From the NCBI RefSeq assembly GCF_006716235.1, contig NZ_VFOR01000005.1, positions 1 to 64,000 on the forward strand: 64,000 nt of DNA. The letters are read 5' to 3'. The translations under genes were made by a program, and so were the position numbers. The DNA is from Propioniferax innocua. GTDB lineage: Bacteria > Actinomycetota > Actinomycetes > Propionibacteriales > Propionibacteriaceae. This document shows positions 1-64,000 of this stretch, in pieces; positions within the stretch are counted from its first letter, which is position 1, and every line of letters starts with the position of its first letter. Under the pieces are notes generated by a model, which ran no database searches, had not been told where the DNA came from, and worked only from the letters and a program-made list of their open reading frames with translations.

Positions 1-396
1 CGCGCGGCGATGGAGACCCTGGCCGTGGTGGCGTACCTGCAGCCGGTCACGCGGACGCGGGTGTCGGCGGTTCGCGGGGTCAAGGTGGATGCGGTGATGC
101 GGACACTCGAATCGCGCGGGCTCGTCGAGCCCGTCGAGTCCGATCAACCCGGCCAGGCCTACGGGACGACCTCCCTTTTCTTGGAGCGCTTGGGGATCGA
201 CTCCCTGGACGAGTTGCCCGACCTGGCGCCGCACCTGCCCGACGCCCTGGACCTCGAGGCCGAGCTGGCCCGGCTGGATCCGGTGCACGAGAATGGCCCG
301 GACGGCCCGGACGCGGAGACGACCGACGTCGTGGACACAGCCGAAGCTCTTGACGGAGCCGAAGCTTTTGAAGGGGAAGGGGCTGACGGTGAGTGA
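1..396 (+). CDS. scpB: Segregation and condensation protein B, C-terminal part (5' end outside window)
   Basis: ScpB is a winged-helix subunit of the SMC-ScpAB condensin complex that organises and segregates the chromosome. The frame is open from base 1, so the start lies upstream. The visible 131 residues begin in the second winged helix: ETLAVVAYLQPVTR, an RGV turn, a TLESRGLVEPV helix, then YGTT and the SLDELPDL end typical of ScpB. The last 50 or so residues are acidic and low in complexity, a variable tail. The stop overlaps the GTG start of rluB by 8 bp, and scpB-rluB is a common actinobacterial pair. The family assignment is firm; only the boundary is missing. Confidence 0.9.
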   Translation, partial: RAAMETLAVVAYLQPVTRTRVSAVRGVKVDAVMRTLESRGLVEPVESDQPGQAYGTTSLFLERLGIDSLDELPDLAPHLPDALDLEAELARLDPVHENGPDGPDAETTDVVDTAEALDGAEAFEGEGADGE

Positions 397-1138
397 TGCG
401 AAGGAGGCGACCGAAGGGATTCGGTTGCAGAAGGTCTTGTCGCAGGCGGGTATCGCTTCACGGCGCGCTGCCGAGCAGATGATCGTCGATGGGCGTATCG
501 AGGTGAACGGGCGGTTGGTGACCGAGTTGGGCACCCGCGTCTTCCCGGACCGGGACCAGATCCGCGTCGATGGATCACGGATCCCGCCACCGCGTCGCCA
601 CGTGTACCTGGTGGTCAACAAGCCCCGCGGTGTCGTCTCGACGATGGATGACCCACAGGGTCGGGCCACCTTGGAGGAGTTCCAGCCGCGCAACACCCGG
701 TTGTTCCACGTCGGTCGACTCGACACCGAAACCGATGGGCTCATCCTCATGACCAATGACGGCGAGTTCGCAAACCGCATGTCGCATCCCGCGCACGAGG
801 TGCCCAAGACATATCTGGCTGAGGTGGAGGGCATCGTCACCGAGAAGGAAGTTCAGCGGCTCCTGAAGGGGCTCACGCTGGAGGACGGGTTCATCCGCGC
901 CGACGCGGCCAAGGTGGTCAATCGTGTGGACGGGCCGCCCCGCTCGCTGCTGCGGATCACGATCCATTCGGGCCGCAACCGCATCGTGCGCCGGATGTGT
1001 GACGCGATCGCGCACCCTGTGCGTGAGCTGTCGCGGATCTCGATCGGCCCCGTCCGCCTGGGCCGTCTGCCGGTGGGGGAGAGCCGGGAGCTGACGCGCG
1101 AGGAGCTAGGTGAGCTGTTCGACATGGTGGGGCTGTGA
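389..1138 (+). CDS. rluB: 23S rRNA pseudouridine synthase, RluB/RsuA family
   Basis: This enzyme converts a uridine in rRNA to pseudouridine; RluB acts on the large-subunit RNA. An S4 RNA-binding domain covers residues about 10-60 (IRLQKVLSQAGIASRR). The catalytic domain follows, with GRLDTETDGL around residue 110, whose Asp is the nucleophile, and the RSLLRITIHSGRNRIVRRM segment near the C-terminus. GTG 389 is chosen because it follows the purine-rich AAGGGGAAGG and overlaps the scpB stop; the longer frame to 293 adds only an arginine-rich shadow. The length of 249 residues is normal. The stop overlaps pafA through GTGA, so scpB-rluB-pafA look co-transcribed. RluB versus RsuA cannot be separated with certainty by eye. 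Confidence 0.9.
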   Translation: MSDAKEATEGIRLQKVLSQAGIASRRAAEQMIVDGRIEVNGRLVTELGTRVFPDRDQIRVDGSRIPPPRRHVYLVVNKPRGVVSTMDDPQGRATLEEFQPRNTRLFHVGRLDTETDGLILMTNDGEFANRMSHPAHEVPKTYLAEVEGIVTEKEVQRLLKGLTLEDGFIRADAAKVVNRVDGPPRSLLRITIHSGRNRIVRRMCDAIAHPVRELSRISIGPVRLGRLPVGESRELTREELGELFDMVGL

Positions 1139-2571
1139 TCATTCGACGCATCCGTGGGCTCGAGACCGAGTTCGGCGTCCTGTGCGTGCAGCGCGGCGAG
1201 GGTCAGCGACGACGCCTCGGCGCCGATGAGGTCGCCCGGCAGCTGTTCCGCAGCGTCGTGGCATGGGGGAAGTCCAGCAATGTGTTCCTCGACAACGGCG
1301 GTCGGCTCTACCTCGATGTCGGATCACATCCCGAGTACGCCACGGCCGAATGTGACACCTTCACCGACCTCATCGCGCAGGATCGCGTGGGCGAGATCCT
1401 GGTGCAGGAGCTCGCCGAGCAGGCGCGTGAACGGCTGGCCGACGAGGGTACCGAGGCAGACATCTTCGTCTTCAAGAACAACGTCGATTCCCACGGGAAC
1501 TCGTATGGCTGCCACGAGAACTACCTGGTCTCCCGGGATCTCGATCTGGCCGATCAGGCCGAGCTGCTCATCCCGTTCCTCGTGACCCGGCAGCTCTACG
1601 CCGGGGCAGGGCATCTGGGGCCCGATGGTGGATTCCAGCTCTCGCAGCGGGCCGAGCACATGTGGGATCCGGTGTCGTCGGCCACGACGCGCACCCGCCC
1701 CATGATCAACACCCGCGACGAACCCCACGCCGATCCGGCGCGGTTCCGGCGTCTGCACGTGATCGTGGGGGACTCCAACATGTCCGAGACAGTCACGTGG
1801 CTCAAGGTGACCACAGCTGATCTGGTGCTCCGGCTCATCGAATCCGGCGCCCTGCTCGGCGACCTCACCCTGGACGTCCCCGGCCGGGCCATCCGTGAGG
1901 TGAGCCATGACCTCACCGGACGCGCGGTGCTCACCCTGGCGTCCGGCCGAACGATTTCCGCCCTCGACGTGCAACGCCGGTTCCATGCCGCATGCCAGGC
2001 CTTTTTCGAGACCGGCGACGCCGAGGAGATCTCCGCCGCGGACCGGCCCGATCTGGAAGCAGCGCTCGAATTGTGGGGCGATGTCCTCGACGCCTTCGAA
2101 AGCGATGACCTGGAGTCGTTCGCCGACCGTCTCGACTGGGTCGCCAAACGTCGCCTGTTGACGCAGTTCGCCGAACGGCATGATCTGCCGTGGACCGACG
2201 CCCGGCTGGCCGAACTCGCCCTGCGGTACCACGACATCCACCCCGAACGGGGCATCGTCCCCACGATGGTGCGGCGCGGCGCGATGCGACGTCTCGTCAC
2301 CGACGCTCAGGTGGAACAGGCCCGCGCCGAGCCACCGGCGACCACGCGCGCCCATCTGCGGTCCCGTTTCCTGGCCGCCGCCCGTGCTGCGGGGGTCGAG
2401 CACAGTGTCGACTGGGTGAATCTCCGTATCCTCGAACAACCTGCCCGGCGCTGGGCGGACGCCCCATCGATGTCGCCCCGGCAGGTGCTGCTGACCGACC
2501 CGTTCACGACCGAGGATCGACGCGTCGATGACCTCATCGATTCCCTCCAGCAATTCGAGCAGGACCGCTGA
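1135..2571 (+). CDS. pafA: Pup-protein ligase
   Basis: PafA uses ATP to join the C-terminal glutamate of the ubiquitin-like protein Pup to lysines of target proteins. The 478-residue protein matches the family from end to end: RRIRGLETEFGV at the N-terminus, SSNVFLDNGGRLYLDVGSHP, YATAECD, FKNNVDSHGNSYGCHENYL, SSATTRTRP, NTRDEPHAD and HVIVGDSNMSE. These carry the ATP/Mg and Pup-binding residues of the carboxylate-amine ligase fold. GTG 1135 overlaps the rluB stop by 4 bp, so translation is probably coupled. Pup, dop and the proteasome subunits are not next to it here. The FKBP gene that follows keeps the usual Paf-locus order. Confidence 0.97.
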   Translation: MIIRRIRGLETEFGVLCVQRGEGQRRRLGADEVARQLFRSVVAWGKSSNVFLDNGGRLYLDVGSHPEYATAECDTFTDLIAQDRVGEILVQELAEQARERLADEGTEADIFVFKNNVDSHGNSYGCHENYLVSRDLDLADQAELLIPFLVTRQLYAGAGHLGPDGGFQLSQRAEHMWDPVSSATTRTRPMINTRDEPHADPARFRRLHVIVGDSNMSETVTWLKVTTADLVLRLIESGALLGDLTLDVPGRAIREVSHDLTGRAVLTLASGRTISALDVQRRFHAACQAFFETGDAEEISAADRPDLEAALELWGDVLDAFESDDLESFADRLDWVAKRRLLTQFAERHDLPWTDARLAELALRYHDIHPERGIVPTMVRRGAMRRLVTDAQVEQARAEPPATTRAHLRSRFLAAARAAGVEHSVDWVNLRILEQPARRWADAPSMSPRQVLLTDPFTTEDRRVDDLIDSLQQFEQDR

Positions 2572-2664
2572 CCACGCGATCATGTGAGTTGAAGGCGTGC
2601 TGCCGTGCGCGCCTCGGGTACATTGGCCCGGCAGAGAAATCACCCACCGACAGAAGGTCCACCT

Positions 2665-3690
2665 GTGCGCGTGAAATCGCAGATCGCCGCCGCCGCGGCC
2701 GCCCTGGTCGCCGTGTTGACATTGGCCGCCTGCGGGTCCGGGGGAGTCGGCGAGGAGCCGACGCCTACGCCGGAGCCGAATGAGTCGTCCTCCGCGACGC
2801 CGACTCCGGGGGCGGAGAAGCCTGATGAGAACACCTCCGACAACCTCGATGGCATCAAGGTGAGCAAGGGCAAGGAACCGAAGATCGACTTCGAGGCCCC
2901 GTTCGCGATCGACGAGACACGCACCAAGGTGCTCAAGGAGGGCAAGGGATCCAAGCTCTCGGAGAGCTCGACCGCGGTGGTCCATTACAAGGGAGTCAAT
3001 GGTCGCACCGGCAAGCCTTTCGACGAGTCCTACAGCCGTGGCGAACCAGTGAGCTTCCCGCTGGACCAGGTGGTTCCCGGCTTCAAGAAGGGCCTCACCG
3101 ACCAGAAGGTCGGCTCACGCGTCCTCATCGCCATGCCCGGTGCCGACGGCTACGACAGCTCTGGTGGTAACCCCCAGGCCGGGATCGAAGTGGGCGACAC
3201 CCTTGTGTTCGTGGTCGACATCACCGACGGGACGCGCGATCGTGCCTCGGGCAAGGCCGAGGATGCGCCCAAGGGATTGCCGAAGGTCTCGGGCCCAGGG
3301 GACGCCGAACCGAAGGTGGAGATCCCCGAGGGCGCCCCGCCGAAGAAACTGGAATCGGCGACGCTGATCAGTGGTGACGGCAAGAAGGTCGCCGAGGGCG
3401 ACACCGTGACCGCCAACTTCGTCATGTACACGTGGGAGGGCGGTGAGATGGTCGAGACCACCTACCCGCCGAAGCAGCCGGCCACCGGGCCGCTGGGTAA
3501 CCTCATCGCCGGATGGCAGGAAGGGCTCGTCGGCCAGAAGGTCGGCTCCCGCGTCCTACTGGTGATCCCGCCGGACAAGGCCTACCCGCAGGGCAACAAT
3601 GTGCCGTCGATCGAACCCCAGCAGACGCTGGTGTACGTGGTCGACATCCTGTGGACCGAACAGACCCAGCAGCAGATGCCCGGAGGCTGA
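2665..3690 (+). CDS. FKBP-type peptidyl-prolyl isomerase lipoprotein with two FKBP domains
   Basis: Predicted exported proline isomerase held to the outer face of the membrane by a lipid. Residues 1-22 form a signal peptide that ends in the lipobox LAAC, with Cys23 as the lipidated residue. A Pro/Glu/Thr-rich linker follows. The first FKBP domain spans about 90-195 (VVHYKGVNGRTGKPFDESY, FPLDQVVPGFKKGL, GSRVLIAMP) and a more divergent second one about 230-335 (LIAGWQEGLVGQKVGSRVLL). GTG 2665 is preferred because AGAAGG lies 8 bp upstream and the signal peptide starts there; the longer frame from 2605 does not fit. A -10-like TACATT lies at 2619-2624. FKBP genes next to pafA are frequent in actinobacteria. 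Confidence 0.88.
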   Translation: MRVKSQIAAAAAALVAVLTLAACGSGGVGEEPTPTPEPNESSSATPTPGAEKPDENTSDNLDGIKVSKGKEPKIDFEAPFAIDETRTKVLKEGKGSKLSESSTAVVHYKGVNGRTGKPFDESYSRGEPVSFPLDQVVPGFKKGLTDQKVGSRVLIAMPGADGYDSSGGNPQAGIEVGDTLVFVVDITDGTRDRASGKAEDAPKGLPKVSGPGDAEPKVEIPEGAPPKKLESATLISGDGKKVAEGDTVTANFVMYTWEGGEMVETTYPPKQPATGPLGNLIAGWQEGLVGQKVGSRVLLVIPPDKAYPQGNNVPSIEPQQTLVYVVDILWTEQTQQQMPGG

Positions 3691-3726
3691 GTCGCCCCCA
3701 CATCAAGTCCGGCCCCTTGGGTCATG

Positions 3727-3756
3727 CCACGCCCCGAACTCCGGTTCGGGGCGTGG
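3727..3756 (+). terminator. Perfect 13-bp hairpin after the FKBP gene
   Basis: Bases 3727-3739 pair perfectly with 3744-3756 around the loop TCCG. It lies 36 bp after the FKBP stop and before the next operon. There is no strong U run, so it may end transcription as a GC-rich actinobacterial hairpin or protect the 3' end. Confidence 0.7.
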
Positions 3757-3818
3757 TGCTGTTCGAGGGGAACGTGATCGGTTGCACGCGCTCGGGGAGC
3801 GGGAACGGTCGGCAACTC

Positions 3819-3837
3819 CTACTACGGGGAGTAGTGT
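3819..3837 (+). promoter_or_regulatory. Candidate operator ACTAC-N5-GTAGT in the gltD-like/nifJ promoter
   Basis: ACTAC (3821-3825) and GTAGT (3831-3835) form an inverted repeat with a 5-bp spacer, about 40 bp before the first gene of the redox operon. The right arm overlaps a -10-like TAGTGT (3832-3837), a position that would suit a repressor. A near-identical dyad lies upstream of dcuC at 17840-17855. The regulator is unknown; the function is inferred from symmetry and position. Confidence 0.45.
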
Positions 3838-3873
3838 GGTGGGCAGAGTGTTGCCGCCCCGGGAGGTTTGACC

Positions 3874-5505
3874 ATGGATCAGCCGTCACAGCGAAACCTC
3901 ACGCATCTGCCCGATCTCAGCACCTCGGCCGGACGTGTGGGGCCGGTGCGGACGCGGATGCCCATCTACGTGGATCTGCTGCCGCCGTGCAATCATGCCT
4001 GCCCCGCCGGCGAGAACATCCAGGAATGGCTCCGTCTGGTGAAGGCCGGGGATGATCATGCGGCATTCATCGAGCTGACGCGGAACAACCCGTTTCCGGC
4101 CATCCATGGCCGGGTCTGCTATCACCCCTGTGAGAGCGCCTGCAACCGCATCGAGCTTGATGGCGCGGTGTCGATCCACTCCGTCGAGCGATACCTCGGC
4201 GACCTCGCCATCGAATCGGGCTGGCGGTTCGAGGCTCCGCCGCACCGGTCGGGACGCCGTGTTCTCATCGTCGGCTCCGGGCCCTCGGGATTGTCGGCCG
4301 CGTATCACCTGGCGATGCTCGGGCATGAGGTCGAGGTGCACGACTCATCCGAACAGCCCGGCGGAATGATGCGTTACGGCATTCCCGAGTATCGACTTCC
4401 GCGCGCCGTGCTCGATGCCGAGATCGACCGTCTGCGTGATCTCGGGGTCCGCTTCGTGCAGAACCACAAGGTGGAGGACCTCCTGACCGAACAGCAGGAA
4501 GGTGAGTTCGATGCGGTCTTCGTGGCCATCGGTGCTCACCTCTCCAAGCGCGTCGACATCCCGACCCGCGATGCCGGACGCATCGTCGACGCCGTCTCGT
4601 TCCTGCGTGGCGTCGCATCGGGGGAGCGCCCGGTCATCGGCCGCCGCGTCGCGGTCTACGGCGGTGGCAACACCGCCATGGACGCCGCCCGCACGGCTCG
4701 GCGGCTCGGAGCCGAGGAATCCATCGTGGTCTACCGACGTACCGAGGAGCACATGCCGGCCCACGCCATCGAGCGTGAGGAAGCGGTGCGCGAGGGCGTC
4801 CAGATGAACTGGTTGCGCACGATCAACGAGGTCGACGAGGGGCAGATGCGCGTCGAGATCATGGAGATCGGAGACGACGGGAAACCTCACGGCACCGGAC
4901 GCTTCGAGACGCTCGAGGCCGACACCGTGATCCTCGCACTCGGGCAGGAGGCCGACACCGGTTTTCTGACGTCGATTCCGGGTATGCGATTCGACCGCGA
5001 TGTGGTCAAGGTCGACCCCACAACGCTCATGACCGATGTTCCCGGGATCTTCGCCGGAGGTGACGCCGTCCCGTCCGAACGCACCGTGACCGTCGGCGTC
5101 GGCCACGGCAAGAAAGCAGCCCGCATGATCGACCTGTGGTTGGCGAATGTCGCCCACGAACCCGCTGAGAAGCACCCGCTGGCGACATTCGACAAGCTGC
5201 ATCCGTGGTACTGGGGCGACAACAGGCGCACGACACAGCCCGAGCTCGCCGTGGAACACCGCAGCAATTTCGATGAGATCGTCGGAGGGCTGGAACCAGA
5301 CCAGGCCTGGACGGAGGCTGCCCGGTGCCTGAGCTGCGGGAACTGCTTCGAATGCGATGGGTGCCTGGGCAGCTGTCCCGAGGATGCGGTGATCAAGCTC
5401 GGAAAGGGGCAGCGTTACCGCTTCGATTACACCAAATGCACCGGATGCGGCACCTGCTACGAACAGTGCCCGGTGCATGCCATCGAGATGATCCCGGAAC
5501 GGTGA
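3874..5505 (+). CDS. GltD-like FAD/NAD(P) oxidoreductase fused to a two-cluster ferredoxin domain
   Basis: Flavoprotein of the glutamate synthase small-subunit family, likely to move electrons between reduced ferredoxin and NAD(P). The 543 residues hold an N-terminal Fe-S region with conserved cysteines (CNHACPAGENIQ and CYHPCESACNR), an FAD site GSGPSG near residue 133, an NAD(P) site GGGNTAMDAA near 263, and the GDAVPSERTVTVGVGHGKKA motif. The last 60 residues are a bacterial ferredoxin with CLSCGNCFECDGCLGSCP and CTGCGTCYEQCP. ATG 3874 follows GGGAGG by 7 bp. nifJ starts 10 bp after the stop and no GltB large subunit is near, so ferredoxin:NAD(P) oxidoreductase is a better reading than glutamate synthase. 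The exact reaction is inferred. Confidence 0.82.
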   Translation: MDQPSQRNLTHLPDLSTSAGRVGPVRTRMPIYVDLLPPCNHACPAGENIQEWLRLVKAGDDHAAFIELTRNNPFPAIHGRVCYHPCESACNRIELDGAVSIHSVERYLGDLAIESGWRFEAPPHRSGRRVLIVGSGPSGLSAAYHLAMLGHEVEVHDSSEQPGGMMRYGIPEYRLPRAVLDAEIDRLRDLGVRFVQNHKVEDLLTEQQEGEFDAVFVAIGAHLSKRVDIPTRDAGRIVDAVSFLRGVASGERPVIGRRVAVYGGGNTAMDAARTARRLGAEESIVVYRRTEEHMPAHAIEREEAVREGVQMNWLRTINEVDEGQMRVEIMEIGDDGKPHGTGRFETLEADTVILALGQEADTGFLTSIPGMRFDRDVVKVDPTTLMTDVPGIFAGGDAVPSERTVTVGVGHGKKAARMIDLWLANVAHEPAEKHPLATFDKLHPWYWGDNRRTTQPELAVEHRSNFDEIVGGLEPDQAWTEAARCLSCGNCFECDGCLGSCPEDAVIKLGKGQRYRFDYTKCTGCGTCYEQCPVHAIEMIPER

Positions 5506-5515
5506 GGTGAACCCG

Positions 5516-8500
5516 ATGTCCAGAACTCCCGAGCAGCGCATCATCGACGGTAACGAAGCAGCGGCCTCGGTCGCCTACCGACTCAACGAACTGTGCTCGA
5601 TCTATCCGATCACACCGAGTTCGACGATGGCCGAACTTGCCGACGACTGGTCGGCGAAAGGGCACGCGAACGTGTTCGGCGCCGTGCCCCATGTGATCGA
5701 GATGCAGTCCGAAGGTGGTGCGGCCGGCACCTTGCACGGCGCGTTGCAGGGCGGGGCGATGTCGACGACGTTCACCGCCTCCCAGGGACTGCTGTTGATG
5801 GTCCCCAACATGTACAAGATCGCCGGTGAGCTGACCTCCACTGTGATGCACGTGGCGGCACGGTCCCTGGCGGCCCAGGGCCTGTCGATCTTCGGCGACC
5901 ACCAGGATGTCATGGCGGTGCGGCAGACCGGATTCGCGTTGCTCGGGTCGGCGTCGGTGCAGGAGGCTCATGATCTTGCGGCTGTCGCACAGCTCGTGAC
6001 CCTGCGTTCACGCGTACCCTTCGTCCACTTCTTCGACGGGTTCCGCACCTCGCACGAGCTCAACACCGTGGAGATGCTCAGCGACGACGACCTCCGTTCC
6101 TATGTTCCCGAGGAACTGGTGATCGCACACCGCAACCGGGCGCTCTCGCCCGAACACCCCTACATCCGCGGCACTGCGCAGAATCCGGACACCTACTTCC
6201 AGTCACGGGAGACTGTGAACCGCTTCTACGACGCCGTTCCGGGCCTCGTGCAGCAGGCGATGGACGAGTTCGCCGACCTCACCGGACGCTCGTACCGACT
6301 CGTCGACTACCACGGTGCCGCCGATGCCGATCGCGTGATCGTGATCATGGGATCGGGCGTCGAGACAGCCATCGAGGCCGTCGATCACTTGAATGCGCAG
6401 GGGGCCCGCGTCGGTGTGGTACACATCCGGCTCTACCGGCCCTTCCCGGTGCAGGAACTCCTGGCGGCGCTTCCGGAATCGGCGACACGCATCGCCGTGC
6501 TGGATCGCACCAAAGAACCCGGAGCCGGCGGCGAACCCTTGTTCCTCGATGTGAGCAGCGCGCTCGCCGAGGCCGTCGGTGATGGGCGTCGCGGTGAACT
6601 CCCGCGACTGATCGGTGGACGCTACGGACTCTCCAGCAAGGAGTTCACCCCCGCGATGGCGGTGGGCGTCTTCGACGAACTCGCAGCCGGTGAACCGCGT
6701 CCACGGTTCACCGTGGGCATCCACGATGACGTGACCGGGCTCAGCCTCGATTATCCCGAGGACCTCGACGTCGAATCACCCGAGACGCTGCGCGCGGTGT
6801 TCTACGGCATCGGTTCGGACGGAACAGTGGGGGCCAACAAGAACACCGTCAAGATCCTCGGCGATCAGGACGGAACCTTCGCTCAGGCGTACTTCGTGTA
6901 CGACTCGAAGAAATCGGGGTCCCGCACGGTCTCGCATCTGCGTTTCGGCCCCAAGCCCATCGCAGCGCCGTACCTGGTGCGGGAGTCCGGGTTCATCGGC
7001 GTCCACCACTGGTCGATCCTGGAACGCGTCGACGTGCTGCGCACCGCACGCCGCGGCACGGTGGTGCTGGTCAATTCCCCGCATGATCCGACCGAGGTGT
7101 TCGCCCGACTTCCACGGCAGATGCAGGAACGACTCATCGAGCTCGAATGCGATCTGTGGACGATCGACGCCTCCGCGGTGGCGCGGCGCGCGGGGATGGG
7201 CAACCGCACCAACACCGTGCTCCAGACCTGTTTCTTCGCGATCAGCGATGTGATGCCCCGCGAGGAGGCCATCGCTGCGGTCAAGGAATCGATCGAGAAG
7301 ACCTACGGGCGGCGCGGCCCCGATGTGGTTCGCAAGAACAAGGACGCGGTCGATGCCGCGGTGCAGTATCTGCACCGGGCGGAGGTCCCTCGGGCCCCGG
7401 TCTCGGATGTGGAACGGATCGCTGCGGTGCCCGCGACGGCACCGACGTTCGTGCGCGAGGTCACCGCGGCCATGCTCCGTGACGAGGGCGATGGTCTGCC
7501 GGTCTCGGCCCTGCCGATCGACGGCACCTATCCCTCGGGGACCACCCAGTACGAGAAGCGGAACATCTCCGAGATCGTGGCGGTCTGGGACGCCGAGAAC
7601 TGCATCCAGTGCGGAAACTGCTCGTTCGTGTGTCCGCATTCGGTTCTCCGGGCCAAGTACTACCCGGAGAAGGCCTTGGAGGGCGCCCCCGAATCCTTCG
7701 AGAGCGCCGAGCTCAACGCGGCCGGGCTGCCCGGCGGACGCTACACCCTGCAGGTGTATGCCGAGGACTGCACCGGTTGTGGGCTGTGCGTGGAGGCCTG
7801 CCCGATCGATGTCATCGGGATCCAGCGCGATGGATCGGTGGGGACGGGCGTGGGCACCGGCGTCGGAACCCGCAAGGCCATCAACCTCGAGCCCGTCGAC
7901 GACCGTGAACCTGTACGGCGCAACATCGAGTTCTTCGAGGAGCTCCCGGTGAATCGGCGCAACCGTGTCGACTTCGCGACCGTTCGTGGTGTGCAGTTCC
8001 TCGAGCCGCTGTTCGAGTTCTCGGGAGCCTGCAGTGGCTGCGGCGAGACGCCCTATCTGAAGTTGCTGTCGCAGCTGTTCGGCGGACGTGCCTCCATCGC
8101 GAATGCCACTGGCTGTTCTTCGATCTACGGCGGCAACCTGCCGACGACACCGTGGGCCCGCAACGAGGACGGGCGTGGCCCGGCATGGTCGAATTCCCTG
8201 TTCGAGGACAATGCGGAGTTCGGTCTGGGGCTGCGGCTGGCCGCCGACCTGCAGACCGGGCTGGCCCGGACCCGGCTCGAGCAGCTGCGTGACGAGATCG
8301 GCGACGATGAGCTCGTCGATGCGATCCTCACCGCTGAGCAGCAGTACGAATCCGATCTGAGCGACCAACGGCTGCGGGTGGAGCGCCTCAAGGAGATCCT
8401 CGAGGGCCTGGACGGTCCACGTGCGAAGGATCTGCGCTCGGTGGCCGATCATCTGCTGCGTCGTTCGGTGTGGATCGTCGGCGGCGACGGCTGGGCGTAC

Positions 8501-9136
8501 GACATCGGTTCGGGCGGGCTGGACCATGTGCTGGCCTCCGGACGCGACGTCAACGTCCTGGTGCTCGATACGGAGGTGTACTCCAACACCGGCGGGCAGG
8601 CATCGAAGGCGACCCCGCTGGGGGCGGTGGCCAAGTTCGCCTCCGGCGGCAAGGACAACAACGGCAAGGACCTCGCACTGCAGGCCATCTCCTACGGCAA
8701 CGTCTACGTGGCCCGCGTCGCCATGGGCGCCGACCCCGAACAGACGCTTCGCGCGTTCCGTGAGGCCGAGGCCTACCCGGGCCCTTCGCTGATCCTGGCC
8801 TACAGCCATTGCATCGCCCACGGCATCGACATGACCAAGGGCCTCGACCAGCAGTATCTCGCTGTCAATTCGGGGCACTGGCCGCTCATGCGTTACAACC
8901 CGGTGCTGCGGGCCCAGGGCAAGTCCCCCTTTCTGCTCGATGCCGCCCGGCCCCGCTTCCCACTGGCGAAATACCGTGAAGGTGAGCTGCGATTCCGCAT
9001 GCTGCGGGCGGCTGACCCGGAGATGGCCGAGACCGTGCTCGAGCTCGGCCAACAGCAGGTGGATCGACGCTGGCATGAGTACGAGATGATGTCGGCCCGG
9101 ACGGCGGCGGAGTTCGCCGAGGACGCCAAGGAGTGA
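5516..9136 (+). CDS. nifJ: Pyruvate:ferredoxin (flavodoxin) oxidoreductase, single-chain NifJ type
   Basis: Oxidises pyruvate with CoA to acetyl-CoA and CO2 and reduces ferredoxin or flavodoxin. The 1206-residue chain has all domains in order: the N-terminal pyrimidine-binding domain with YPITPSS, the gamma-type domain with VGANKNTVKILG, a two-cluster ferredoxin domain (CIQCGNCSFVCP near residue 696 and CTGCGLCVEACP near 752), the ACSGCGETPYLKLL segment and the thiamine diphosphate site (GGDGWAYDIGSGG near 988, YSNTGGQASKATP near 1021). ATG 5516 is chosen because GAGGTG lies 6 bp upstream; GTG 5507 would put it too close. A run of GTGVG-type repeats at 7841-7870 lengthens the loop after the second cluster. 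It sits between its likely redox partners. Confidence 0.97.
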   Translation: MSRTPEQRIIDGNEAAASVAYRLNELCSIYPITPSSTMAELADDWSAKGHANVFGAVPHVIEMQSEGGAAGTLHGALQGGAMSTTFTASQGLLLMVPNMYKIAGELTSTVMHVAARSLAAQGLSIFGDHQDVMAVRQTGFALLGSASVQEAHDLAAVAQLVTLRSRVPFVHFFDGFRTSHELNTVEMLSDDDLRSYVPEELVIAHRNRALSPEHPYIRGTAQNPDTYFQSRETVNRFYDAVPGLVQQAMDEFADLTGRSYRLVDYHGAADADRVIVIMGSGVETAIEAVDHLNAQGARVGVVHIRLYRPFPVQELLAALPESATRIAVLDRTKEPGAGGEPLFLDVSSALAEAVGDGRRGELPRLIGGRYGLSSKEFTPAMAVGVFDELAAGEPRPRFTVGIHDDVTGLSLDYPEDLDVESPETLRAVFYGIGSDGTVGANKNTVKILGDQDGTFAQAYFVYDSKKSGSRTVSHLRFGPKPIAAPYLVRESGFIGVHHWSILERVDVLRTARRGTVVLVNSPHDPTEVFARLPRQMQERLIELECDLWTIDASAVARRAGMGNRTNTVLQTCFFAISDVMPREEAIAAVKESIEKTYGRRGPDVVRKNKDAVDAAVQYLHRAEVPRAPVSDVERIAAVPATAPTFVREVTAAMLRDEGDGLPVSALPIDGTYPSGTTQYEKRNISEIVAVWDAENCIQCGNCSFVCPHSVLRAKYYPEKALEGAPESFESAELNAAGLPGGRYTLQVYAEDCTGCGLCVEACPIDVIGIQRDGSVGTGVGTGVGTRKAINLEPVDDREPVRRNIEFFEELPVNRRNRVDFATVRGVQFLEPLFEFSGACSGCGETPYLKLLSQLFGGRASIANATGCSSIYGGNLPTTPWARNEDGRGPAWSNSLFEDNAEFGLGLRLAADLQTGLARTRLEQLRDEIGDDELVDAILTAEQQYESDLSDQRLRVERLKEILEGLDGPRAKDLRSVADHLLRRSVWIVGGDGWAYDIGSGGLDHVLASGRDVNVLVLDTEVYSNTGGQASKATPLGAVAKFASGGKDNNGKDLALQAISYGNVYVARVAMGADPEQTLRAFREAEAYPGPSLILAYSHCIAHGIDMTKGLDQQYLAVNSGHWPLMRYNPVLRAQGKSPFLLDAARPRFPLAKYREGELRFRMLRAADPEMAETVLELGQQQVDRRWHEYEMMSARTAAEFAEDAKE

Positions 9137-9138
9137 TC

Positions 9139-10149
9139 ATGGACCTCAGCACCACCTATCTCGGACTGCAGTTGGCGCACCCTGTGGTGTCATCGGCAGG
9201 CCCGTTGACCGCCACGGTTGACGGGGTGCGGGCACTGGCCGACGGGGGAGCGTCGGCGGTCGTGCTGCACTCTCTGTTCGAGGAGGAACTGCGCACCCGT
9301 GCAGCCCGTGATGCGGCAATCATGGACCGCAACTCCGATGCGTTCGCCGAGTCCCTGGACTACTTCCCCGACGTGCAGGTCTCGACGCAGGCCGAGGCCC
9401 GCTCTTACCTGTCACTGGTGGAACGCGCATCGGCCGCGGTGGACGTGCCTGTCATCGCCTCACTCAACGGCTCCGACATCGGTGGCTGGACCGGTTTCGC
9501 CCGACAGCTCCAGGATGCCGGTGCTGCGGCAGTGGAACTCAACATCTATCTGGTGCCCGGTGATGTTTTCACCGATGGCTCGGAGGTGGTCCTGCGGCAT
9601 CGGGAGATCGTCCGTGCGGTGTGCGATGCGGTTGACATCCCAGTGTCGGTGAAACTGTCCCCGCACTTCACCTCCCCGGGCCACATGGCATTGACATTGC
9701 TTGCTGACGGCGCCGCCGGATTGGTGCTGTTCAACCGTTTCCTACAGCCGGACGTGAACGTGGATGACCTCTCCACCGACGTGGGGTTCGATCTGTCCGC
9801 GCCGCACGAGGGGCGTCTGCCACGCACCTGGATCGCTGCTCTGCGGGAGCACACACGTGCGTCTCTCGCGGGCTCGACGGGTGTGGAGACCGCCGACGAT
9901 GTGGTGCGCTACGTGCTAGCGGGGGCTGACGTGGTCATGACGACCAGTTCCCTCGTGCGGAACGGGCCCGCCCATGCGGGCACCCTGGTCGCCGGCCTGG
10001 AGGAATGGCTCGTCCGCAAGGGCTTCGACTCGCTGGGCGCGGCGCGGGGCATGCTTGCGGTGCCGGGGAACGTGGATGCCGATGCCCATGAACGGGGCGG
10101 CTACGTGCAGGCGATCCAGCGGGCCAAGGAGCGCTACGGGGCGCTGTGA
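9139..10149 (+). CDS. Dihydroorotate dehydrogenase-like flavoprotein of the nifJ-linked subgroup
   Basis: TIM-barrel protein resembling PyrD, 336 residues. Family traits are the opening LSTTYLGLQLAHPVVSSAG, the strand VPVIASLNG, VKLSPHF and the C-terminal phosphate-binding TTSSLVRNGP region. The active-site segment of true dihydroorotate dehydrogenases (NLSCPN or NISCPN) reads ELNIYLVPGD here, so the catalytic Cys/Ser is absent and a role in pyrimidine synthesis is unlikely. AAGGAG 5 bp upstream supports ATG 9139; the start lies 2 bp after the nifJ stop, so the two are co-transcribed. Proteins annotated DHOD-like often neighbour nifJ, but I know of no proven reaction. A flavin electron carrier in pyruvate metabolism is a guess. 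Its 3' end overlaps convergent gluQRS by 16 bp. Confidence 0.75.
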   Translation: MDLSTTYLGLQLAHPVVSSAGPLTATVDGVRALADGGASAVVLHSLFEEELRTRAARDAAIMDRNSDAFAESLDYFPDVQVSTQAEARSYLSLVERASAAVDVPVIASLNGSDIGGWTGFARQLQDAGAAAVELNIYLVPGDVFTDGSEVVLRHREIVRAVCDAVDIPVSVKLSPHFTSPGHMALTLLADGAAGLVLFNRFLQPDVNVDDLSTDVGFDLSAPHEGRLPRTWIAALREHTRASLAGSTGVETADDVVRYVLAGADVVMTTSSLVRNGPAHAGTLVAGLEEWLVRKGFDSLGAARGMLAVPGNVDADAHERGGYVQAIQRAKERYGAL

Positions 10150-11036
10150 TCGCTGCGGGCCCCGGGCCACACCCAGGGCTCGGTCGGGATCGTGGTGGGG
10201 TCGAACCGTTCGAGCAGGTCATCCATCGACACCTCGGCGTCAGCGTCGCACAGCCCGAGTGAGGCGCCGAGGCGAGCACGCACCCGGCCAGCGTCCTCCC
10301 CGCCGGCTGCCAGGTCGGGGAGGGTGACCGCGCCGTGACGCTTGGCCAGACGCGTCCCCTCGTCATCGACCACCAGCCCCACGTGCACGTACGTGGGGGG
10401 CTCGGCACCGAGGCGTTCGGTCAGCCACGCCTGACGCGGCGCCGACCCCAACAGATCGTCACCGCGCACCACCTCGTCGACCCCCTGTGCGATGTCGTCC
10501 ACCACCACTGCCAGGTTGTAGGCCCAGGCGCCATCGGCGCGGCGGAGCACGAAGTCATCGACGACTCCGGTCACCTCACCGTGCAGCCGGTCGTACACGG
10601 TGCAGGTGGTGCCGTCAGCGCGCACACGCAGTGAAGCGGGCCGCTCCCGAGCGCGTTCGGCACGTTCTGCATCGGTGAGATCGCGGCACGTCCCCGGATA
10701 TCGGCGAACGCCGTCATGCGGTGCCGATGAGGCCTCGGCGATCTCTCTACGGGTGCAGAAGCAGGGGTAGGTCTGAAGACTTGCGAGTGCTTCGTGGTAG
10801 GCGTCGGCGCGTTCGGACTGGATCATGGCCGGTCCGTCGAACGTGATTCCCAGAGCGTCAAGATCAGCCAGTTGCCGTTCGGCGATACCGGGCCGGACAC
10901 GACCGGTGTCGAGATCTTCGATACGCAGCCGCAACGGTTCACCGGCTGCTCGGGCGCACAACCACGCGACCATGGCGGTGCGGAGGTTCCCCACATGAAG
11001 ATCGGAGGTGGGGCTCGGGGCGTAGCGTCCGGTCAT
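10134..11036 (-). CDS. gluQ: Glutamyl-Q tRNA(Asp) synthetase
   Basis: GluQRS attaches glutamate to queuosine in the anticodon of tRNA-Asp. The 300-residue protein contains only the catalytic half of a glutamyl-tRNA synthetase: YAPSPTSDLHVGNLRTA (HIGH motif), LRIEDLD, the zinc motif CFC...YPGTC, the VVRGDDLLGSAPRQ segment and RLAKRHG in place of KMSKS. No anticodon-binding domain follows, as expected for the family. The start is ATG 11036: TACTCT (11049-11044) lies 7 bp upstream, which suggests a leaderless transcript; the longer frame is not conserved-looking. A separate full-length gltX is at 42979, so this is the specialised paralogue. Confidence 0.88.
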   Translation of the reverse strand: MTGRYAPSPTSDLHVGNLRTAMVAWLCARAAGEPLRLRIEDLDTGRVRPGIAERQLADLDALGITFDGPAMIQSERADAYHEALASLQTYPCFCTRREIAEASSAPHDGVRRYPGTCRDLTDAERAERARERPASLRVRADGTTCTVYDRLHGEVTGVVDDFVLRRADGAWAYNLAVVVDDIAQGVDEVVRGDDLLGSAPRQAWLTERLGAEPPTYVHVGLVVDDEGTRLAKRHGAVTLPDLAAGGEDAGRVRARLGASLGLCDADAEVSMDDLLERFDPTTIPTEPWVWPGARSDHSAP

Positions 11037-11120
11037 CACCTCGAGAGTAGTCCCGACACGGGGAACCCAACATTTCGGCCCTCTCACAGGAACGTTGAGG
11101 GAGTATTTCCCTTTGCGTCT

Positions 11121-11134
11121 CCTCACAGGTGAGG
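11121..11134. promoter_or_regulatory. Perfect 14-bp dyad CCTCACAGGTGAGG between gluQ and pafB
   Basis: Arms CCTCAC and GTGAGG flank AG, about 85 bp upstream of each divergent start codon. It may be an operator or a small hairpin. No regulator can be named. Confidence 0.3.
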
Positions 11135-11196
11135 TTGTGCATGGATCCACACCTCGAAGAACCTGTGGCGCTCCTGTGCAGATGACGAATCGTCGC

Positions 11197-11209
11197 TAAC
11201 CTGAGTCCC
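11197..11209 (+). promoter_or_regulatory. -10 element of a probable leaderless pafB promoter
   Basis: TAACCT (11197-11202) ends 7 bp before the GTG start of pafB and no Shine-Dalgarno sequence lies between. This geometry puts the first transcribed base at the start codon. Confidence 0.5.
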
Positions 11210-12163
11210 GTGGCACCGAGGGCAAGTGAACGCATCCTGAATCTGGCGATGTATCTGCTGTCCGCGCCCGGCCCGCGTCTGCACAGCGACATCCGCGAGA
11301 ACCTCGAGGCCTACCAACAGATGAACGATGGCGCCTACTTGCGCGCGTTCGAACGTGACAAGCGCCTGCTGCGTGAACTCGGCGTGCCCCTGCGCACGGT
11401 CGAGGTGCCGGAGACCGATGCAGGTGTCGGGTACGTCATCGATGCCGGGGATTTCGAACTTCCCCCGGTGGAGTTCGACGCCGAGGAAGCCATGCTCATC
11501 GAGTTGGCCGCCCGTATGTGGCGGGCTGAAAGCGTCGGCGCAGAGGCGGTCGGCGGGTTGATGAAACTTCAGGCCGCCGGAGCCAGACCGACCGACCGGC
11601 CTGACGCCTTCGTGCCGCGTCTCACCCTGCCCGAGCCGGGGTTCGACATCGTGTGGGATGCACTGCTGGAGAGCCGACGTCTGGGGTTCACCTATCGCGG
11701 AATCGACCGGGTCGTGCAGCCGTGGCGTCTGGTCACCCGGCACGGCAGCAGTTATCTGGTTGGTTTCGACGAGGTACGGGAGGCTCCGCGGGTATTCAAA
11801 CTGGCACGCATCACGCAGGGGCCGGAGCCGGTGGGGGAACCGGGAGATGCCCCGGCACCCGACCCGGACGATGTCGATGCGGCCGTCGCTCGGCTCATGG
11901 ATCCGGATCCGGCCCGGCGTCACGCGATCGTGGCCGTGCGCCGCGACCGGCAGGGCATGCTCACCCGCAGAGGGGAACGGATCGAGGAAGCACCCCCATG
12001 GAACGGGGCGGTGCCGGAGAGCTTCGACCTGTGGCGGGTGCCGTTCGGATCGACGCAGCGGTTCGCCGCCGACCTCGCCGCAGCCGCCGATGACGTGATC
12101 GTGATGGATCCATCCGATCTGCGGGACGCGGTCATCGACCATCTCCAAGGGGTGCTGCGATGA
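11210..12163 (+). CDS. pafB: WYL-domain transcription regulator PafB
   Basis: PafB and PafC form a transcription activator that, in mycobacteria, drives the RecA-independent DNA damage response. The 317-residue protein has an N-terminal winged helix (ERILNLAMYLLSAPGPRLHSDIREN, then FERDKRLLRELGVPLRTVEV), a middle WYL sensor domain (LGFTYRGIDRVVQPWRLVTRHGSSYLVGFD) and a C-terminal WCX extension ending near DHLQGVLR. GTG 11210 has a -10 element just upstream and no SD, so leaderless translation is likely. The stop overlaps pafC by ATGA. In mycobacteria pafB follows pafA directly; here 7.5 kb of redox genes and gluQ separate them. Confidence 0.92.
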   Translation: MAPRASERILNLAMYLLSAPGPRLHSDIRENLEAYQQMNDGAYLRAFERDKRLLRELGVPLRTVEVPETDAGVGYVIDAGDFELPPVEFDAEEAMLIELAARMWRAESVGAEAVGGLMKLQAAGARPTDRPDAFVPRLTLPEPGFDIVWDALLESRRLGFTYRGIDRVVQPWRLVTRHGSSYLVGFDEVREAPRVFKLARITQGPEPVGEPGDAPAPDPDDVDAAVARLMDPDPARRHAIVAVRRDRQGMLTRRGERIEEAPPWNGAVPESFDLWRVPFGSTQRFAADLAAAADDVIVMDPSDLRDAVIDHLQGVLR

Positions 12164-13122
12164 GCACGACCGCGAAGCAGGTGGTCCGCATCCTGCGGCT
12201 GGCACCGTATCTGCAGGCACATCCCGATGTGACGGTGGCCGAGGTGGCCCGCTCCCTGGGGGTACGTCCCGCGCAGGTCGTCAAGGATCTGCAGGTGCTG
12301 ATGATGTGTGGCACCGGGCCCTACGGGGGACAGATGATCGACGTCGATCTGGATGCCTTGGAGGACGACGGACGTATCCGGATCTCGAACGCCGAGGTTC
12401 TCGCACATCCGATGCGCTTCACTCCGGCCGAGGTGGTGCCGTTGATGGTGGGGCTGCGACTCCTTGCCGATGTGACCGGCCCCGGGCAGCATGTGGTCAT
12501 CGAGCGCACCTTGGAGAAGTTGCGGTCGATCGCCGGCCCGGACGCCGAGGCCGCCGGTCGCGTCGAGGTGCGGACGGTGTCGGCGTCACAGGAGATCCGG
12601 GACGCGATCGACACCGCGAAGGAACGGGCCGTGCGGCTGCGCATCACCTACGCCGGGCATGCGACGACGCAGCGGCTGGTGGATGTGGACCAGATCATCC
12701 TGCGAGATGGGCTGACCTATCTGCAGGCGTGGAGCGACGCCGTCGCCGAGGGGGACGCGCCCGGTTGGCGCACCTTTCGGCTGGACCGCATCCTCGACGC
12801 CGAGGTGACAGACGAACCATCGCTGCGACGCCCCGATCCGCCGCACACCGACACCTGGACGTCCACGCTCGCCCGTGCGGATACGGTCGTGCTGGATGTC
12901 GATCCGCGTGGGGAGTGGGTCGCTGAGGCCCATCCGGTCCAGGGACGCGAACCGCGGCCCGACGGAAAGGCCGGCTCACGTCTGCACCTTCGCGTGGCCG
13001 ATCGCCAGTGGTTCATCTCACTGATGCTGCGACTGGGCGACAGCGCCACGGTGATCTCGCCGGATGACGCGGCGCAGGCCGCGCAAGAAGCGGCAGCGGC
13101 AGCACTGCGGGCGTACTCCTGA
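12160..13122 (+). CDS. pafC: WYL-domain transcription regulator PafC
   Basis: Second half of the PafBC regulator, 320 residues. The N-terminal helix-turn-helix (VVRILRLAPYLQAHPDVTVAEVARSLGVRPAQVVKDLQVL) is followed by a WYL domain (AVRLRITYAGHATTQRLVDVDQIILRDGLTYLQAWSD, then WRTFRLDRILDAEV) and a WCX C-terminal domain. The ATGA overlap with pafB implies translational coupling, which fits a heteromeric product. WYL domains bind nucleic acid or nucleotides and are thought to sense single-stranded DNA. tatA follows after 80 bp, as in mycobacteria. Confidence 0.92.
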   Translation: MSTTAKQVVRILRLAPYLQAHPDVTVAEVARSLGVRPAQVVKDLQVLMMCGTGPYGGQMIDVDLDALEDDGRIRISNAEVLAHPMRFTPAEVVPLMVGLRLLADVTGPGQHVVIERTLEKLRSIAGPDAEAAGRVEVRTVSASQEIRDAIDTAKERAVRLRITYAGHATTQRLVDVDQIILRDGLTYLQAWSDAVAEGDAPGWRTFRLDRILDAEVTDEPSLRRPDPPHTDTWTSTLARADTVVLDVDPRGEWVAEAHPVQGREPRPDGKAGSRLHLRVADRQWFISLMLRLGDSATVISPDDAAQAAQEAAAAALRAYS

Positions 13123-13202
13123 GGCGTACCGCTGAAGGATGCTGCAACAGGCGGCACCCTGTAGGCTGAGCCGCGGCCGCAGACCAAGCGCAGGAGTATC
13201 CC

Positions 13203-13526
13203 ATGGAATCCACGTTCGTCCCCCTCGTCCTCGGGCTCGGGATGCAGGAACTAGTCATCATCTTGCTGATCGCTTTGCTGTTGTTCGGCGGCAGCCGGTT
13301 GGCCGGCATCGGCAAGAGCAGTGGACGAGCCATCCGTGAGTTCAAGGAAGAGACACGCGGGTTGCGAGAGGATGAGCGCAGGGCCAACTCCGAATCGAGC
13401 TCGGACAAGCGTGACGCCACCGCTGGGGATGTGAACCGGGGGATCGAAGCCAAGTCCACCGATGGATCGGTCGACGCCGAGGTCGTGGAGTCCGAGACCG
13501 AGAAGAACTCCGACGAACTGCGCTGA
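13203..13526 (+). CDS. tatA: Sec-independent translocase subunit TatA
   Basis: TatA forms the pore-like assembly of the twin-arginine translocase, which exports folded proteins. The 107-residue protein has one transmembrane helix (QELVIILLIALLLFG, residues about 15-30), the conserved FG hinge, an amphipathic helix (KSSGRAIREFKEE) and a charged, disordered tail rich in Ser/Asp/Glu. AGGAG lies about 7 bp before ATG 13203, and TAGGCT (13162-13167) could be its -10 element. tatC follows 3 bp after the stop. TatA and TatB are hard to tell apart by sequence; TatA is favoured by length and by its position before tatC. Confidence 0.93.
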   Translation: MESTFVPLVLGLGMQELVIILLIALLLFGGSRLAGIGKSSGRAIREFKEETRGLREDERRANSESSSDKRDATAGDVNRGIEAKSTDGSVDAEVVESETEKNSDELR

Positions 13527-13529
13527 TCC

Positions 13530-14360
13530 ATGGCCGTGATCCCTTCTTGGATGCGGCCTCCCACGATGCCGGCCGACGGCAACATGTCGCTGGCCGATCA
13601 TCTGCGGGAGCTGCGATATCGCGTCGTTGTGGCGCTGATCGCGGTGACCGTGATGACGATCGTCGCCGCCTTCTTCTACCAGGACCTGCTCTCATTACTG
13701 ATGCTTCCCTGGCATCAGGCGCAGGAGGCGCTGCTCGCTGAACGCCCGGGCCAAGAACTGCAGGTGGCCAATATCGGGGTCACCGCGCCCCTGACGCTGG
13801 CGATCAAGATCTGCGCCGTCGCTGGTGTTGTGGTCTCGTCCCCGCTGTGGATCTACCAGCTGTGGGCGTTCATCGCTCCGGGACTGTTGGCCAAGGAGAA
13901 GAAGTGGGCGCTGGCGTTCGTCGGGTCGGCGACGCCGTTGTTCCTGGCCGGTGTGGCCGCCGGCTACTTCGTGCTTCCCAAGGGCATCCAGGTGATGTTG
14001 GGGTTCACCCCAGAATCCCAACAGATCACCAACCTGTTGGACCTTTCCACGTTCCTGAACTTCATGCTGCGCCTGATGCTGGTGTTCGGCATCGGCTTCC
14101 TGCTGCCCGTCGCGGTGGTCGCGTTGAATCTCATGGGTGTGGTCACGTGGGAGCAGCTTGCCAAGGCCCGGGTGTACGTGGTGTTCGGCACGTTCGTGTT
14201 CGGCGCGGTGGCCACCCCATCGACCGACCCGTTCTCGATGCTGGTGTTGGCCATTCCGATGGCGGTTCTCTACCTGATCGCCGAGTTCCTGTGCTGGATC
14301 AATGATCGGCGCAAGCGCAAACGTGGTGCCCAGACTTCCGACCTCGAGGTGACCACGTGA
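13530..14360 (+). CDS. tatC: Sec-independent translocase subunit TatC
   Basis: TatC is the membrane receptor that binds twin-arginine signal peptides. The 276-residue protein shows the family start MSLADHLRELRYRVVVALIAV, the loop around LYQLWAFIAPGLLAKEKK (here IYQLWAFIAPGL) and six predicted membrane helices, ending in a basic cytoplasmic tail. The opening LADHLRELR holds the Glu and Arg residues that contact the RR motif. It is tightly linked to tatA and its stop overlaps the next gene by GTGA, so all three are probably one transcript. Confidence 0.96.
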   Translation: MAVIPSWMRPPTMPADGNMSLADHLRELRYRVVVALIAVTVMTIVAAFFYQDLLSLLMLPWHQAQEALLAERPGQELQVANIGVTAPLTLAIKICAVAGVVVSSPLWIYQLWAFIAPGLLAKEKKWALAFVGSATPLFLAGVAAGYFVLPKGIQVMLGFTPESQQITNLLDLSTFLNFMLRLMLVFGIGFLLPVAVVALNLMGVVTWEQLAKARVYVVFGTFVFGAVATPSTDPFSMLVLAIPMAVLYLIAEFLCWINDRRKRKRGAQTSDLEVTT

Positions 14361-15280
14361 GCGGGCTCGAGCGTCTCACCCTCGTCTCCAATCCATATGC
14401 GGGCAAGGGGAAGGGTGGACGCGTGCTGCCCGAGGTGGTGCGACGACTCACCCGACAACTGCCCGGCACCCAACTCGACATCCATGAGACCCGCACCTTC
14501 GCCGAGGCCCGACGGCAGATCCGGTATGCCGTCGAGCGAGCGGCCGATGCTCCTGAACTCGAAGCGCTCATGGTGATGGGCGGAGACGGCATGATGACGC
14601 TCGGCGTCGACGCCTGCGCCGGAACCGATGTTCCCCTGGGCATGATTCCGGCCGGTACGGGCAACGACATGAGCCGGGGCTTCGGCCTCCACGGGGTCGA
14701 CCCCCTGTTCGCACTCCGCCGGGTCATCGCCGGTCATACTCGGCATGTCGACGCCCTGCGCGTTCGTGGGGATCTCAGCGACGGTGAGAGCGAGCGTCAT
14801 GTGGGCACGATCGTCGCCACCGGGTTCGACGCCGATGTGAACCGCCGGGCCAACGAAATGACGCTGCCCATCGGCAACCTGCGGTATCTGGCGTCGGTGG
14901 GAACCGAGATTCGCCACTTCCGGCCCATGGAGTACCGGCTGACGATCGATGGTCAGGTCCGTGAGCTGGAAGCCATCCTCGTCTCGGTGGGGAACACCAA
15001 GTACTTCGGTGGCGGGATCAAGATCTGCCCTGACGCCGATCCGACCGATGGGCTCCTCGACGTCACGATCGTCCACCCCGTGCCACGTGCGGTGCTGGTG
15101 GCGATGTTTCCGTCGATCCTGCCGGGCTGGTTCATCCACCTGCCGGTGGTGGAGACGTTCCGGGCGCGGTCCGTCCGCGTCGAGGGCCCTGAGGTGATCG
15201 CGATGGGTGACGGGGAGCTGCTCGGCCACGGGCCGATCGACATCGACGTGCGCCCCCGCGCGCTGCGTATCTTCGGTTGA
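14357..15280 (+). CDS. Diacylglycerol kinase family lipid kinase
   Basis: Member of the DagK/YegS/sphingosine kinase family, 307 residues. The N-terminal catalytic domain has NPYAGKGKGGRV (nucleotide-binding loop), MGGDGMMTLGVDA near residue 74 and PLGMIPAGTGNDMSRGFGL near 95. The C-terminal beta domain includes GTIVATGFDADVNRRAN and the GGGIKICPDADPTDGLLDVTIVHPVPR segment. It probably phosphorylates diacylglycerol or a related lipid; the substrate cannot be read from sequence. The start overlaps tatC by GTGA. The same kind of gene sits between tatC and helY in several actinobacteria. It converges on hrpB with an 88-bp gap. Confidence 0.88.
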   Translation: MSGLERLTLVSNPYAGKGKGGRVLPEVVRRLTRQLPGTQLDIHETRTFAEARRQIRYAVERAADAPELEALMVMGGDGMMTLGVDACAGTDVPLGMIPAGTGNDMSRGFGLHGVDPLFALRRVIAGHTRHVDALRVRGDLSDGESERHVGTIVATGFDADVNRRANEMTLPIGNLRYLASVGTEIRHFRPMEYRLTIDGQVRELEAILVSVGNTKYFGGGIKICPDADPTDGLLDVTIVHPVPRAVLVAMFPSILPGWFIHLPVVETFRARSVRVEGPEVIAMGDGELLGHGPIDIDVRPRALRIFG

Positions 15281-15368
15281 GACTGTGACCGGTGGTGTCT
15301 TGGCCGTCGGGCTGTGGTGGTATGCACCGTCTGTGGTGCGGTTCGCCACAGGTGGCGTGAGTGTGGGG

Positions 15369-17804
15369 TCAGCGTCCTGACTTCTTCGTGCCCCGTTGGG
15401 GTGGCGCGGTGAGGGGATCTTCCGGCCATGGGTGCTTGCTGTAACGGCCACGATTCTCTGCGCGCACGTGAACATAGGCGCCCGCCCAGAACGACGCCAG
15501 ATCATCGGTCACGGCCAGGGGACGCTGAGCCGGTGAGAGCAGATGGAACACCACCGGTGCCCGGCCGTCGGCGAGTCGGGGCGTCTCGGTGAGGCCGAAA
15601 CACTCCTGGAGTTTCACAGCCACCACCGGTGCCTGCTCCGGATCGTCGGGGTAGTCGACCCGGATACGCGAACCGCTGGGGACCTCGAGACGCTCGGGGG
15701 CCAACTCGTCCAGGCGTCCGGCCTCGGGCCAGGGGAGGGCACGCCGCAGGGCAGCGGTGGCGTCGAGGTCCCGCGCGGGGGTTCCGGCGGCCAACTGTTG
15801 CAGTTCGGGGGCGAGCCAGTGGTCCGCGGTGGCGATGAGATGGTCGGTGTCCATCACGGGCCAAGGATCACCGAGATGATGGTGCAGGAAGGCCAGCCGG
15901 GTCCGTAGGGCTTCGGCGCGGTCATCCCATCCGACCACCTGCAGACCGTCGCGGCGCAGGGCCTCATGCACCGCGGCCGCTGCGGTGGCGGGGTCAGGGG
16001 AGGTCGGCGTCGAGGTGAGTTCGATGGCCCCCAACCGTTCGACACGACGCCCCTGGACGCGTCGCTGCCGCGGATGGAAGGTGGCCTCGGTCCGGCTGTT
16101 GTGCAGTGCTGCCGCGGCGTGAAGCGCCAGGTCCTCCTCGATGGGCAGCGCACTGCGGATACGTGCGCCCCGTGGGCCGCGGTCGATGTCGGCCACGGCG
16201 ACCCACTCGGGTGGGTCTCCCCAAGCACGCGGTGCCTCCGCGCCGGTCCCACCGGTGAGCAGGTACTCACGGGAGTCTGGTTCACGCAGGCGTCCGATGC
16301 GATCGGGGAAGGCATGGGCCACGATGTGGGCCAGGGCCCGTCGGTCCAGTCCGGTGCGTCCCAGATCATCGGGGAGACGCCGGGCATCGGTGAGTTCGTC
16401 CACGACGCGACGTGCCCGGGCCGCGTCGATCCCGTCCTCGACCGCGCGGATCTGGGCATGCGCCAGCCGTGGATCGGCCGGGATCGCGGCCAGACGACGA
16501 CCATGAGCGGTGGCGTGACCGTCGGCGTCGATGGCATCGAGGGCCTGCAACGTGTGTTCGGCACGCTCGAATGCGGCATCGGGAAACGGGTCAGGTAGGG
16601 CGAGACCGCGGCCACGCGGAGCGCCCCACACCGCCAGGTCGAGGGCCGCCTGCGTCAGATCAGCGGTGCGGACCTCGGGGGTCGGTTCGGCGGGGAGCCG
16701 TGCCCAGTCGTGTTCGGCCAAGCAGCGGATCACGATGCCGGGCCCGAGCCGTGCGGCTCGGCCTGCCCGCTGGGTGGCCGCAGCGCGTGACGCCGTCACC
16801 GTGACAAGTCCGGTGATTCCGCGGATCGAATCGAACCGAGGCTCGCGTGCAAGCCCCGAATCGACCACGAGCCGGACGCCGGCGACGGTCACCGAGGATT
16901 CGGCCACCGCGGTGGAGACCACGATGCGCGGCTCGGGCCCCTGGATTGCGGCGTCCTGCTCGGACGCGTCGAGCTGTCCGTGGAGGGGAAGCACCGGGCG
17001 GGTGGTCCGGCCGCGCAGTCGTGAGCACACCTGATCGACTTCCCATGCGCCGGGCAGGAATACCAGCGCCGAGGCGTCCGGGGCGATGCCGGATGCGGCG
17101 TCTGCGGTGCAGTCGGCCACATGGTCCAGGAATGCGTGGTCGACGCCCCGAGTGGTGATCGGCGTCGACGCAGGAGGCTGCCAGCGCACCTCCAACGGAT
17201 GCAAGGTCGAGGGAACCCTGACGACCTGGGCATCGCCGAGCAATCGCGCGAACCGATCGGAGTCCAGGGTCGCCGACATCGCGATCAGACGCAGATCCGG
17301 ACGCAGCTCGCGCAGTTCTACGAGCATGCCGAGCGCCAGGTCGTCCTCGAGGTGCCGCTCATGGACCTCGTCGAGGATGACGGTGTGGATCCCCGGGAGC
17401 TCGGGGTCGGTCAGGAGGCGTCGCAGCAGGACTCCGGTGGTGCAGAACTCCACCCGCGTGCGATCGGAGACACGGGCGTCCCGGCGCACGACGTGACCGA
17501 CAAGGCCGCCCACCTGTGTGCCGGTGAGCTGCGCCAATCGTGCCGCGGCGGCACGGGCCGCGACGCGCCGGGGTTGAGTCACCACCACACGCGAGATGGA
17601 GGCACTGGCGACCAGAGGATCGACACTTGAAGCGACCAGAGGCGGAACGAACGTCGTTTTTCCGGTGCCGGGCGGAGCTTCCACCACGGCGCATCCGTTC
17701 TGGACCGCCGTCCGCAGTTCCTCCGCGTGGGCGGCGATGGGGAGACCGCATCCGATGGCTTCCAGATCCCATTCGTCTGCGTGGGACTCGGCTCCTCGAC
17801 TCAA
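15369..17804 (-). CDS. hrpB: ATP-dependent helicase HrpB (DEAH family)
   Basis: Putative DEAH-box RNA helicase, 811 residues. Visible motifs: Walker A APPGTGKTTF near residue 40, VVTQPRRVAARAAAARLA, DEVHERHLEDDLALG, SATLD, VLPLHGQLDASEQD, VVSTAVAESSVTVAGV and QRAGRAARLGPG. The C-terminal part has the HrpB-specific domain (LHAAAALHNSRTEATFHPRQRRVQGR and the closing VAVKLQECFGLTETPRLADGRAPVVFHLLSPAQRPLAVT region). The start is TTG 17804, supported by GGAGGAG 5-7 bp upstream. The biological role of HrpB is poorly known. With dcuC it forms the second block that interrupts the Tat-helY order. Confidence 0.9.
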   Translation of the reverse strand: MSRGAESHADEWDLEAIGCGLPIAAHAEELRTAVQNGCAVVEAPPGTGKTTFVPPLVASSVDPLVASASISRVVVTQPRRVAARAAAARLAQLTGTQVGGLVGHVVRRDARVSDRTRVEFCTTGVLLRRLLTDPELPGIHTVILDEVHERHLEDDLALGMLVELRELRPDLRLIAMSATLDSDRFARLLGDAQVVRVPSTLHPLEVRWQPPASTPITTRGVDHAFLDHVADCTADAASGIAPDASALVFLPGAWEVDQVCSRLRGRTTRPVLPLHGQLDASEQDAAIQGPEPRIVVSTAVAESSVTVAGVRLVVDSGLAREPRFDSIRGITGLVTVTASRAAATQRAGRAARLGPGIVIRCLAEHDWARLPAEPTPEVRTADLTQAALDLAVWGAPRGRGLALPDPFPDAAFERAEHTLQALDAIDADGHATAHGRRLAAIPADPRLAHAQIRAVEDGIDAARARRVVDELTDARRLPDDLGRTGLDRRALAHIVAHAFPDRIGRLREPDSREYLLTGGTGAEAPRAWGDPPEWVAVADIDRGPRGARIRSALPIEEDLALHAAAALHNSRTEATFHPRQRRVQGRRVERLGAIELTSTPTSPDPATAAAAVHEALRRDGLQVVGWDDRAEALRTRLAFLHHHLGDPWPVMDTDHLIATADHWLAPELQQLAAGTPARDLDATAALRRALPWPEAGRLDELAPERLEVPSGSRIRVDYPDDPEQAPVVAVKLQECFGLTETPRLADGRAPVVFHLLSPAQRPLAVTDDLASFWAGAYVHVRAENRGRYSKHPWPEDPLTAPPQRGTKKSGR

Positions 17805-17839
17805 AGTTCTCCTCCGATGGGGTGGGGATTCGGCTCATG

Positions 17840-17855
17840 TACTACGTTGGTAGTA
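17840..17855. promoter_or_regulatory. Candidate operator TACTACGTTGGTAGTA upstream of dcuC
   Basis: Perfect inverted repeat with 6-bp arms and a 4-bp spacer, 36 bp from the hrpB start and 54 bp from the dcuC start. The right arm abuts a -10-like TAACAT (17854-17859) that points towards dcuC. A close relative is found at 3821-3835 in front of the nifJ operon. Confidence 0.5.
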
Positions 17856-17909
17856 ACATGATCTTGTCGGTCGGCTGGCCGGCAGTGAGAATCGCTCAAG
17901 GGAGCTGCG

Positions 17910-19304
17910 ATGGTATCGATTCTTATCGGCCTGGCGGTCATGGCAGGTGCTGGTTACCTCATCTTCAAGAAGATGTCGCCGACCGGCATCCTGCTTCTGG
18001 CCGGCCTGTTGTTACTGGCGATCTCGCTCCTCATGGGGCGGGACATCCTGGGTGAGGACATGGAGAGCACCGGCTGGGGCTGGCTGGATTCCATCGACTT
18101 CATCCGATACATGATGACCGACCGCATCGCCGGTCTCGGACTCATGATCATGATCCTCGTCGGTTTCGCCGGATACATGTCGCACATCGGCGCCAATGAC
18201 GCCGTGGTGCGCCTGTTGATCCGGCCATTGTCGATGTTCAAATCGCCCTACCTCGTGATGTGCGTGGCGTTCCTCCTCGGCTGCGCCATGACGCTCGCCG
18301 TGGGATCGGCCACCGGCCTGGGTGTGCTGCTCATGGCCACCTTCTTCCCGATCATGACGCGGGTCGGTGTCTCCAAGTACGCGGCCACGACGATCTGCGC
18401 CTCCACCGCGTCGGTGATCATCTCCCCGGTCACCGCCGATGTGGTGTTGGCCGCCGAGAAGGCCAAGGAGCCCCTCATCGACTTCGGTTTCAAGCAGACG
18501 CTGCCCGTCTCGCTCATCACACTCGCGGTGCTGACCGTTCTGCACTTCTTCTGGCAGCGCTTCCTGGACCGCCGGGCCTTGGCCAAGGAGGGCAAGGAAC
18601 AGCTCGATATCGACGAGCAGCTCGCCCAGAGCCAGGAGGACGGCAAGATCACCAAGACTGCCCCCCTGTGGTACGCGATCCTTCCGTTCCTGCCGATCAT
18701 CCTGGTGTTCGTCTTCAACGGGAACCTCGCGCCCAAACTCGAACTGGTGACGCTCATCATCATCGCGATCATGATCGCCGCGATCATCGAGTTCATTCGG
18801 CAGAAGGCGCGTCTGCGCAAGGTGCTCGATGGTCTGGAGGTCGGCTACAAGGGGATGGGCGATGCCTTCAGCAGCGTCGTCATGCTCGTGATCGCCGCGA
18901 GCATCTTCGCGCACGGTCTGGCCACGGTCGGGTTCGTGGACGCCCTCATCGGCGGTGTCCAGAACGCAGGCGGAGCCGGCGTTCTGGTGATGATCGCGCT
19001 GACCGTCATCACCATCGTGGTGACCATCACCACCGGTTCGGGCAACTCGGCCTTCTATGCCTTCGTGGAGCTGGCGCCGAAACTGGCCTCGGAGCTGGGC
19101 GTTCGGGGCGCCTACCTCATCATCCCGATGCTGGAGGCCTCCAACATGGCGCGTCCGCTCTCGCCGGTCTCCGGCGTGGTCGTGGCCTGTGCCGGTATCG
19201 CGAAGATCAACCCGCTCGAGATCGTCAAGCGAGCCAGCGTCCCGTCGTTGGGTGCCGCAGTGGTCATGGTCATCACCTCGATGATCCTGGTGCCGCTGCA
19301 CTGA
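17910..19304 (+). CDS. dcuC: DcuC-family C4-dicarboxylate transporter
   Basis: Predicted anaerobic C4-dicarboxylate carrier; in E. coli DcuC mainly exports succinate during fermentation. The 464-residue protein is almost all membrane helix, about 12 segments, with FAGYMSHIGANDAVVRLLIRP, a GCAMTLAVGSATGLGVLL segment, ICASTASVIISP and, in the second half, VTITTGSGNSAFYAFVELAP and ASNMARPLSPVSGV, all typical of DcuC. GGGAG lies about 8 bp before ATG 17910. It is the only gene of its transcript and is read away from hrpB. With PFOR it suggests pyruvate and succinate or fumarate fluxes. Direction of transport cannot be told from sequence. Confidence 0.88.
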   Translation: MVSILIGLAVMAGAGYLIFKKMSPTGILLLAGLLLLAISLLMGRDILGEDMESTGWGWLDSIDFIRYMMTDRIAGLGLMIMILVGFAGYMSHIGANDAVVRLLIRPLSMFKSPYLVMCVAFLLGCAMTLAVGSATGLGVLLMATFFPIMTRVGVSKYAATTICASTASVIISPVTADVVLAAEKAKEPLIDFGFKQTLPVSLITLAVLTVLHFFWQRFLDRRALAKEGKEQLDIDEQLAQSQEDGKITKTAPLWYAILPFLPIILVFVFNGNLAPKLELVTLIIIAIMIAAIIEFIRQKARLRKVLDGLEVGYKGMGDAFSSVVMLVIAASIFAHGLATVGFVDALIGGVQNAGGAGVLVMIALTVITIVVTITTGSGNSAFYAFVELAPKLASELGVRGAYLIIPMLEASNMARPLSPVSGVVVACAGIAKINPLEIVKRASVPSLGAAVVMVITSMILVPLH

Positions 19305-19431
19305 CGCGCGGCCCGCATCAGCGGGGAAAGCGTTCTCAGCTCATCGAGGCGATCGTGCAATGCGCGCAGGGCAGAAGTGGTGTACCGGCGCCGGTTGTGC
19401 GGATCGCAGGCTCATGGCAGATATGGAACAG

Positions 19432-19450
19432 CCCTGACGCAATGTCAGGG
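19432..19450. terminator. Hairpin between convergent dcuC and helY
   Basis: CCCTGAC (19432-19438) and GTCAGGG (19444-19450) form a perfect 7-bp stem around GCAAT. It lies in the 212-bp gap between two converging genes and could serve both. There is no U run. A 12-bp palindrome ACCGGCGCCGGT lies nearby at 19383-19394. Confidence 0.45.
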
Positions 19451-19494
19451 GAACTGGTGGACGTGTCCTGTCATCAACAGCCAGCATCCCGGGT

Positions 19495-19524
19495 CAGCGT
19501 CAGAACGGGCCCAGCGTCAGAACG
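19495..19524. repeat. 17-bp tandem duplication at the helY 3' end
   Basis: CAGCGTCAGAACGGGCC (19495-19511) is followed by its first 13 bases again. The second copy covers the stop codon of helY. The 14-mer GGGCCCAGCGTCAG at the junction also occurs in the leuC leader repeat at 49509-49522. Confidence 0.7.
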
Positions 19525-22444
19525 CGACCACCCCGCGTCGCATCGTGTCGCTCACCTCGCGGCAGGTGCGTCGCAGGGCGGGATCCTCGGCGAGGGCTGC
19601 GGCCTTGCCGATCTGGTCGGCGAAGTCGATGACCTGACGCACCCAGCGCACGAAGTCACCCGCGGACAGCGCCGTGTCGGCCAACACCGCGGCCAGGGGC
19701 CGGCCTCCGCACCAGTCATGGGCGGCTTCGGCGAACCCGAGGTCGAGGTCCCGGCCACGGTCGATGCGGAAGTCACGCTCGGCGAGCCCGACCTCGCGGT
19801 GGATGGAGCGCAGCTGGTCGTACCGGGCCTGCGATTCGGCATCGGGCATGCGCGGTGGCCGCTGACGTGAATCGGTGCGACGGCTCTCGTAGACGAGCGT
19901 GGAGAGCACCGCGGCCAGTCGGGGTGCGGTCAAACCGCTGAAAACCCCTCGCCGCAGTGCCTCGGCGGCGACGAGGTCGAGCTCGTTGTAGATCCGGGAC
20001 AGGGCTCGGCCCGGCGCGGTGACGGTCAGCTCCTTGGCGGTGGCCCCCTCGTCCTGGGAGGTTTCGTCGAGCGGCGCGAGGTACCCGAGTGATTCGAGCA
20101 CCAGGCAGATCCGGTCGAACGAGGCCGCGATCGTGTTGGTGCGTCGCTCCATGCGCGCGGTCAGTTTCTCGTTCTCCCGTTCCAGCGCCATGGCCTTCTC
20201 CCCCCAGCGGGCATGGGTCTCACGCTCGGGGCAGGCATGACAGGGGTGGGCCCGCATCTGATCGCGCAGATCGGCGATCTCGGCAGACACGGCCTCGTCC
20301 ATCGCGCCGGGACGCCAGCGTTCGGGGCGCAGATCGATGGTCTCCATGCGGTGCTGGAACGCGGCGAAGAGGCTGCGTCGGGCATGGGCGTCCTTGGGAT
20401 GGAAACGCTTGGGGATGCGCACCCGGCCCACCGGCGAGACCGGCGTCGGGAAATCGTTCATGGTCAGACGCTTGACGTGACGCTCACCGGTGAGCACCTG
20501 CGGATGGGGCTCCTCGCGAGAACCACGGACGCCGGTGTCGATGACGACCGCCCAGCCCTGGTGGCGTCCAGTGGGCACGTGGATGATGTCTCCCGGACGC
20601 AGGTCGATCACCGACCGGAGCGCCTCGGCACGCTTGTCGGCCTTGCGTGCCCGCGCAGCGTCGGCCTCCAGCTCGCCGATCTTCGAACGCAACCGGGCGT
20701 ACTCGGTGAAATCACCGTTCTCGCAGGCGGCCTTGGCCAGCAGTTCCTCGATACGGCGTCGGTTCTTCTCGACGGTGCGTACTCCACCGACCACCGACCG
20801 GTCCGACTGGTACTGCGCGAACGACTGCTCCAGCAAAGTGCGGGCGCGGCCCCGCCCCACGGTCCCGACGAGGTTGACCGCCATGTTGTAGGTGGGTGCG
20901 AACGACGAGCGCAGGGGATAGGTGCGTCGGCTCGCGAGGCCGGCCACCGCCCGCGGATCGAGCCCCGGCTGCCACAGGACCACCGCGTGGCCTTCGGTGT
21001 CGATGCCGCGACGCCCCGCGCGTCCGGTCAACTGGGTGTACTCGCCGGGGGTGATGTCGGCATGGATGTCACCGTTGAACTTGACGAGTTTCTCCAGCAC
21101 CACCGATCGCGCGGGCATGTTGATGCCCAGCGCAAGCGTCTCGGTGGCGAACACGACCTTGATCAGGTTCTTGGTGAAGCACTCCTCGACGCATTCCTTG
21201 AACGCCGGCAGCATCCCGGCATGGTGTGACGCCACCCCGCGCAGCAGCGCTTCGGTGAAGGTGTCGGCGTCGAGGGCCGCAAGGTCGGCGGGGGATAGGC
21301 CGGAGGTGTGGGCGTCGACGATCTCGATGATCGCGGCGCGCTCGGCCGCATCGGTCAGCTCGACGCCGGACCCGAGTACCTGTTTCACCGCGGCGTCACA
21401 GCCCTGCCGGGAGAAGATGAACACGATCGCGGGCAGCAGGTCGGCTCGATCGAGGGATCGGATCATGTCGCCGCGCGACGGTGGACGGAAATGCGACTTC
21501 TCCCGGTGGGAGCGATGGGCGGCGCCGCCGTAGGAGCCCGAGCCGTGCCCGTGCGCCCGCTTGCCGCGGCCGCGTTTGCCACGGGGACGACGCGAGTCGT
21601 CGCGCACGGTGCGGGCTTCCTGCTTGGCGACCTGCACCAGAGCGGGATTCACATCGTGGTGCGCGGCCACCTTGCTTGCGTCGGTGGTGGCGGTGGGTGC
21701 TTCACCGGCGAACAGATCGTGGATCTTCCGGCCGACGAGCACGTGCTGGTACAGCGGCACCGGACGCCGCTCGGAGACCACGAGGTCCACCTGGCCGCGC
21801 ACCTCGCTGAGCCACTCACCGAACTCCTCGGCATTGGACACCGTTGCCGAGAGCGCCACCAACTGCACCGAATCGGCCAGGCCGATGATGACTTCCTCCC
21901 AGACCGCGCCCCGGAACCGGTCGGCCAGATAGTGCACCTCGTCCATGACAACGAAGCCCAGACCGGTCAGCGTCGGCGATTGTGCGTAGATCATGTTGCG
22001 CAGGACCTCGGTGGTCATCACCACCACCGGCGCCTCGGAGTTGATGGAGGTGTCACCGGTCAACAGGCCGACGTGCTCGAGGCCGTACCGGTCCACGAGG
22101 TCGTTGTACTTCTGGTTCGACAGGGCCTTGATCGGGGTCGTGTAGAAAGCTTTCTTCCCGGTGGCGGTGGCCAGATGCACCGCGAATTCACCGGCGATCG
22201 TCTTGCCCGCTCCCGTGGGAGCCGCCACCAGGACACCGTGGCCGTCTTCGATGTGTTCACAGGCCTGACGCTGGAAGTCATCGAACGTGAATGAATGCTC
22301 CGACATGAAGGCCTGCGTGTGGGGATAACGCTGCTTCCACCGGAACAACGCCATCCGTTCGGCCGGGCCGAGTTCGGCGTCGGGATCGTGCGTGACGGCG
22401 ACGGGGCGGGGCGCATCGCCGCCGAACTGGCGTGCATCGGACAT
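19517..22444 (-). CDS. helY: Ski2/Mtr4-like superfamily 2 helicase HelY
   Basis: Large DExH helicase, 975 residues, similar to the eukaryotic RNA helicases Mtr4 and Ski2 and to mycobacterial HelY. Motifs in order: FQRQACEHIEDGHGVLVAAPTGAGKT near residue 75, TTPIKALSNQKYND, LLTGDTSINSEA, MTTEVLRNMIYAQ, VVMDEVHYLADRFRG, LSATVSNAEEFG, IFIFSR (here VFIFSRQGCD), FATETLALGINMPARSVVLE and QLTGRAGRRGID. A long C-terminal part ends in the DSHCT-type region (ALLRGVFSGL, RWVRQVIDFADQIG). A basic Gly/Arg/His-rich insert lies near residues 285-320. On the minus strand TAGGTT (22456-22451) is 6 bp before ATG 22444, so a leaderless transcript is likely. It probably remodels structured RNA; the targets are unknown. 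Confidence 0.92.
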   Translation of the reverse strand: MSDARQFGGDAPRPVAVTHDPDAELGPAERMALFRWKQRYPHTQAFMSEHSFTFDDFQRQACEHIEDGHGVLVAAPTGAGKTIAGEFAVHLATATGKKAFYTTPIKALSNQKYNDLVDRYGLEHVGLLTGDTSINSEAPVVVMTTEVLRNMIYAQSPTLTGLGFVVMDEVHYLADRFRGAVWEEVIIGLADSVQLVALSATVSNAEEFGEWLSEVRGQVDLVVSERRPVPLYQHVLVGRKIHDLFAGEAPTATTDASKVAAHHDVNPALVQVAKQEARTVRDDSRRPRGKRGRGKRAHGHGSGSYGGAAHRSHREKSHFRPPSRGDMIRSLDRADLLPAIVFIFSRQGCDAAVKQVLGSGVELTDAAERAAIIEIVDAHTSGLSPADLAALDADTFTEALLRGVASHHAGMLPAFKECVEECFTKNLIKVVFATETLALGINMPARSVVLEKLVKFNGDIHADITPGEYTQLTGRAGRRGIDTEGHAVVLWQPGLDPRAVAGLASRRTYPLRSSFAPTYNMAVNLVGTVGRGRARTLLEQSFAQYQSDRSVVGGVRTVEKNRRRIEELLAKAACENGDFTEYARLRSKIGELEADAARARKADKRAEALRSVIDLRPGDIIHVPTGRHQGWAVVIDTGVRGSREEPHPQVLTGERHVKRLTMNDFPTPVSPVGRVRIPKRFHPKDAHARRSLFAAFQHRMETIDLRPERWRPGAMDEAVSAEIADLRDQMRAHPCHACPERETHARWGEKAMALERENEKLTARMERRTNTIAASFDRICLVLESLGYLAPLDETSQDEGATAKELTVTAPGRALSRIYNELDLVAAEALRRGVFSGLTAPRLAAVLSTLVYESRRTDSRQRPPRMPDAESQARYDQLRSIHREVGLAERDFRIDRGRDLDLGFAEAAHDWCGGRPLAAVLADTALSAGDFVRWVRQVIDFADQIGKAAALAEDPALRRTCREVSDTMRRGVVAF

Positions 22445-22616
22445 GACTCCAACCTACTTGCCCGATCGATGACATCGTCTGGGTGTTGTTCGAGTGTTCG
22501 TGATGTCTGTGTCACTTGATGTTTCCCATCGTTAACGCACGTGACACCGACCCTCATTAGCGTCCGGGGCGTTTTCCCGCTCACCCCACCCCCGGAACGC
22601 GAGAGGCATGATCGCT

Positions 22617-25600
22617 GTGACCCCACCCATGACCCGAACACCGCTTCACCTTGGCACCCTGCAACGTGCCGGAAAGCTGTTCTTGGCACTGATGCTCACC
22701 CTCGGCATCTGTCTGGGAACCGCTGGAATCGGGGCAGGTCAGGCCGCAGCGGAACTCCCCGGTCCGACCGACGGCGGACGCGCCATCATCACCGAATCCA
22801 CCACCGAGGAAGTGGCTGCAGGGATCACACAGTCGCACTACGAACGGATCGATCCCGAGGGCCGGAACCGTATCGACGTTCTCGAAGTGGACCTGTCCCG
22901 CAACACTCCGAACTACCTCGACACCGGAAAGGTCGCCGGCGTCGGCACCGTCTCATCCATGGTCGAGGCCGAGGACGCGGACTTCGCCGTGAACGGTGAC
23001 TTCTTCGACATCAACAACTCCGGGGCGCCACTCGGTAACGGAGTCGATGCGGGGCAGGCCCGCACATCGGCCAACTCCGAGTACGCCCCGAAATCGGTCA
23101 TGATCGACAATGACCGTCTCGGGACGATCGCCGACCTGATCCTCGATGGCACCGTCTCCTTCGGCGGCGATGATCATGAACTGCTTGGGCTCAATGTCCA
23201 GAAGATGGCTGATGGGATGGTCGTCTACGACGAGAACTGGGGCACCTTCCCGTTGGGACGCTCCTTGGACGGGGCGGAGGGCTTCGCCGTCGCACTGGGG
23301 CCGAACGGTGAGGTCACACGAACAGAGGTGGATCTGGCTGGTGAAGCGGCCATCGGTGCGGGGGAGCGAGTGGTGATGGCCCGCGGCACCGAAGCCATCG
23401 AGGCACTGCAGACGCTCGCGGTGGGGGACCGCGTCGACATCGAGATCGGTGCCTCCGCCGAGGACCTGCAGGTCGCGGTCGGCGGTCACTACCAGGTGGC
23501 CCAGGACGGCCGGCCCATCGAAGAGGCCGAGGATCCCCTGATCACCACCATGCATCCGCGTACCGCCGTCGGTTTCAGCGCCGATGGCTCCACCATGTAT
23601 CTGGTGGCCGTCGAGGGCCGCACCGACGCGAGCCGCGGCATGACCCTGCCCGAACTAGGCCGGCTCATGATCGAACTGGGCGCGGAGAACGCCATGAACC
23701 TCGATGGAGGAGGTTCCACCACGATGGTGGGGCGTGACCCCGGTGACGAGGATCCCGGCGTCATCAACGATCCTTCCGACGGGCAGGAACGGGAAGTGGC
23801 CAACGGTCTGGGCATCACGAGCGACGCCAGCGATGGTGAACTGGCCGGGATCGACCTGGAGCTCCCCGCGGGCGAGCGGACCGATGCGGTGTTCCCCGGG
23901 CTGCATCGCACGATCACTCCACAACCCCACGACGCCGGGGGACGACCTGTCGAAGCAGGCATCGACGCCTGGGGCAGCAGCGACGACGGTGTGTTGAAGG
24001 TGTCCGACGGCACCGTGACGGGCGTCGCCCCGGGCGCGGCGGAGGTGAGCGCCACCAGCGGGGATGTGGAGGCCACCACCGGAATGCGAGTGCTCGGCGA
24101 ACTGGTGCGCGTCGAGGCGTCGGCCCAGACGCTGCAGATGCCCAAGAAGGGCGACACCGCCGAGTTCACCCTCACCGGCTATGACGCCGAAGGCTATGCG
24201 GCACCGATCGATCCGGCCGACATCGAGATCGAGGGAGCCGACGGCATGATCGACATCGTGCCTGGGGAGAAGGAGGCATTGGCCGCCAAGGCCCTGGTCG
24301 ATGAGGGCGCCGGGCGGCTGAAGCTCACGGTGCAGGGCCATACCGCCGAGGTCGCCTTCGCCGTGGGCCAGGACACCGAGCTGGTCACGACCTTCGAGGA
24401 GGGTGCGGCGGCCTACGACACCGACGGCGCTCGTTCGACCGTCAGCGCCGAGGACGCGCCGGGACGCGAGGACGACTCCGGCGTCGCATTGACCATGGAT
24501 TTCAGTCAGGACACGGCCACGCGCACCTCGAACCTGTGGACCAAGGACCCCATGGGTGGCTTCGAACTGCCGGGGCAGCCGTTGACGCTGACCGCGTGGG
24601 TCAAGGGCGATGGCGAGAACCAGCCCATGATCTACGCCGAGGTCAACAACGGCGCGGAGGAGATGGGCACCATCTACGGATCGCGCATCGAGAAGACGAC
24701 CGAGTGGCAACAGGTCACCTTCGAGGTCCCCGCCGGATATGCGACACCGCAGGCTTGGTACAAGATCGGCTTCTATGAGACCGACGCGTCCTTGAAGTAC
24801 AAGACGACCGTCGTGTTCGACGACATCGAGGTGACATACTCCCCGCCGGTCGAAGCGCCGGCCGAAGCTCGCTGGAAGGATTCGGCGGTCGCCGACGGAT
24901 GCTCGACCGGCGAGCGTCCGCAACGGATCGCGGTCATGTCCGATGCACAGTTCGTCGGACGTGAGCCCGACAGTCCGTTGGTCGAAGGTGCTCGCCGCAC
25001 ACTGAGGGAAATCGCTGCGGAGAGCCCCGACGGGGTCTACATCGTCGGTGACCTGGTGGACGAGGGTCGTGATGAGGACTTCGAACTGGCTCGCCGCGTC
25101 CTCGACGAGGAACTGGGCGACATCCCCTGGACATATGTGCCGGGCAACCACGAGGTCATGGGCGAGCCCATCGAGAACTTCCGCGAGCATTTCGGCGACA
25201 GCCACACGCACACGGATCTCGATGGGACCCGGATCATCACCCTCGACAGTTCCTCGGGGCGCATCGGCGATGACTTCGAACAGGTGAGGATGTTGCGTGA
25301 GCAACTCGATGCGGCTGCCGAGGACCCCGAGGTGTCCGGCGTTCTGGTCATGTTCCACCACCCCACCGAGGACTTCCTGCCGACCAAGGCGAGCCAGCTG
25401 TCGGACCGCCACGAGGCAGCCATGCTCGAGCAGTGGTTCGCCGATTTCCGTGCGGGTGGGAAGCACATCGGAGTGATCAACGGCCACGTCGGCGCGTTCC
25501 ACACGCGTCAGACCGAAGGTGTCATCCATCACACGAACGGCAACTCGGGCAAGAACCCGCACTCGACGCCGGATTGGGGCGGTTGGCTCGGCTGGACGAT

Positions 25601-26315
25601 GCTGGGGATTGACCCCTCGGCGCCTGGTGAGGCTCCGGCCACCGATTGGCTCCAGGTGCAGACCCGCCCCTACATCGACGCGGACACACTGGCCATCACC
25701 GCACCGGACACAGCGTCGGTGGGGGACACCCTCGACCTCTCCGCCGCATTCACCCAGGACGGCGAGAAGATGCCCGTCTCCTGGCCGATGTCGATGTGTT
25801 GGGGAGGCGCAGGAGTCCACGTGGGTGCCATTGACGACGCACCCGAAGGCACGAAGGCTGTGATCGACCCGACCACCCACGCCATCACCTTCCTGCCACA
25901 GGAATCAGGCGAGGTCACCGTGGAACTGACCGTCAACGGGCACACTGCCACCCACACCTTCACGGTCGCTGGATCGACGCCAACGCCTGAACCCACCGGA
26001 ACGCCTGAACCTTCTGAAACGCCCGAGCCTTCTGAAACGCCCGCGCCTTCTGAAACACCAGAGCCCTCCGACACGCCCAGCCAGGACCCGACGCCCGAGC
26101 CGTCCGAGGACCCAGCACCGTCCGAGGACCCAGTGCCGTCTGAGGACCCCGCCCCCAGTGAGGATCCGGTCCCGACAGGGGCTCCTGCACCGGGAGCTGA
26201 TCGCGGAGGTGGTCGCACGCTGCCGTCGACAGGTTCGACACCCGGACTGGCGGGTGCGGGCATGGCTGCCATGGCACTGCTGACACTCGGAGGCGTCTGC
26301 ATCCGCCGCAGGTGA
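22617..26315 (+). CDS. Secreted LPSTG-anchored phosphodiester glycosidase / metallophosphoesterase fusion
   Basis: Large surface protein of 1232 residues. A signal peptide (LFLALMLTLGICLGTAGIGAGQAAA) is followed by a phosphodiester glycosidase (NAGPA-like) domain, residues about 85-410, with AVNGDFFD and the signature NLDGGGSTTMV near 361. A bacterial Ig-like domain (about 425-500), a second beta-rich stretch, and a carbohydrate-binding-like jelly roll (about 590-740) come next. A calcineurin-type metallophosphoesterase covers about 765-1020 (MSDAQF, GDLVDEG, PGNHEV, MFHHPTE, INGHVG). A PEPS-rich spacer leads to LPSTG near residue 1202, a hydrophobic helix and RRR, the sortase sorting signal. 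GTG 22617 has GAGAGG 10 bp upstream; ATG 22608 is only 1 bp from it. It may act on phosphodiester-linked wall glycans; the substrate is unknown. Confidence 0.82.
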   Translation: MTPPMTRTPLHLGTLQRAGKLFLALMLTLGICLGTAGIGAGQAAAELPGPTDGGRAIITESTTEEVAAGITQSHYERIDPEGRNRIDVLEVDLSRNTPNYLDTGKVAGVGTVSSMVEAEDADFAVNGDFFDINNSGAPLGNGVDAGQARTSANSEYAPKSVMIDNDRLGTIADLILDGTVSFGGDDHELLGLNVQKMADGMVVYDENWGTFPLGRSLDGAEGFAVALGPNGEVTRTEVDLAGEAAIGAGERVVMARGTEAIEALQTLAVGDRVDIEIGASAEDLQVAVGGHYQVAQDGRPIEEAEDPLITTMHPRTAVGFSADGSTMYLVAVEGRTDASRGMTLPELGRLMIELGAENAMNLDGGGSTTMVGRDPGDEDPGVINDPSDGQEREVANGLGITSDASDGELAGIDLELPAGERTDAVFPGLHRTITPQPHDAGGRPVEAGIDAWGSSDDGVLKVSDGTVTGVAPGAAEVSATSGDVEATTGMRVLGELVRVEASAQTLQMPKKGDTAEFTLTGYDAEGYAAPIDPADIEIEGADGMIDIVPGEKEALAAKALVDEGAGRLKLTVQGHTAEVAFAVGQDTELVTTFEEGAAAYDTDGARSTVSAEDAPGREDDSGVALTMDFSQDTATRTSNLWTKDPMGGFELPGQPLTLTAWVKGDGENQPMIYAEVNNGAEEMGTIYGSRIEKTTEWQQVTFEVPAGYATPQAWYKIGFYETDASLKYKTTVVFDDIEVTYSPPVEAPAEARWKDSAVADGCSTGERPQRIAVMSDAQFVGREPDSPLVEGARRTLREIAAESPDGVYIVGDLVDEGRDEDFELARRVLDEELGDIPWTYVPGNHEVMGEPIENFREHFGDSHTHTDLDGTRIITLDSSSGRIGDDFEQVRMLREQLDAAAEDPEVSGVLVMFHHPTEDFLPTKASQLSDRHEAAMLEQWFADFRAGGKHIGVINGHVGAFHTRQTEGVIHHTNGNSGKNPHSTPDWGGWLGWTMLGIDPSAPGEAPATDWLQVQTRPYIDADTLAITAPDTASVGDTLDLSAAFTQDGEKMPVSWPMSMCWGGAGVHVGAIDDAPEGTKAVIDPTTHAITFLPQESGEVTVELTVNGHTATHTFTVAGSTPTPEPTGTPEPSETPEPSETPAPSETPEPSDTPSQDPTPEPSEDPAPSEDPVPSEDPAPSEDPVPTGAPAPGADRGGGRTLPSTGSTPGLAGAGMAAMALLTLGGVCIRRR

Positions 26316-26368
26316 GGCTCGACCCGGTACCGTGACCGCAAAGTCAACCCGGCGGTCAGGGGAACGAG

Positions 26369-27148
26369 ATGAGTGTGGCGATTCGTGTGATCGCGTGCCT
26401 GGATGTGCACGACGGCCGAGTGGTGAAGGGCGTCAACTTCACCAATCTGCGGGACGCCGGTGACCCGGTGGAACTCGCCGCGGCCTACGGGAATGCGGGC
26501 GTCGACGAACTGACGTTCCTCGACATCTCGGCCTCGTCGCAGGGACGCGCCACCACGCGTGCAGTCGTTGCCCGAACTGCCGAGACCGTCTTCGTTCCGC
26601 TGACCGTGGGGGGTGGTGTGCGGAGTGTCGATGATGTGGACGCGTTGCTGCGCACCGGCGCCGACAAGGTCTCGATCAACACCGCTGCGATCAGGCGTCC
26701 CGAGTTGATCTCGGAGATAGCCGAGCGATTCGGCAACCAGGTGTTGGTGCTGTCGGTCGACGCACGTCGTGAGGCGGGGCAGCCGTCCGGCTATGGCGTC
26801 ACCACCCATGGAGGTACCGAGAGCGCAGGCCTCGATGCAATCGCGTGGGCCAGGCAGGCCTGCGAACTCGGCGTCGGTGAGGTCCTGCTGAACTCCATGG
26901 ACGCCGATGGCACCACCAATGGCTTCGACCTGGAGATGCTCGCCGATGTCCGCGCCGCAGTGGATGTTCCCCTCATCGCCTCCGGCGGTGCCGGTGCGGT
27001 GGAGCACTTCGTGCAGGCCGCACAGGCTGGGGCTGATGCGATCCTGGCCGCCAGCGTCTTCCACTTCGGGAAGGTGGCGGTCGCCGACGTGAAGTCGGCC
27101 CTGGCTGACGCCGGATTCCCCGTTCGATTGGAAGGAGCCAGCACATGA
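26369..27148 (+). CDS. hisF: Imidazole glycerol phosphate synthase, cyclase subunit
   Basis: HisF joins PRFAR with ammonia to give imidazole glycerol phosphate and AICAR in histidine synthesis, working with the glutaminase HisH. The 259-residue TIM barrel shows [18 protein letters not shown] with the first catalytic Asp, [41 protein letters not shown] with the second catalytic Asp, [10 protein letters not shown] and [22 protein letters not shown] precedes ATG 26369. The rest of the his operon is absent here, and its stop overlaps an unrelated dehydrogenase by ATGA, so this hisF looks displaced from the main cluster or belongs to a split pathway. Confidence 0.96.
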
Positions 27149-28080
27149 CCCGCACCGCATGGGTGCCCCACGAGTCGGTCGACGCCGCAGCCGCCGCATT
27201 GGGTGGCATCCCCGAAGGGCTCCGCGTCGTTCCGTTCCCCGACGCCGACCAGCTGCCGGAGGATCCGGCCTTGGTCGAGTTCCTCGTGCAGCCGTATTTC
27301 TCCGGGGCGCGGGCTCTGGCACGTGTCGACGAGATGGTGAACCTCGAGGTCGTGCAGCTGCAGTCCGCCGGCTATGAGGACGTGTTGCCCGCGGTCCCCG
27401 AGGGGGTGCGGTTGGCGAACGGCCGTGGCGTCCATGACACCGCCACGGCTGAGATCGCGCTCGGCCTCATGATCGCCCATGGCCGCAATATCGACGTGGC
27501 CGCCCGGAACCAGAGTGCCGGACGCTGGGAGCCGATGCCCGGACGCAGCATCGCCGACAAGCACATCCTGCTCGTCGGGCCCGGCAATATCGGACGTGCC
27601 ATCCAGCAACGGCTCGAGGTCTTCGAGCCTGCGAGCATCACGCTGGTGGCCCGCACCGCACGCGACGGTATCCATGCCTTCACCGATCTCGACGATCTGC
27701 TGCCGAAGGCCGACATCGTCGTTCTCGCTTGCCCACTGACCGATGACACCCGGCATCTCCTCGACGCCGAGAGGCTCGCGTTGTTGCACGATGACGCGCT
27801 CGTGGTGAATGTTGCCCGGGGACCGGTCGTCGACACCGAGGCCCTCATCGCCGAGAACGGGCGGATCGGGGCGGCCATGGATGTGGTCGATCCCGAGCCC
27901 CTGCCGCCGGAGCACCCGTTGTGGACCACGCCCCGGGTGCTCATCAGCCCCCACGTGGGTGGCATGGCCGACTGCTTCGAACGGCGGCGTGACAAGCTCC
28001 TCGCCGCTTCACTGCGTGCCTGGCTCGCGGGGGAGCGCCTGCCCGCGGAGATCGACCTCGCAGGTTCTGCACGTCGATGA
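27145..28080 (+). CDS. D-isomer specific 2-hydroxyacid dehydrogenase family protein
   Basis: NAD(P)-dependent dehydrogenase of the 2-hydroxyacid/phosphoglycerate family, 311 residues. The nucleotide-binding site is [13 protein letters not shown] near residue 150. Catalytic residues are in place: Arg in [11 protein letters not shown], Glu in [14 protein letters not shown] and His in LISPHVGGM. Most relatives oxidise or reduce glyoxylate, hydroxypyruvate or other 2-oxo acids; the substrate here is unknown. It overlaps hisF and the next membrane protein through ATGA junctions, so three genes with no clear pathway link appear to be one operon. Confidence 0.88.
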
Positions 28081-29315
28081 GTATGACGCGGGCGTATGCC
28101 GCCCGATGGGCGTTGGAGTTCCTGCCGGCCGGCATCGTCGCATTCGCGTTGTTGCCGTGGATCATCGCCAGCGGTGATGCTGTGCCGTGGCGTCCGGCGA
28201 TGCTCGATCTCGAGGTCTATCGGGTCACCGTGGCTGACCTGCTCGGCGGTGGCGACATCTATGAAACGCGCGCCTCCATCGCCCATCTTCCCTTCATCTA
28301 TCCGCCCATCGCGGCCATTGTGATGGTGCCGTTCGGTGTGTTGCCCTCGGCGGTACTGCAGGTGGTGTGGACCCTCGGTGGGTTGTTCGCGCAATGGGTC
28401 GTGCTGAAACGATGCGGTGTTGGACGCGGGGTTCCCATGGCGTGGGCAATGGTGACCCTCGTTCTCGCGGTCGAACCGATCCGTACAACGCTCGGCTACG
28501 GCCAGATCAACACCATGTTGATGGCGCTCGTCGTGGCCGATCTGCTCCCGCATCCACAGCGTCGGCGCTGGTTTCCCGCTGGTACCTGGATCGGGCTGGC
28601 CGCTGCGGTGAAGCTCACCCCGTTGCTGTTCGTCGTGCTGCTGTTCGCCGTTCGGCGCTGGCGTCACGCCTGGGGTGCACTGGCTTCCTTCGGTTTCCTC
28701 ACAGGATTCGGCGCGCTCATCCTGCCCCATGAAAGTCTCGCGTTCGTGCGCAAGGTCGTGACCGGTGACATGTATGGCGACCCGGTCTATTCGGGGAATC
28801 AGTCCTTGGCCGCATTCGCCGATCGGGAGTTCGGTTCGGTGTGGGCCGGTCTTGCCTTCCTCGGGCTCGCGGGGCTGTTGGCCCTTGGCGCGGTGTACAT
28901 CGGTGCGGTGTTGTGGGATCGCTCGACGGACCCCGGAACTCGCTGGGCCCACCGCGTCTGGGTGGTCGGTCTGGTGGGGCTGACCACATGCCTGGTCTCA
29001 CCGATCTCCTGGACCCATCATCATGTGTGGCTCGTGCCATTGGCGCTGGGCGCTCTGGCTGGGGGACTGCCGCTGGTGATCCGCGTGGCGTCGTTGCTGT
29101 GGTCGGGGTGGGTGGCTCTGTGCATCCCTCTCACGTTCCTTCCTTACGGTGAGGGACGCGAGCTCGAGTTCACCTGGTATCAACGCATCGCTGTGGAGGT
29201 GACACCGGTGCTCGGAGTCGGCATCCTGCTGCTCTCCCTGGTGTGGACGTTCCGGGGCGCACGAGGGGGCGTCCGGTCGGCGGTGTCTCCGGTGGGGCGT
29301 CGCATCGCGCTGTGA
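28077..29315 (+). CDS. GT87 (DUF2029) family membrane mannosyltransferase
   Basis: Polytopic membrane protein of 412 residues with about ten hydrophobic segments. It resembles the polyprenol-phosphate-mannose dependent alpha-mannosyltransferases of actinobacteria (GT87/DUF2029): DLEVYRVTVADLLGGGDIY with the catalytic-type acidic residues in the first extracytoplasmic loop, FIYPPIAAIVMVPFGVLP, LGYGQINTMLMALVV and AAVKLTPLLFVVLLF, plus SPISWTHHHVWLV. Such enzymes extend lipomannan or related glycans outside the membrane. An MptB-like gene is present at 47117, so mannolipids are likely made. The exact linkage cannot be inferred. Confidence 0.82.
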   Translation: MSMTRAYAARWALEFLPAGIVAFALLPWIIASGDAVPWRPAMLDLEVYRVTVADLLGGGDIYETRASIAHLPFIYPPIAAIVMVPFGVLPSAVLQVVWTLGGLFAQWVVLKRCGVGRGVPMAWAMVTLVLAVEPIRTTLGYGQINTMLMALVVADLLPHPQRRRWFPAGTWIGLAAAVKLTPLLFVVLLFAVRRWRHAWGALASFGFLTGFGALILPHESLAFVRKVVTGDMYGDPVYSGNQSLAAFADREFGSVWAGLAFLGLAGLLALGAVYIGAVLWDRSTDPGTRWAHRVWVVGLVGLTTCLVSPISWTHHHVWLVPLALGALAGGLPLVIRVASLLWSGWVALCIPLTFLPYGEGRELEFTWYQRIAVEVTPVLGVGILLLSLVWTFRGARGGVRSAVSPVGRRIAL

Positions 29316-29374
29316 TGCGCTGTGGGTTCTGGGTCCGGGCTGTGGGCGTGCTCGTCGTGGTCGGTTCGCGGGGA

Positions 29375-29386
29375 TAGATTGTGGCC
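29375..29386 (+). promoter_or_regulatory. -10 element of a probable leaderless ilvD promoter
   Basis: TAGATT (29375-29380) lies 6 bp before ATG 29387 and no SD sequence is present. Transcription would begin at or within a base or two of the start codon. Confidence 0.55.
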
Positions 29387-31075
29387 ATGGTCGATCACCC
29401 GGATATCAAGCCCCGTTCCCGCGCCGTCACCGATGGTCTCGAATCCACTGCTGCTCGCGGCATGCTGCGTGCGGTGGGCATGGGCGATGACGATTTCGCG
29501 AAGCCGCAGATCGGTGTCGCCTCGAGCTGGAATGAGATCACCCCGTGCAACCTTTCCTTGGATCGGCTCGCGAAGGCGGTCAAGGACGGCGTCCATGCCG
29601 GTGGTGGCTATCCGTTGGAGTTCGGGACCATCTCGGTCTCCGATGGCATCTCCATGGGGCATGAGGGCATGCATTATTCGCTGGTCTCGCGTGAGGTCAT
29701 TGCCGATTCGGTCGAGACGGTGATGTCGGCCGAGCGTCTGGACGGATCGGTGCTGCTGGCCGGATGCGACAAATCCCTGCCCGGCATGCTGATGGCCGCT
29801 GCTCGGCTGGACCTGGCGTCGGTCTTCCTCTATGCCGGTTCGACCCTGCCCGGCAAGGTCGGTGACAAGGATGTCACGATCATCGATGCCTTTGAGGCTG
29901 TGGGTGCCTGCGTGAAGGGACTTATCAGTCGTGAGGAGGTGACCGAGGTCGAGAAGGCCATCTGTCCCGGTGAAGGTGCCTGCGGCGGCATGTACACCGC
30001 GAACACCATGGCCTCGGCCGCTGAGGCGCTGGGCATGTCCCTGCCCGGTTCTGCGGCACCGCCGGCTGTGGATCGGCGTCGCGACGGCTTCGCCCGGCGC
30101 TCCGGCGAGGCGGTGGTGGAGATGTTGCGCCGCGGCATCACCGCGCGTGACATCCTCACCAAGGAGGCCTTCGAGAATGCGATCGCCGTGGTCATGGCCT
30201 TCGGTGGTTCCACAAATGCGGTGCTGCACCTGCTCGCGATCGCCAATGAGGCCGAAGTCGCACTCACTCTGGACGACTTCTCCCGCATCGGCGCGAAGGT
30301 TCCCCATCTGGGCGACCTCAAGCCTTTCGGCCGCTATGTGATGAGCGACGTGGACCGCGTGGGCGGTGTGCCGGTCATCATGAAGGCCTTGCTCGAGGCC
30401 GGTCTCATGCACGGTGACGTGCTCACCGTCACTGGCAGGACCATGGCCGAGAATCTCGCCGACATCACCCCACCGGCGCTGGACGGTGACATCCTGCGTC
30501 CGATCGACGAACCCATTCACCCCTCGGGCGGTATCACGATCCTGCACGGCAATCTTGCCCCCGAGGGTGCGGTGGTCAAGAGCGCTGGCTTCGACACCGA
30601 TGTCATCACCGGCACTGCCCGGGTCTTCGACGGTGAGCGTGCTGCCATGGATGCGCTCGAGGATGGCGGCATCGATCATGGCGATGTCGTCGTCATCCGT
30701 TACGAGGGCCCGCGTGGCGGCCCTGGTATGCGAGAGATGCTTGCGATCACTGGTGCCATCAAGGGGGCGGGTCTGGGCAAGGACGTCATGCTCATCACTG
30801 ACGGTCGCTTCTCTGGTGGAACGACGGGCCTGTGTGTCGGCCACATCGCCCCCGAAGCCACCGATGGTGGCCCCATTGCCCTGGTGGAGGACGGCGACCA
30901 GATCACCTTGGATGTCGCGAAGGGAAGCCTGACGGTGGATCTCTCCGACGAGGAGCTCGCCGCCCGCCGGGAACGTTGGACCGCGCCCGAGCCGCCGGCC
31001 CGCGCCCGTCGAGGCGTCCTGGCCAAGTACGCCGCGACCGTGCAGTCCGCGGCGGTGGGAGCCGTCTGTAGCTGA
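29387..31075 (+). CDS. ilvD: Dihydroxy-acid dehydratase
   Basis: IlvD removes water from dihydroxyisovalerate or dihydroxymethylvalerate, the third shared step to valine, leucine and isoleucine. The 562-residue protein has the Fe-S cysteines in [20 protein letters not shown] and [14 protein letters not shown], and the conserved [12 protein letters not shown]-like [42 protein letters not shown] and [23 protein letters not shown]. The start is ATG 29387, 6 bp after a -10-like TAGATT; GTG 29381 would fall before the likely first base. A strong hairpin follows the stop. Confidence 0.96.
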
Positions 31076-31090
31076 GCGGTTGGTGCTGAC

Positions 31091-31130
31091 TGCAACGGCC
31101 CGGGACCTGTTGGGGTCCCGGGCCGTTGCA
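31091..31130 (+). terminator. 17-bp perfect hairpin after ilvD
   Basis: Bases 31091-31107 pair without mismatch with 31114-31130 around the loop TGTTGG. It lies 15 bp after the ilvD stop. No U run follows; instead part of the right arm is repeated twice more in the next 32 bp. Confidence 0.8.
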
Positions 31131-31162
31131 TGTTCAGGGCCGTTGCATGTTCAGGGCCGTTG
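31120..31162. repeat. 17-bp tandem repeat that copies the ilvD terminator arm
   Basis: GGGCCGTTGCATGTTCA occurs at 31120-31136 and 31137-31153, with a third partial copy (GGGCCGTTG) to 31162. The first copy begins inside the right arm of the terminator, so three segments can compete for the left arm. The rest of the gap to metS shows no gene. Confidence 0.8.
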
Positions 31163-31261
31163 TGCAGCATCTGAGGGCCTGCCACGCTCGGTGATGTGTC
31201 GATCATGGATCAGATGCTGCATTGCGACAGCTGTCATGGCCGTATCAGGGTTGGGGGATGA

Positions 31262-31372
31262 TCAATCGTCCTCGGGGTCGGGGTTCCTCATGAGGTTGGC
31301 GAGTGCCACGGCGAGGCCGCCCCAGACGATCAGCATGGTGATGAGCATCATCGAGATGGCGATGGGAGTCAT
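31262..31372 (-). CDS. metS: Small subunit of a methionine/alanine NSS importer (MetS-like)
   Basis: Very short membrane protein of 36 residues. It starts MTPIAISMMLITML, continues IVWGGLAVALANL and ends with the charged tail MRNPDPEDD. This single-helix pattern with the IVWGGL core is typical of MetS, the small partner needed for function of the MetP symporter in Corynebacterium glutamicum. The ATG overlaps the stop of the NSS gene by ATGA on the minus strand, the usual metP-metS arrangement, so translation is coupled. Homology to MetS is by pattern and context. Confidence 0.85.
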   Translation of the reverse strand: MTPIAISMMLITMLIVWGGLAVALANLMRNPDPEDD

Positions 31373-32955
31373 GCCTGAACCTCCGATTCGTCGTTGCTGG
31401 AGTTGGTTTCGGTGCCGTCACCGTCGTCGGGGGCGACGTCCTCGTGAGTGTGCTGGGTGTGTAGCGCCGAGCGCCCATGCCAAGGGATGAAACTCAGGAG
31501 CACCGCTCCCACGATGAGGGAGGCGCTCATACCCCAGCCGAACACGCCGAGGAACCAGCCGGGGTAGCCCTCGTAGCCCTCGGTGGCGAACTCGATGAGC
31601 TTCTGCGCCACGAGCACCGCGAGCACCACCGGGGTGACGCCACCGAGAAGGAACCGGAACAGGCCACCGACCTTGATGTTGGAGATCGCGTTCACGTGGT
31701 CGGACATCGGGCGGAGACGGCGCAGGACCCAGCCCACGACGACCAACGCCACGACGGCGGCGCCGGCGATACCGATCGCGTTGACGAATGCGTCAGTGGT
31801 GTCGAGGAGGGACAGGCCGGTCGTGGTGGAGAAGAACAGGATCGACAAGGTCGCCAAAGCGCCACCGACCACCAAGGTGCTCGGAACACGGCTCCAGCCG
31901 GTCTTGTCGGCCACGGCGGCGATGACGACCTCGGAAAGGGAGACGACCGAGGTGAAGCCAGCGATCACCAGGCTGCCGAAGAACAGCACACCGAGCAGGT
32001 TCCCCATCGGGGCTGCGTTGAGGATCGTGGGGAACACCACGAAGGCCAGGCCGATGCCCTGAGTGGCCACCTCGTCGACGCCGACGCCGAGATTGCTGGC
32101 CATGAAGCCGAGGGTTGCAAACACACCGATGCCACACAGGATCTCGAAGCTCGAGTTGGCGAATCCCACGGTGAAGGCCGAACCGGTCAGATTGGTGCGG
32201 CGTTTCATGTAGGAGGCGTAGGTGACCATGATGCCGAACCCGATCGACAACGAGAAGAAGATCTGGGTGTAGGCGGCGATCCACACGCTGGCGTCGAGCA
32301 GTGCCGAGAAGTCGGGGGTGAAGAAGGCGTTGAGGCCAGTCGCGGCGCCCGGCAGCGTCAAGGCGATGATCACGAGCGCGCCGAAGGCCAGCAACAGGAT
32401 CGGGATGAAGATCTGTGAGACACGGCCCAGACCCTTCTGGACGCCGGTGGCGAGGATCGCGAGCACGATGACCCAGATCAGGATCATCGGGAACAGGACG
32501 CCGGGAACAAAGTCGAGTCCGGGCGCCACTGTGTCCGACACCTGGAGGTAATCGCTCATCATGAAGGTTTCGGGGTCATCACCCCAGGCTTTGGTGAACG
32601 CGAAGAAGGTGTAGCTGAGCGACCACCCGATGATCGCGGCGTAGTAGATGGTGATGACCGCAGCGACGCCGACCTGCCACCAGCCGATGGGTTCGGCGGC
32701 GCGGTGGATGCGTCGATATGAGACCGGGGCCGATCCGCGGAATCGGTGTCCGATCGCGAATTCGTAGATCAGGTAGGGGATGCCCGCGGTCAGCAGGGCC
32801 ACCAGATAGGGGATCAGGAAGGCCCCACCGCCGTTCTCATAGGCCTGGTAGGGGAAGCGCCAGATGTTTCCCAACCCCACTGCGCTTCCGACGGCGGCGA
32901 AGATGAAGGCACTACGTCCTCCGAAACTCTGACGTTTTCTGGTGTCGGCTGCCAT
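31369..32955 (-). CDS. metP: Neurotransmitter:sodium symporter family transporter (MetP-like)
   Basis: Sodium-dependent amino acid importer of the NSS/SNF family, 528 residues and about 12 membrane helices. Helix 1 holds the sodium and substrate site: AFIFAAVGSAVGLGNIWRFPYQAYENGGGAFLIPYL. Later marks are PYLIYEFAIGHRFRGSAP, FFSLSIGFGIMVTYASYM (helix 6) and VFFPTILNAAPMGNLLGVLFF-type segments. AGGAGG lies about 7 bp before ATG 32955. The small metS that follows indicates the MetPS type, which takes up methionine and alanine in corynebacteria. Its place inside a branched-chain amino acid region leaves another substrate possible. Confidence 0.88.
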   Translation of the reverse strand: MAADTRKRQSFGGRSAFIFAAVGSAVGLGNIWRFPYQAYENGGGAFLIPYLVALLTAGIPYLIYEFAIGHRFRGSAPVSYRRIHRAAEPIGWWQVGVAAVITIYYAAIIGWSLSYTFFAFTKAWGDDPETFMMSDYLQVSDTVAPGLDFVPGVLFPMILIWVIVLAILATGVQKGLGRVSQIFIPILLLAFGALVIIALTLPGAATGLNAFFTPDFSALLDASVWIAAYTQIFFSLSIGFGIMVTYASYMKRRTNLTGSAFTVGFANSSFEILCGIGVFATLGFMASNLGVGVDEVATQGIGLAFVVFPTILNAAPMGNLLGVLFFGSLVIAGFTSVVSLSEVVIAAVADKTGWSRVPSTLVVGGALATLSILFFSTTTGLSLLDTTDAFVNAIGIAGAAVVALVVVGWVLRRLRPMSDHVNAISNIKVGGLFRFLLGGVTPVVLAVLVAQKLIEFATEGYEGYPGWFLGVFGWGMSASLIVGAVLLSFIPWHGRSALHTQHTHEDVAPDDGDGTETNSSNDESEVQA

Positions 32956-32980
32956 GCAGAGACCTCCTCAGGTACGGCGC

Positions 32981-32994
32981 GGTCAACGTTGACC
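32981..32994. promoter_or_regulatory. Perfect palindrome GGTCAACGTTGACC upstream of metP
   Basis: A 14-bp perfect palindrome 26 bp upstream of the metP start codon on the minus strand. The position suits an operator for the symporter operon. No regulator can be named from sequence. Confidence 0.45.
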
Positions 32995-33036
32995 ACATGT
33001 GCGGCCTCATTGTTGCTGATTTTCGGGGTGATGTGC

Positions 33037-33069
33037 GTCACGTCCCGTGACCGATGTCAAAACGTGACA
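33037..33069. promoter_or_regulatory. Two adjacent dyads upstream of the ilvB promoter
   Basis: GTCACG-TCC-CGTGAC (33037-33051) and TGTCA-N5-TGACA (33055-33069) lie just before the ilvB -35 region. The half-site CGTGAC recurs at 33046-33051 and 33063-33068, 17 bp apart. They may bind a regulator of ilvB or of divergent metP. Confidence 0.35.
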
Positions 33070-33074
33070 CAGCC

Positions 33075-33102
33075 TGGACACGAATCCATCGTGCGGCATA
33101 CT
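33075..33102 (+). promoter_or_regulatory. ilvB promoter
   Basis: TGGACA (33075-33080) and CATACT (33097-33102) are spaced by 16 bp, close to the housekeeping consensus. The expected first base is the A of the leader ATG at 33110, so the leader peptide would be translated from a leaderless RNA. Confidence 0.6.
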
Positions 33103-33109
33103 GCTTGCC

Positions 33110-33151
33110 ATGAGTACGGCAATTCTCGTAATCATGCAGCGTGTCGGCTGA
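33110..33151 (+). CDS. ilvB leader peptide (attenuation)
   Basis: A 13-codon reading frame encodes MSTAILVIMQRVG. Four consecutive codons specify Ile, Leu, Val and Ile, and another Val follows, which is the pattern of leader peptides that sense charged branched-chain tRNAs. It lies 8 bp after the -10 element and 23 bp before a rho-independent terminator, which precedes ilvB. Stalling at these codons would be expected to prevent terminator formation. The peptide itself probably has no other function. No SD is present. Confidence 0.8.
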   Translation: MSTAILVIMQRVG

Positions 33152-33174
33152 GTCAACAGCTCCGTCGACGCGCT

Positions 33175-33208
33175 CCCTCGCCTACCCGATCGGTAGCGAG
33201 GGTTTTTT
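33175..33208 (+). terminator. ilvB attenuator terminator
   Basis: CCCTCG plus CTACC (33175-33186, one bulged C at 33181) pairs with GGTAG plus CGAGGG (33192-33202) around a 5-base loop, followed directly by six T residues (33203-33208). This is a classic rho-independent terminator, rare in this window, and it lies between the leader peptide and ilvB. Confidence 0.88.
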
Positions 33209-33252
33209 GTTATGGGAGAGCCCCATGACAAACCGGTGTGAAAGGGACAACC

Positions 33253-35043
33253 GTGAGTATCACCGAAACCGATCCGGTGGGATCCGGGGGTGCGACGCTT
33301 CCAGCGCCGCGGCAACGGGTGACCATGCCGGGTGCCCACATCTTGGTGAACGCCCTTGAGCGGGCCGGGGCCGAGGTCATCTTCGGCATTCCCGGTGGGG
33401 CGATTCTCCCCGCCTATGATCCGCTCTATGACGCCGAAGGCGTCCGGCACATCCTCGTCCGACACGAGCAGGGTGCGGGGCACGCCGCCGAGGGCTACGC
33501 GATGGCGTCCGGACGCGTTGGTGTCTGCATGGCGACATCGGGACCCGGAGCCACGAATCTGGTGACGCCCTTGGCCGATGCCCACATGGACTCGGTGCCG
33601 ATCGTGGCGATCACCGGTCAGGTGGGGAGCGGGTCCATCGGGACTGACGCCTTCCAGGAGGCCGACATCCGCGGCATCACCATGCCGATCACCAAACACA
33701 ACTTCCTGGTGCACCGTCCCGAGGACATCGCGCAGGCGGTGGCCGAGGCATTCCACATCGCCTCGACCGGTCGCCCCGGCCCGGTGTTGGTCGACATCAC
33801 CAAGGACGCGCTGGTGGCAGAAGGCGAGTTCATCTGGCCCGAGACCATCGACATCCCCGGCTACAAACCGACGCGACGGCCGCATCGGCGTCAGGTGCGT
33901 GAGGCGGCGCGGGAGATCTGTGAGGCGACACGTCCGGTGTTCTATCTGGGCGGTGGCGTCATCAAGGCAGACGCCGTCGACGAAATCCAAGGACTGGTGG
34001 AGCAGACGCAGATCCCCGTCGTCACCACTCTCATGGCCCGGGGCGCGTATCCCGATTCGTCGGATCTGCACATGGGCATGCCCGGAATGCACGGGACCGT
34101 CGCGGCGGTGGGGGCGCTGCAGCGTGCCGATCTGTTGATCGCGCTCGGCACACGGTTCGATGACCGGGTGACCGGCAAGCTCGACACCTTCGCGCCCAAC
34201 GCCCGCGTCATCCATGCTGACGTCGACCCTGCGGAGATCTCGAAGAACCGTAACGCCGAGGTGCCGATCGTCGGTGACTGCCGGGAGGTCATCACCGCAC
34301 TGCGTGAGCACCTCGACGAGGTCGACACCTCGCGGTGGGATCCGTGGCGGCGAACACTGGCGACCATGAAGGCCAAATTCCCGACCAGCTGGGAGGCGTG
34401 GGAGGACGGCAGCCTGTCGCCGCAGTACGTGATCAAGCGCATCGGTGAGCTCAGCGGTCCGGACGCGTGGTTCGCCTCGGGTGTGGGCCAGCATCAGATG
34501 TGGTGTGCGCACTTTCTTCCGCATGAGAAACCGCGATGGATGAACTCCGGTGGCCTGGGCACGATGGGGTACTGCGTGCCGGCGGCCATGGGGGCCAAGG
34601 TCGCCCAGCCCGACGCCATCGTGTGGGGCATCGACGGCGACGGATGCTTCCAGATGACCAACCAGGAGCTGGTCACCTGTGCTCTGGAAGGCATCCCGGT
34701 CAAGATCGCGGTCATCAACAACGAGTCATTGGGCATGGTCCGCCAGTGGCAGACGCTGTTCTACGAGGGCAGGTACTCCAACACCAACCTGCAGTCGACT
34801 CGGATCCCCGACTTCCCGAAGCTCGCCGAGGCGATGGGGTGCGTCGGACTCCGTGCCACACATATCGATGAGGTGGATGCCGTCATCGAGCAGGCCCTGG
34901 CCATTGACGACCGTCCTGTGGTGGTGGAGTTCGTCGTGCACAAGGACGCCATGGTGTGGCCGATGGTTGCCGCTGGCACGAGCAATGACGACATCCAGGT
35001 GGCCAAGGACATGGCGCCGGAATGGGAAGAGGAGGAGCTGTGA
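33253..35043 (+). CDS. ilvB: Acetolactate synthase large subunit
   Basis: The catalytic subunit of acetohydroxyacid synthase condenses two pyruvates, or pyruvate and 2-oxobutyrate, the first common step to valine, leucine and isoleucine. The 596-residue protein has the ThDP-binding Glu region ([13 protein letters not shown]), the FAD-domain motif [23 protein letters not shown] and the ThDP/Mg site [19 protein letters not shown]...[15 protein letters not shown] 33253 has AAAGGGA 5 bp upstream; GTG 33238 lacks an SD. Expression appears controlled by the leader peptide and terminator upstream. Its stop overlaps ilvN by GTGA. Confidence 0.97.
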
Positions 35044-35567
35044 CCGCTGAACGCCACACCCTCGCCGTGCAGGTGATGAACCGCCCCGGCGTGCTGACGC
35101 GCGTCGCCGCGTTGTTCTCGCGGCGTGGGTTCAATATCGAGTCCTTGGCCGTGGGGCCCACCGAGCGTCCCGAGATATCGCGCATCACCCTGGTCGCCAT
35201 CGTCGATGATGTGATCCTCGAGCAGCTCAACAAACAGCTCAACAAGCTCGTGGAGGTGCTCAAGGTCGTCGAACTCGACGAGAGCGCCGTGCGTCGTCGG
35301 CTCGCGCTGATCAAGGTGCGGGCCACCATCGACACCCGGCAACAGGTGCTCGAGGTCGTGCAGATGTTCCGCTGCAAGGTGGTGGACGTGGCCACCGATT
35401 CGGTCATCATCGAGGCCACCGGAAGCCGGCAGAAGCTCGAGGCCCTCCTCGACATGCTGGAACCGTTCGGTGTCAAGGAGATCGCGCAGTCCGGTCAGGT
35501 GGCGCTCTCGCGTGGCAACCGGTCGATCTCCGACAAACCCCGCCATCCCCACAAGTTGATCGTCTGA
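35040..35567 (+). CDS. ilvN: Acetolactate synthase small (regulatory) subunit
   Basis: IlvN activates the large subunit and mediates feedback inhibition by valine. The 175-residue protein begins with an ACT domain ([34 protein letters not shown]), followed by the linker [11 protein letters not shown] and the C-terminal ALS_ss_C domain ([35 protein letters not shown]). GTG 35040 overlaps the ilvB stop; GAGGAGG just upstream serves as SD. Length is normal for the family. Confidence 0.96.
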
Positions 35568-35580
35568 TGCCACTTGGCAT

Positions 35581-35627
35581 GAGTGGTCTGAGGACAGGAG
35601 TGGTCTGAGGACAGGAGTGGTCTGAGG
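35581..35627. repeat. 17-bp tandem repeat after ilvN
   Basis: GAGTGGTCTGAGGACAG occurs at 35581-35597 and 35598-35614, with a third partial copy to 35627. An ATG at 35579 opens a 9-codon frame through the repeats (MSGLRTGVV, stop at 35606-35608), which may be chance. Confidence 0.75.
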
Positions 35628-35660
35628 GATGGTACCGGCTCCGTGGCCGGTGCAGACCCT
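35623..35660 (+). terminator. Imperfect hairpin between ilvN and ilvC
   Basis: GAGGG (35623-35627) pairs with CCCTC, and ACCGGC pairs with GCCGGT around TCCGTG, giving a 16-bp stem with two mismatches and two wobble pairs. No U run follows. It may end or process the ilvBN message ahead of ilvC. Confidence 0.45.
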
Positions 35661-35669
35661 CAATACTGA

Positions 35670-36806
<1,137 letters not shown>

Positions 36807-36821
36807 TGCACTGAGGCCGAC

Positions 36822-36872
36822 GCATGAGAAGGAGGCACTCGCCCATCACGGGCGGGTGCCTCCTTCTCATGC
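36822..36872. terminator. 23-bp hairpin between ilvC and a convergent gene
   Basis: The 17 bases at 36822-36838 pair perfectly with 36856-36872. A T-G pair and the inner CGCCC/GGGCG extend the stem around the loop ATCAC. It lies 15 bp after the ilvC stop and 24 bp before the stop of the convergent gene, so it probably ends transcription from both sides. Confidence 0.88.
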
Positions 36873-36896
36873 GGTGTCCCGTGTCGCGCCGTGGCT

Positions 36897-37454
36897 TCAG
36901 CGTTCGCTCACATCGAGCTGGATGATGGTGTCGCCACTTTCGGCGCGGGCTGTGGTGACGGTCCACGCCTTGTCGGGGGACTGTTTCTCAGGAGCGTTCT
37001 CGTCGGTCATGACGCAGAAACGAGAAAGTCCCGGTTCGGTTTTCAACGTGCTCGGCGCATGCTCGACGCAGCCGCCGAAGTCTTCCTTGAGCTGTTTGAC
37101 CGTGTCCTTCGCAACGGACTTGGGGAGCCGGAAGCGTGCGCTCATCGACCACTTGCCCGATTCGGTGTAATGCCCGCCCAGGAGTTCTGCCTCCGGAGGC
37201 AGGTCCGTCCCGGCCACCGCGGTCACGTTCTCCTGCGTGATCGGATCACACACATAGCCGGTGAGGTCATTGGTGCAGGTGGAGCCGTACTCGTTGCGGA
37301 AGGAGAAACCCGGCACACCCCAGCGCCCAGCGAGGTTCAGGACGACTGCGATGGTCACGATCACGATGGCCACGATGATGGCTGTGCCGATCGCGACACG
37401 CTTGCGGCGGGCCTTGCGCTCCTTGATGCGGGCGTCGAGATGTGGGGTTGTCAT
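36897..37454 (-). CDS. Membrane-anchored protein of unknown function
   Basis: No family recognised with confidence. The 185-residue protein starts with a basic cytoplasmic stretch (RIKERKARRKR), has one membrane helix (AIGTAIIVAIVIVTIAVVLNLAG, residues about 22-44) and an external domain of about 140 residues with five cysteines (YGSTCTND, GYVCDP, FGGCVEHAP, SRFCVMTD), which could form disulfides. ATG 37454 is chosen because GGAG lies 6 bp upstream. It converges on ilvC and is followed by a strong hairpin. It stands between ilvC and leuB, but nothing suggests a role in amino acid synthesis. Confidence 0.7.
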   Translation of the reverse strand: MTTPHLDARIKERKARRKRVAIGTAIIVAIVIVTIAVVLNLAGRWGVPGFSFRNEYGSTCTNDLTGYVCDPITQENVTAVAGTDLPPEAELLGGHYTESGKWSMSARFRLPKSVAKDTVKQLKEDFGGCVEHAPSTLKTEPGLSRFCVMTDENAPEKQSPDKAWTVTTARAESGDTIIQLDVSER

Positions 37455-37515
37455 GATGCTCCATCCTGCCCCGTCCACACTCCCGGTTCCGAATGAAGCC
37501 GATGCTTGTTACCAA

Positions 37516-38076
37516 TCAGATACGCGCATCGCGGGACTTCGTTGCCACGATGGCGCAGGCGTCGCTGCTGACTGGAACCTCGGCCGCCACCAGGCGTGGA
37601 TCATCGAGCCAGCAGTGGCGCACCGGATCGTAGCTGGAGGTGAAGCCACGCGGAGCCAGATCGTCGATCACCGCGATACCACCCGGGCGCAGGAGGTCGA
37701 TCATGGCGCCGCTGACGTCCTGACGTGCGACGGCTTCCCCCGCACTGAGCAGGGCGAAGGGCCCATGTTCGGCCAGGTCGCTCCAGTCTCCGTGCAACAC
37801 GGTGATCGCGTCGGATCCGAAGACGTCCAGAGCCCGCCGGGCGAGACCGGCGTCGGATTCGACGGTGAAAACCTCGAGGTCGGAGGGGGCGCCCCACCGA
37901 AGCCATGCCGCGCCGACCCCGCAGCCGGTGCCGAAATCGGCGATGGGGCCATCGGCACTGGCTGCGAGTGTGGCGAGCAGGCGTCCGGTCTCGGTGCGGG
38001 TCGTGTCCACGAACCCGGCCTCGAGACTGGCACGCAACGCACGTGTGACGATGCCGGGGAGCCTCTCTGTGGTCAT
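37516..38076 (-). CDS. Class I SAM-dependent methyltransferase, O-methyltransferase-like
   Basis: The 186-residue protein has a Rossmann-type SAM site (GPIADFGTGCGVGAAWL near residue 46), an acidic residue after strand 2 (LEVFTVESD), the strand 4 region FALLSAGEAV and LLRPGGIAVIDDL (strand 5), the last reminiscent of predicted O-methyltransferases that put VIDD after the fifth strand. The acceptor is unknown. ATG 38076 lies 4 bp after the leuB stop, so the two genes are probably co-transcribed. The SD is weak, which fits coupling to leuB. Confidence 0.72.
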   Translation of the reverse strand: MTTERLPGIVTRALRASLEAGFVDTTRTETGRLLATLAASADGPIADFGTGCGVGAAWLRWGAPSDLEVFTVESDAGLARRALDVFGSDAITVLHGDWSDLAEHGPFALLSAGEAVARQDVSGAMIDLLRPGGIAVIDDLAPRGFTSSYDPVRHCWLDDPRLVAAEVPVSSDACAIVATKSRDARI

Positions 38077-38080
38077 GAGA

Positions 38081-39202
38081 TCAACCGAGGCGGTCGGCGA
38101 TGGCGTCGCCGATCTGGCTGGTGGTGAGCGATCCCGGTCCGGACGCCAGGTGTGCAGCCACGGCGTCGCGGATCTGTGATGCCGCATCGCCGAGCCGGAG
38201 GTGTTCGGCGAGCAGGGCTGCTGAGAGGATCGCCGCCGTCGGGTCGGCGAGACCTCGGCCTGCGATGTCGGGGGCCGATCCGTGCACGGGCTCGAACATC
38301 GACGGGAAGGCGCCGGTCGGGTTGATGTTGCCGCTGGCGGCCAGACCGATGCCGCCGGTCACGGCTCCGGCGAGGTCGGTCACGATGTCGCCGAACAGGT
38401 TGTCGGTGACGATGACGTCGAAGCGGGCGGGGTCGGTGACCAGGTGGATCATGGCCGCGTCGATGTGTGCGTAGTCGACGGTGACGTCGGGATACTCCGC
38501 CCCGACCTCGGCCACCACGCGGCGCCAGAGGCCGCCGGCGTTCACCAGCACGTTGTGCTTGTGCAGCAGGGTGAGATGCCCGTTTCGGGCGGCGGCGCGG
38601 GCGAAGGCGTCGCGCACGACGCGTTCGACACCGAAGGCGGTGTTGACGCTGACCTCGGTGGCGATCTCATGGGGCGTGCCGGCACGTACGACGCCACCGT
38701 TGCCGCAGTACAAGCCCTCGGTACCCTCACGGACGACGACGAGGTCGATCGGGGCTTCGTTGGTGATGCTCTCGGAGAGCACTCCGTCGACGCCGGGGAA
38801 CAGCCGCGCCGGGCGCAGATTCACGTAGTGGTCGAAGGCGAAGCGCAGCCTCAGCAGGAAGCCACGTTCGACGAGACCGCTCGGCACATCGGTGGCTCCG
38901 GGTTCGGCACCGACCGCGCCGAGCAGGATGGCGTCGGCCTTTGCGAGTTCGGCGATGTCATCTGCGGGGTAGATCTCCCCGTCGCGGCGGTAGCGATCCG
39001 CACCCAGATCGAACTCCGTGGTGGTGAATGCATCGGTGCCGACGGCCGCGCCGAGCACCTTCACAGCCTCACGCGTCACCTCGGGGCCGATGCCGTCGCC
39101 GCCGATCACGGCGATGTTCACCGATCGGGTACCGCTGTCGCCCGCTCCGATACTGGCTGCGTCGGTGTCGTGATCGTTCGTCACGGACTCGTTCTCGTTC
39201 AC
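38081..39202 (-). CDS. leuB: 3-isopropylmalate dehydrogenase
   Basis: LeuB oxidises and decarboxylates 3-isopropylmalate in leucine synthesis. The 373-residue protein has [23 protein letters not shown], the substrate-binding arginines around [35 protein letters not shown], the metal-binding Asp in [14 protein letters not shown] and [21 protein letters not shown], and the NAD site [28 protein letters not shown]. An acidic extension of about 27 residues precedes the conserved start; GTG 39202 is the first start in frame but lacks a clear SD, so translation may begin later. It is divergent from ilvE. Confidence 0.94.
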
Positions 39203-39323
39203 GGCTTCACACTCTCATCGTGTTCTGCATGGCTGCTTGTGGTTCACAAGCACGATAGGCGGCTGTTGGCGGATCATCTGATCGTGTCTCAGAGGTCGGG
39301 AGGCTGCGATAGCGTGGCGAGCA

Positions 39324-39351
39324 GTACTTGAGGCGCCCCTTGTACTTGAGG
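39324..39351. repeat. Direct repeat of GTACTTGAGG upstream of ilvE
   Basis: GTACTTGAGG occurs at 39324-39333 and 39342-39351, 18 bp apart, within the 182-bp divergent gap between leuB and ilvE. It may be a remnant tandem duplication or a repeated binding site. Confidence 0.45.
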
Positions 39352-39384
39352 AATCCCTGTCACCTGAGTGGATCGAGGAGAACG

Positions 39385-40470
39385 ATGAAGTTTGACGACA
39401 AGGGCCTGGCTGAGCGATGCGCCGATGCCGAGCGGGAGGCCATCCTGGCCGATCCGGGTTTCGGGCTGCATTTCACCGACCACATGGCGCACGCGCGCTG
39501 GACGCCGGACAAGGGGTGGCATGACGACGCGATCGTGCCCCATGCTCCCCTGACGCTGTCGCCCGCTTCCGCCGTGCTGCACTATGCCCAGGAAGTTTTC
39601 GAAGGGCTCAAGGCGTACCGGCGCGCTGACGGCTCGGTTTGGCTCTTCCGCCCCGAGAAGAACGGGGAGCGGTTCCAGCGTTCGGCGCAGCGGTTGGGAT
39701 TGCCCGAGCTGGACGTGGATGACTTCATCGCGAGCATCGAGGCATTGATCCGGGCCGATGCAGCCTGGGTTCCCACACCGCATGATGGAGGTGAGGAGAG
39801 CCTCTACATCCGGCCGTTCATGTTCGCCTCAGAACCTTTCCTCGGCGTGCGAGCCGCCCATGAGGTGGACTACTACGTCATCGGATCGCCGGCCGGCGCC
39901 TACTTCGCATCCGGTGTGGCACCGGTGTCGATCTGGATCACCAAGACCTATTCCCGCGCCGGAGCCGGTGGTACGGGTGCGGCCAAGTGTGGCGGCAACT
40001 ACGCTTCCTCTCTCATCGCGCAGCAGGAGGCCGCGGAGAACGGGTGTTCGCAGGTTCTGTTCGCCGATGCCGGGTCAAAACAGCATGCGGAGGAACTCGG
40101 CGGCATGAATGTGTTCTTCCTCGACGCCGATGACCGATTGGTCACCCCGCCGCTGAGTGATTCGATCCTGCATGGTGTGACCCGTTCGTCGGTCCTGCAG
40201 GTGGCTGCCGACCTCGGTATGGAGACGGTGGAGCGTCCCATCGTGCTCGATGAGGTGTTGCAGGAGATCCGTGACGGCCGGATCCGTGAGGCCTTCGCGT
40301 GCGGCACCGCTGCGGTGATCACACCGATCGGGGTGTTCAAGTCCGATGCCGGTGAGTTCCATGTGGGTGATGACGCCGGTGAACGCACCTTGCAGCTGCG
40401 TAACCACCTTCTGGACATTCAGTACGGTAGGGCCGAAGATACCCACGGGTGGACACGTCAGGTCTGCTGA
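39385..40470 (+). CDS. ilvE: Branched-chain amino acid aminotransferase
   Basis: IlvE transfers amino groups between glutamate and the branched-chain 2-oxo acids, the last step of valine, leucine and isoleucine synthesis. The 361-residue fold type IV protein has GFGLHFTDHMAHARW, LHYAQEVFEGLKAYRRADGSVWLFRPEKN, LYIRPFMFASEPFLGV, the PLP lysine in GGTGAAKCGGNYASSL near residue 200, and MNVFFLD plus GVTRSSVLQVAADLG. GAGGAG 4 bp upstream supports ATG 39385; the longer frame has no SD. It is monocistronic and divergent from leuB. Confidence 0.96.
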   Translation: MKFDDKGLAERCADAEREAILADPGFGLHFTDHMAHARWTPDKGWHDDAIVPHAPLTLSPASAVLHYAQEVFEGLKAYRRADGSVWLFRPEKNGERFQRSAQRLGLPELDVDDFIASIEALIRADAAWVPTPHDGGEESLYIRPFMFASEPFLGVRAAHEVDYYVIGSPAGAYFASGVAPVSIWITKTYSRAGAGGTGAAKCGGNYASSLIAQQEAAENGCSQVLFADAGSKQHAEELGGMNVFFLDADDRLVTPPLSDSILHGVTRSSVLQVAADLGMETVERPIVLDEVLQEIRDGRIREAFACGTAAVITPIGVFKSDAGEFHVGDDAGERTLQLRNHLLDIQYGRAEDTHGWTRQVC

Positions 40471-40490
40471 GACTGCCATGATGCGGCCCA

Positions 40491-40528
40491 CGTGTGTTGC
40501 GTGGGCAGACGTGTGCTGTGTGGGCAGA
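40491..40528. repeat. 19-bp tandem repeat after ilvE
   Basis: Bases 40491-40509 and 40510-40528 are copies that differ at two positions; CGCGTGTGG continues the pattern. It lies in the 93-bp gap before the DUF1707 gene. Confidence 0.6.
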
Positions 40529-40563
40529 CGCGTGTGGTGACGACCAGAACGGGGAACCGAACC

Positions 40564-41286
40564 ATGTTGGATCCTGCTATGCGGGCCTCTGACTCCGATC
40601 GCGACGCCGTGTCCGGCGTCCTGCGCAATGCCGAGGCCGATGGCCGTCTCGACGCCGCCGAACTGGCCGACCGGCTGGATGCTCTGGGGCGAGCGCGCAC
40701 GTACAGCGATCTTGATGACGTGGTCCGTGATCTGACCTCGACGTTGCCCAGTGAGTTCCTCGATCCTTCGCCGACCGACCCGGAGCCGGCACGTGTCGGA
40801 TCGGTCCCGGAGCATCTGATCGGTTCTCCGGGGTTCACGCCGGAGGATCCGTTGATCTTCGACGCAGGCTGGGGAACGCAACGCCGCGTGGGCGGATGGA
40901 CCTTGCCCCCTTTCATCTCGGTGCGGGGCGGTGCCGGAACGGTCTTCCTGGACTGTTGCTCGGCGCAGACGGTGAGTGAGGTCATCAGCGTCGACGTCGC
41001 CGGCGGGATGGGGGACATCAAGTTCGTCATTCCCGTGGGCTGGGGCGTCGACACCTTGCGTGTCGGCAGGGGCATGGGCACGGTGTCGGAGAAGACCGCG
41101 GGCCACACTCCGGGCATGCCGACGCTGGCGTTCTTCGGGCACATGACACTTGGTTCCCTGACGATCCGGACGCCCAACTGGTTCGACCGCAGGCGTCATC
41201 GCAAAATCCAGAAGCAGAACCCGATGCTCACCGCGTCCTCGTCCCCGTCCGAACTACCGAGCGTTTCCCCCAACGACCTGCGTTGA
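40564..41286 (+). CDS. DUF1707 domain protein with LiaF-like C-terminal domain
   Basis: Function unknown. Residues 5-55 match DUF1707: MRASDSDRDAVSGVLRNAEADGRLDAAELADRLDAL, a short SHOCT-like helical module common in actinobacteria. Residues about 120-200 (SVRGGAGTVFLDCC, VAGGMGDIKFVIPVGWGVD) resemble the beta-helical cell-wall-active domain found in LiaF-type proteins. No membrane helix is evident, which is odd for LiaF relatives. ATG 40564 follows GGGGA by about 10 bp. The tail is basic and Ser/Pro-rich. A role in envelope stress is only suggested by LiaF. Confidence 0.75.
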   Translation: MLDPAMRASDSDRDAVSGVLRNAEADGRLDAAELADRLDALGRARTYSDLDDVVRDLTSTLPSEFLDPSPTDPEPARVGSVPEHLIGSPGFTPEDPLIFDAGWGTQRRVGGWTLPPFISVRGGAGTVFLDCCSAQTVSEVISVDVAGGMGDIKFVIPVGWGVDTLRVGRGMGTVSEKTAGHTPGMPTLAFFGHMTLGSLTIRTPNWFDRRRHRKIQKQNPMLTASSSPSELPSVSPNDLR

Positions 41287-41302
41287 CCCACCGGAGGCTG
41301 TC

Positions 41303-42139
41303 ATGCCCGAAGTCCGTCTCGAAGCCAGCGGTACGATCCGCGAACTGATCCTCGATGCCCCTCACCGACGCAATGCGCTCAACCGCAGCATGCTCGCCCA
41401 ATTGCGCAGTGCCATCGGCGATGTGGCCGCCGACACCTCTGCTCGAGCGCTGATCATCCGCGGGGAGGGGAAGTCCTTCTGCGCGGGCGCCGATCTGACC
41501 TCGTTGTTCGGAGACACCACACGCCCGGTCTCGGTGCTGCGTGGTGAACTCAGCGAGGTCTACGCGTCCTTCCTCGCTATCGGTGACCTCGACATCCCGA
41601 CGATCTCGGTCGTGCAGGGCGCGGCGGTCGGCGCAGGCGCCAACATCGCCTTCGCCAGTGACTTCATCGTCTGTGGAGCCAGGGGCAAGTTCGGCATCAC
41701 GTTCGCCGACATCGGCCTGCATCCCGGTGGTGGTGCCACGTGGTTCCTGACGCGGGCACTCGGCCCACAGCGTGCCAAGGCCGCCATCCTGGGTGGTGAG
41801 GTGATCGACGCCGAATCGGCCGTGCGGCTGGGGCTTGCCCTCGAAGTGGCCGAGGACCCGCTGGCCCGGGCCCACGAACTCGCCGAGGTCTATGCGGCCA
41901 GGCCACCGGAGCTTGTGGCGTCGATGCTCCACTGTGTGGAGGTGGCGACCCACTCCGATCTGGACACCGTGTTGGCATTGGAGTCCTGGGCGCAGGCGTC
42001 GTCGGTGACCAAACCCGAGTTCCAGGAGTTCCAGGAGTCGTTCAAGACTCGGCCCAAGGGCTCAGGGCGCGGGGATGCGGCATCTGCCCCCGGCGGGCCC
42101 GCGTATGTCGCCGACGCATCCCCCCACGACCGGCGATAG
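41303..42139 (+). CDS. Enoyl-CoA hydratase/isomerase (crotonase) family protein
   Basis: Crotonase-fold protein of 278 residues. The oxyanion-hole segments are present: APHRRNALNRSM, GEGKSFCAGADLT near residue 55 and VQGAAVGAGANIAFASDFIV near 110. The loop that normally contains the first catalytic Glu reads ITFADIGLHPGGGATWFL, and the second Glu position reads AKAAILGGEV, so both hydratase glutamates seem replaced. It may thus act on another acyl-CoA reaction. GGAGG lies about 7 bp before ATG 41303. The C-terminal tail after residue 255 is low in complexity. It precedes an FAH-family gene, but that gene has its own promoter. Confidence 0.82.
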   Translation: MPEVRLEASGTIRELILDAPHRRNALNRSMLAQLRSAIGDVAADTSARALIIRGEGKSFCAGADLTSLFGDTTRPVSVLRGELSEVYASFLAIGDLDIPTISVVQGAAVGAGANIAFASDFIVCGARGKFGITFADIGLHPGGGATWFLTRALGPQRAKAAILGGEVIDAESAVRLGLALEVAEDPLARAHELAEVYAARPPELVASMLHCVEVATHSDLDTVLALESWAQASSVTKPEFQEFQESFKTRPKGSGRGDAASAPGGPAYVADASPHDRR

Positions 42140-42148
42140 GGTGGCGAA
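42137..42148 (+). promoter_or_regulatory. -10 element of a probable leaderless FAH-gene promoter
   Basis: TAGGGT (42137-42142) overlaps the stop region of the crotonase gene and ends 6 bp before ATG 42149, with no SD sequence. Confidence 0.5.
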
Positions 42149-42982
42149 ATGCGTGTTGCGAGGTTCACTGCCGGGTCCGACCCGGCCTACGGTCTGGTCG
42201 AGCTCGAAGCCGACGGGGGCAAGCACCCCGACACGATCGCCGTCATCAGCGGTGACCCCATGGCCATGGCGGTGCAGTACACCGGTGAACGACATGATCT
42301 GGCCGATGTGCGTCTCCTGGCGCCGGTGATCCCGCGCTCGAAGGTGGTGTGCGTCGGACGGAACTACGCCAAGCACGCCGCCGAGATGGGCAGCCAGGTC
42401 CCTGCGACGCCGTTGACCTTCTTCAAACCCAACACGTCGGTCATCGGGCCGGACGCCCCCGTGCTCTGGCCCAGGGGAGCGGAGGAGATCTCCTTCGAAG
42501 GAGAGCTCGCCGTGGTGATCGGACGTATCTGCAAGGACGTCCCCGCCGACAAGGCGCAGGACGTCATCTTCGGTTACACCATCGCCAACGACTTCACCGC
42601 TCGTGACTGGCAGCGCAATGACGGACAATGGAGCCGCGCCAAGGGCTTCGACACCAGCTGCCCCATCGGGCCCTGGATCACATCGCACTACTCGATCACC
42701 GATGCGCAGAATCTGCGGCTCGTGACGAAGGTTGACGGCGAGGTGCGTCAGGACGGAACCACTGCGGACATGGTGCGCTCGATCGGTGAGCTGGTGGAAC
42801 ACGTGAGTTCCTACACCACGCTCCTGCCCGGGGATCTGATCTGCACCGGCACACCCGAGGGTGTCGGCCTGGTGGAGCCTGGTCAGCGCATCAGCGTCGA
42901 GATCGAGGGCATGGGAACGCTGGAGAACACGATCATGGACCAACAGGGTCAACAACAGGAGAAAGCGGAGGAGATTCGATGA
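42149..42982 (+). CDS. Fumarylacetoacetate hydrolase family protein
   Basis: Metal-dependent hydrolase or decarboxylase of the FAH family, 277 residues. The core is KVVCVGRNYAKHAAEMG, PLTFFKPNTSVIGPDAPV, the metal ligands in EEISFEGELAVVIGRICKDV and the Asp of GYTIANDFTARDWQ, then SCPIGPWITSHYSI and LLPGDLICTGTPEGVGLVEPG. Related actinobacterial genes stand directly before gltX, as in mycobacteria. Activity on oxaloacetate or acylpyruvates is known for close families, but the substrate here is unproven. The stop overlaps gltX by ATGA. Confidence 0.88.
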   Translation: MRVARFTAGSDPAYGLVELEADGGKHPDTIAVISGDPMAMAVQYTGERHDLADVRLLAPVIPRSKVVCVGRNYAKHAAEMGSQVPATPLTFFKPNTSVIGPDAPVLWPRGAEEISFEGELAVVIGRICKDVPADKAQDVIFGYTIANDFTARDWQRNDGQWSRAKGFDTSCPIGPWITSHYSITDAQNLRLVTKVDGEVRQDGTTADMVRSIGELVEHVSSYTTLLPGDLICTGTPEGVGLVEPGQRISVEIEGMGTLENTIMDQQGQQQEKAEEIR

Positions 42983-44475
42983 CGGACGCGGCTCACCGTG
43001 ACGTACTGGGCGGGCTCGACCCCAGCGAGGTGCGGGTGCGGTTCCCACCGTCGCCGACCGGGAACCTTCACGTGGGCAATGTGCGCAGTGCCCTGTTCAA
43101 CTGGGCCTTCGCCCGGCACTTCGGCGGCAAGCTCGTGTTGCGTCTCGAGGACACCGACGCTGCTCGCAGCACCGCGGAGTCACGTCAGAACGTCCTGGAT
43201 TCGCTGCGCTGGCTGGGCTTGGACTGGGATGAGGGCCCCGAGGTCGGTGGCCCCCATGGGCCCTATGAGCAGTCGCAGCGCCGTGAGATCTACGACGAGG
43301 TCGTGCCGCAGCTGATCGACGGTGGCTTCGCCTACCGCGATGTGTACACCAAGGAGGAGGTCGAGGAGCTCGGCAAGTCGGCTCAGCATCGTGATCCGGC
43401 CAACCCCTGCCCGACACTGCCTGCCGAGGAGGTGCAGCGTCGTATCGATGCCGGTGAGTTCGTCGTGCGCATGCACATCCCCGAACGCGAGATCGTGTTC
43501 GACGATCTCGTCCGCGGCGAGGTGCGCTTCGACTCGGCCAACGTGCCCGACTACGTCATCGTGCGTGCCAACGGCGATCCGCTCTACACCCTGGTGAACC
43601 CGGTGGATGACGCCCTGATGGGTATCACCCACGTCCTGCGTGGTGAGGACCTGCTCTCGTCGACGCCGCGTCAGATCGTCCTCTACGAAGCACTCGCCGC
43701 CCTTGGTATCGGTTCGGGTAGGACGCCACGTTTTGGTCATCTTCCGATCGTGATGGGCAACGGCAACAAGCGTCTGTCGAAGCGGGACGAGGGATCGGGC
43801 CTGGCCGAGTATCAGGAGCGGGGCTTCCTGCCCGAGGGTCTGCTCAACTATCTGGCACTGCTGGGCTGGGCGATTGCCGAGGACCGCGATGTGTTCACCA
43901 TGGCCGAGATGGTCGAAGCCTTCGACATCCTGCGGGTGAATGCCAACCCGGCACGCTTCGACCCGAAGAAGGCCGAGGCCATCAACGCCGAACACATCCG
44001 CATGTTGTCGGAGGATGAGCTGCGTCCCCGGCTCGTGCCGTTCCTGCAGGCGGCCGGCCTCGTGGCTGACCCGCCGTCACCGGATCAGGAACGTCTGATC
44101 GCCGGCATGACGCCGCTGGTCTCGACACGGATGAACACTCTGAGCGAGGTCGTACCGTTGGCTGGGTTCCTGTTCAAGACCGACGATGAGATCGAGATCG
44201 AGGAGAAGGCCCGTCCGAAGGAGACCGACGCGGCAACCCTCGACGCCGGTGTCGCTGCGCTGGAGGCCGTTGAGCCCTTCACCACCGAGGCCATCGAAGC
44301 CGCGCTGCGTGCAGCACTGGTGGAGGGCCTGGAACTGAAGCCACGGCACGCATTCGGTCCGTTGCGCAGCGCGATCAGCGGGGCCAAGGTCTCACCACCG
44401 CTCTTCGAGTCGATGGAGTTGCTGGGACGCGAATCGTCCCTTGCGCGGCTCCGTGCAGCACGCGCCGCACTCTGA
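42979..44475 (+). CDS. gltX: Glutamyl-tRNA synthetase
   Basis: GltX charges tRNA-Glu, and in organisms without GlnRS also tRNA-Gln. The 498-residue protein has the HIGH-type motif PPSPTGNLHVGNVRSALFNW, LRLEDTDAARST, the editing-free Rossmann insert, LRGEDLLSSTPRQIVLYEAL and the KMSKS-type motif GNGNKRLSKRDEGSGL near residue 260, then an anticodon-binding helical domain. ATG 42979 overlaps the FAH stop. The tRNA-Glu and tRNA-Gln genes lie 2.4 kb downstream, a shared actinobacterial arrangement. Confidence 0.96.
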   Translation: MTDAAHRDVLGGLDPSEVRVRFPPSPTGNLHVGNVRSALFNWAFARHFGGKLVLRLEDTDAARSTAESRQNVLDSLRWLGLDWDEGPEVGGPHGPYEQSQRREIYDEVVPQLIDGGFAYRDVYTKEEVEELGKSAQHRDPANPCPTLPAEEVQRRIDAGEFVVRMHIPEREIVFDDLVRGEVRFDSANVPDYVIVRANGDPLYTLVNPVDDALMGITHVLRGEDLLSSTPRQIVLYEALAALGIGSGRTPRFGHLPIVMGNGNKRLSKRDEGSGLAEYQERGFLPEGLLNYLALLGWAIAEDRDVFTMAEMVEAFDILRVNANPARFDPKKAEAINAEHIRMLSEDELRPRLVPFLQAAGLVADPPSPDQERLIAGMTPLVSTRMNTLSEVVPLAGFLFKTDDEIEIEEKARPKETDAATLDAGVAALEAVEPFTTEAIEAALRAALVEGLELKPRHAFGPLRSAISGAKVSPPLFESMELLGRESSLARLRAARAAL

Positions 44476-44476
44476 C

Positions 44477-45394
44477 GTGTCGATCACCCAGCCCGAACCG
44501 GGAGTTGCGTATCCGCAGTTGCTGCGCAGGCCCGGTCGCTCGCCGTTGCCCGGTCTGGTGGGTGTGCTGGGCGGCCTCATCGGCTATCTGGTGATTGCCG
44601 GTCTGTTCGTGGAGGCGCTGCTGGGGGCCTGGTGGGTCGTGGCGGACGCCGGCCCGTGGACGGCGTTTCGTTCCGCTGCCATCGGGTTCGAGAATCCTGC
44701 GGGCATGTTGGCGGGGAACCTGTCGATCGCACTGCTCATCCCGATCGCGGCCCTCATCGTGCGCGGCGTGCACGGGGCGTCGGCCCGGTGCCTGATCTCG
44801 GTGGAGCAACGTGTTCGTTGGCGGTGGCTGGCGGTCAGCACGGCCGTGGCGCTGGTGGCCTTCGGCGTCCACCTGGTGTTCATCGGACCTTCGTCGTGGT
44901 CTGCGCAGGAAGGCTTCGTGGGGTTTCTCGTGGTCATCGTGCTCACCACGCCCCTGCAGGCGATGGCCGAGGAAGTGTTCTTCCGCGGCTATCTGATGCA
45001 GGCGGTCGGCGGTTTCGCCGCGTCGCCCTGGTGGGGGATTCTTGGTTCGGCCACGTTGTTCGCGCTGTTCCACGGAGGTCAGAGCCCGGCGTTGTTCTTC
45101 AGTCGCTTCGCCTTCGGGATCGTCGCCGGATGGCTCGTGGTGCGCACCGGTGGTCTCGAGACCGCCGTGGCTGCGCATATCGTCAACAACGTGCTCGCGT
45201 GGTTGTTGGCGGCCGGAACCACTTCGATCGCTGAGGTCCGTGCCATCACCCACGTCACGTGGGCTGATGCGTTCAGCGACGTGGCGGTGTTCGCCGGCAT
45301 CACGCTGGTGTCGGTGGTCCTGGTCCGGGGCATGCACGTGCGAGCGCGTACGCCCCGGACCACCGTGGTCATGAGCGACGCAGCTGACGCTTGA
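44477..45394 (+). CDS. CPBP family intramembrane metalloprotease
   Basis: Predicted membrane glutamic/metallo protease of the Abi/CAAX type, 305 residues with about eight membrane helices. The three family motifs are visible: AEEVFFRGYLMQAVG (EExxxR), ATLFALFHGGQSPALFFSRFAFG and AAHIVNNVLAW (HxxxN). The start GTG 44477 lies 1 bp after the gltX stop; the longer frame overlaps gltX. Substrates of the bacterial members are mostly unknown. It converges on the acyl-CoA ligase with a 26-bp overlap. Confidence 0.86.
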   Translation: MSITQPEPGVAYPQLLRRPGRSPLPGLVGVLGGLIGYLVIAGLFVEALLGAWWVVADAGPWTAFRSAAIGFENPAGMLAGNLSIALLIPIAALIVRGVHGASARCLISVEQRVRWRWLAVSTAVALVAFGVHLVFIGPSSWSAQEGFVGFLVVIVLTTPLQAMAEEVFFRGYLMQAVGGFAASPWWGILGSATLFALFHGGQSPALFFSRFAFGIVAGWLVVRTGGLETAVAAHIVNNVLAWLLAAGTTSIAEVRAITHVTWADAFSDVAVFAGITLVSVVLVRGMHVRARTPRTTVVMSDAADA

Positions 45395-46751
45395 GGATCT
45401 TCCCCGACGCGTTTCGGGGGAGTGACCGGGCCAGCTCGATGCTCTTGGGCACCTTGAACGGGGCGAGCCGTTCACGCACATGCTCGATGAGTTCGTCGGG
45501 GTCTGGTCTGGCATCCTCCTTGGGCACCACGACAGCGTGTACCGCTTCGACCCACTTCTCGTGGGGGACGCCGACGACGGCGACCTCGGCCACCTGCTCG
45601 TGGGTGTAGAGGGCGTCCTCGACCTCACGGGAGGCCACGAGCACGCCGCCTGTGTTGATGACATCGCGGATCCGGTCGACGACCTCGATGTATCCCGCAT
45701 CGTCGATGCGCACGAGGTCTCCTGAGTGGAACCAGCCGTCGCGGAAAGCCTCGGCGGTTGCTTCGGGGTTGTTCCAGTAGCCCTCGCAGAGCTGGGGTGA
45801 GCGATAGACGACCTCGCCGGTGCCACCCGGTTCCACTTCGTTTCCCTCGGGGTCGACCACCTTCATCTCCACCATCAGCACGGGGCGGCCGGCTGAATTG
45901 GGGCGCTCGTCATGCTCCTCAGGCCGCAGGACACAGGCGAGGGGAGCGATCTCGGACTGGCCGAAGCAGTTGTAGAAGCCGGCGTTCGGCATACGTTCGG
46001 TGAGGCGTTCCAGGATGGGCCCGGGCATGACCGACGCCCCGTAGTAACACGTGCGGATGTGGGGCAGGTCGGCGTCGGCGAAACCGGGAAGATTCGCGAT
46101 GGCCACCCAGAGCGTCGGTGCGGCGAAGAACGACCGGTGCCCATCATGGGTCAGACGCTGCAACACATCGGTGGGATCGGGGGTCTCGATCAACGTGTTG
46201 GTGGCACCGATCATGAGCTGGGGCATGATGAAGACATGCATCTGAGCTGAGTGATACAGCGGCATGACATGCAGAGGGTCGTCGTCAGCGGTGAAGTCGA
46301 GCGCGGTGATGCTCGACACGTATTCGTGGACGAGTGCCCTGTGCGTCATCATCGCGCCCTTGGGGCGAGAGGTGGTCCCCGAGGTGTACAGCAGCTGGGC
46401 GAGATCGGTGTCGGAGACGTCGACGTCCAGCGTGGGCGGGGGCTCGGGGGAGCGTGCCGCGTCGAGAAGGGACCGCTCACCATCGCGCAGGAGAACGGCT
46501 TCAGGGGAGTTCACCGCTTCGATGTGAGGCATGAGGCTTGGGTCGACCATCACCAGAGAGGCCCCGGAGTCATCGAAGAAGTGTTGGAGCTCATCACCGG
46601 TCAGGGCGAAGTTGATGGGAACATGCACCAACCCGGCGCGGGCGCAGGCGAGGAAGGCGATCAGGTAGGCATCGGAGTTCTTGCCGTAGGTCGCGACGCG
46701 GTCACCCTTGGTGAGCCCCCGCTGCAGCAACCAGGCTGCTGCGCGTGTCAC
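45369..46751 (-). pseudogene. AMP-forming acyl-CoA synthetase, 5' truncated
   Basis: The 460-residue frame shows a full adenylation core: LLYTSGTTSRPKGAMMTHRAL (P-loop), YNCFGQSEIAPL, DGWFHSGDLVRIDDAGYIEVVDRIRDVI and the C-terminal lysine motif LPRNASGKILKRQL. It lacks the first 40-50 residues of the family. In-frame coding similarity (RRELDDAVTRAAAWLLQ) runs upstream of GTG 46751 but meets a TGA inside an inverted repeat at 46788-46839, with no start codon between. No SD or promoter is evident. The gene is probably a remnant, although a product from GTG 46751 cannot be excluded. Confidence 0.72.
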
Positions 46752-46787
46752 CGCGTCGTCGAGTTCACGTCGTGGACGCGAAGCATG

Positions 46788-46839
46788 TTCTCACCCCTAC
46801 GTTGTGCCGTGACTGTCCGGCACAACGTAGAGGTGAGAA
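46788..46839. repeat. Long inverted repeat at the truncated end of the acyl-CoA ligase
   Basis: TTCTCACC-C-CTACGTTGTGCCG (46788-46809) pairs with CGGCACAACGTAG-A-GGTGAGAA (46818-46839): 21 pairs, one mismatch and an 8-base loop. It abuts the point where ligase homology stops. It may be the scar of a mobile or miniature element, or a terminator. Confidence 0.75.
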
Positions 46840-46860
46840 AGGAATTCTGGTCTGGAAATG

Positions 46861-46890
46861 CGAAAACCCCCGGCGAACCGGGGGTTTTCG
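46861..46890 (-). terminator. Terminator of the tRNA-Gln/tRNA-Glu transcript
   Basis: CGAAAACCCCCGG and CCGGGGGTTTTCG form a perfect 13-bp stem around CGAA, 3 bp past the tRNA-Glu CCA end on the minus strand. The AAAA/TTTT edges make it symmetric. Confidence 0.85.
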
Positions 46891-46892
46891 GG

Positions 46893-46968
46893 TGGTAGCC
46901 CCGACGGGATTCGAACCCGCGCTACCGCCTTGAGAGGGCGGCGTGCTAGGCCGCTACACAACGGGGCC
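46893..46968 (-). tRNA. tRNA-Glu (CTC)
   Basis: The minus strand folds into a full cloverleaf: acceptor GGCCCCG with CGGGGCT, T-loop GGTTCGAATCC, and anticodon stem CCGCC/GGCGG with loop CTCTCAA, anticodon CTC. The discriminator is A and CCA follows in the DNA (46893-46895). Confidence 0.95.
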
Positions 46969-47016
46969 GCGGCTGGAAAAGATTAGCAGCAGCGAGCCAC
47001 GTCGTCCATTCCATCG

Positions 47017-47088
47017 CTGGGCTATAAGGACTCGAACCTTAACTAACTGAACCAGAATCAGTCGTGCTGCCAATTACACCATAGCCCA
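47017..47088 (-). tRNA. tRNA-Gln (CTG)
   Basis: The minus strand gives acceptor TGGGCTA with TAGCCCA, T-loop GGTTCGAGTCC, and anticodon stem ACTGA/TCAGT with loop TTCTGGT, anticodon CTG. The discriminator is G and no CCA is encoded. It lies 48 bp upstream of tRNA-Glu, so the two are probably one transcript. Confidence 0.95.
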
Positions 47089-47116
47089 TGGGTGCCCTCC
47101 GGCACGAGGAATAATG

Positions 47117-48598
47117 TTACTCGACGCGGGCCGCCTGTGCAACATCAGCGGGGTGGGATGTCGGCGCTGGGGCTCCGAAGAAGGTTCCGCGCGACTTCCA
47201 CCACCATGCGGCTGCCGCCAGGGCGCACAGCGGAACGGTGACTGCCGGGGACCAGAACTCCTGGAGGATCGCAGAAACCGAGAGTCCGCCGGTGGCTGCG
47301 ATGATGATGAGGCCCCATTCGCGGCGCACGTGCACCCAAGCCAGCAGGATTCCGCCCCAGAGGGGATACCAGGGTTGGAGTGCTGCTCCGAGCAGGCCGA
47401 AGGCGAGCAGGGTTCCGGCGGTGAAGGCCACTGTGCGCTCGGGCAGGTGGCGCTTGCCCACCCAGACGATGGCGGCGATGGTGGTGATCGTGGTGAGGAC
47501 CGAGCCGACGGCCCCCACCGGTTCGGCGGGGACCCCGAAGCCGCGGATCAGTAGCTGGCTGACCCAGCTCACGGGGGTGTGGCTTATCACGAGGGTGGGG
47601 GAGCCTCCCGTGTCGTTGGCCCACCCCATGCCCAGGTCTGATGCATAGGAGATGGCCAGGAACAGGCCGCCACCGACAGCTCCTGCTGCTGCGACCCGCA
47701 GCGTCAGGCCGAGCCAGCGTCGCTGCAGATGCTGGACGCGGGGCCATGCCGCGTGCAGAGCGACGCCGAGGCCGGCGAGCACAGCGGGTTGCTTGACGCC
47801 GGCGGCGAGCCCGATGGCCAGGGCCGACCACCACAGGCCGCCGGGGCGACGGGCCAGCCAGATCGCCAGAACGATCAGGGCGCTCATCAGTGAGTCGTTG
47901 TGGGCGCCGCCGAGATACTGCGAGATGACCAATGGGTTGAGCAGGGCGATCCACACCGCCACGTCCGGATCGATGCCCATGTCTCGGGCGAGTGGACGTG
48001 CGACGCACGCGATGATGATGAATGCCAGCACCGGGATGGCCCGCATGGCGACGACCGACCAGTATGGATGTTCCTGCGTGATGGCCACGAGGATGCCCTG
48101 AATATAGAGGGAGATCGGAGGGTAGACCGTCGTCGTGCTCAGCCATGAGTCGAAGATGCCCGAGCTGAACGGGCTCGGTATGCCCATGGGAACGTCGTAG
48201 GGGTTCCGACCCTGATTCAGGATCCAACCCTGGGCTGCGTAGGCCCAGGGGTCGGCAGTCTGCAGAGGTGGTGCCAGAAGGGTGGGGGCTCCCCAAAGGC
48301 ACAGCAGGCCCCACTGCAGACGCGGGCGTCCGCGGCCCACGCGTGATGGGTGGACAGCGGTCCAGGCCCAGAACAGCATGATCGCGCCCGCGACGCCGAG
48401 GGCGCGGGCAATATGACGACCCGATGGGCTGCGAAGGTGGGGGAAGGTCTCCGAAAGAGGGTTCTCGACGATCCCGGGGAGGAAGCCGACCGCGAACGGG
48501 AGGAGCGACATCAATGTCGTCCCGAGCAGTCCGATGGCGGCGATCGTGATGAGTCGGCCAGCTGCTGTGCGAGAGGCGGGCCGAAACATGCGCGACAT
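47117..48598 (-). CDS. mptB: MptB-like polyprenol-phosphomannose dependent alpha-1,6-mannosyltransferase
   Basis: Membrane glycosyltransferase of the GT-C fold, 493 residues with about 12 helices. It resembles MptB, which starts the alpha-1,6-mannan backbone of lipomannan in corynebacteria. Marks are DPWAYAAQGWILNQGRNPYDV (loop with catalytic-type Asp), TTVYPPISLYIQG, ISQYLGGAHNDSLMSALIV, GLAAGVKQPAVLAGLG and ALQPWYPLWGGILLAW. ATG 48598 is used; ATG 48589 is also possible. It lies upstream of tRNA-Gln on the same strand with a 28-bp gap. MptB versus a close paralogue cannot be settled by eye. Confidence 0.82.
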   Translation of the reverse strand: MSRMFRPASRTAAGRLITIAAIGLLGTTLMSLLPFAVGFLPGIVENPLSETFPHLRSPSGRHIARALGVAGAIMLFWAWTAVHPSRVGRGRPRLQWGLLCLWGAPTLLAPPLQTADPWAYAAQGWILNQGRNPYDVPMGIPSPFSSGIFDSWLSTTTVYPPISLYIQGILVAITQEHPYWSVVAMRAIPVLAFIIIACVARPLARDMGIDPDVAVWIALLNPLVISQYLGGAHNDSLMSALIVLAIWLARRPGGLWWSALAIGLAAGVKQPAVLAGLGVALHAAWPRVQHLQRRWLGLTLRVAAAGAVGGGLFLAISYASDLGMGWANDTGGSPTLVISHTPVSWVSQLLIRGFGVPAEPVGAVGSVLTTITTIAAIVWVGKRHLPERTVAFTAGTLLAFGLLGAALQPWYPLWGGILLAWVHVRREWGLIIIAATGGLSVSAILQEFWSPAVTVPLCALAAAAWWWKSRGTFFGAPAPTSHPADVAQAARVE

Positions 48599-48633
48599 CC
48601 TAGCCGGTCATGCTGCGCATCTGTTGACCTGCG

Positions 48634-49359
48634 TCACTCCGAGGATCCGGTCTGACGCAGGACCTCCGAGAGTCGATCGGCTGCTGCGACGACGGCGCGG
48701 GCATGCATGCGGCCGGGCTGTTGCGTCATGCGTTCAATGGGGCCCGAGCAGCTCAACGCCGCGATGACTTTGCCGGAGGGTGCTTGCACCGGCGAGGAGA
48801 CCGAGGCCACGCCGGGCTCGCGTTCACCGACCGACTGTGCCCAGCCGCGACGGCGCACGGTGGCGAGGTCGACGGCGTTGAAGCTGGCTCCCTGGAGGCC
48901 TCGCTGCATCCTCTCGGGTTCCTCCCAGGCAAGCAGGATCTGAGCGGCCGAGCCGGCGCTCATGGTCAGTTGGGCCCCGATGGGCACGGTGTCACGAAGT
49001 CCTGCGGTGAGCTCGGCTGCGGCGACGCACACGCGCAGGTCACCTTGACGGCGGAACAGCTGTGCCGATTCGCCAGTGATGTCGCGGAGTCGGGCCAAGA
49101 TCGGCCCGGCGGTCGCCAGCAGGCGGTCCTCACCGGCTGCGGCAGCCAGCTCGCCCAGGCGGGGTCCCAGGACGAAACGGCCTTGGAGGTCACGTGCCAC
49201 GAGACGGTGATGCTCGAGCGCCACGGCCAGGCGATGGGCGGTGGGGCGCGCCAAGCCGGTGCTGTTGACCAAACCCGCCAGAGTTGTCGGCCCGGTCTCG
49301 AGTGCAGACAGGACCAGTGCGGCCTTGTCGAGAACGCCGACTCCACTGGGTGTGTCCAT
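48634..49359 (-). CDS. IclR-family transcription regulator, probably of leucine synthesis
   Basis: The 241-residue protein has an N-terminal winged helix (VLDKAALVLSALETGPTTLAGLVNSTGLARPTAHRLAVALEHHRLVARD) and an IclR effector domain (PILARLRDITGESAQLFRRQGDLRVCVAAAE, then SVSSPVQAPSGKVIAALSCSGP). It is divergent from leuCD, the place of the LtbR/NdgR-type regulators of leucine synthesis in other actinobacteria, so control of leuCD is the best inference. ATG 49359 has GATGAGG 9 bp upstream; ATG 49374 is an alternative. On the minus strand TATGAT (49404-49399) is a near-consensus -10. Confidence 0.87.
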   Translation of the reverse strand: MDTPSGVGVLDKAALVLSALETGPTTLAGLVNSTGLARPTAHRLAVALEHHRLVARDLQGRFVLGPRLGELAAAAGEDRLLATAGPILARLRDITGESAQLFRRQGDLRVCVAAAELTAGLRDTVPIGAQLTMSAGSAAQILLAWEEPERMQRGLQGASFNAVDLATVRRRGWAQSVGEREPGVASVSSPVQAPSGKVIAALSCSGPIERMTQQPGRMHARAVVAAADRLSEVLRQTGSSE

Positions 49360-49445
49360 ATTCTGGTACCTCATCTTGCATTTTGGGAATTGGGCACGAT
49401 CATAGGAGCAGTGCCGTTCGGAGGGCCGCAAGGGCCTGTGGTCAT

Positions 49446-49458
49446 TGAGATGTTCTCA
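49446..49458. promoter_or_regulatory. Candidate operator TGAGATGTTCTCA between iclR and leuC
   Basis: Perfect 5-3-5 dyad in the divergent gap, 26 bp before a -10-like GATATT (49485-49490) that reads towards leuC. It is a plausible site for the IclR regulator. Confidence 0.4.
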
Positions 49459-49491
49459 CGCGGGCAAGTGTCACGCATGGGAAAGATATTG

Positions 49492-49533
49492 CCAGCGTCA
49501 GGCCGGATGGGCCCAGCGTCAGGCCGGATGGGC
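49492..49533. repeat. Perfect 21-bp tandem duplication in the leuC leader
   Basis: Bases 49492-49512 and 49513-49533 are identical. If GATATT (49485-49490) is the -10, the repeat forms the start of the leuC 5' leader. Confidence 0.85.
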
Positions 49534-49594
49534 ATGGGGTATCGCCGGGACTGTTGCGGGGTCGGCAGCGTGAATACGCGTACGGGAGGAGAAT

Positions 49595-51001
49595 ATGAGC
49601 ACACCGAGGACACTGCTCGACAAGGTCTGGGATGCGCACGTCGTGCGCAGGGCGGAGGGGGAGCCCGACCTCCTCTACATCGACCTCCACCTCGTCCATG
49701 AGGTGACCAGCCCTCAGGCGTTCGACGGATTGCGGCTGGCGGGACGCCCGGTGCGGCGTCCGGACCTGACCATCGCCACCGAGGATCACAACACGCCCAC
49801 CATCGCCATCGATCAGCCGATCGCCGACCCGGTCTCGAAGGCGCAGGTGGACGCACTGCGCAGCAATGCGGCGGAATTCGGCATCCGGCTGCACAGTCTT
49901 GGCGACCGGGAACAGGGCATCGTGCACATCATCGGGCCCCAGCTGGGGCTCACCCAGCCCGGCATGACGATCGTGTGTGGAGATTCCCACACCGCGACCC
50001 ATGGAGCTTTCGGGGCATTGGCGTTCGGCATCGGTACCTCGGAGGTCGAGCATGTCTTGGCCACCCAGACGCTTCCGCAGACGCGTCCACGGACGATGGC
50101 GGTGAACATCGAGGGAGAACTTCCCGAAGGGACGACTCCGAAGGATGTGATTCTCGCGCTCATCGCCAAGGTCGGCACCGGGGGTGGCCAGGGGCATCTG
50201 GTGGAGTATCGCGGTGCGGCGGTCGAGGCGATGTCGATGGAGGGGCGCATGACGCTGTGCAATATGTCCATCGAATGGGGTGCCCGCGCTGGTCTGGTGG
50301 CTCCTGACGAGACGACCTTCACCTACCTGCGGGGCCGTGATCATGCGCCCACCGGCGAACAATGGGACGCCGCCGTCGAGGCCTGGCGCGACCTGCGCAC
50401 CGACGAGGGAGCCACCTTCGACACCGAGATCACATTGGACGCCGGTGAGATCACTCCGTTCGTCACGTGGGGCACCAACCCCGGGCAGGGGGTTCCGCTC
50501 GGTTCGACGGTTCCCGAACCGGCTTCGTTCGATGACCCCAATGAGCGTCGCGCCGCCGAGCGCGCGCTGCAGTACATGGGTCTGGAGCCCGGAACTTTCA
50601 TGCGGGAGGTTTCCGTGGACACGGTTTTCCTGGGGTCCTGCACCAATGGGCGTATGGAGGATCTCCGAGCCGCCGCGGACGTGCTCCGTGGGCGGAGGAT
50701 CGCCGATGGGGTGCGCATGATGGTCGTCCCCGGTTCGGCACGTGTCCGTCTGGAGGCCGAATCCGAGGGGCTCGACAAGATCTTTCTCGACGCTGGAGCC
50801 GAGTGGCGGGCAGCGGGCTGTTCGATGTGTCTGGGTATGAACCCCGACAGGCTGAGTCCGGGGGAACGCTGCGCATCGACCTCCAACCGAAACTTCGAAG
50901 GGCGTCAGGGCACCGGTGGCCGGACGCACCTGGTGTCGCCGGCCACGGCAGCGGCCACGGCCGTCGCCGGACGGTTCGCGTCACCTGCGGATCTCGGCTG
51001 A
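49595..51001 (+). CDS. leuC: 3-isopropylmalate dehydratase large subunit
   Basis: LeuC, with LeuD, isomerises 2- to 3-isopropylmalate through an aconitase-type [4Fe-4S] cluster. The 468-residue protein has [79 protein letters not shown] and the cluster cysteines in [14 protein letters not shown] and GCSMCLGMN, then [29 protein letters not shown] precedes ATG 49595. leuD follows 70 bp after its stop. Confidence 0.96.
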
Positions 51002-51071
51002 CCCCGTTCGCCTCCAGCGCACCCAGCCAGTCATTCCTCGGCCCGAGCGCCGCGAGTCACAGGAGCACATC

Positions 51072-51683
51072 ATGCAGGCATTCACCACCCACGTCGGAGT
51101 CGCCGCGCCATTGAAGCGCAGCAACGTCGACACCGACCAGATCATTCCCGCCGAGTACCTCAAACGGGTCACTCGAGCCGGGTTCGCTGACGGACTGTTC
51201 TCGCGTCTCCGCGCCGAGAGCGACTTCGAGCTCAACCAACCCGCCTGGCGTGAGGCCACCATCCTCGTCCCCGGTCCCGACTTCGGCACCGGATCCTCAC
51301 GTGAGCACGCCGTCTGGGCGCTGATGGATGCGGGCTTCCGCGTCGTCATCGGCTCCACGTTCGGGGACATCTTCCGCAACAATTCGGCGAAGGCCGGGCT
51401 TCTCGTTGCTGTCATCACACCGACCGAGGTGGACGCTCTGTGGGGCCTTCTGACCGAACAGCCGGGCACCGAGGTCTCGGTCGACCTGCGCACCCGCACC
51501 ATCACGGCGCCGGGCTTCGAGGCGACTTTCGAGATCGACGACTACACCCGTTGGCGTCTCCTGGAAGGGCTGGATGACATCAGCCTCACGCTGCGTCACG
51601 AGAACGACATCACGGCTTTCGAAGCCGAGCGTCCAGTCTTCGCGCCGGTCACCACCATGCGGAGTGCACACGGGCCCCGGTGA
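51072..51683 (+). CDS. leuD: 3-isopropylmalate dehydratase small subunit
   Basis: LeuD is the swivel-domain partner of LeuC. The 203-residue protein has [63 protein letters not shown] and the C-terminal [24 protein letters not shown] 51072 has AGGAG 6 bp upstream; the long open frame back to 50916 overlaps leuC and is not coding-like. The 3' end overlaps the convergent cofC-like gene by 35 bp. Confidence 0.95.
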
Positions 51684-52485
51684 CCGTGGCATGCAGGCGT
51701 TGCCCGGCGGCCAGACGTGGGGCGGGCGCGACGTCGGCGGGCAACATCAGGCGTCGGCCCGCGTCGTCGATGACCGACCACCCTTCGTCGGTCGCCTCGG
51801 CCACGGTGATGGGGCGGGCGTCGATCACGAGGTCGGTGCCGTTGAACAGCGATCGTGTGTGCTGGCCGAGCCCGAGGCGGTGCGCTTCGGCCAGGTCGGT
51901 GAGATCGTCGACATCGCAGCGGGCGGGGTCGGGGGCGTCGATCTGCTGAACGCCGTTCTCCAGGTGGCGTGCAGCCGAGCCGTGCTCGAACAGTGGATCC
52001 AACAGACAGTCGTCGGCCACCAGGATCGTGGTGCCTTCGCCGGACTGATCCGATGCCATCCACCGGGATCCGGGTGTTCCGGCGGACAGAACATCGATGG
52101 CGGCCGCTGGCGTCATTGCTGGTAGGTCGGCGACGCAGGCGGCCATGCGCTGGATGTGCGGCTCATCGGTCATCAGCCATTCGACGCCGACGGTGAGGGC
52201 CGCGTTGATGTCGGTGCCGGGGTCGGGTAGGAGCGTGACGTTCAGCCCCGCCCTGCGCAGTGCAGCCCCCAGAAGGGGGGACCCACTGACCACCACGACA
52301 TGGTCGACCACCGGCTCCCACGCCGCGACGGTGTCGAGGAGCATGAGTGTCACCAGCCGCCGACGAAGTGCCGGGGCCAGTTCGGTCATCCGGCTCTTGG
52401 CGCGCTCGATCTCCTTGATCGCAAGAACGACTCCGGTGGCGGGCAGTGTGCTGCGCTGCTGGTCCAGCGTGGGCATATGGGTCAT
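51649..52485 (-). CDS. fbiD: CofC/FbiD-like phosphoenolpyruvate (phospholactate) guanylyltransferase with C-terminal extension
   Basis: This nucleotidyltransferase makes the GDP-activated precursor of coenzyme F420; the actinobacterial FbiD uses phosphoenolpyruvate. The 278-residue protein has [84 protein letters not shown] and [17 protein letters not shown]. About 60 residues follow the usual end and look beta-rich ([33 protein letters not shown]). In mycobacteria fbiD also lies between leuCD and gpsA. Start ATG 52485 or 52476; neither has a good SD. Confidence 0.8.
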
Positions 52486-52540
52486 TCTGGCACGCATTAG
52501 AGTGAAGGTCTCAGATGGTCGCGACCGATGGAGGTTCCCC

Positions 52541-53305
52541 ATGCCCCGTGCCCCCATGTCCAGCACATTGGCCTCGCGGCCGTTGAAGGAAGTCAATACC
52601 GAGGACATCGAACCGGTGCTGCGTCACGTCGCCGGCACTCTTGGACGTCTTGTGCGGGTGTTGACACATCAACGTTGGGCCGGATCGGAGAAGGTGCCGA
52701 AAAGCGGCCCCGCGATCTTCGCGGTGAACCACATCTCCAATTTCGACCCTCTGGCGTACGGTCATTTCCTCATCTGGTCGGGGCGCTACCCGCGCTTCCT
52801 CGCCAAGGACGAGATCTTCGAGACCCCGGTGCTCGGCTGGGTCGCCCGCGCATGTGGTCAGATTCGCGTCGACCGTGGGACCGACCGTGCGATCGAGGCG
52901 GTCCACGCCGCCAATGCCGCCCTGTCGGAAGGCAAGACGGTGTCGGTGTATCCGGAGGGGACGATCACGGCCGACCCCGATGGCTGGCCCATGCAGCCGC
53001 GGACCGGGGCCGCTCGCATCGCCCTGGCGACACGAGCCCCGGTGATCCCTGTGGGGCAGTGGGGGGCCAACCACGTGATGCCCGGAAAGAAACTCACCTA
53101 TCCGCGGCTGTTCCCCCGCAAGACCATGTATGTGAAGGCGGGCGACCCGGTGGACCTGTCCGACCTGTACGGGCGCGACGACAAGGAAGCCCTTCGTGAG
53201 GCCAGCCGCCGCATCATCATGGCCATCACCGACATCGTCGCCGAAATCCGTGACGAGACCGCGCCGGAGGGTCGCTGGGACATGCGCCACGGCGCCCGGG
53301 TCTGA
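52541..53305 (+). CDS. plsC: 1-acyl-sn-glycerol-3-phosphate acyltransferase (PlsC family)
   Basis: Predicted acyltransferase that adds the second acyl chain to lysophosphatidic acid, 254 residues. Family motifs are FAVNHISNFDPLAYG (NHxxxxD), RFLAKDEIFETPVLGWVARACGQIRVDRG, VSVYPEGTIT (PEGT) and APVIPVGQWGA. GGAGG lies 6 bp before ATG 52541. gpsA starts 3 bp after its stop, so glycerol-3-phosphate supply and phosphatidate synthesis are linked in one operon. Confidence 0.9.
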   Translation: MPRAPMSSTLASRPLKEVNTEDIEPVLRHVAGTLGRLVRVLTHQRWAGSEKVPKSGPAIFAVNHISNFDPLAYGHFLIWSGRYPRFLAKDEIFETPVLGWVARACGQIRVDRGTDRAIEAVHAANAALSEGKTVSVYPEGTITADPDGWPMQPRTGAARIALATRAPVIPVGQWGANHVMPGKKLTYPRLFPRKTMYVKAGDPVDLSDLYGRDDKEALREASRRIIMAITDIVAEIRDETAPEGRWDMRHGARV

Positions 53306-53308
53306 GCC

Positions 53309-54310
53309 ATGGTTCCCGTGATCGATCACGTGGCCGTTCTCGGCGCTGGAGGCTGGGGCACGGCGTTCGCGCTTCTCCTCGCCGACGCCGGGCGCAACGT
53401 GACCCTGTGGGCACGAGACCCCCGGGTGGCCGACGCGATCAACACCGAGCGCCGCAATGAGCGGCGCCTTCCCGGAATCGAACTCCCGGTGCAGGTGCGG
53501 GCGACATCGGACCGTTCGGCGGCCGTGGCTGACGCCGACGCCGTGGTGATCGCGTTGCCGTCGCAGACCGTCCGGGCCAACATGACGGGCTGGGCGCTGC
53601 CGAGGGGCGTCCCCGTGGTGAGCTTGGCCAAAGGCCTCGAGGAGGGCACCGGCCTGCGGATGAGCCGGGTTCTGGCCGAGTGCGGTGTCGCGCCAGATCA
53701 GATCGCGGTGCTGAGCGGGCCGAACCTGGCAGATGAGATCGGCCGCCGTGAGCCGGCGTCGGCAGTGGTCGCGGCCGCCGAGCATGATCTGGCGGTGGAC
53801 ATCCAGCGCGCGTGCCATGGTCCGAATTTCCGCGCCTACACCAGTACCGATGTCACCGGGGTCGAGGTGGGCGGCGTCACGAAGAATTCCATCGCCATCG
53901 CTGTCGGCATGGCCATCGGGCTGGGGCTGGGTGCCAATGCGGTCGCAGCTCTCACCACGCGCGGGCTCGCCGAGAGCACACGGCTCGGGGAGGCGATGGG
54001 CGCTGACCCGCTCACGTTCCAGGGAATGGCAGGTATGGGTGACCTGGTGGCAACCTGTTTCTCGCCGCTTTCGCGGAACCGAAGCTTCGGCGTGGAGCTG
54101 GGGCGTGGAGTGGCGGTGGAGGCCGCGCTCGCACACGGGCGGGGCGTCGTGGAGGGGGCCCGGTCCACTCCTGTGGTGGCCCAAGTGGCAGGTGGTATCG
54201 GTGTCGACATGCCGGTGGTCTCGACCGTCTGTGATGTTCTGGCGGGGCTGCTCACTCCCGCAGAGGCGCTCGACCGTGCCATGGCGCGAGAGCTGAAACC
54301 CGAGCGCTGA
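53309..54310 (+). CDS. gpsA: Glycerol-3-phosphate dehydrogenase [NAD(P)+]
   Basis: GpsA reduces dihydroxyacetone phosphate to sn-glycerol-3-phosphate for phospholipid synthesis. The 333-residue protein has the nucleotide site VAVLGAGGWGTAFALLLADAG, ALPSQTVRANM, SLAKGLEEGTGLRMS, SGPNLADEIGRREPASAVVAA, the catalytic lysine in GVEVGGVTKNSIAIAVGMA and RGLAESTRLGEAMGADPLTFQGMAGMGDLVATC. The canonical Gly-Gly-Ala-Leu-Lys-Asn reads GGVTKN, which keeps the lysine and asparagine. It is downstream of plsC; nhaA follows on its own promoter. Confidence 0.95.
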   Translation: MVPVIDHVAVLGAGGWGTAFALLLADAGRNVTLWARDPRVADAINTERRNERRLPGIELPVQVRATSDRSAAVADADAVVIALPSQTVRANMTGWALPRGVPVVSLAKGLEEGTGLRMSRVLAECGVAPDQIAVLSGPNLADEIGRREPASAVVAAAEHDLAVDIQRACHGPNFRAYTSTDVTGVEVGGVTKNSIAIAVGMAIGLGLGANAVAALTTRGLAESTRLGEAMGADPLTFQGMAGMGDLVATCFSPLSRNRSFGVELGRGVAVEAALAHGRGVVEGARSTPVVAQVAGGIGVDMPVVSTVCDVLAGLLTPAEALDRAMARELKPER

Positions 54311-54460
54311 CCGGAGCGGAGGTGCCTCGGGCCGCGACTCTCACCGCGCTGTGTGGGGAGAACGGGCCAGGTGGGCGCGATCGGTGACAGGCGTGATCTG
54401 ACCAAGCGATTGTTGCAGACCCGCCTGTGTCAAGGCTGCAGGAGGGGCAATGGTTCCTGC

Positions 54461-54466
54461 TAGGCT
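54461..54466 (+). promoter_or_regulatory. -10 element of the nhaA promoter
   Basis: TAGGCT at 54461-54466 would start transcription near 54473, exactly where the structured leader begins. No clear -35 is seen. Confidence 0.45.
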
Positions 54467-54472
54467 CCCCGC

Positions 54473-54526
54473 ACTGGGTGAGCCGGGAAGTCTGGTCGGC
54501 GACGAATTTTGCCTACCCCGAGGAGA
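54473..54526 (+). ncRNA. Structured nhaA leader, candidate nhaA-I (lithium) riboswitch
   Basis: The leader folds so that GGGT (54476-54479) can pair with ACCC (54515-54518), directly next to the SD GAGGAG (54520-54525). Inside is a hairpin GCCGG/TCGGC (54482-54486 with 54496-54500) with a GAA-containing loop, followed by GACGAA. The order GGGTGA, hairpin, GACG, CCTACC(C)CGAGGAG next to nhaA resembles, from memory, the nhaA-I motif now assigned to lithium sensing. The class assignment needs a covariance search; the secondary structure and SD proximity are seen directly. Confidence 0.5.
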
Positions 54527-54532
54527 ATGCCC

Positions 54533-55765
54533 ATGCGCCACATGGCCGGGCGAATCACTGAGTCACTGCGAACCGAGACAGTCGGCGGGTTGCTGCTCGT
54601 CGGAGCCGCGATCCTGGCGTTGGTCTGGGCCAACTCGCCGTGGCAAGACACTTATCACCAGATCCGCGAGACCAGTTTCGGCCCCGCCGCGCTGCATCTG
54701 GATCTGAGTGTCGCCCACTGGACGGCCGACGGGTTGTTGGCGATCTTCTTCTTCCTCGTCGGCATGGAGCTCAAACACGAGTTCGTGGCCGGTGACCTCC
54801 GCAGCCCCAAGAAGGCGCTTGTCCCGGTTGCTGCGGCGGCCGGCGGGGTCATCGTTCCCGCCCTGGTCTATCTGGCGTTCAATGCGGGCAAGGACACCGT
54901 GGGTGGGTGGGCCATTCCTGCCGCCACCGACATCGCCTTCGCATTGGCGGTGCTCGCGATCATCTCATCGCATCTCCCGTCTGCCCTGCGCGTCTTCCTC
55001 CTGACGTTGGCCGTGGTCGATGACCTCATGGCGATCCTCATCATCGCCGTGGTCTACACCAGCGAGATCCGTATCCTGCCGCTCCTGCTGGCTCTGATCC
55101 CCATCGGCCTCTACTGGGTTCTGGTTCACCGCTGCTCGAAATGGTTCGCGGCCCGCACGTGGAGCCTGTGGCTCATCCTGCTGCCGATCGGCATCGTCAC
55201 CTGGGCACTTGTCCATGCCTCCGGGGTCCATGCGACGCTCGCCGGCGTGGCTCTTGGCATGTGCATTCCGGTGATCGCACACTCGGCGAACACCGCTGGC
55301 GATGAGGAGCACGAGACGTCCCTCGAGCATGCTCTTGAACACACCCTGCGGCCCGTTTCCGCCGGACTGGTCGTGCCCCTGTTCGCTTTGGGTGCTGCCG
55401 GTGTCACGGTGGAGGGGTCGGAGTTCCTCGGCTCACTGTCGAGCCCGGTCGTTCTCGGCATCGCCTTGGGTCTCCTGCTCGGAAAGCCGGTCGGGATCAT
55501 GCTGACCACCGTCATCGTCTCCAGGCTCACCCCCGACGAGTCGGATGACTCCATGTACTGGCTCGATCTCGTCGGGATCGGCATGCTCGGCGGCATCGGT
55601 TTCACCGTGTCGCTGTTGGTGAGTGAACTCAGCTTCGCCGGGACGGATCATCTCGACAACGCCAAGATTGGTGTGCTCACCGGCACGCTTCTCTCGGCCC
55701 TGTGCGCCACCGTGGTGCTGGCACTGCGCAACCGGCATTACAAGCGAATGGAGGCGAGTCGGTGA
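54533..55765 (+). CDS. nhaA: Na+/H+ antiporter NhaA
   Basis: NhaA exports sodium or lithium in exchange for protons. The 410-residue membrane protein has about 12 helices and family motifs ANSPWQDTYH, IFFFLVGMELKHEFVAGDL, PAATDIAFALAVLAI, FLLTLAVVDDLMAILIIA with the two ion-binding aspartates, VHASGVHATLAGVALGM, HTLRPVSAGLVVPLFALGAAGV and LGGIGFTVSLLVSELSF. ATG 54533 is 7 bp from GAGGAG; ATG 54527 is only 1 bp away. It interrupts the gpsA-ddl order seen in mycobacteria and carries its own promoter and structured leader. Confidence 0.93.
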   Translation: MRHMAGRITESLRTETVGGLLLVGAAILALVWANSPWQDTYHQIRETSFGPAALHLDLSVAHWTADGLLAIFFFLVGMELKHEFVAGDLRSPKKALVPVAAAAGGVIVPALVYLAFNAGKDTVGGWAIPAATDIAFALAVLAIISSHLPSALRVFLLTLAVVDDLMAILIIAVVYTSEIRILPLLLALIPIGLYWVLVHRCSKWFAARTWSLWLILLPIGIVTWALVHASGVHATLAGVALGMCIPVIAHSANTAGDEEHETSLEHALEHTLRPVSAGLVVPLFALGAAGVTVEGSEFLGSLSSPVVLGIALGLLLGKPVGIMLTTVIVSRLTPDESDDSMYWLDLVGIGMLGGIGFTVSLLVSELSFAGTDHLDNAKIGVLTGTLLSALCATVVLALRNRHYKRMEASR

Positions 55766-55820
55766 GGGGCCACGCCGTGGCGGTTCCGCCAATCGCCGAA
55801 ACCGCTTGTAGCCTGTGGGA

Positions 55821-56978
55821 ATGACCGCAGCAGGGAATCAGTCTGCCCACCACGAGTCGCGTTCAGAACAGGAGCGCGCCCGGGTGGCCCTCGTCTTCGG
55901 CGGGGCCTCGACCGAACATGGTGTCTCGTGCCTCACGGCAGCCAGCATCGCTGCGGCGATCGACCCCGATCGATATGAGGTCGTCGGGATCGGCATCACG
56001 ACCGAGGGCCTGTGGGTACATGTCCCCGTCGACGAGATCACTGCACTTGGCGCCGAGGGCGATGAGCTTCCGTCGGTGTCGCCGCATCACCCCGAATGCC
56101 ATCTGTTGCGCCGTGCCGATGGGCCGCGTCTGGTCACGGTCGACGCCGGCACGATACGCGATGAGACGCCCATCGACGTCGCCTTCTCGCTCCTGCACGG
56201 ACCATTCGGTGAGGACGGCACCATCCAGGGGATGTTCGAGATGCTCGGGGTGCGCTATGTGGGGTCGGGCGTCGCGGCCAGCGCCAACGGGATGGACAAG
56301 CACCTGATGAAGACCGCTTTCGCCGACGCCGGTCTTCCGGTCGGGCCGTACACCGTCATCACTCCAGCCGACTGGGAGAACCATCCCGATGAGGCTCGTG
56401 GACGGGTGGAGGCTCTGGGTTTCCCCGTCTTCGTCAAGCCCGCTCGCGGTGGTTCGAGTGTCGGCATCAGCCGCGTGACACGGCGGGAGGAACTCGATGA
56501 CGCCTTGATCGAGGCCCGGCGTCACGACCCCAAGATCGTCGTCGAAGCAGGATTCGTGGGAGCCCGCGAGCTCGAATGTGCCGTACTGGGCTCCTTCGAG
56601 GGGCCGCCGCGGGCGTCGGCCATCTCCGAGATCGTCATGCACACCAATGATGGTTTCTACGACTTCGAATCGAAGTACAACCCGGCCGAGGGGGCCATGG
56701 AACTGGTGGTTCCGGCGCATCTGTCGGAGGAGACCACCGAGGCCCTGCGCCGTCTCGCGGTATGGGCATTCACCGCGATGGGTTGTGAGGGATTGGCACG
56801 AGTCGACTGTTTCCTCACCGCCGAGAACGAACTGTTCGTCAACGAGATCAACACCATGCCCGGCATGACCGAATTCTCCGGATACCCGAAGATGTGGCAA
56901 GCCGCAGGCATGCCCTACCGCGAGCTCGTCACCGAACTCATCGAACTCGGACTCCGCCGTCCGCTCGGGCTGCGCTGA
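55821..56978 (+). CDS. ddl: D-alanine-D-alanine ligase
   Basis: Ddl joins two D-alanines with ATP for peptidoglycan. The 385-residue ATP-grasp protein has VALVFGGASTEHGVSCLTAAS, DVAFSLLHGPFGEDGTIQGMFEMLGVRYVGSGV, MDKHLMKTAFADAGLPVGPY, FPVFVKPARGGSSVGISRV, ARELECAVLG and ARVDCFLTAENELFVNEINTMPGMTEFSGYPKMW. TAGCCT (55809-55814) lies 6 bp before ATG 55821 and no SD is present, so the transcript is probably leaderless; GTG 55815 is less likely. As in mycobacteria it precedes a DUF3515 gene, but here that gene is on the other strand. Confidence 0.95.
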   Translation: MTAAGNQSAHHESRSEQERARVALVFGGASTEHGVSCLTAASIAAAIDPDRYEVVGIGITTEGLWVHVPVDEITALGAEGDELPSVSPHHPECHLLRRADGPRLVTVDAGTIRDETPIDVAFSLLHGPFGEDGTIQGMFEMLGVRYVGSGVAASANGMDKHLMKTAFADAGLPVGPYTVITPADWENHPDEARGRVEALGFPVFVKPARGGSSVGISRVTRREELDDALIEARRHDPKIVVEAGFVGARELECAVLGSFEGPPRASAISEIVMHTNDGFYDFESKYNPAEGAMELVVPAHLSEETTEALRRLAVWAFTAMGCEGLARVDCFLTAENELFVNEINTMPGMTEFSGYPKMWQAAGMPYRELVTELIELGLRRPLGLR

Positions 56979-57008
56979 CCCGGCGAGCGTTCTCACACAC
57001 AGGAGCGC

Positions 57009-57461
57009 TCACACGCAGGGTGTGTGCTGGGGCACATTCCTGTCGATCGCGTCGGCGACGAACGTGAGGGCACCCGCCTCGGGTGCATGATCCGATGGTA
57101 CGGCGACCTCCACGAACACGTCCCGGCCCAGGGTGGTGAACACCCGGCCACCGGTACCCGGTTGATCGAACCAGCCGACGCCGTTGACCTCAAGACACTC
57201 CGATGTCGGAGTCATCTGCTGCGGTTCGGGGACGCCACAGCGCAACGTGATGGGCGGGCGACCCCACGCCGCCGAGTGACGCCCCGGTTCGGTGGGGCGA
57301 CGTTCCTGATCCAACACCGTCTCGGGGAGATCGGCCATGAGCGCAGCGCACGTTTCGGCTTCGGTCCCGGAGAGTTCGGGCTCATCGAGCCGCACGCTCG
57401 AACCACACGCTGTGATCAGCATCAGGAGAGCCCCCGTCAGTGCCAGATGAGCACGATGCAT
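57009..57461 (-). CDS. DUF3515 lipoprotein
   Basis: Function unknown; DUF3515 proteins are restricted to actinobacteria. The 150-residue protein has a lipoprotein signal (LALTGALLMLITACGSS, Cys20), then ETCAALMADLPETVLDQERRPTEP, SAAWGRPPITLRCGVPEP, ECLEVNGVGWFDQP and VFTTLGRDVFVEVAVPSDHAP. These cover the whole family. ATG 57461 is used; GTG 57464 is equally close. It follows the Lrp-like gene with a near overlap (TGAGTGATG) and converges on ddl. Confidence 0.85.
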   Translation of the reverse strand: MHRAHLALTGALLMLITACGSSVRLDEPELSGTEAETCAALMADLPETVLDQERRPTEPGRHSAAWGRPPITLRCGVPEPQQMTPTSECLEVNGVGWFDQPGTGGRVFTTLGRDVFVEVAVPSDHAPEAGALTFVADAIDRNVPQHTPCV

Positions 57462-57464
57462 CAC

Positions 57465-57701
57465 TCAGAGGTTGACCACGGAGCAGGTCACGGTGCGGGT
57501 GATGCCCTCGGACTGCTGGATCTTCGAGACGATCATGGCGCCCAGCTCGTCGACCGAATCGGCCTCGGCGTGGACGATGATGTCGTAGGGCCCGATGACG
57601 TCTTCAGCACGGGTCACACCCGGGATCTGGCGAAGGTTCTCGGCCACCTCGGCGGCTTGGCCGACGAGGGTCTGGACCAGGACGTAGGACTGGACGGTCA
57701 T
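57465..57701 (-). CDS. Stand-alone Lrp/AsnC effector-binding (RAM) domain protein
   Basis: A 78-residue protein that contains only the alpha-beta ligand-binding domain of the Lrp/AsnC family: VQSYVLVQTLVGQAAEVAENLRQIPGVTRAEDVIGPYDIIVHAEADSVDELGAMIVSKIQQSEGI. There is no DNA-binding helix-turn-helix. AAAGG lies 7 bp before ATG 57701. Such proteins may bind amino acids and assemble with other Lrp-like proteins; the ligand is unknown. It is co-directional with the DUF3515 gene. Confidence 0.85.
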   Translation of the reverse strand: MTVQSYVLVQTLVGQAAEVAENLRQIPGVTRAEDVIGPYDIIVHAEADSVDELGAMIVSKIQQSEGITRTVTCSVVNL

Positions 57702-57947
57702 GACATCACCTTTCAGGTACGCGCCGGTGTCAGGAAAGCGCCGACGGGTCTTGTTGTGGCTCACCGATCCGCTGCGGTGCGGATCGGCCAAGCGGTCCAC
57801 CAGGCGTCCGCCATCACAGGCGTTCACCCTGCTCGACCACTCTGCCGGGCTCCACGCTAGCGTGTCAGAGCGCCCGCACGGAATGGCCCGATGAAGATCG
57901 TTGGGCTCCGATCAGCGGGAACGGCATCGCAGCAGACAGGAGGGGCC

Positions 57948-58916
57948 ATGATCCCGGGCAGGCACGAAGCCGGTGAGACCGTCGGCGACGTCGGAGAGTT
58001 CGCCCTGATCGACCAGATGCTCGACGGGCTCGTCGATGATGGCCGGGTGACGGTCAGGCCTGGTGATGACGCCGCGGCCTTCGTCACCGAGGGCGACACG
58101 GTCGTCACCACCGATGTGCTGAACGAAGGAGTCCACTTCCGGACCGACTGGTCGGATGCCGAGGACATCGGTGCACGGGCCGTCGCGCAGAATCTCGCCG
58201 ATCTCGAGGCGATGGGTGCTGATGTGCTCGGAGTGGTGGCGGCGGTCAGCGTCCCCACCACCACCGACGCCGCGTGGGTCCGGGCACTCTCCGCCGGTAT
58301 GCGCACCGAATGCGCCAGAGCGGGCGCGACCCTCCTCGGGGGCGACCTGTCGTCCAGCCCGCACATCAGCATCGCCGTCACCGCACTGGGCGACCTGCGC
58401 GGGCGAGCACCGGTGCGTCGTGGCGGAGCGCGCCCGGGCGACGTCGTGGCGGTGAAGGGGCGCCTCGGCTGGTCGGCCGCCGGGCTGTTCGTCCTCACCC
58501 GTGGCTTCAAGTCCCCGCGTGCGGTGGTGTCGGCCTACCGGGTGCCGGAGGTGCCCTACGGCGAGGGCCGACGGGCCGCCGAGGCCGGAGCCACGAGCAT
58601 GATCGATGTCTCCGACGGCCTCCTGGCCGATCTCGGCCATATCGCCGAACAGTCGGGTGTGGGGATCCGGATCAGCTCCGAGGCGCTCGACGTGCCCGAC
58701 CCGCTCCAGGCGGTGGCGGCCACGACCGGCTCCAGCCCGCTGCGGTTCGTGCTGACCGGTGGCGAGGACCACGCGCTGGTGGGTACCTTCGACCAGGTCG
58801 ATGTGCCCTCGGACTGGGCGATCATCGGTCGCGTCGCCGAAGGTGGCGGCGTCCTCGTCGACGACGAGGAATGGGATCCGGAGGAGGGGACCGGCTATGT
58901 CCATTTCCAGCGTTGA
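57948..58916 (+). CDS. thiL: Thiamine-monophosphate kinase
   Basis: ThiL phosphorylates thiamine monophosphate to thiamine diphosphate. The 322-residue PurM-like protein has [89 protein letters not shown] and [20 protein letters not shown] just before ATG 57948 fixes the start; an earlier ATG at 57891 lacks an SD. TAGCGT near 57857 may be a distant -10. I see no TPP riboswitch. The 3' end contains the SD and start of thiD. Confidence 0.94.
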
Positions 58917-59760
58917 CCAGCCTTCCGGCCTCGAGCGGTCAGGGATGCTTCCGACCGCTCGGGTGCTGACGATCGCGGGATCCGACTCCGGTGGGGGAGC
59001 GGGCATCCAGGCCGACCTGCGCACCATGGCCGCGTACGGGGTGCACGGTATGAGCGTGATCGCCTCGGTCACCGTCCAGAACTCGCTCGGCGTGCAGGGT
59101 TTTCATCAGATCCCGTTGGATGTCATCGAAGCCCAGTTCCGGGCCGTGGTGGATGACATCGGCGTTGATGCGATCAAGACCGGGATGCTCGGTGATGCGG
59201 TGACGATCGACCTCGTGGCGAACCTCCTCGCCGATGTGGACGTGCCCGTGGTCATCGACCCGGTGTGCGCCAGCAAGCACGGCGACCCGTTGATCCTCGA
59301 GGATGCGCGTTCGCACATCGTCACCGAACTCGCGCAGCGCGCCACCGTGATCACCCCCAACCTCGGAGAGGCCGCCCTGCTCTCCGGTCTCGACATGGAC
59401 GCCGACCCGGCCGATCTGGCCGCTCCGCTCCTTGCCGCTGGCGCGGAATGGGTGCTGGTCAAGGGAGGACACGCCGAGGGGCCACCCACCGACCACCTGA
59501 TCGGTCCGGGCGGGCGTCACTCCTACACCGGTGAACGACACGACAACCGTCACACGCACGGCACCGGATGCACGTTGGCGGCGGCCATCGCGTCCCTGCT
59601 GGGGCTGGATCATGCCACGACGGGAACCCCCGACGTGCCGCGAGCGGTGGAACGTGCCAACGCCTATGTGAACGGCGCGATCAAGAACGGCTTCGCGTTG
59701 GGATCGGGCATCGGCCCGGTCGATCACCTGTGGCGGGTCCGCGAACACCTCTTGGATTGA
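58897..59760 (+). CDS. thiD: Hydroxymethylpyrimidine/phosphomethylpyrimidine kinase
   Basis: ThiD phosphorylates HMP and HMP-phosphate to the pyrophosphate used in thiamine synthesis. The 287-residue ribokinase-like protein has [80 protein letters not shown] and [18 protein letters not shown] 58897 overlaps thiL by 20 bp and has GAGGAGG about 9 bp upstream; ATG 58945 would remove 16 residues that are not conserved. The overlap suggests coupling to thiL. Confidence 0.92.
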
Positions 59761-59819
59761 ATCCCCGAAGGGATGCCTCGGCCCGGCGTGTGCGATGTGC
59801 GTCTTGCCGAGTGAGCACA

Positions 59820-59832
59820 TAAGGTCACAGAC
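59820..59832 (+). promoter_or_regulatory. -10 element of a probable leaderless ftsK promoter
   Basis: TAAGGT (59820-59825) ends 7 bp before ATG 59833 and no SD is seen. Confidence 0.5.
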
Positions 59833-62382
59833 ATGGCGAGTCGTGCGTCTTCCCCCGCACGCACCCGTTCGGCCAGCCGTGCTGGTTCCGGGGCGCGCAG
59901 TGGCGGGAATCAGAAGAAGTCCACGCGGCGGGCCCCCCAGAAGCGGGCCACGCCGCAGTCAAACGCACCCGTACCCACCTTGGGGCGAGGGATCGCCGCT
60001 GTCTACGGAGCCATGGCCCATGTCACCGGGCGCCTGGTGCGATCGATCGGTAATGGAACCGAGGAACCCGAGGTCAGACGCGATGGCGTCGGCCTGTTCC
60101 TGCTCGGATGCTCCATCGTGCTGGCGGCCGCGTTCTGGTTCGGACTGCCCGATCCGGTGGGGGCGGGGATCGTCTTCGGCGTCACCACGATCATCGGGAG
60201 CCTCGGCTTCGCGTCGCCGATCATGGTGGGCTGGCTTTCCTGGACGACTCTGCGTGCACCGATCCCCGAGGGGCCTGCCGGACGCCGCGTTCTTGGTTGG
60301 ACCCTGCTGCTGGTGGGGATCCTCGGCCTGTTGAGCATCGCCGACGGCTTGCCTCGACCAGACAATGCCGTGGCCATCCGCCATGCCGGAGGGATGATCG
60401 GGTTCGTCGTCTCCAGCCTCCTGGCCGACCTCATGACCCGTTGGGTGGCCGTTCCGCTTCTGGTGCTGCTCACCCTCTATGGCTTCCTGGCCGTCATCGG
60501 GCTGCCGCTGTACCGCATCATCGACATGATGCGGACCGTCGCGGCTCACCCCGACAGTGACATCGAGTACAGCGGTGAGATCGCCTACGACACCCCCGTG
60601 GTCTCCCACCCGGAGAACGATGAGAGGACGGAGGCCAAACCCAAGACCAGGCGTCGCCGGAAGAAGGCCGACGCCGAGGTCACCGAACCGGTGGAGCACA
60701 GCACGGGTCTGTTCGATGTGGAGGCGCTCGGCGACCCGGCCTTCGGTGGCGTCGACGATGCCACGACCCAGGGGATCGCCGCGACCTCCGGGGCCGACTC
60801 CGACTCCACCGGCCGCACCACCGCGGGCCTGCCGCCGGGGGCGGAGCCCAGCGTCAGCGAGGTCGAGGCGCCGGATCATTCGCCCATTCCACAGCGCGTC
60901 GAGCAGCTCCAGCTCTCCGGCGATGTCCAGTACACCCTGCCGGAGGCGGACACCCTCAAACCGGGAACCCCGCCCAAATCCAGGTCCGAGGCCTCGGAGA
61001 AGGTCGTGGAGGCCCTCCGTGGGGTGTTCGAGGAGTTCAAGATCGACGCCCACGTCACCGGCTACTCGCGAGGACCGACCGTCACCCGCTACGAGATCGA
61101 GCTCGGAGCCGGCGTCAAGGTCGAGCGCGTCACCGCCCTCAGCAAGACCATCTCCTACGCTGTCGCGTCGGCCGATGTGCGCATCCTCTCGCCGATCCCC
61201 GGAAAGTCGGCCATCGGTATCGAGATCCCGAACACCGACAAGGAAGTGGTCTCGCTCGGTGACGTGCTGCGTTCACCGGCCGCCCGCAACGACCAGAGCC
61301 CCATGACCGTCGGACTGGGCAAGGACGTCGAAGGCGGCTTCGTCGTGGCCAACATGGCCAAGATGCCCCACCTGCTCGTCGCCGGCGCCACCGGTTCGGG
61401 TAAGTCGTCGTTCATCAACTCGATGATCACCTCGATCATGATGCGTGCGACCCCAGATGAGGTGCGCATGCTGCTGGTGGACCCCAAGCGCGTCGAGCTC
61501 AACGTGTATGAGGGCATCCCACACCTGGTGACGCCGATCATCACCAACGCGAAGAAGGCGGCCGAGGCCCTGCAATGGGTCGTCCGTGAGATGGACATGC
61601 GGTACGACGACCTCGCCGAGTTCGGTTTCCGCCACGTCAAGGACTTCAACAAGGCCGTGCTGGCCGGGCAGGTGAAGGTGCCCGAGGGCTCCGAGCGCAA
61701 ACTTGAGCCCTACCCGTACCTGCTCGTCGTGGTCGATGAGCTTGCCGACCTCATGATGGTGGCGCCGCGTGATGTGGAGGACTCCATCGTCCGCATCACC
61801 CAGCTCGCCCGCGCCGCAGGCATCCATCTGGTGTTGGCGACCCAGCGTCCCTCCACCGATGTGGTGACCGGCCTGATCAAGGCCAACGTGCCTTCGCGAC
61901 TTGCGTTCGCCACCTCCTCGATGACTGACTCGCGAGTCATCCTCGATCAGCCCGGCGCCGAGAAACTCGTCGGGCAGGGTGACGGGCTGTTCGCGCCGAT
62001 GGGTGGCAAACCCATCCGTGTGCAGGGCTCGTGGGTCACCGAGAACGAGATCCGGCAGGTGGCCGACCACGTCCGCGAACAGTTGGACCCGCACTACCGC
62101 GAGGACGTCGGCGCGCCCAAGGAGACCAAGAAGGTCGCAGAGGACATCGGCGACGACCTCGAACTGGTGCTCGAGGCGGTCCAGCTCGTGGTCAACCTGC
62201 AGTTGGGCTCCACCTCGATGTTGCAGCGCAAGCTGCGCGTCGGCTTCGCCAAGGCCGGACGCCTCATGGACATCCTGGAGACGCGTGGCGTCGTCGGGCC
62301 GTCAGAAGGATCCAAACCGCGTGAGGTGCTGGTGAAGCCCGATGACCTCGACGATGTGCTGGCCAATCTTCAGGCCGGCTGA
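59833..62382 (+). CDS. ftsK: FtsK/SpoIIIE-type DNA translocase
   Basis: FtsK pumps chromosomal DNA at the division septum and aids dimer resolution. The 849-residue protein starts with a basic, Ser/Arg-rich tail, has four membrane helices (about 90-235), a short Pro/Thr/Glu-rich linker, and the motor domain with [35 protein letters not shown] (Walker A near residue 515), [41 protein letters not shown] (Walker B) and [24 protein letters not shown]. The C-terminal gamma domain ([29 protein letters not shown]) binds KOPS-type sequences. Confidence 0.96.
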
Positions 62383-62404
62383 CGCCGCGTGATAATGGGC
62401 GACG

Positions 62405-63871
62405 ATGACTGACACGACCACCGTTCACATCCAATCTCTGGGATGTGCCCGCAATGACGTTGATTCCGAGGAACTCGCCGGACGCTTGGCGGCCGAGGGG
62501 TTCGAACTCGTCGACGACCCGGAGAGCGCCGACGCGGTCATGGTCAACACCTGCGGGTTCATCGAGTCAGCGAAGCAGGATTCGGTGAACACATTGCTGG
62601 CCGCCGCCGACCTCAAGGACGGTGGCCGGACGAAGGCCGTTGTCGCCGTGGGATGCATGGCCGAGCGGTACGGCGTCGAGCTGGCCGAGGCCATGCCCGA
62701 GACCGATGCGGTGCTGGGCTTCGATGCCTACACCGACATGGGGGAGCGTCTGCGTCGGATCCTTGCCGGGGAACGCCCCGAATCGCACGTGCCCCGCGAT
62801 CGCCGGACGCTCCTTCCGATCTCCCCGCGAGAACGCGGTGCCGCCGCCGGTGAGACCCCGGGCCATGCCCGTGTTGTGCCGAGCGCTGACGAGGGGAAGG
62901 ACCCGGTGGGTTCGCTCGGCGGCGAAGGACATGGTGGCCGGGTATTGCGTCGGCGTCTGCACAACAGTCCGATGGCGCCGCTGAAACTGGCTTCGGGCTG
63001 TGATCGACGCTGCGCGTTCTGCGCGATCCCCAAGTTCCGTGGCGCGTATCTCTCGCGTCCACCGCTGGATGTGGTGGCAGAAGCCGAATGGCTGGCTGAC
63101 CACGGCGTCAGGGAAGCCTTCCTGGTGAGCGAGAACTCCTCCAGCTACGGCAAGGACCTGGGGGATGTGCGCGCGCTGGAGGCGCTCCTGCCGGAGCTGG
63201 CCCGGGTCGAGGGGCTGGACTGGATCCGTGTCTCCTATCTCCAACCTGCGGAGATGCGCCCCGGGCTCATCGAAGCCATGCTCGACACACCCAAGGTGGT
63301 GCCGTACTTCGATCTCAGCTTCCAGCACGCGTCCGGGCCCCTGCTGCGGCGCATGAGACGCTTCGGCGACGCCGAACAGTTCCTCGCGCTCATTGAACAG
63401 ATCCGGGACAAGGCACCGCAGGCCGGGATACGCTCCAACGTCATCGTCGGGTTTCCCGGTGAGACCGACGAGGATGTCGATGTGCTCCATGACTTCCTCG
63501 AACGTGCCGGGCTCGACGCGATCGGCGTCTTCGCATACTCCGACGAGGAGGGGACCGAGGCCGAGCATCTGGATGGGCATGTCGATCCCGAGGTCGTCGA
63601 GGAACGGCGGAGCGCCACGACCGATCTGGCTGAGACCCTCATGAACGATCGGGCACTCCAGCGTGTGGGAGAACGCGTCGAGGTCCTCATCGAGGAGATC
63701 GATGTCGAGGCCGGGGAGATCATCGGCCGTGCGGCGCATCAGGGCCCCGAGGTGGATGGACAGTGCCTGATGGCCGGTCTCGATGCAGCCGCCGTGGGCA
63801 TCGGGCACATGGTTTCAGGCACTGTCGTCGGCACCGAGGGCGTCGACCTCGTGGTGGAGGCCGACCGATGA
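62405..63871 (+). CDS. rimO: Ribosomal protein S12 methylthiotransferase
   Basis: RimO is a radical-SAM enzyme that adds a methylthio group to an Asp of ribosomal protein S12. The 488-residue protein has the N-terminal UPF0004 domain with Fe-S cysteines ([33 protein letters not shown]), a 60-residue linker, the radical-SAM motif [17 protein letters not shown] and a C-terminal TRAM domain ([29 protein letters not shown]). GATAAT (62391-62396) lies 8 bp before ATG 62405, so the transcript is nearly leaderless. Its stop overlaps pgsA by ATGA. Confidence 0.95.
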
Positions 63872-64000
63872 GCGGGCTGCGTGCTCAGGTGAACGGGCCG
63901 AACATCCTCACCGCGCTGCGGATCGTGCTGGTCCCGTTGTTTGGCTGGATGCTGCTGGCTCACCCCGACGACGTGCAGTGGCGCATCTTCACGACCCTGA
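63868..64000 (+). CDS. pgsA: CDP-diacylglycerol-glycerol-3-phosphate 3-phosphatidyltransferase, N-terminal part (3' end outside window)
   Basis: The frame starts at ATG 63868, overlapping the rimO stop, and stays open to the window end (44 codons). The visible residues [30 protein letters not shown] match the start of PgsA-type CDP-alcohol phosphatidyltransferases (PNxLTxxRI...P). The CDP-alcohol motif lies beyond the window. rimO-pgsA is a known actinobacterial gene order. The assignment to PgsA rather than a paralogue is by context. Confidence 0.8.

Follow-up and report, generated by a model that had tools for sequence, protein, structure and literature searches.

The question raised by the leader of nhaA in Propioniferax innocua was whether it carries an ion-sensing regulatory RNA and, if so, of which family. 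The gene lies in a 64,000-nt stretch of DNA, analysed here as a whole (the window), and a first-pass annotation had proposed that its leader is a riboswitch of the nhaA-I/Li-I type or a divergent actinobacterial variant. The identity of the gene was confirmed by an equivalog match (TIGR00773, 324.7 bits against a cut-off of 254). Of two in-frame start codons, ATG 54533 was preferred over ATG 54527 because of its spacing to the Shine-Dalgarno (SD) sequence (7 nt after GAGGAG). The sequence features that had been pointed out were found as described: the -10-like TAGGCT, the GGGTGA that would open the RNA (54476–54481), CCTACCCCGAGGAG (54512–54525) and a possible 5-bp hairpin, GCCGG-GAAGU-CUGGU (54482–54496), two pairs of which are G-U. 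The leader did not fold better than shuffled sequences (z 0.20; 108 of 200 shuffles folded at least as well), and scans for sigma-70 promoters and for terminators found neither at the leader. Since the fold was no more stable than that of shuffled sequences, the observation had to be judged by comparison with other leaders.

Known ion riboswitch families and the leader

All 4227 models of Rfam 15, among them RF03057 (nhaA-I), RF03038 (nhaA-II) and RF03071 (Sodium), were run against positions 54300–54700 and 54440–54545 with E values up to 10. Only weak, unrelated matches were obtained (hammerhead II, CRISPR-DR10 and ES003), and the proposed membership in nhaA-I/Li-I or nhaA-II was therefore not borne out. 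At gathering scores, the entire window contained two tRNAs and nothing else. Nine loci from other genomes that bear the element described below had no Rfam ion riboswitch at E values up to 1.

The nhaA-I model had no match in the genome of P. innocua at E ≤ 0.001, while a Caulobacter positive control was matched above the cut-off. When the consensus was compared by eye, the conserved GCAGGU linker and GGUCGGGCCGCC loop of nhaA-I were absent from the leader. The leader does lie upstream of nhaA, a placement that is not specific to this family. Two relatives (L001 and L002) gave nhaA-I matches below the cut-off (E 9.9e-5 and 4.2e-4); these were taken as chance, since the nhaA genes of the two genomes are located far away and the similarity was mainly to CAGGUU and GGUCGGGCCGCC. 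The nhaA-II model recovered its positive control in a Brevundimonas MAG (locus L270, 81.5 bits) and did not match the leader at E values up to 10; in place of the three-hairpin layout of nhaA-II, the leader offers space and sequence for a single conserved hairpin. The Na+-I model (RF03071) produced two sub-threshold matches in the P. innocua genome (E 2.0 and 3.9), both of them away from the leader. Having no covariance-model match, the leader was rejected as a member of nhaA-I, nhaA-II or Na+-I.

A conserved element in actinobacterial leaders

A blastn search of 116 related genomes with the leader located a conserved core a short way upstream of nhaA in dozens of genomes, as well as at other sites. 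The core is part of a 25-nt element (Table 1) with the consensus GG(U/A)G-N-G-Y-Y-G-GGAAGYCUGGU-C-R-R-C-R. Columns were numbered as u before the core, c within the 13-nt core (GGGAAGYCTGGTC) and d after it. In the window, the core occurred once, with 0.02 occurrences expected. The GACGAA to which attention had been drawn (54501–54506) is present in the letters, but it corresponds to columns d4–d9, which were not conserved.

Table 1. Features of the nhaA leader in the window
Feature	Position	Strand	Evidence or remark
-10-like box TAGGCT	54461..54466	+	would start RNA near 54473 (predicted)
Conserved element GGUGAGCCGGGAAGUCUGGUCGGCG	54477..54501	+	conservation; single significant match of model R1 in own genome
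Closing position u-4, opposite 54501 (d4)	54481	+	A-G in window copy; U-G or C-A in most members
Stem P 5' strand GCCG, pairs with 54497–54500	54482..54485	+	covariation u-2/d2, u-1/d1
Competing hairpin H1, GCCGG (54482–54486)/CUGGU (54492–54496)	54482..54496	+	
Conserved loop GGAAGUCUGGU, proposed binding core	54486..54496	+	sequence conservation
Proposed hairpin H2, GGUCGGC (54494–54500)/GCCUACC (54511–54517)	54494..54517	+	6 of 7 pairs; complement enrichment
Stem P 3' strand CGGC	54497..54500	+	covariation
Shine-Dalgarno GAGGAG	54520..54525	+	letters
nhaA, Na+/H+ antiporter	54533..55765	+	TIGR00773

Thirty NhaA loci, including that of the window (L003), were picked by protein similarity alone, and 27 of them carried the element upstream of nhaA. 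This number comprises 26 loci that passed the filter given below with NhaA downstream, plus L006, in which GGUU replaces GGUG; in L008, L012 and L017, only chance-level sites with 6 mismatches were seen. The 12 fixed letters of the core were kept in all 27 elements, a conservation that does not follow from how the loci were selected, whereas in most other sets the GG and the core letters were fixed by the search pattern. A covariance model of the element (R1, built from 48 sequences including the window copy) had one significant match in the 2.79-Mb P. innocua genome, at the leader (E 1.2e-6; next match 0.56).

A pattern scan of GTDB genomes yielded at least 117 stretches, and the 80 titled ones among the matches listed included Streptomyces, Arthrobacter, Amycolatopsis, Nocardia, Mycolicibacterium, Micromonospora and Frankia. 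Among the matches listed, 14 titled ones were outside Actinobacteria; 12 of these failed the stem or GG filter, and those that passed were L129, a contig labelled as a Chloroflexi MAG, and L146, a Polaromonas site of doubtful status. The latter is probably a chance site, although it is still counted in the set of 129 used below. In L129, the element preceded an APC-like gene resembling that of L196, a Streptomyces record, and it may represent either transfer or a mis-binned contig. In a phylum sample, 67 of 296 genomes contained the complete pattern and none of the 296 contained the reversed pattern. A search of 198 family genomes for YT/AR-type stem variants found only two, both already known.

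Comparative counts are given for three sets. From 239 exact-core sites (one more was skipped at a locus edge), 214 members were retained after 25 sites without GG or three stem pairs had been dropped; L006 was among the latter and is probably a real element. A later collection, with repeated sequences removed, held 244 elements. Alignment A1 contained 48 of 49 elements, L146 being left out, and its counts are not frequencies because the elements were picked to differ from one another. A conserved regulatory RNA element almost certainly exists, and the broader idea of the annotation, a regulatory RNA tied to ion transport in the nhaA leader, held up in the form of a conserved, covarying element found in many actinobacteria.

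The genes downstream were classified for 129 elements whose loci had been collected without regard to the gene (100 from the GTDB pattern scan, among the matches listed, and 29 from the phylum sample), by tblastn to representatives, most of which were annotated by Pfam or NCBIfam. Among these, cation-transport or related genes followed 102 elements. NhaA was the most common (77/129), followed by CPA1-type exchangers (12) and CBS-domain proteins (5), with single cases of an NhaD/ArsB-type transporter, a Na+/Ca2+ exchanger, TrkH and TrkA. Four genes initially left unclassified matched Pfam families: P-type cation ATPases (2), H+-pyrophosphatase (1) and the Mrp/complex I antiporter family (1). 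The CBS-domain proteins were counted as related since an NhaD/ArsB-type transporter follows the CBS gene in L054 and L055. The Pfam and NCBIfam matches do not by themselves identify the transported ion in most cases. The other 27 elements preceded genes not, or not known as, cation transport genes: alpha/beta hydrolases (5), APC-like proteins (3), DrrA-like ABC proteins (3), Rph-like proteins (3), His-rich membrane proteins (2), a methyltransferase, an acyltransferase, two genes too short to classify and seven unclassified genes. No Pfam or NCBIfam family matched the APC-like and His-rich representatives.

Several loci had further features of their own. Divergent gene pairs with one outward-pointing copy of the element per gene were seen in L044, L045, L050, L059, L103, L106 and L144. 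In leaders of CBS-domain genes, an additional GC-rich hairpin separates the element from the SD (L044, L045, L050, L058 and L106). Genes resembling drug-modifying or drug-export proteins were found behind the element as GT28-type (L057, L103, L104 and L107), Rph-like (L166, L198 and L210), DrrA-like ABC (L109, L110, L147, L185 and L210) and alpha/beta hydrolase genes (L182, L190 and L234). The Rph-like, glycosyltransferase, ABC and hydrolase targets could reflect a signal linked to ionophores or antibiotics.

Pairing within and beyond the element

The outer letters of the element form a short stem (stem P, GYYG/CRRC) around the conserved loop. The highest corrected mutual information among the 214 members was that of its closing position, u-4/d4, which was U-G in 107 and C-A in 58. 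Rarer combinations were A-A (12), U-A (10), A-G (7, the combination of the window copy), A-C (5), U-C (5), C-C (4), C-G (3), U-U (2) and G-A (1). U-G and protonated C-A wobbles have an identical shape (isosteric pairs). The inner pairs u-2/d2 and u-1/d1 also covaried, from C-G to U-A, with 10 and 3 double changes, respectively, in the 48 distinct elements of A1.

The covariation was examined on a FastTree phylogeny of 147 NhaA proteins (7 of 154 rows, being short, had been dropped beforehand), using the 122 rows with U or C at u-4 and G or A at d4. Position u-4 changed at least 27 times on this tree. In 21 independent comparisons, d4 followed in 19.3 (mean), changed in the opposite sense in 0 and did not differ in 1.7, with a median p of 3.8e-6 in the tree-aware test. 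The control column pairs u-6/d4 and u-4/c7 were not significant by median p on the same tree. Comparisons at u-2/d2 and u-1/d1 were concordant in 4 of 4 and 2 of 2 cases, too few for a test.

Minimum-energy folds contained stem P in 1 of 244 leaders; in 235 of the 244, the 3' strand paired downstream instead, and imposing stem P cost a median of 8.3 kcal/mol. Since stem P is disfavoured by energy, factors that the energy model does not cover would be needed for it: a bound ligand, a bound protein or non-canonical pairs in the loop. A competing hairpin, H1 (GCCGG/CUGGU), which is the 5-bp hairpin of the annotation, could form in all 48 distinct A1 elements, without compensatory changes among them. 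C-to-U changes in the stem give G-U pairs in H1, which could explain why C-to-U changes alone were seen. These patterns suggest that stem P and H1 are both maintained.

The element is placed at a fixed distance from a -10-like box. TANNNT started 13 nt before the first G of the element in 102 of 214 members and 14 nt before it in 30; the window copy has a rare spacing of 16 nt (3/214). Given this fixed spacing, transcription probably begins at the element or directly adjacent to it. Downstream, CGACC was present in 114 of 214 leaders, compared with 24.9 in mononucleotide shuffles. In the collection of 244, it was present in 138 leaders, beginning 13–15 nt after the core in 67 of them, and an SD-like motif followed within 25 nt in 105 of the 138. 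Perfect 7-nt complements of GGUCGGC occurred in 60 of 214 members (23.4 expected), whereas complements of GCCGGGA were rarer than expected (2 versus 12.2). In the window, the partially matching GCCUACC ends 2 nt before GAGGAG.

Covariation in this downstream pairing (H2) and in GGU/ACC was weak or absent, and the expression platform is thus a proposal drawn from complement enrichment and position. L249 retains CGACC despite an AGC stem. The annotation had also paired GGGU (54476–54479) with ACCC (54515–54518) beside the SD. This pairing is possible in the window, but comparison of leaders gave it weak support. Members with GGAG had ACC at d9–60 less often than those with GGUG (28/42 versus 160/188, p 0.008) and CGTCC at d13–22 more often (4/42 versus 3/188, p 0.02); these two were among 14 tests, uncorrected for kinship or test number, and the GGU/ACC pairing (P1) was judged weak on this comparison.

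Proposed control of nhaA and competing readings

A riboswitch candidate is recognised by a conserved, covarying structure in the 5' leaders of a coherent gene set; such a structure was found here, with 27 of 129 targets outside the main set. The reading that we prefer, and hold to be about as likely as not, is that the nhaA leader opens with an uncatalogued class of actinobacterial cis-regulatory RNA, a putative Na+ (or Li+) riboswitch that activates translation of the antiporter. We infer ligand binding, the direction of control and translation as the controlled step, with Na+ the most likely ligand and Li+ a less likely one. A build-up of the ion in the cell would act through the riboswitch to raise the expression of the cation/proton antiporter. 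In the ligand-bound state, stem P would form at the start of the mRNA and enclose the conserved loop, with a U-G or C-A wobble as its closing pair, and the sequence ahead of the SD would be left free. Without ligand, the 5' strand of the element would fold into H1 and the 3' strand GGUCGGC would pair with the GACC-containing sequence adjoining the SD, hampering translation. The fuller version is tentative, and we hold it somewhat less firmly: an undescribed, actinobacteria-wide class of Na+-sensing riboswitch, with an aptamer of approximately 25 nt at the mRNA 5' end and a closing pair that swaps U-G for protonated C-A, in command of NhaA, CPA1, NhaD-type and Mrp-type transporters, H+-pyrophosphatase and P-type ATPases.

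A riboswitch of the same structure may instead respond to another ligand, be it pH, K+, c-di-AMP or some ionophore- or antibiotic-related signal, a possibility that we consider unlikely though worth keeping in view. The TrkH, TrkA and K+/H+-exchanger-like targets point this way, as do the Rph-like, Rgt-like glycosyltransferase and DrrA-like ABC targets, but the predominance of NhaA among the matches listed fits Na+/Li+ more directly. A C-A wobble at the closing position would need protonation, which also speaks for this rival; U-G and C-A interchange freely, however, so the protonated form is not required. About equally improbable is the other main rival, in which a regulatory protein, and not an ion, binds the leader. 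The shortness of the hairpin, its conserved loop, its location at the 5' end or close to it and a stem P not favoured by energy alone are compatible with this. Against it, an unsystematic look at neighbouring genes revealed no one gene that accompanies the element from locus to locus, and the enrichment of complements close to the SD hints at an alternative fold within the leader itself. The palindromic outer letters and the constant distance to the -10-like box would also be expected of a transcription-factor operator in the DNA that overlaps the start site. This explanation is very improbable, as u-4/d4 was T-G or C-A in 165 of 214 members and the palindromic T-A or C-G in 13, the conserved centre is asymmetric and most elements of the gene-independent set, among the matches listed, point at a recognised gene.

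Scarcely any weight falls on a leaderless upstream peptide (GUG-X-R-E-V/A-W-S-A). GUG occupied u-7 to u-5, near the likely RNA start, in 187 of 244 elements, but it was missing in 57, the frame was no more open than the others (stop within 30 codons in 41% versus 32% and 33%) and stem changes altered the residues yet preserved pairing. Just as remote is a much diverged or reduced nhaA-I or nhaA-II (Li+-I/II) riboswitch. The gene downstream is the same and, by eye, N-GCCGG, GAAGY and CUGGUC resemble GgCcGG...CGAAUCCgGuC of nhaA-II, so that H1 recalls that family (GCCGG...GAA...CYGGUC; L270:1501–1598 versus window 54481–54497), a likeness to be read as a lead only; against this, neither family model matched the leader, and R1 missed the nhaA-II RNA of L270 at E values up to 10.

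The putative Na+ riboswitch can be set beside the reported Li+ and Na+ riboswitches (described in 2022 in PMC9646797 and PMC9337991). There, nhaA-I/Li+-I (RF03057) is described as mostly preceding nhaA, with action speculated by its authors to be mostly via the ribosome binding site (PMC9646797). The element likewise has nhaA most often downstream, but nhaA-I has two hairpins with conserved GCAGGU and GGUCGGGCCGCC. Like the element, nhaA-II/Li+-II (RF03038) mostly precedes nhaA; it differs in its 84 positions and three hairpins, with no match in either direction. Na+-I (DUF1646 motif, RF03071 'Sodium') has broad cation-transport gene company and two extended stems, P1 and P2, and is described from Firmicutes, Proteobacteria, Acidobacteria and Verrucomicrobia (PMC9337991). 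The gene company of the element is nearer to that of Na+-I (PMC9337991) than to those of the nhaA-centred Li+ classes (PMC9646797), while the two extended stems of Na+-I (PMC9337991) set it apart.

A literature search, with preprints and most subscription papers outside its scope, found no description of the element. In genome-wide RNA discovery studies, the main text of PMC11109978, which covers S. avermitilis, had no match to 'nha' or 'antiporter', and that of PMC8632094 had 'antiporter' for potE only. With no match to a family in Rfam 15, the element appears uncatalogued, an ion-riboswitch-like leader with an architecture of its own as judged from sequence comparison, and it is missed by current annotation for the same reason. 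Further Na+-sensing gene control factors are expected to await discovery, according to PMC9337991. If the proposal is true, actinobacteria, Streptomyces included, would sense sodium directly and would do so with an ion aptamer of very small size; the short, position-locked element fronts most of the NhaA genes examined. Elsewhere in the window, at 46896–47088, the two tRNA genes lie on the minus strand, 48 nt apart and both scoring 60.4 bits, possibly as a duplicated pair.
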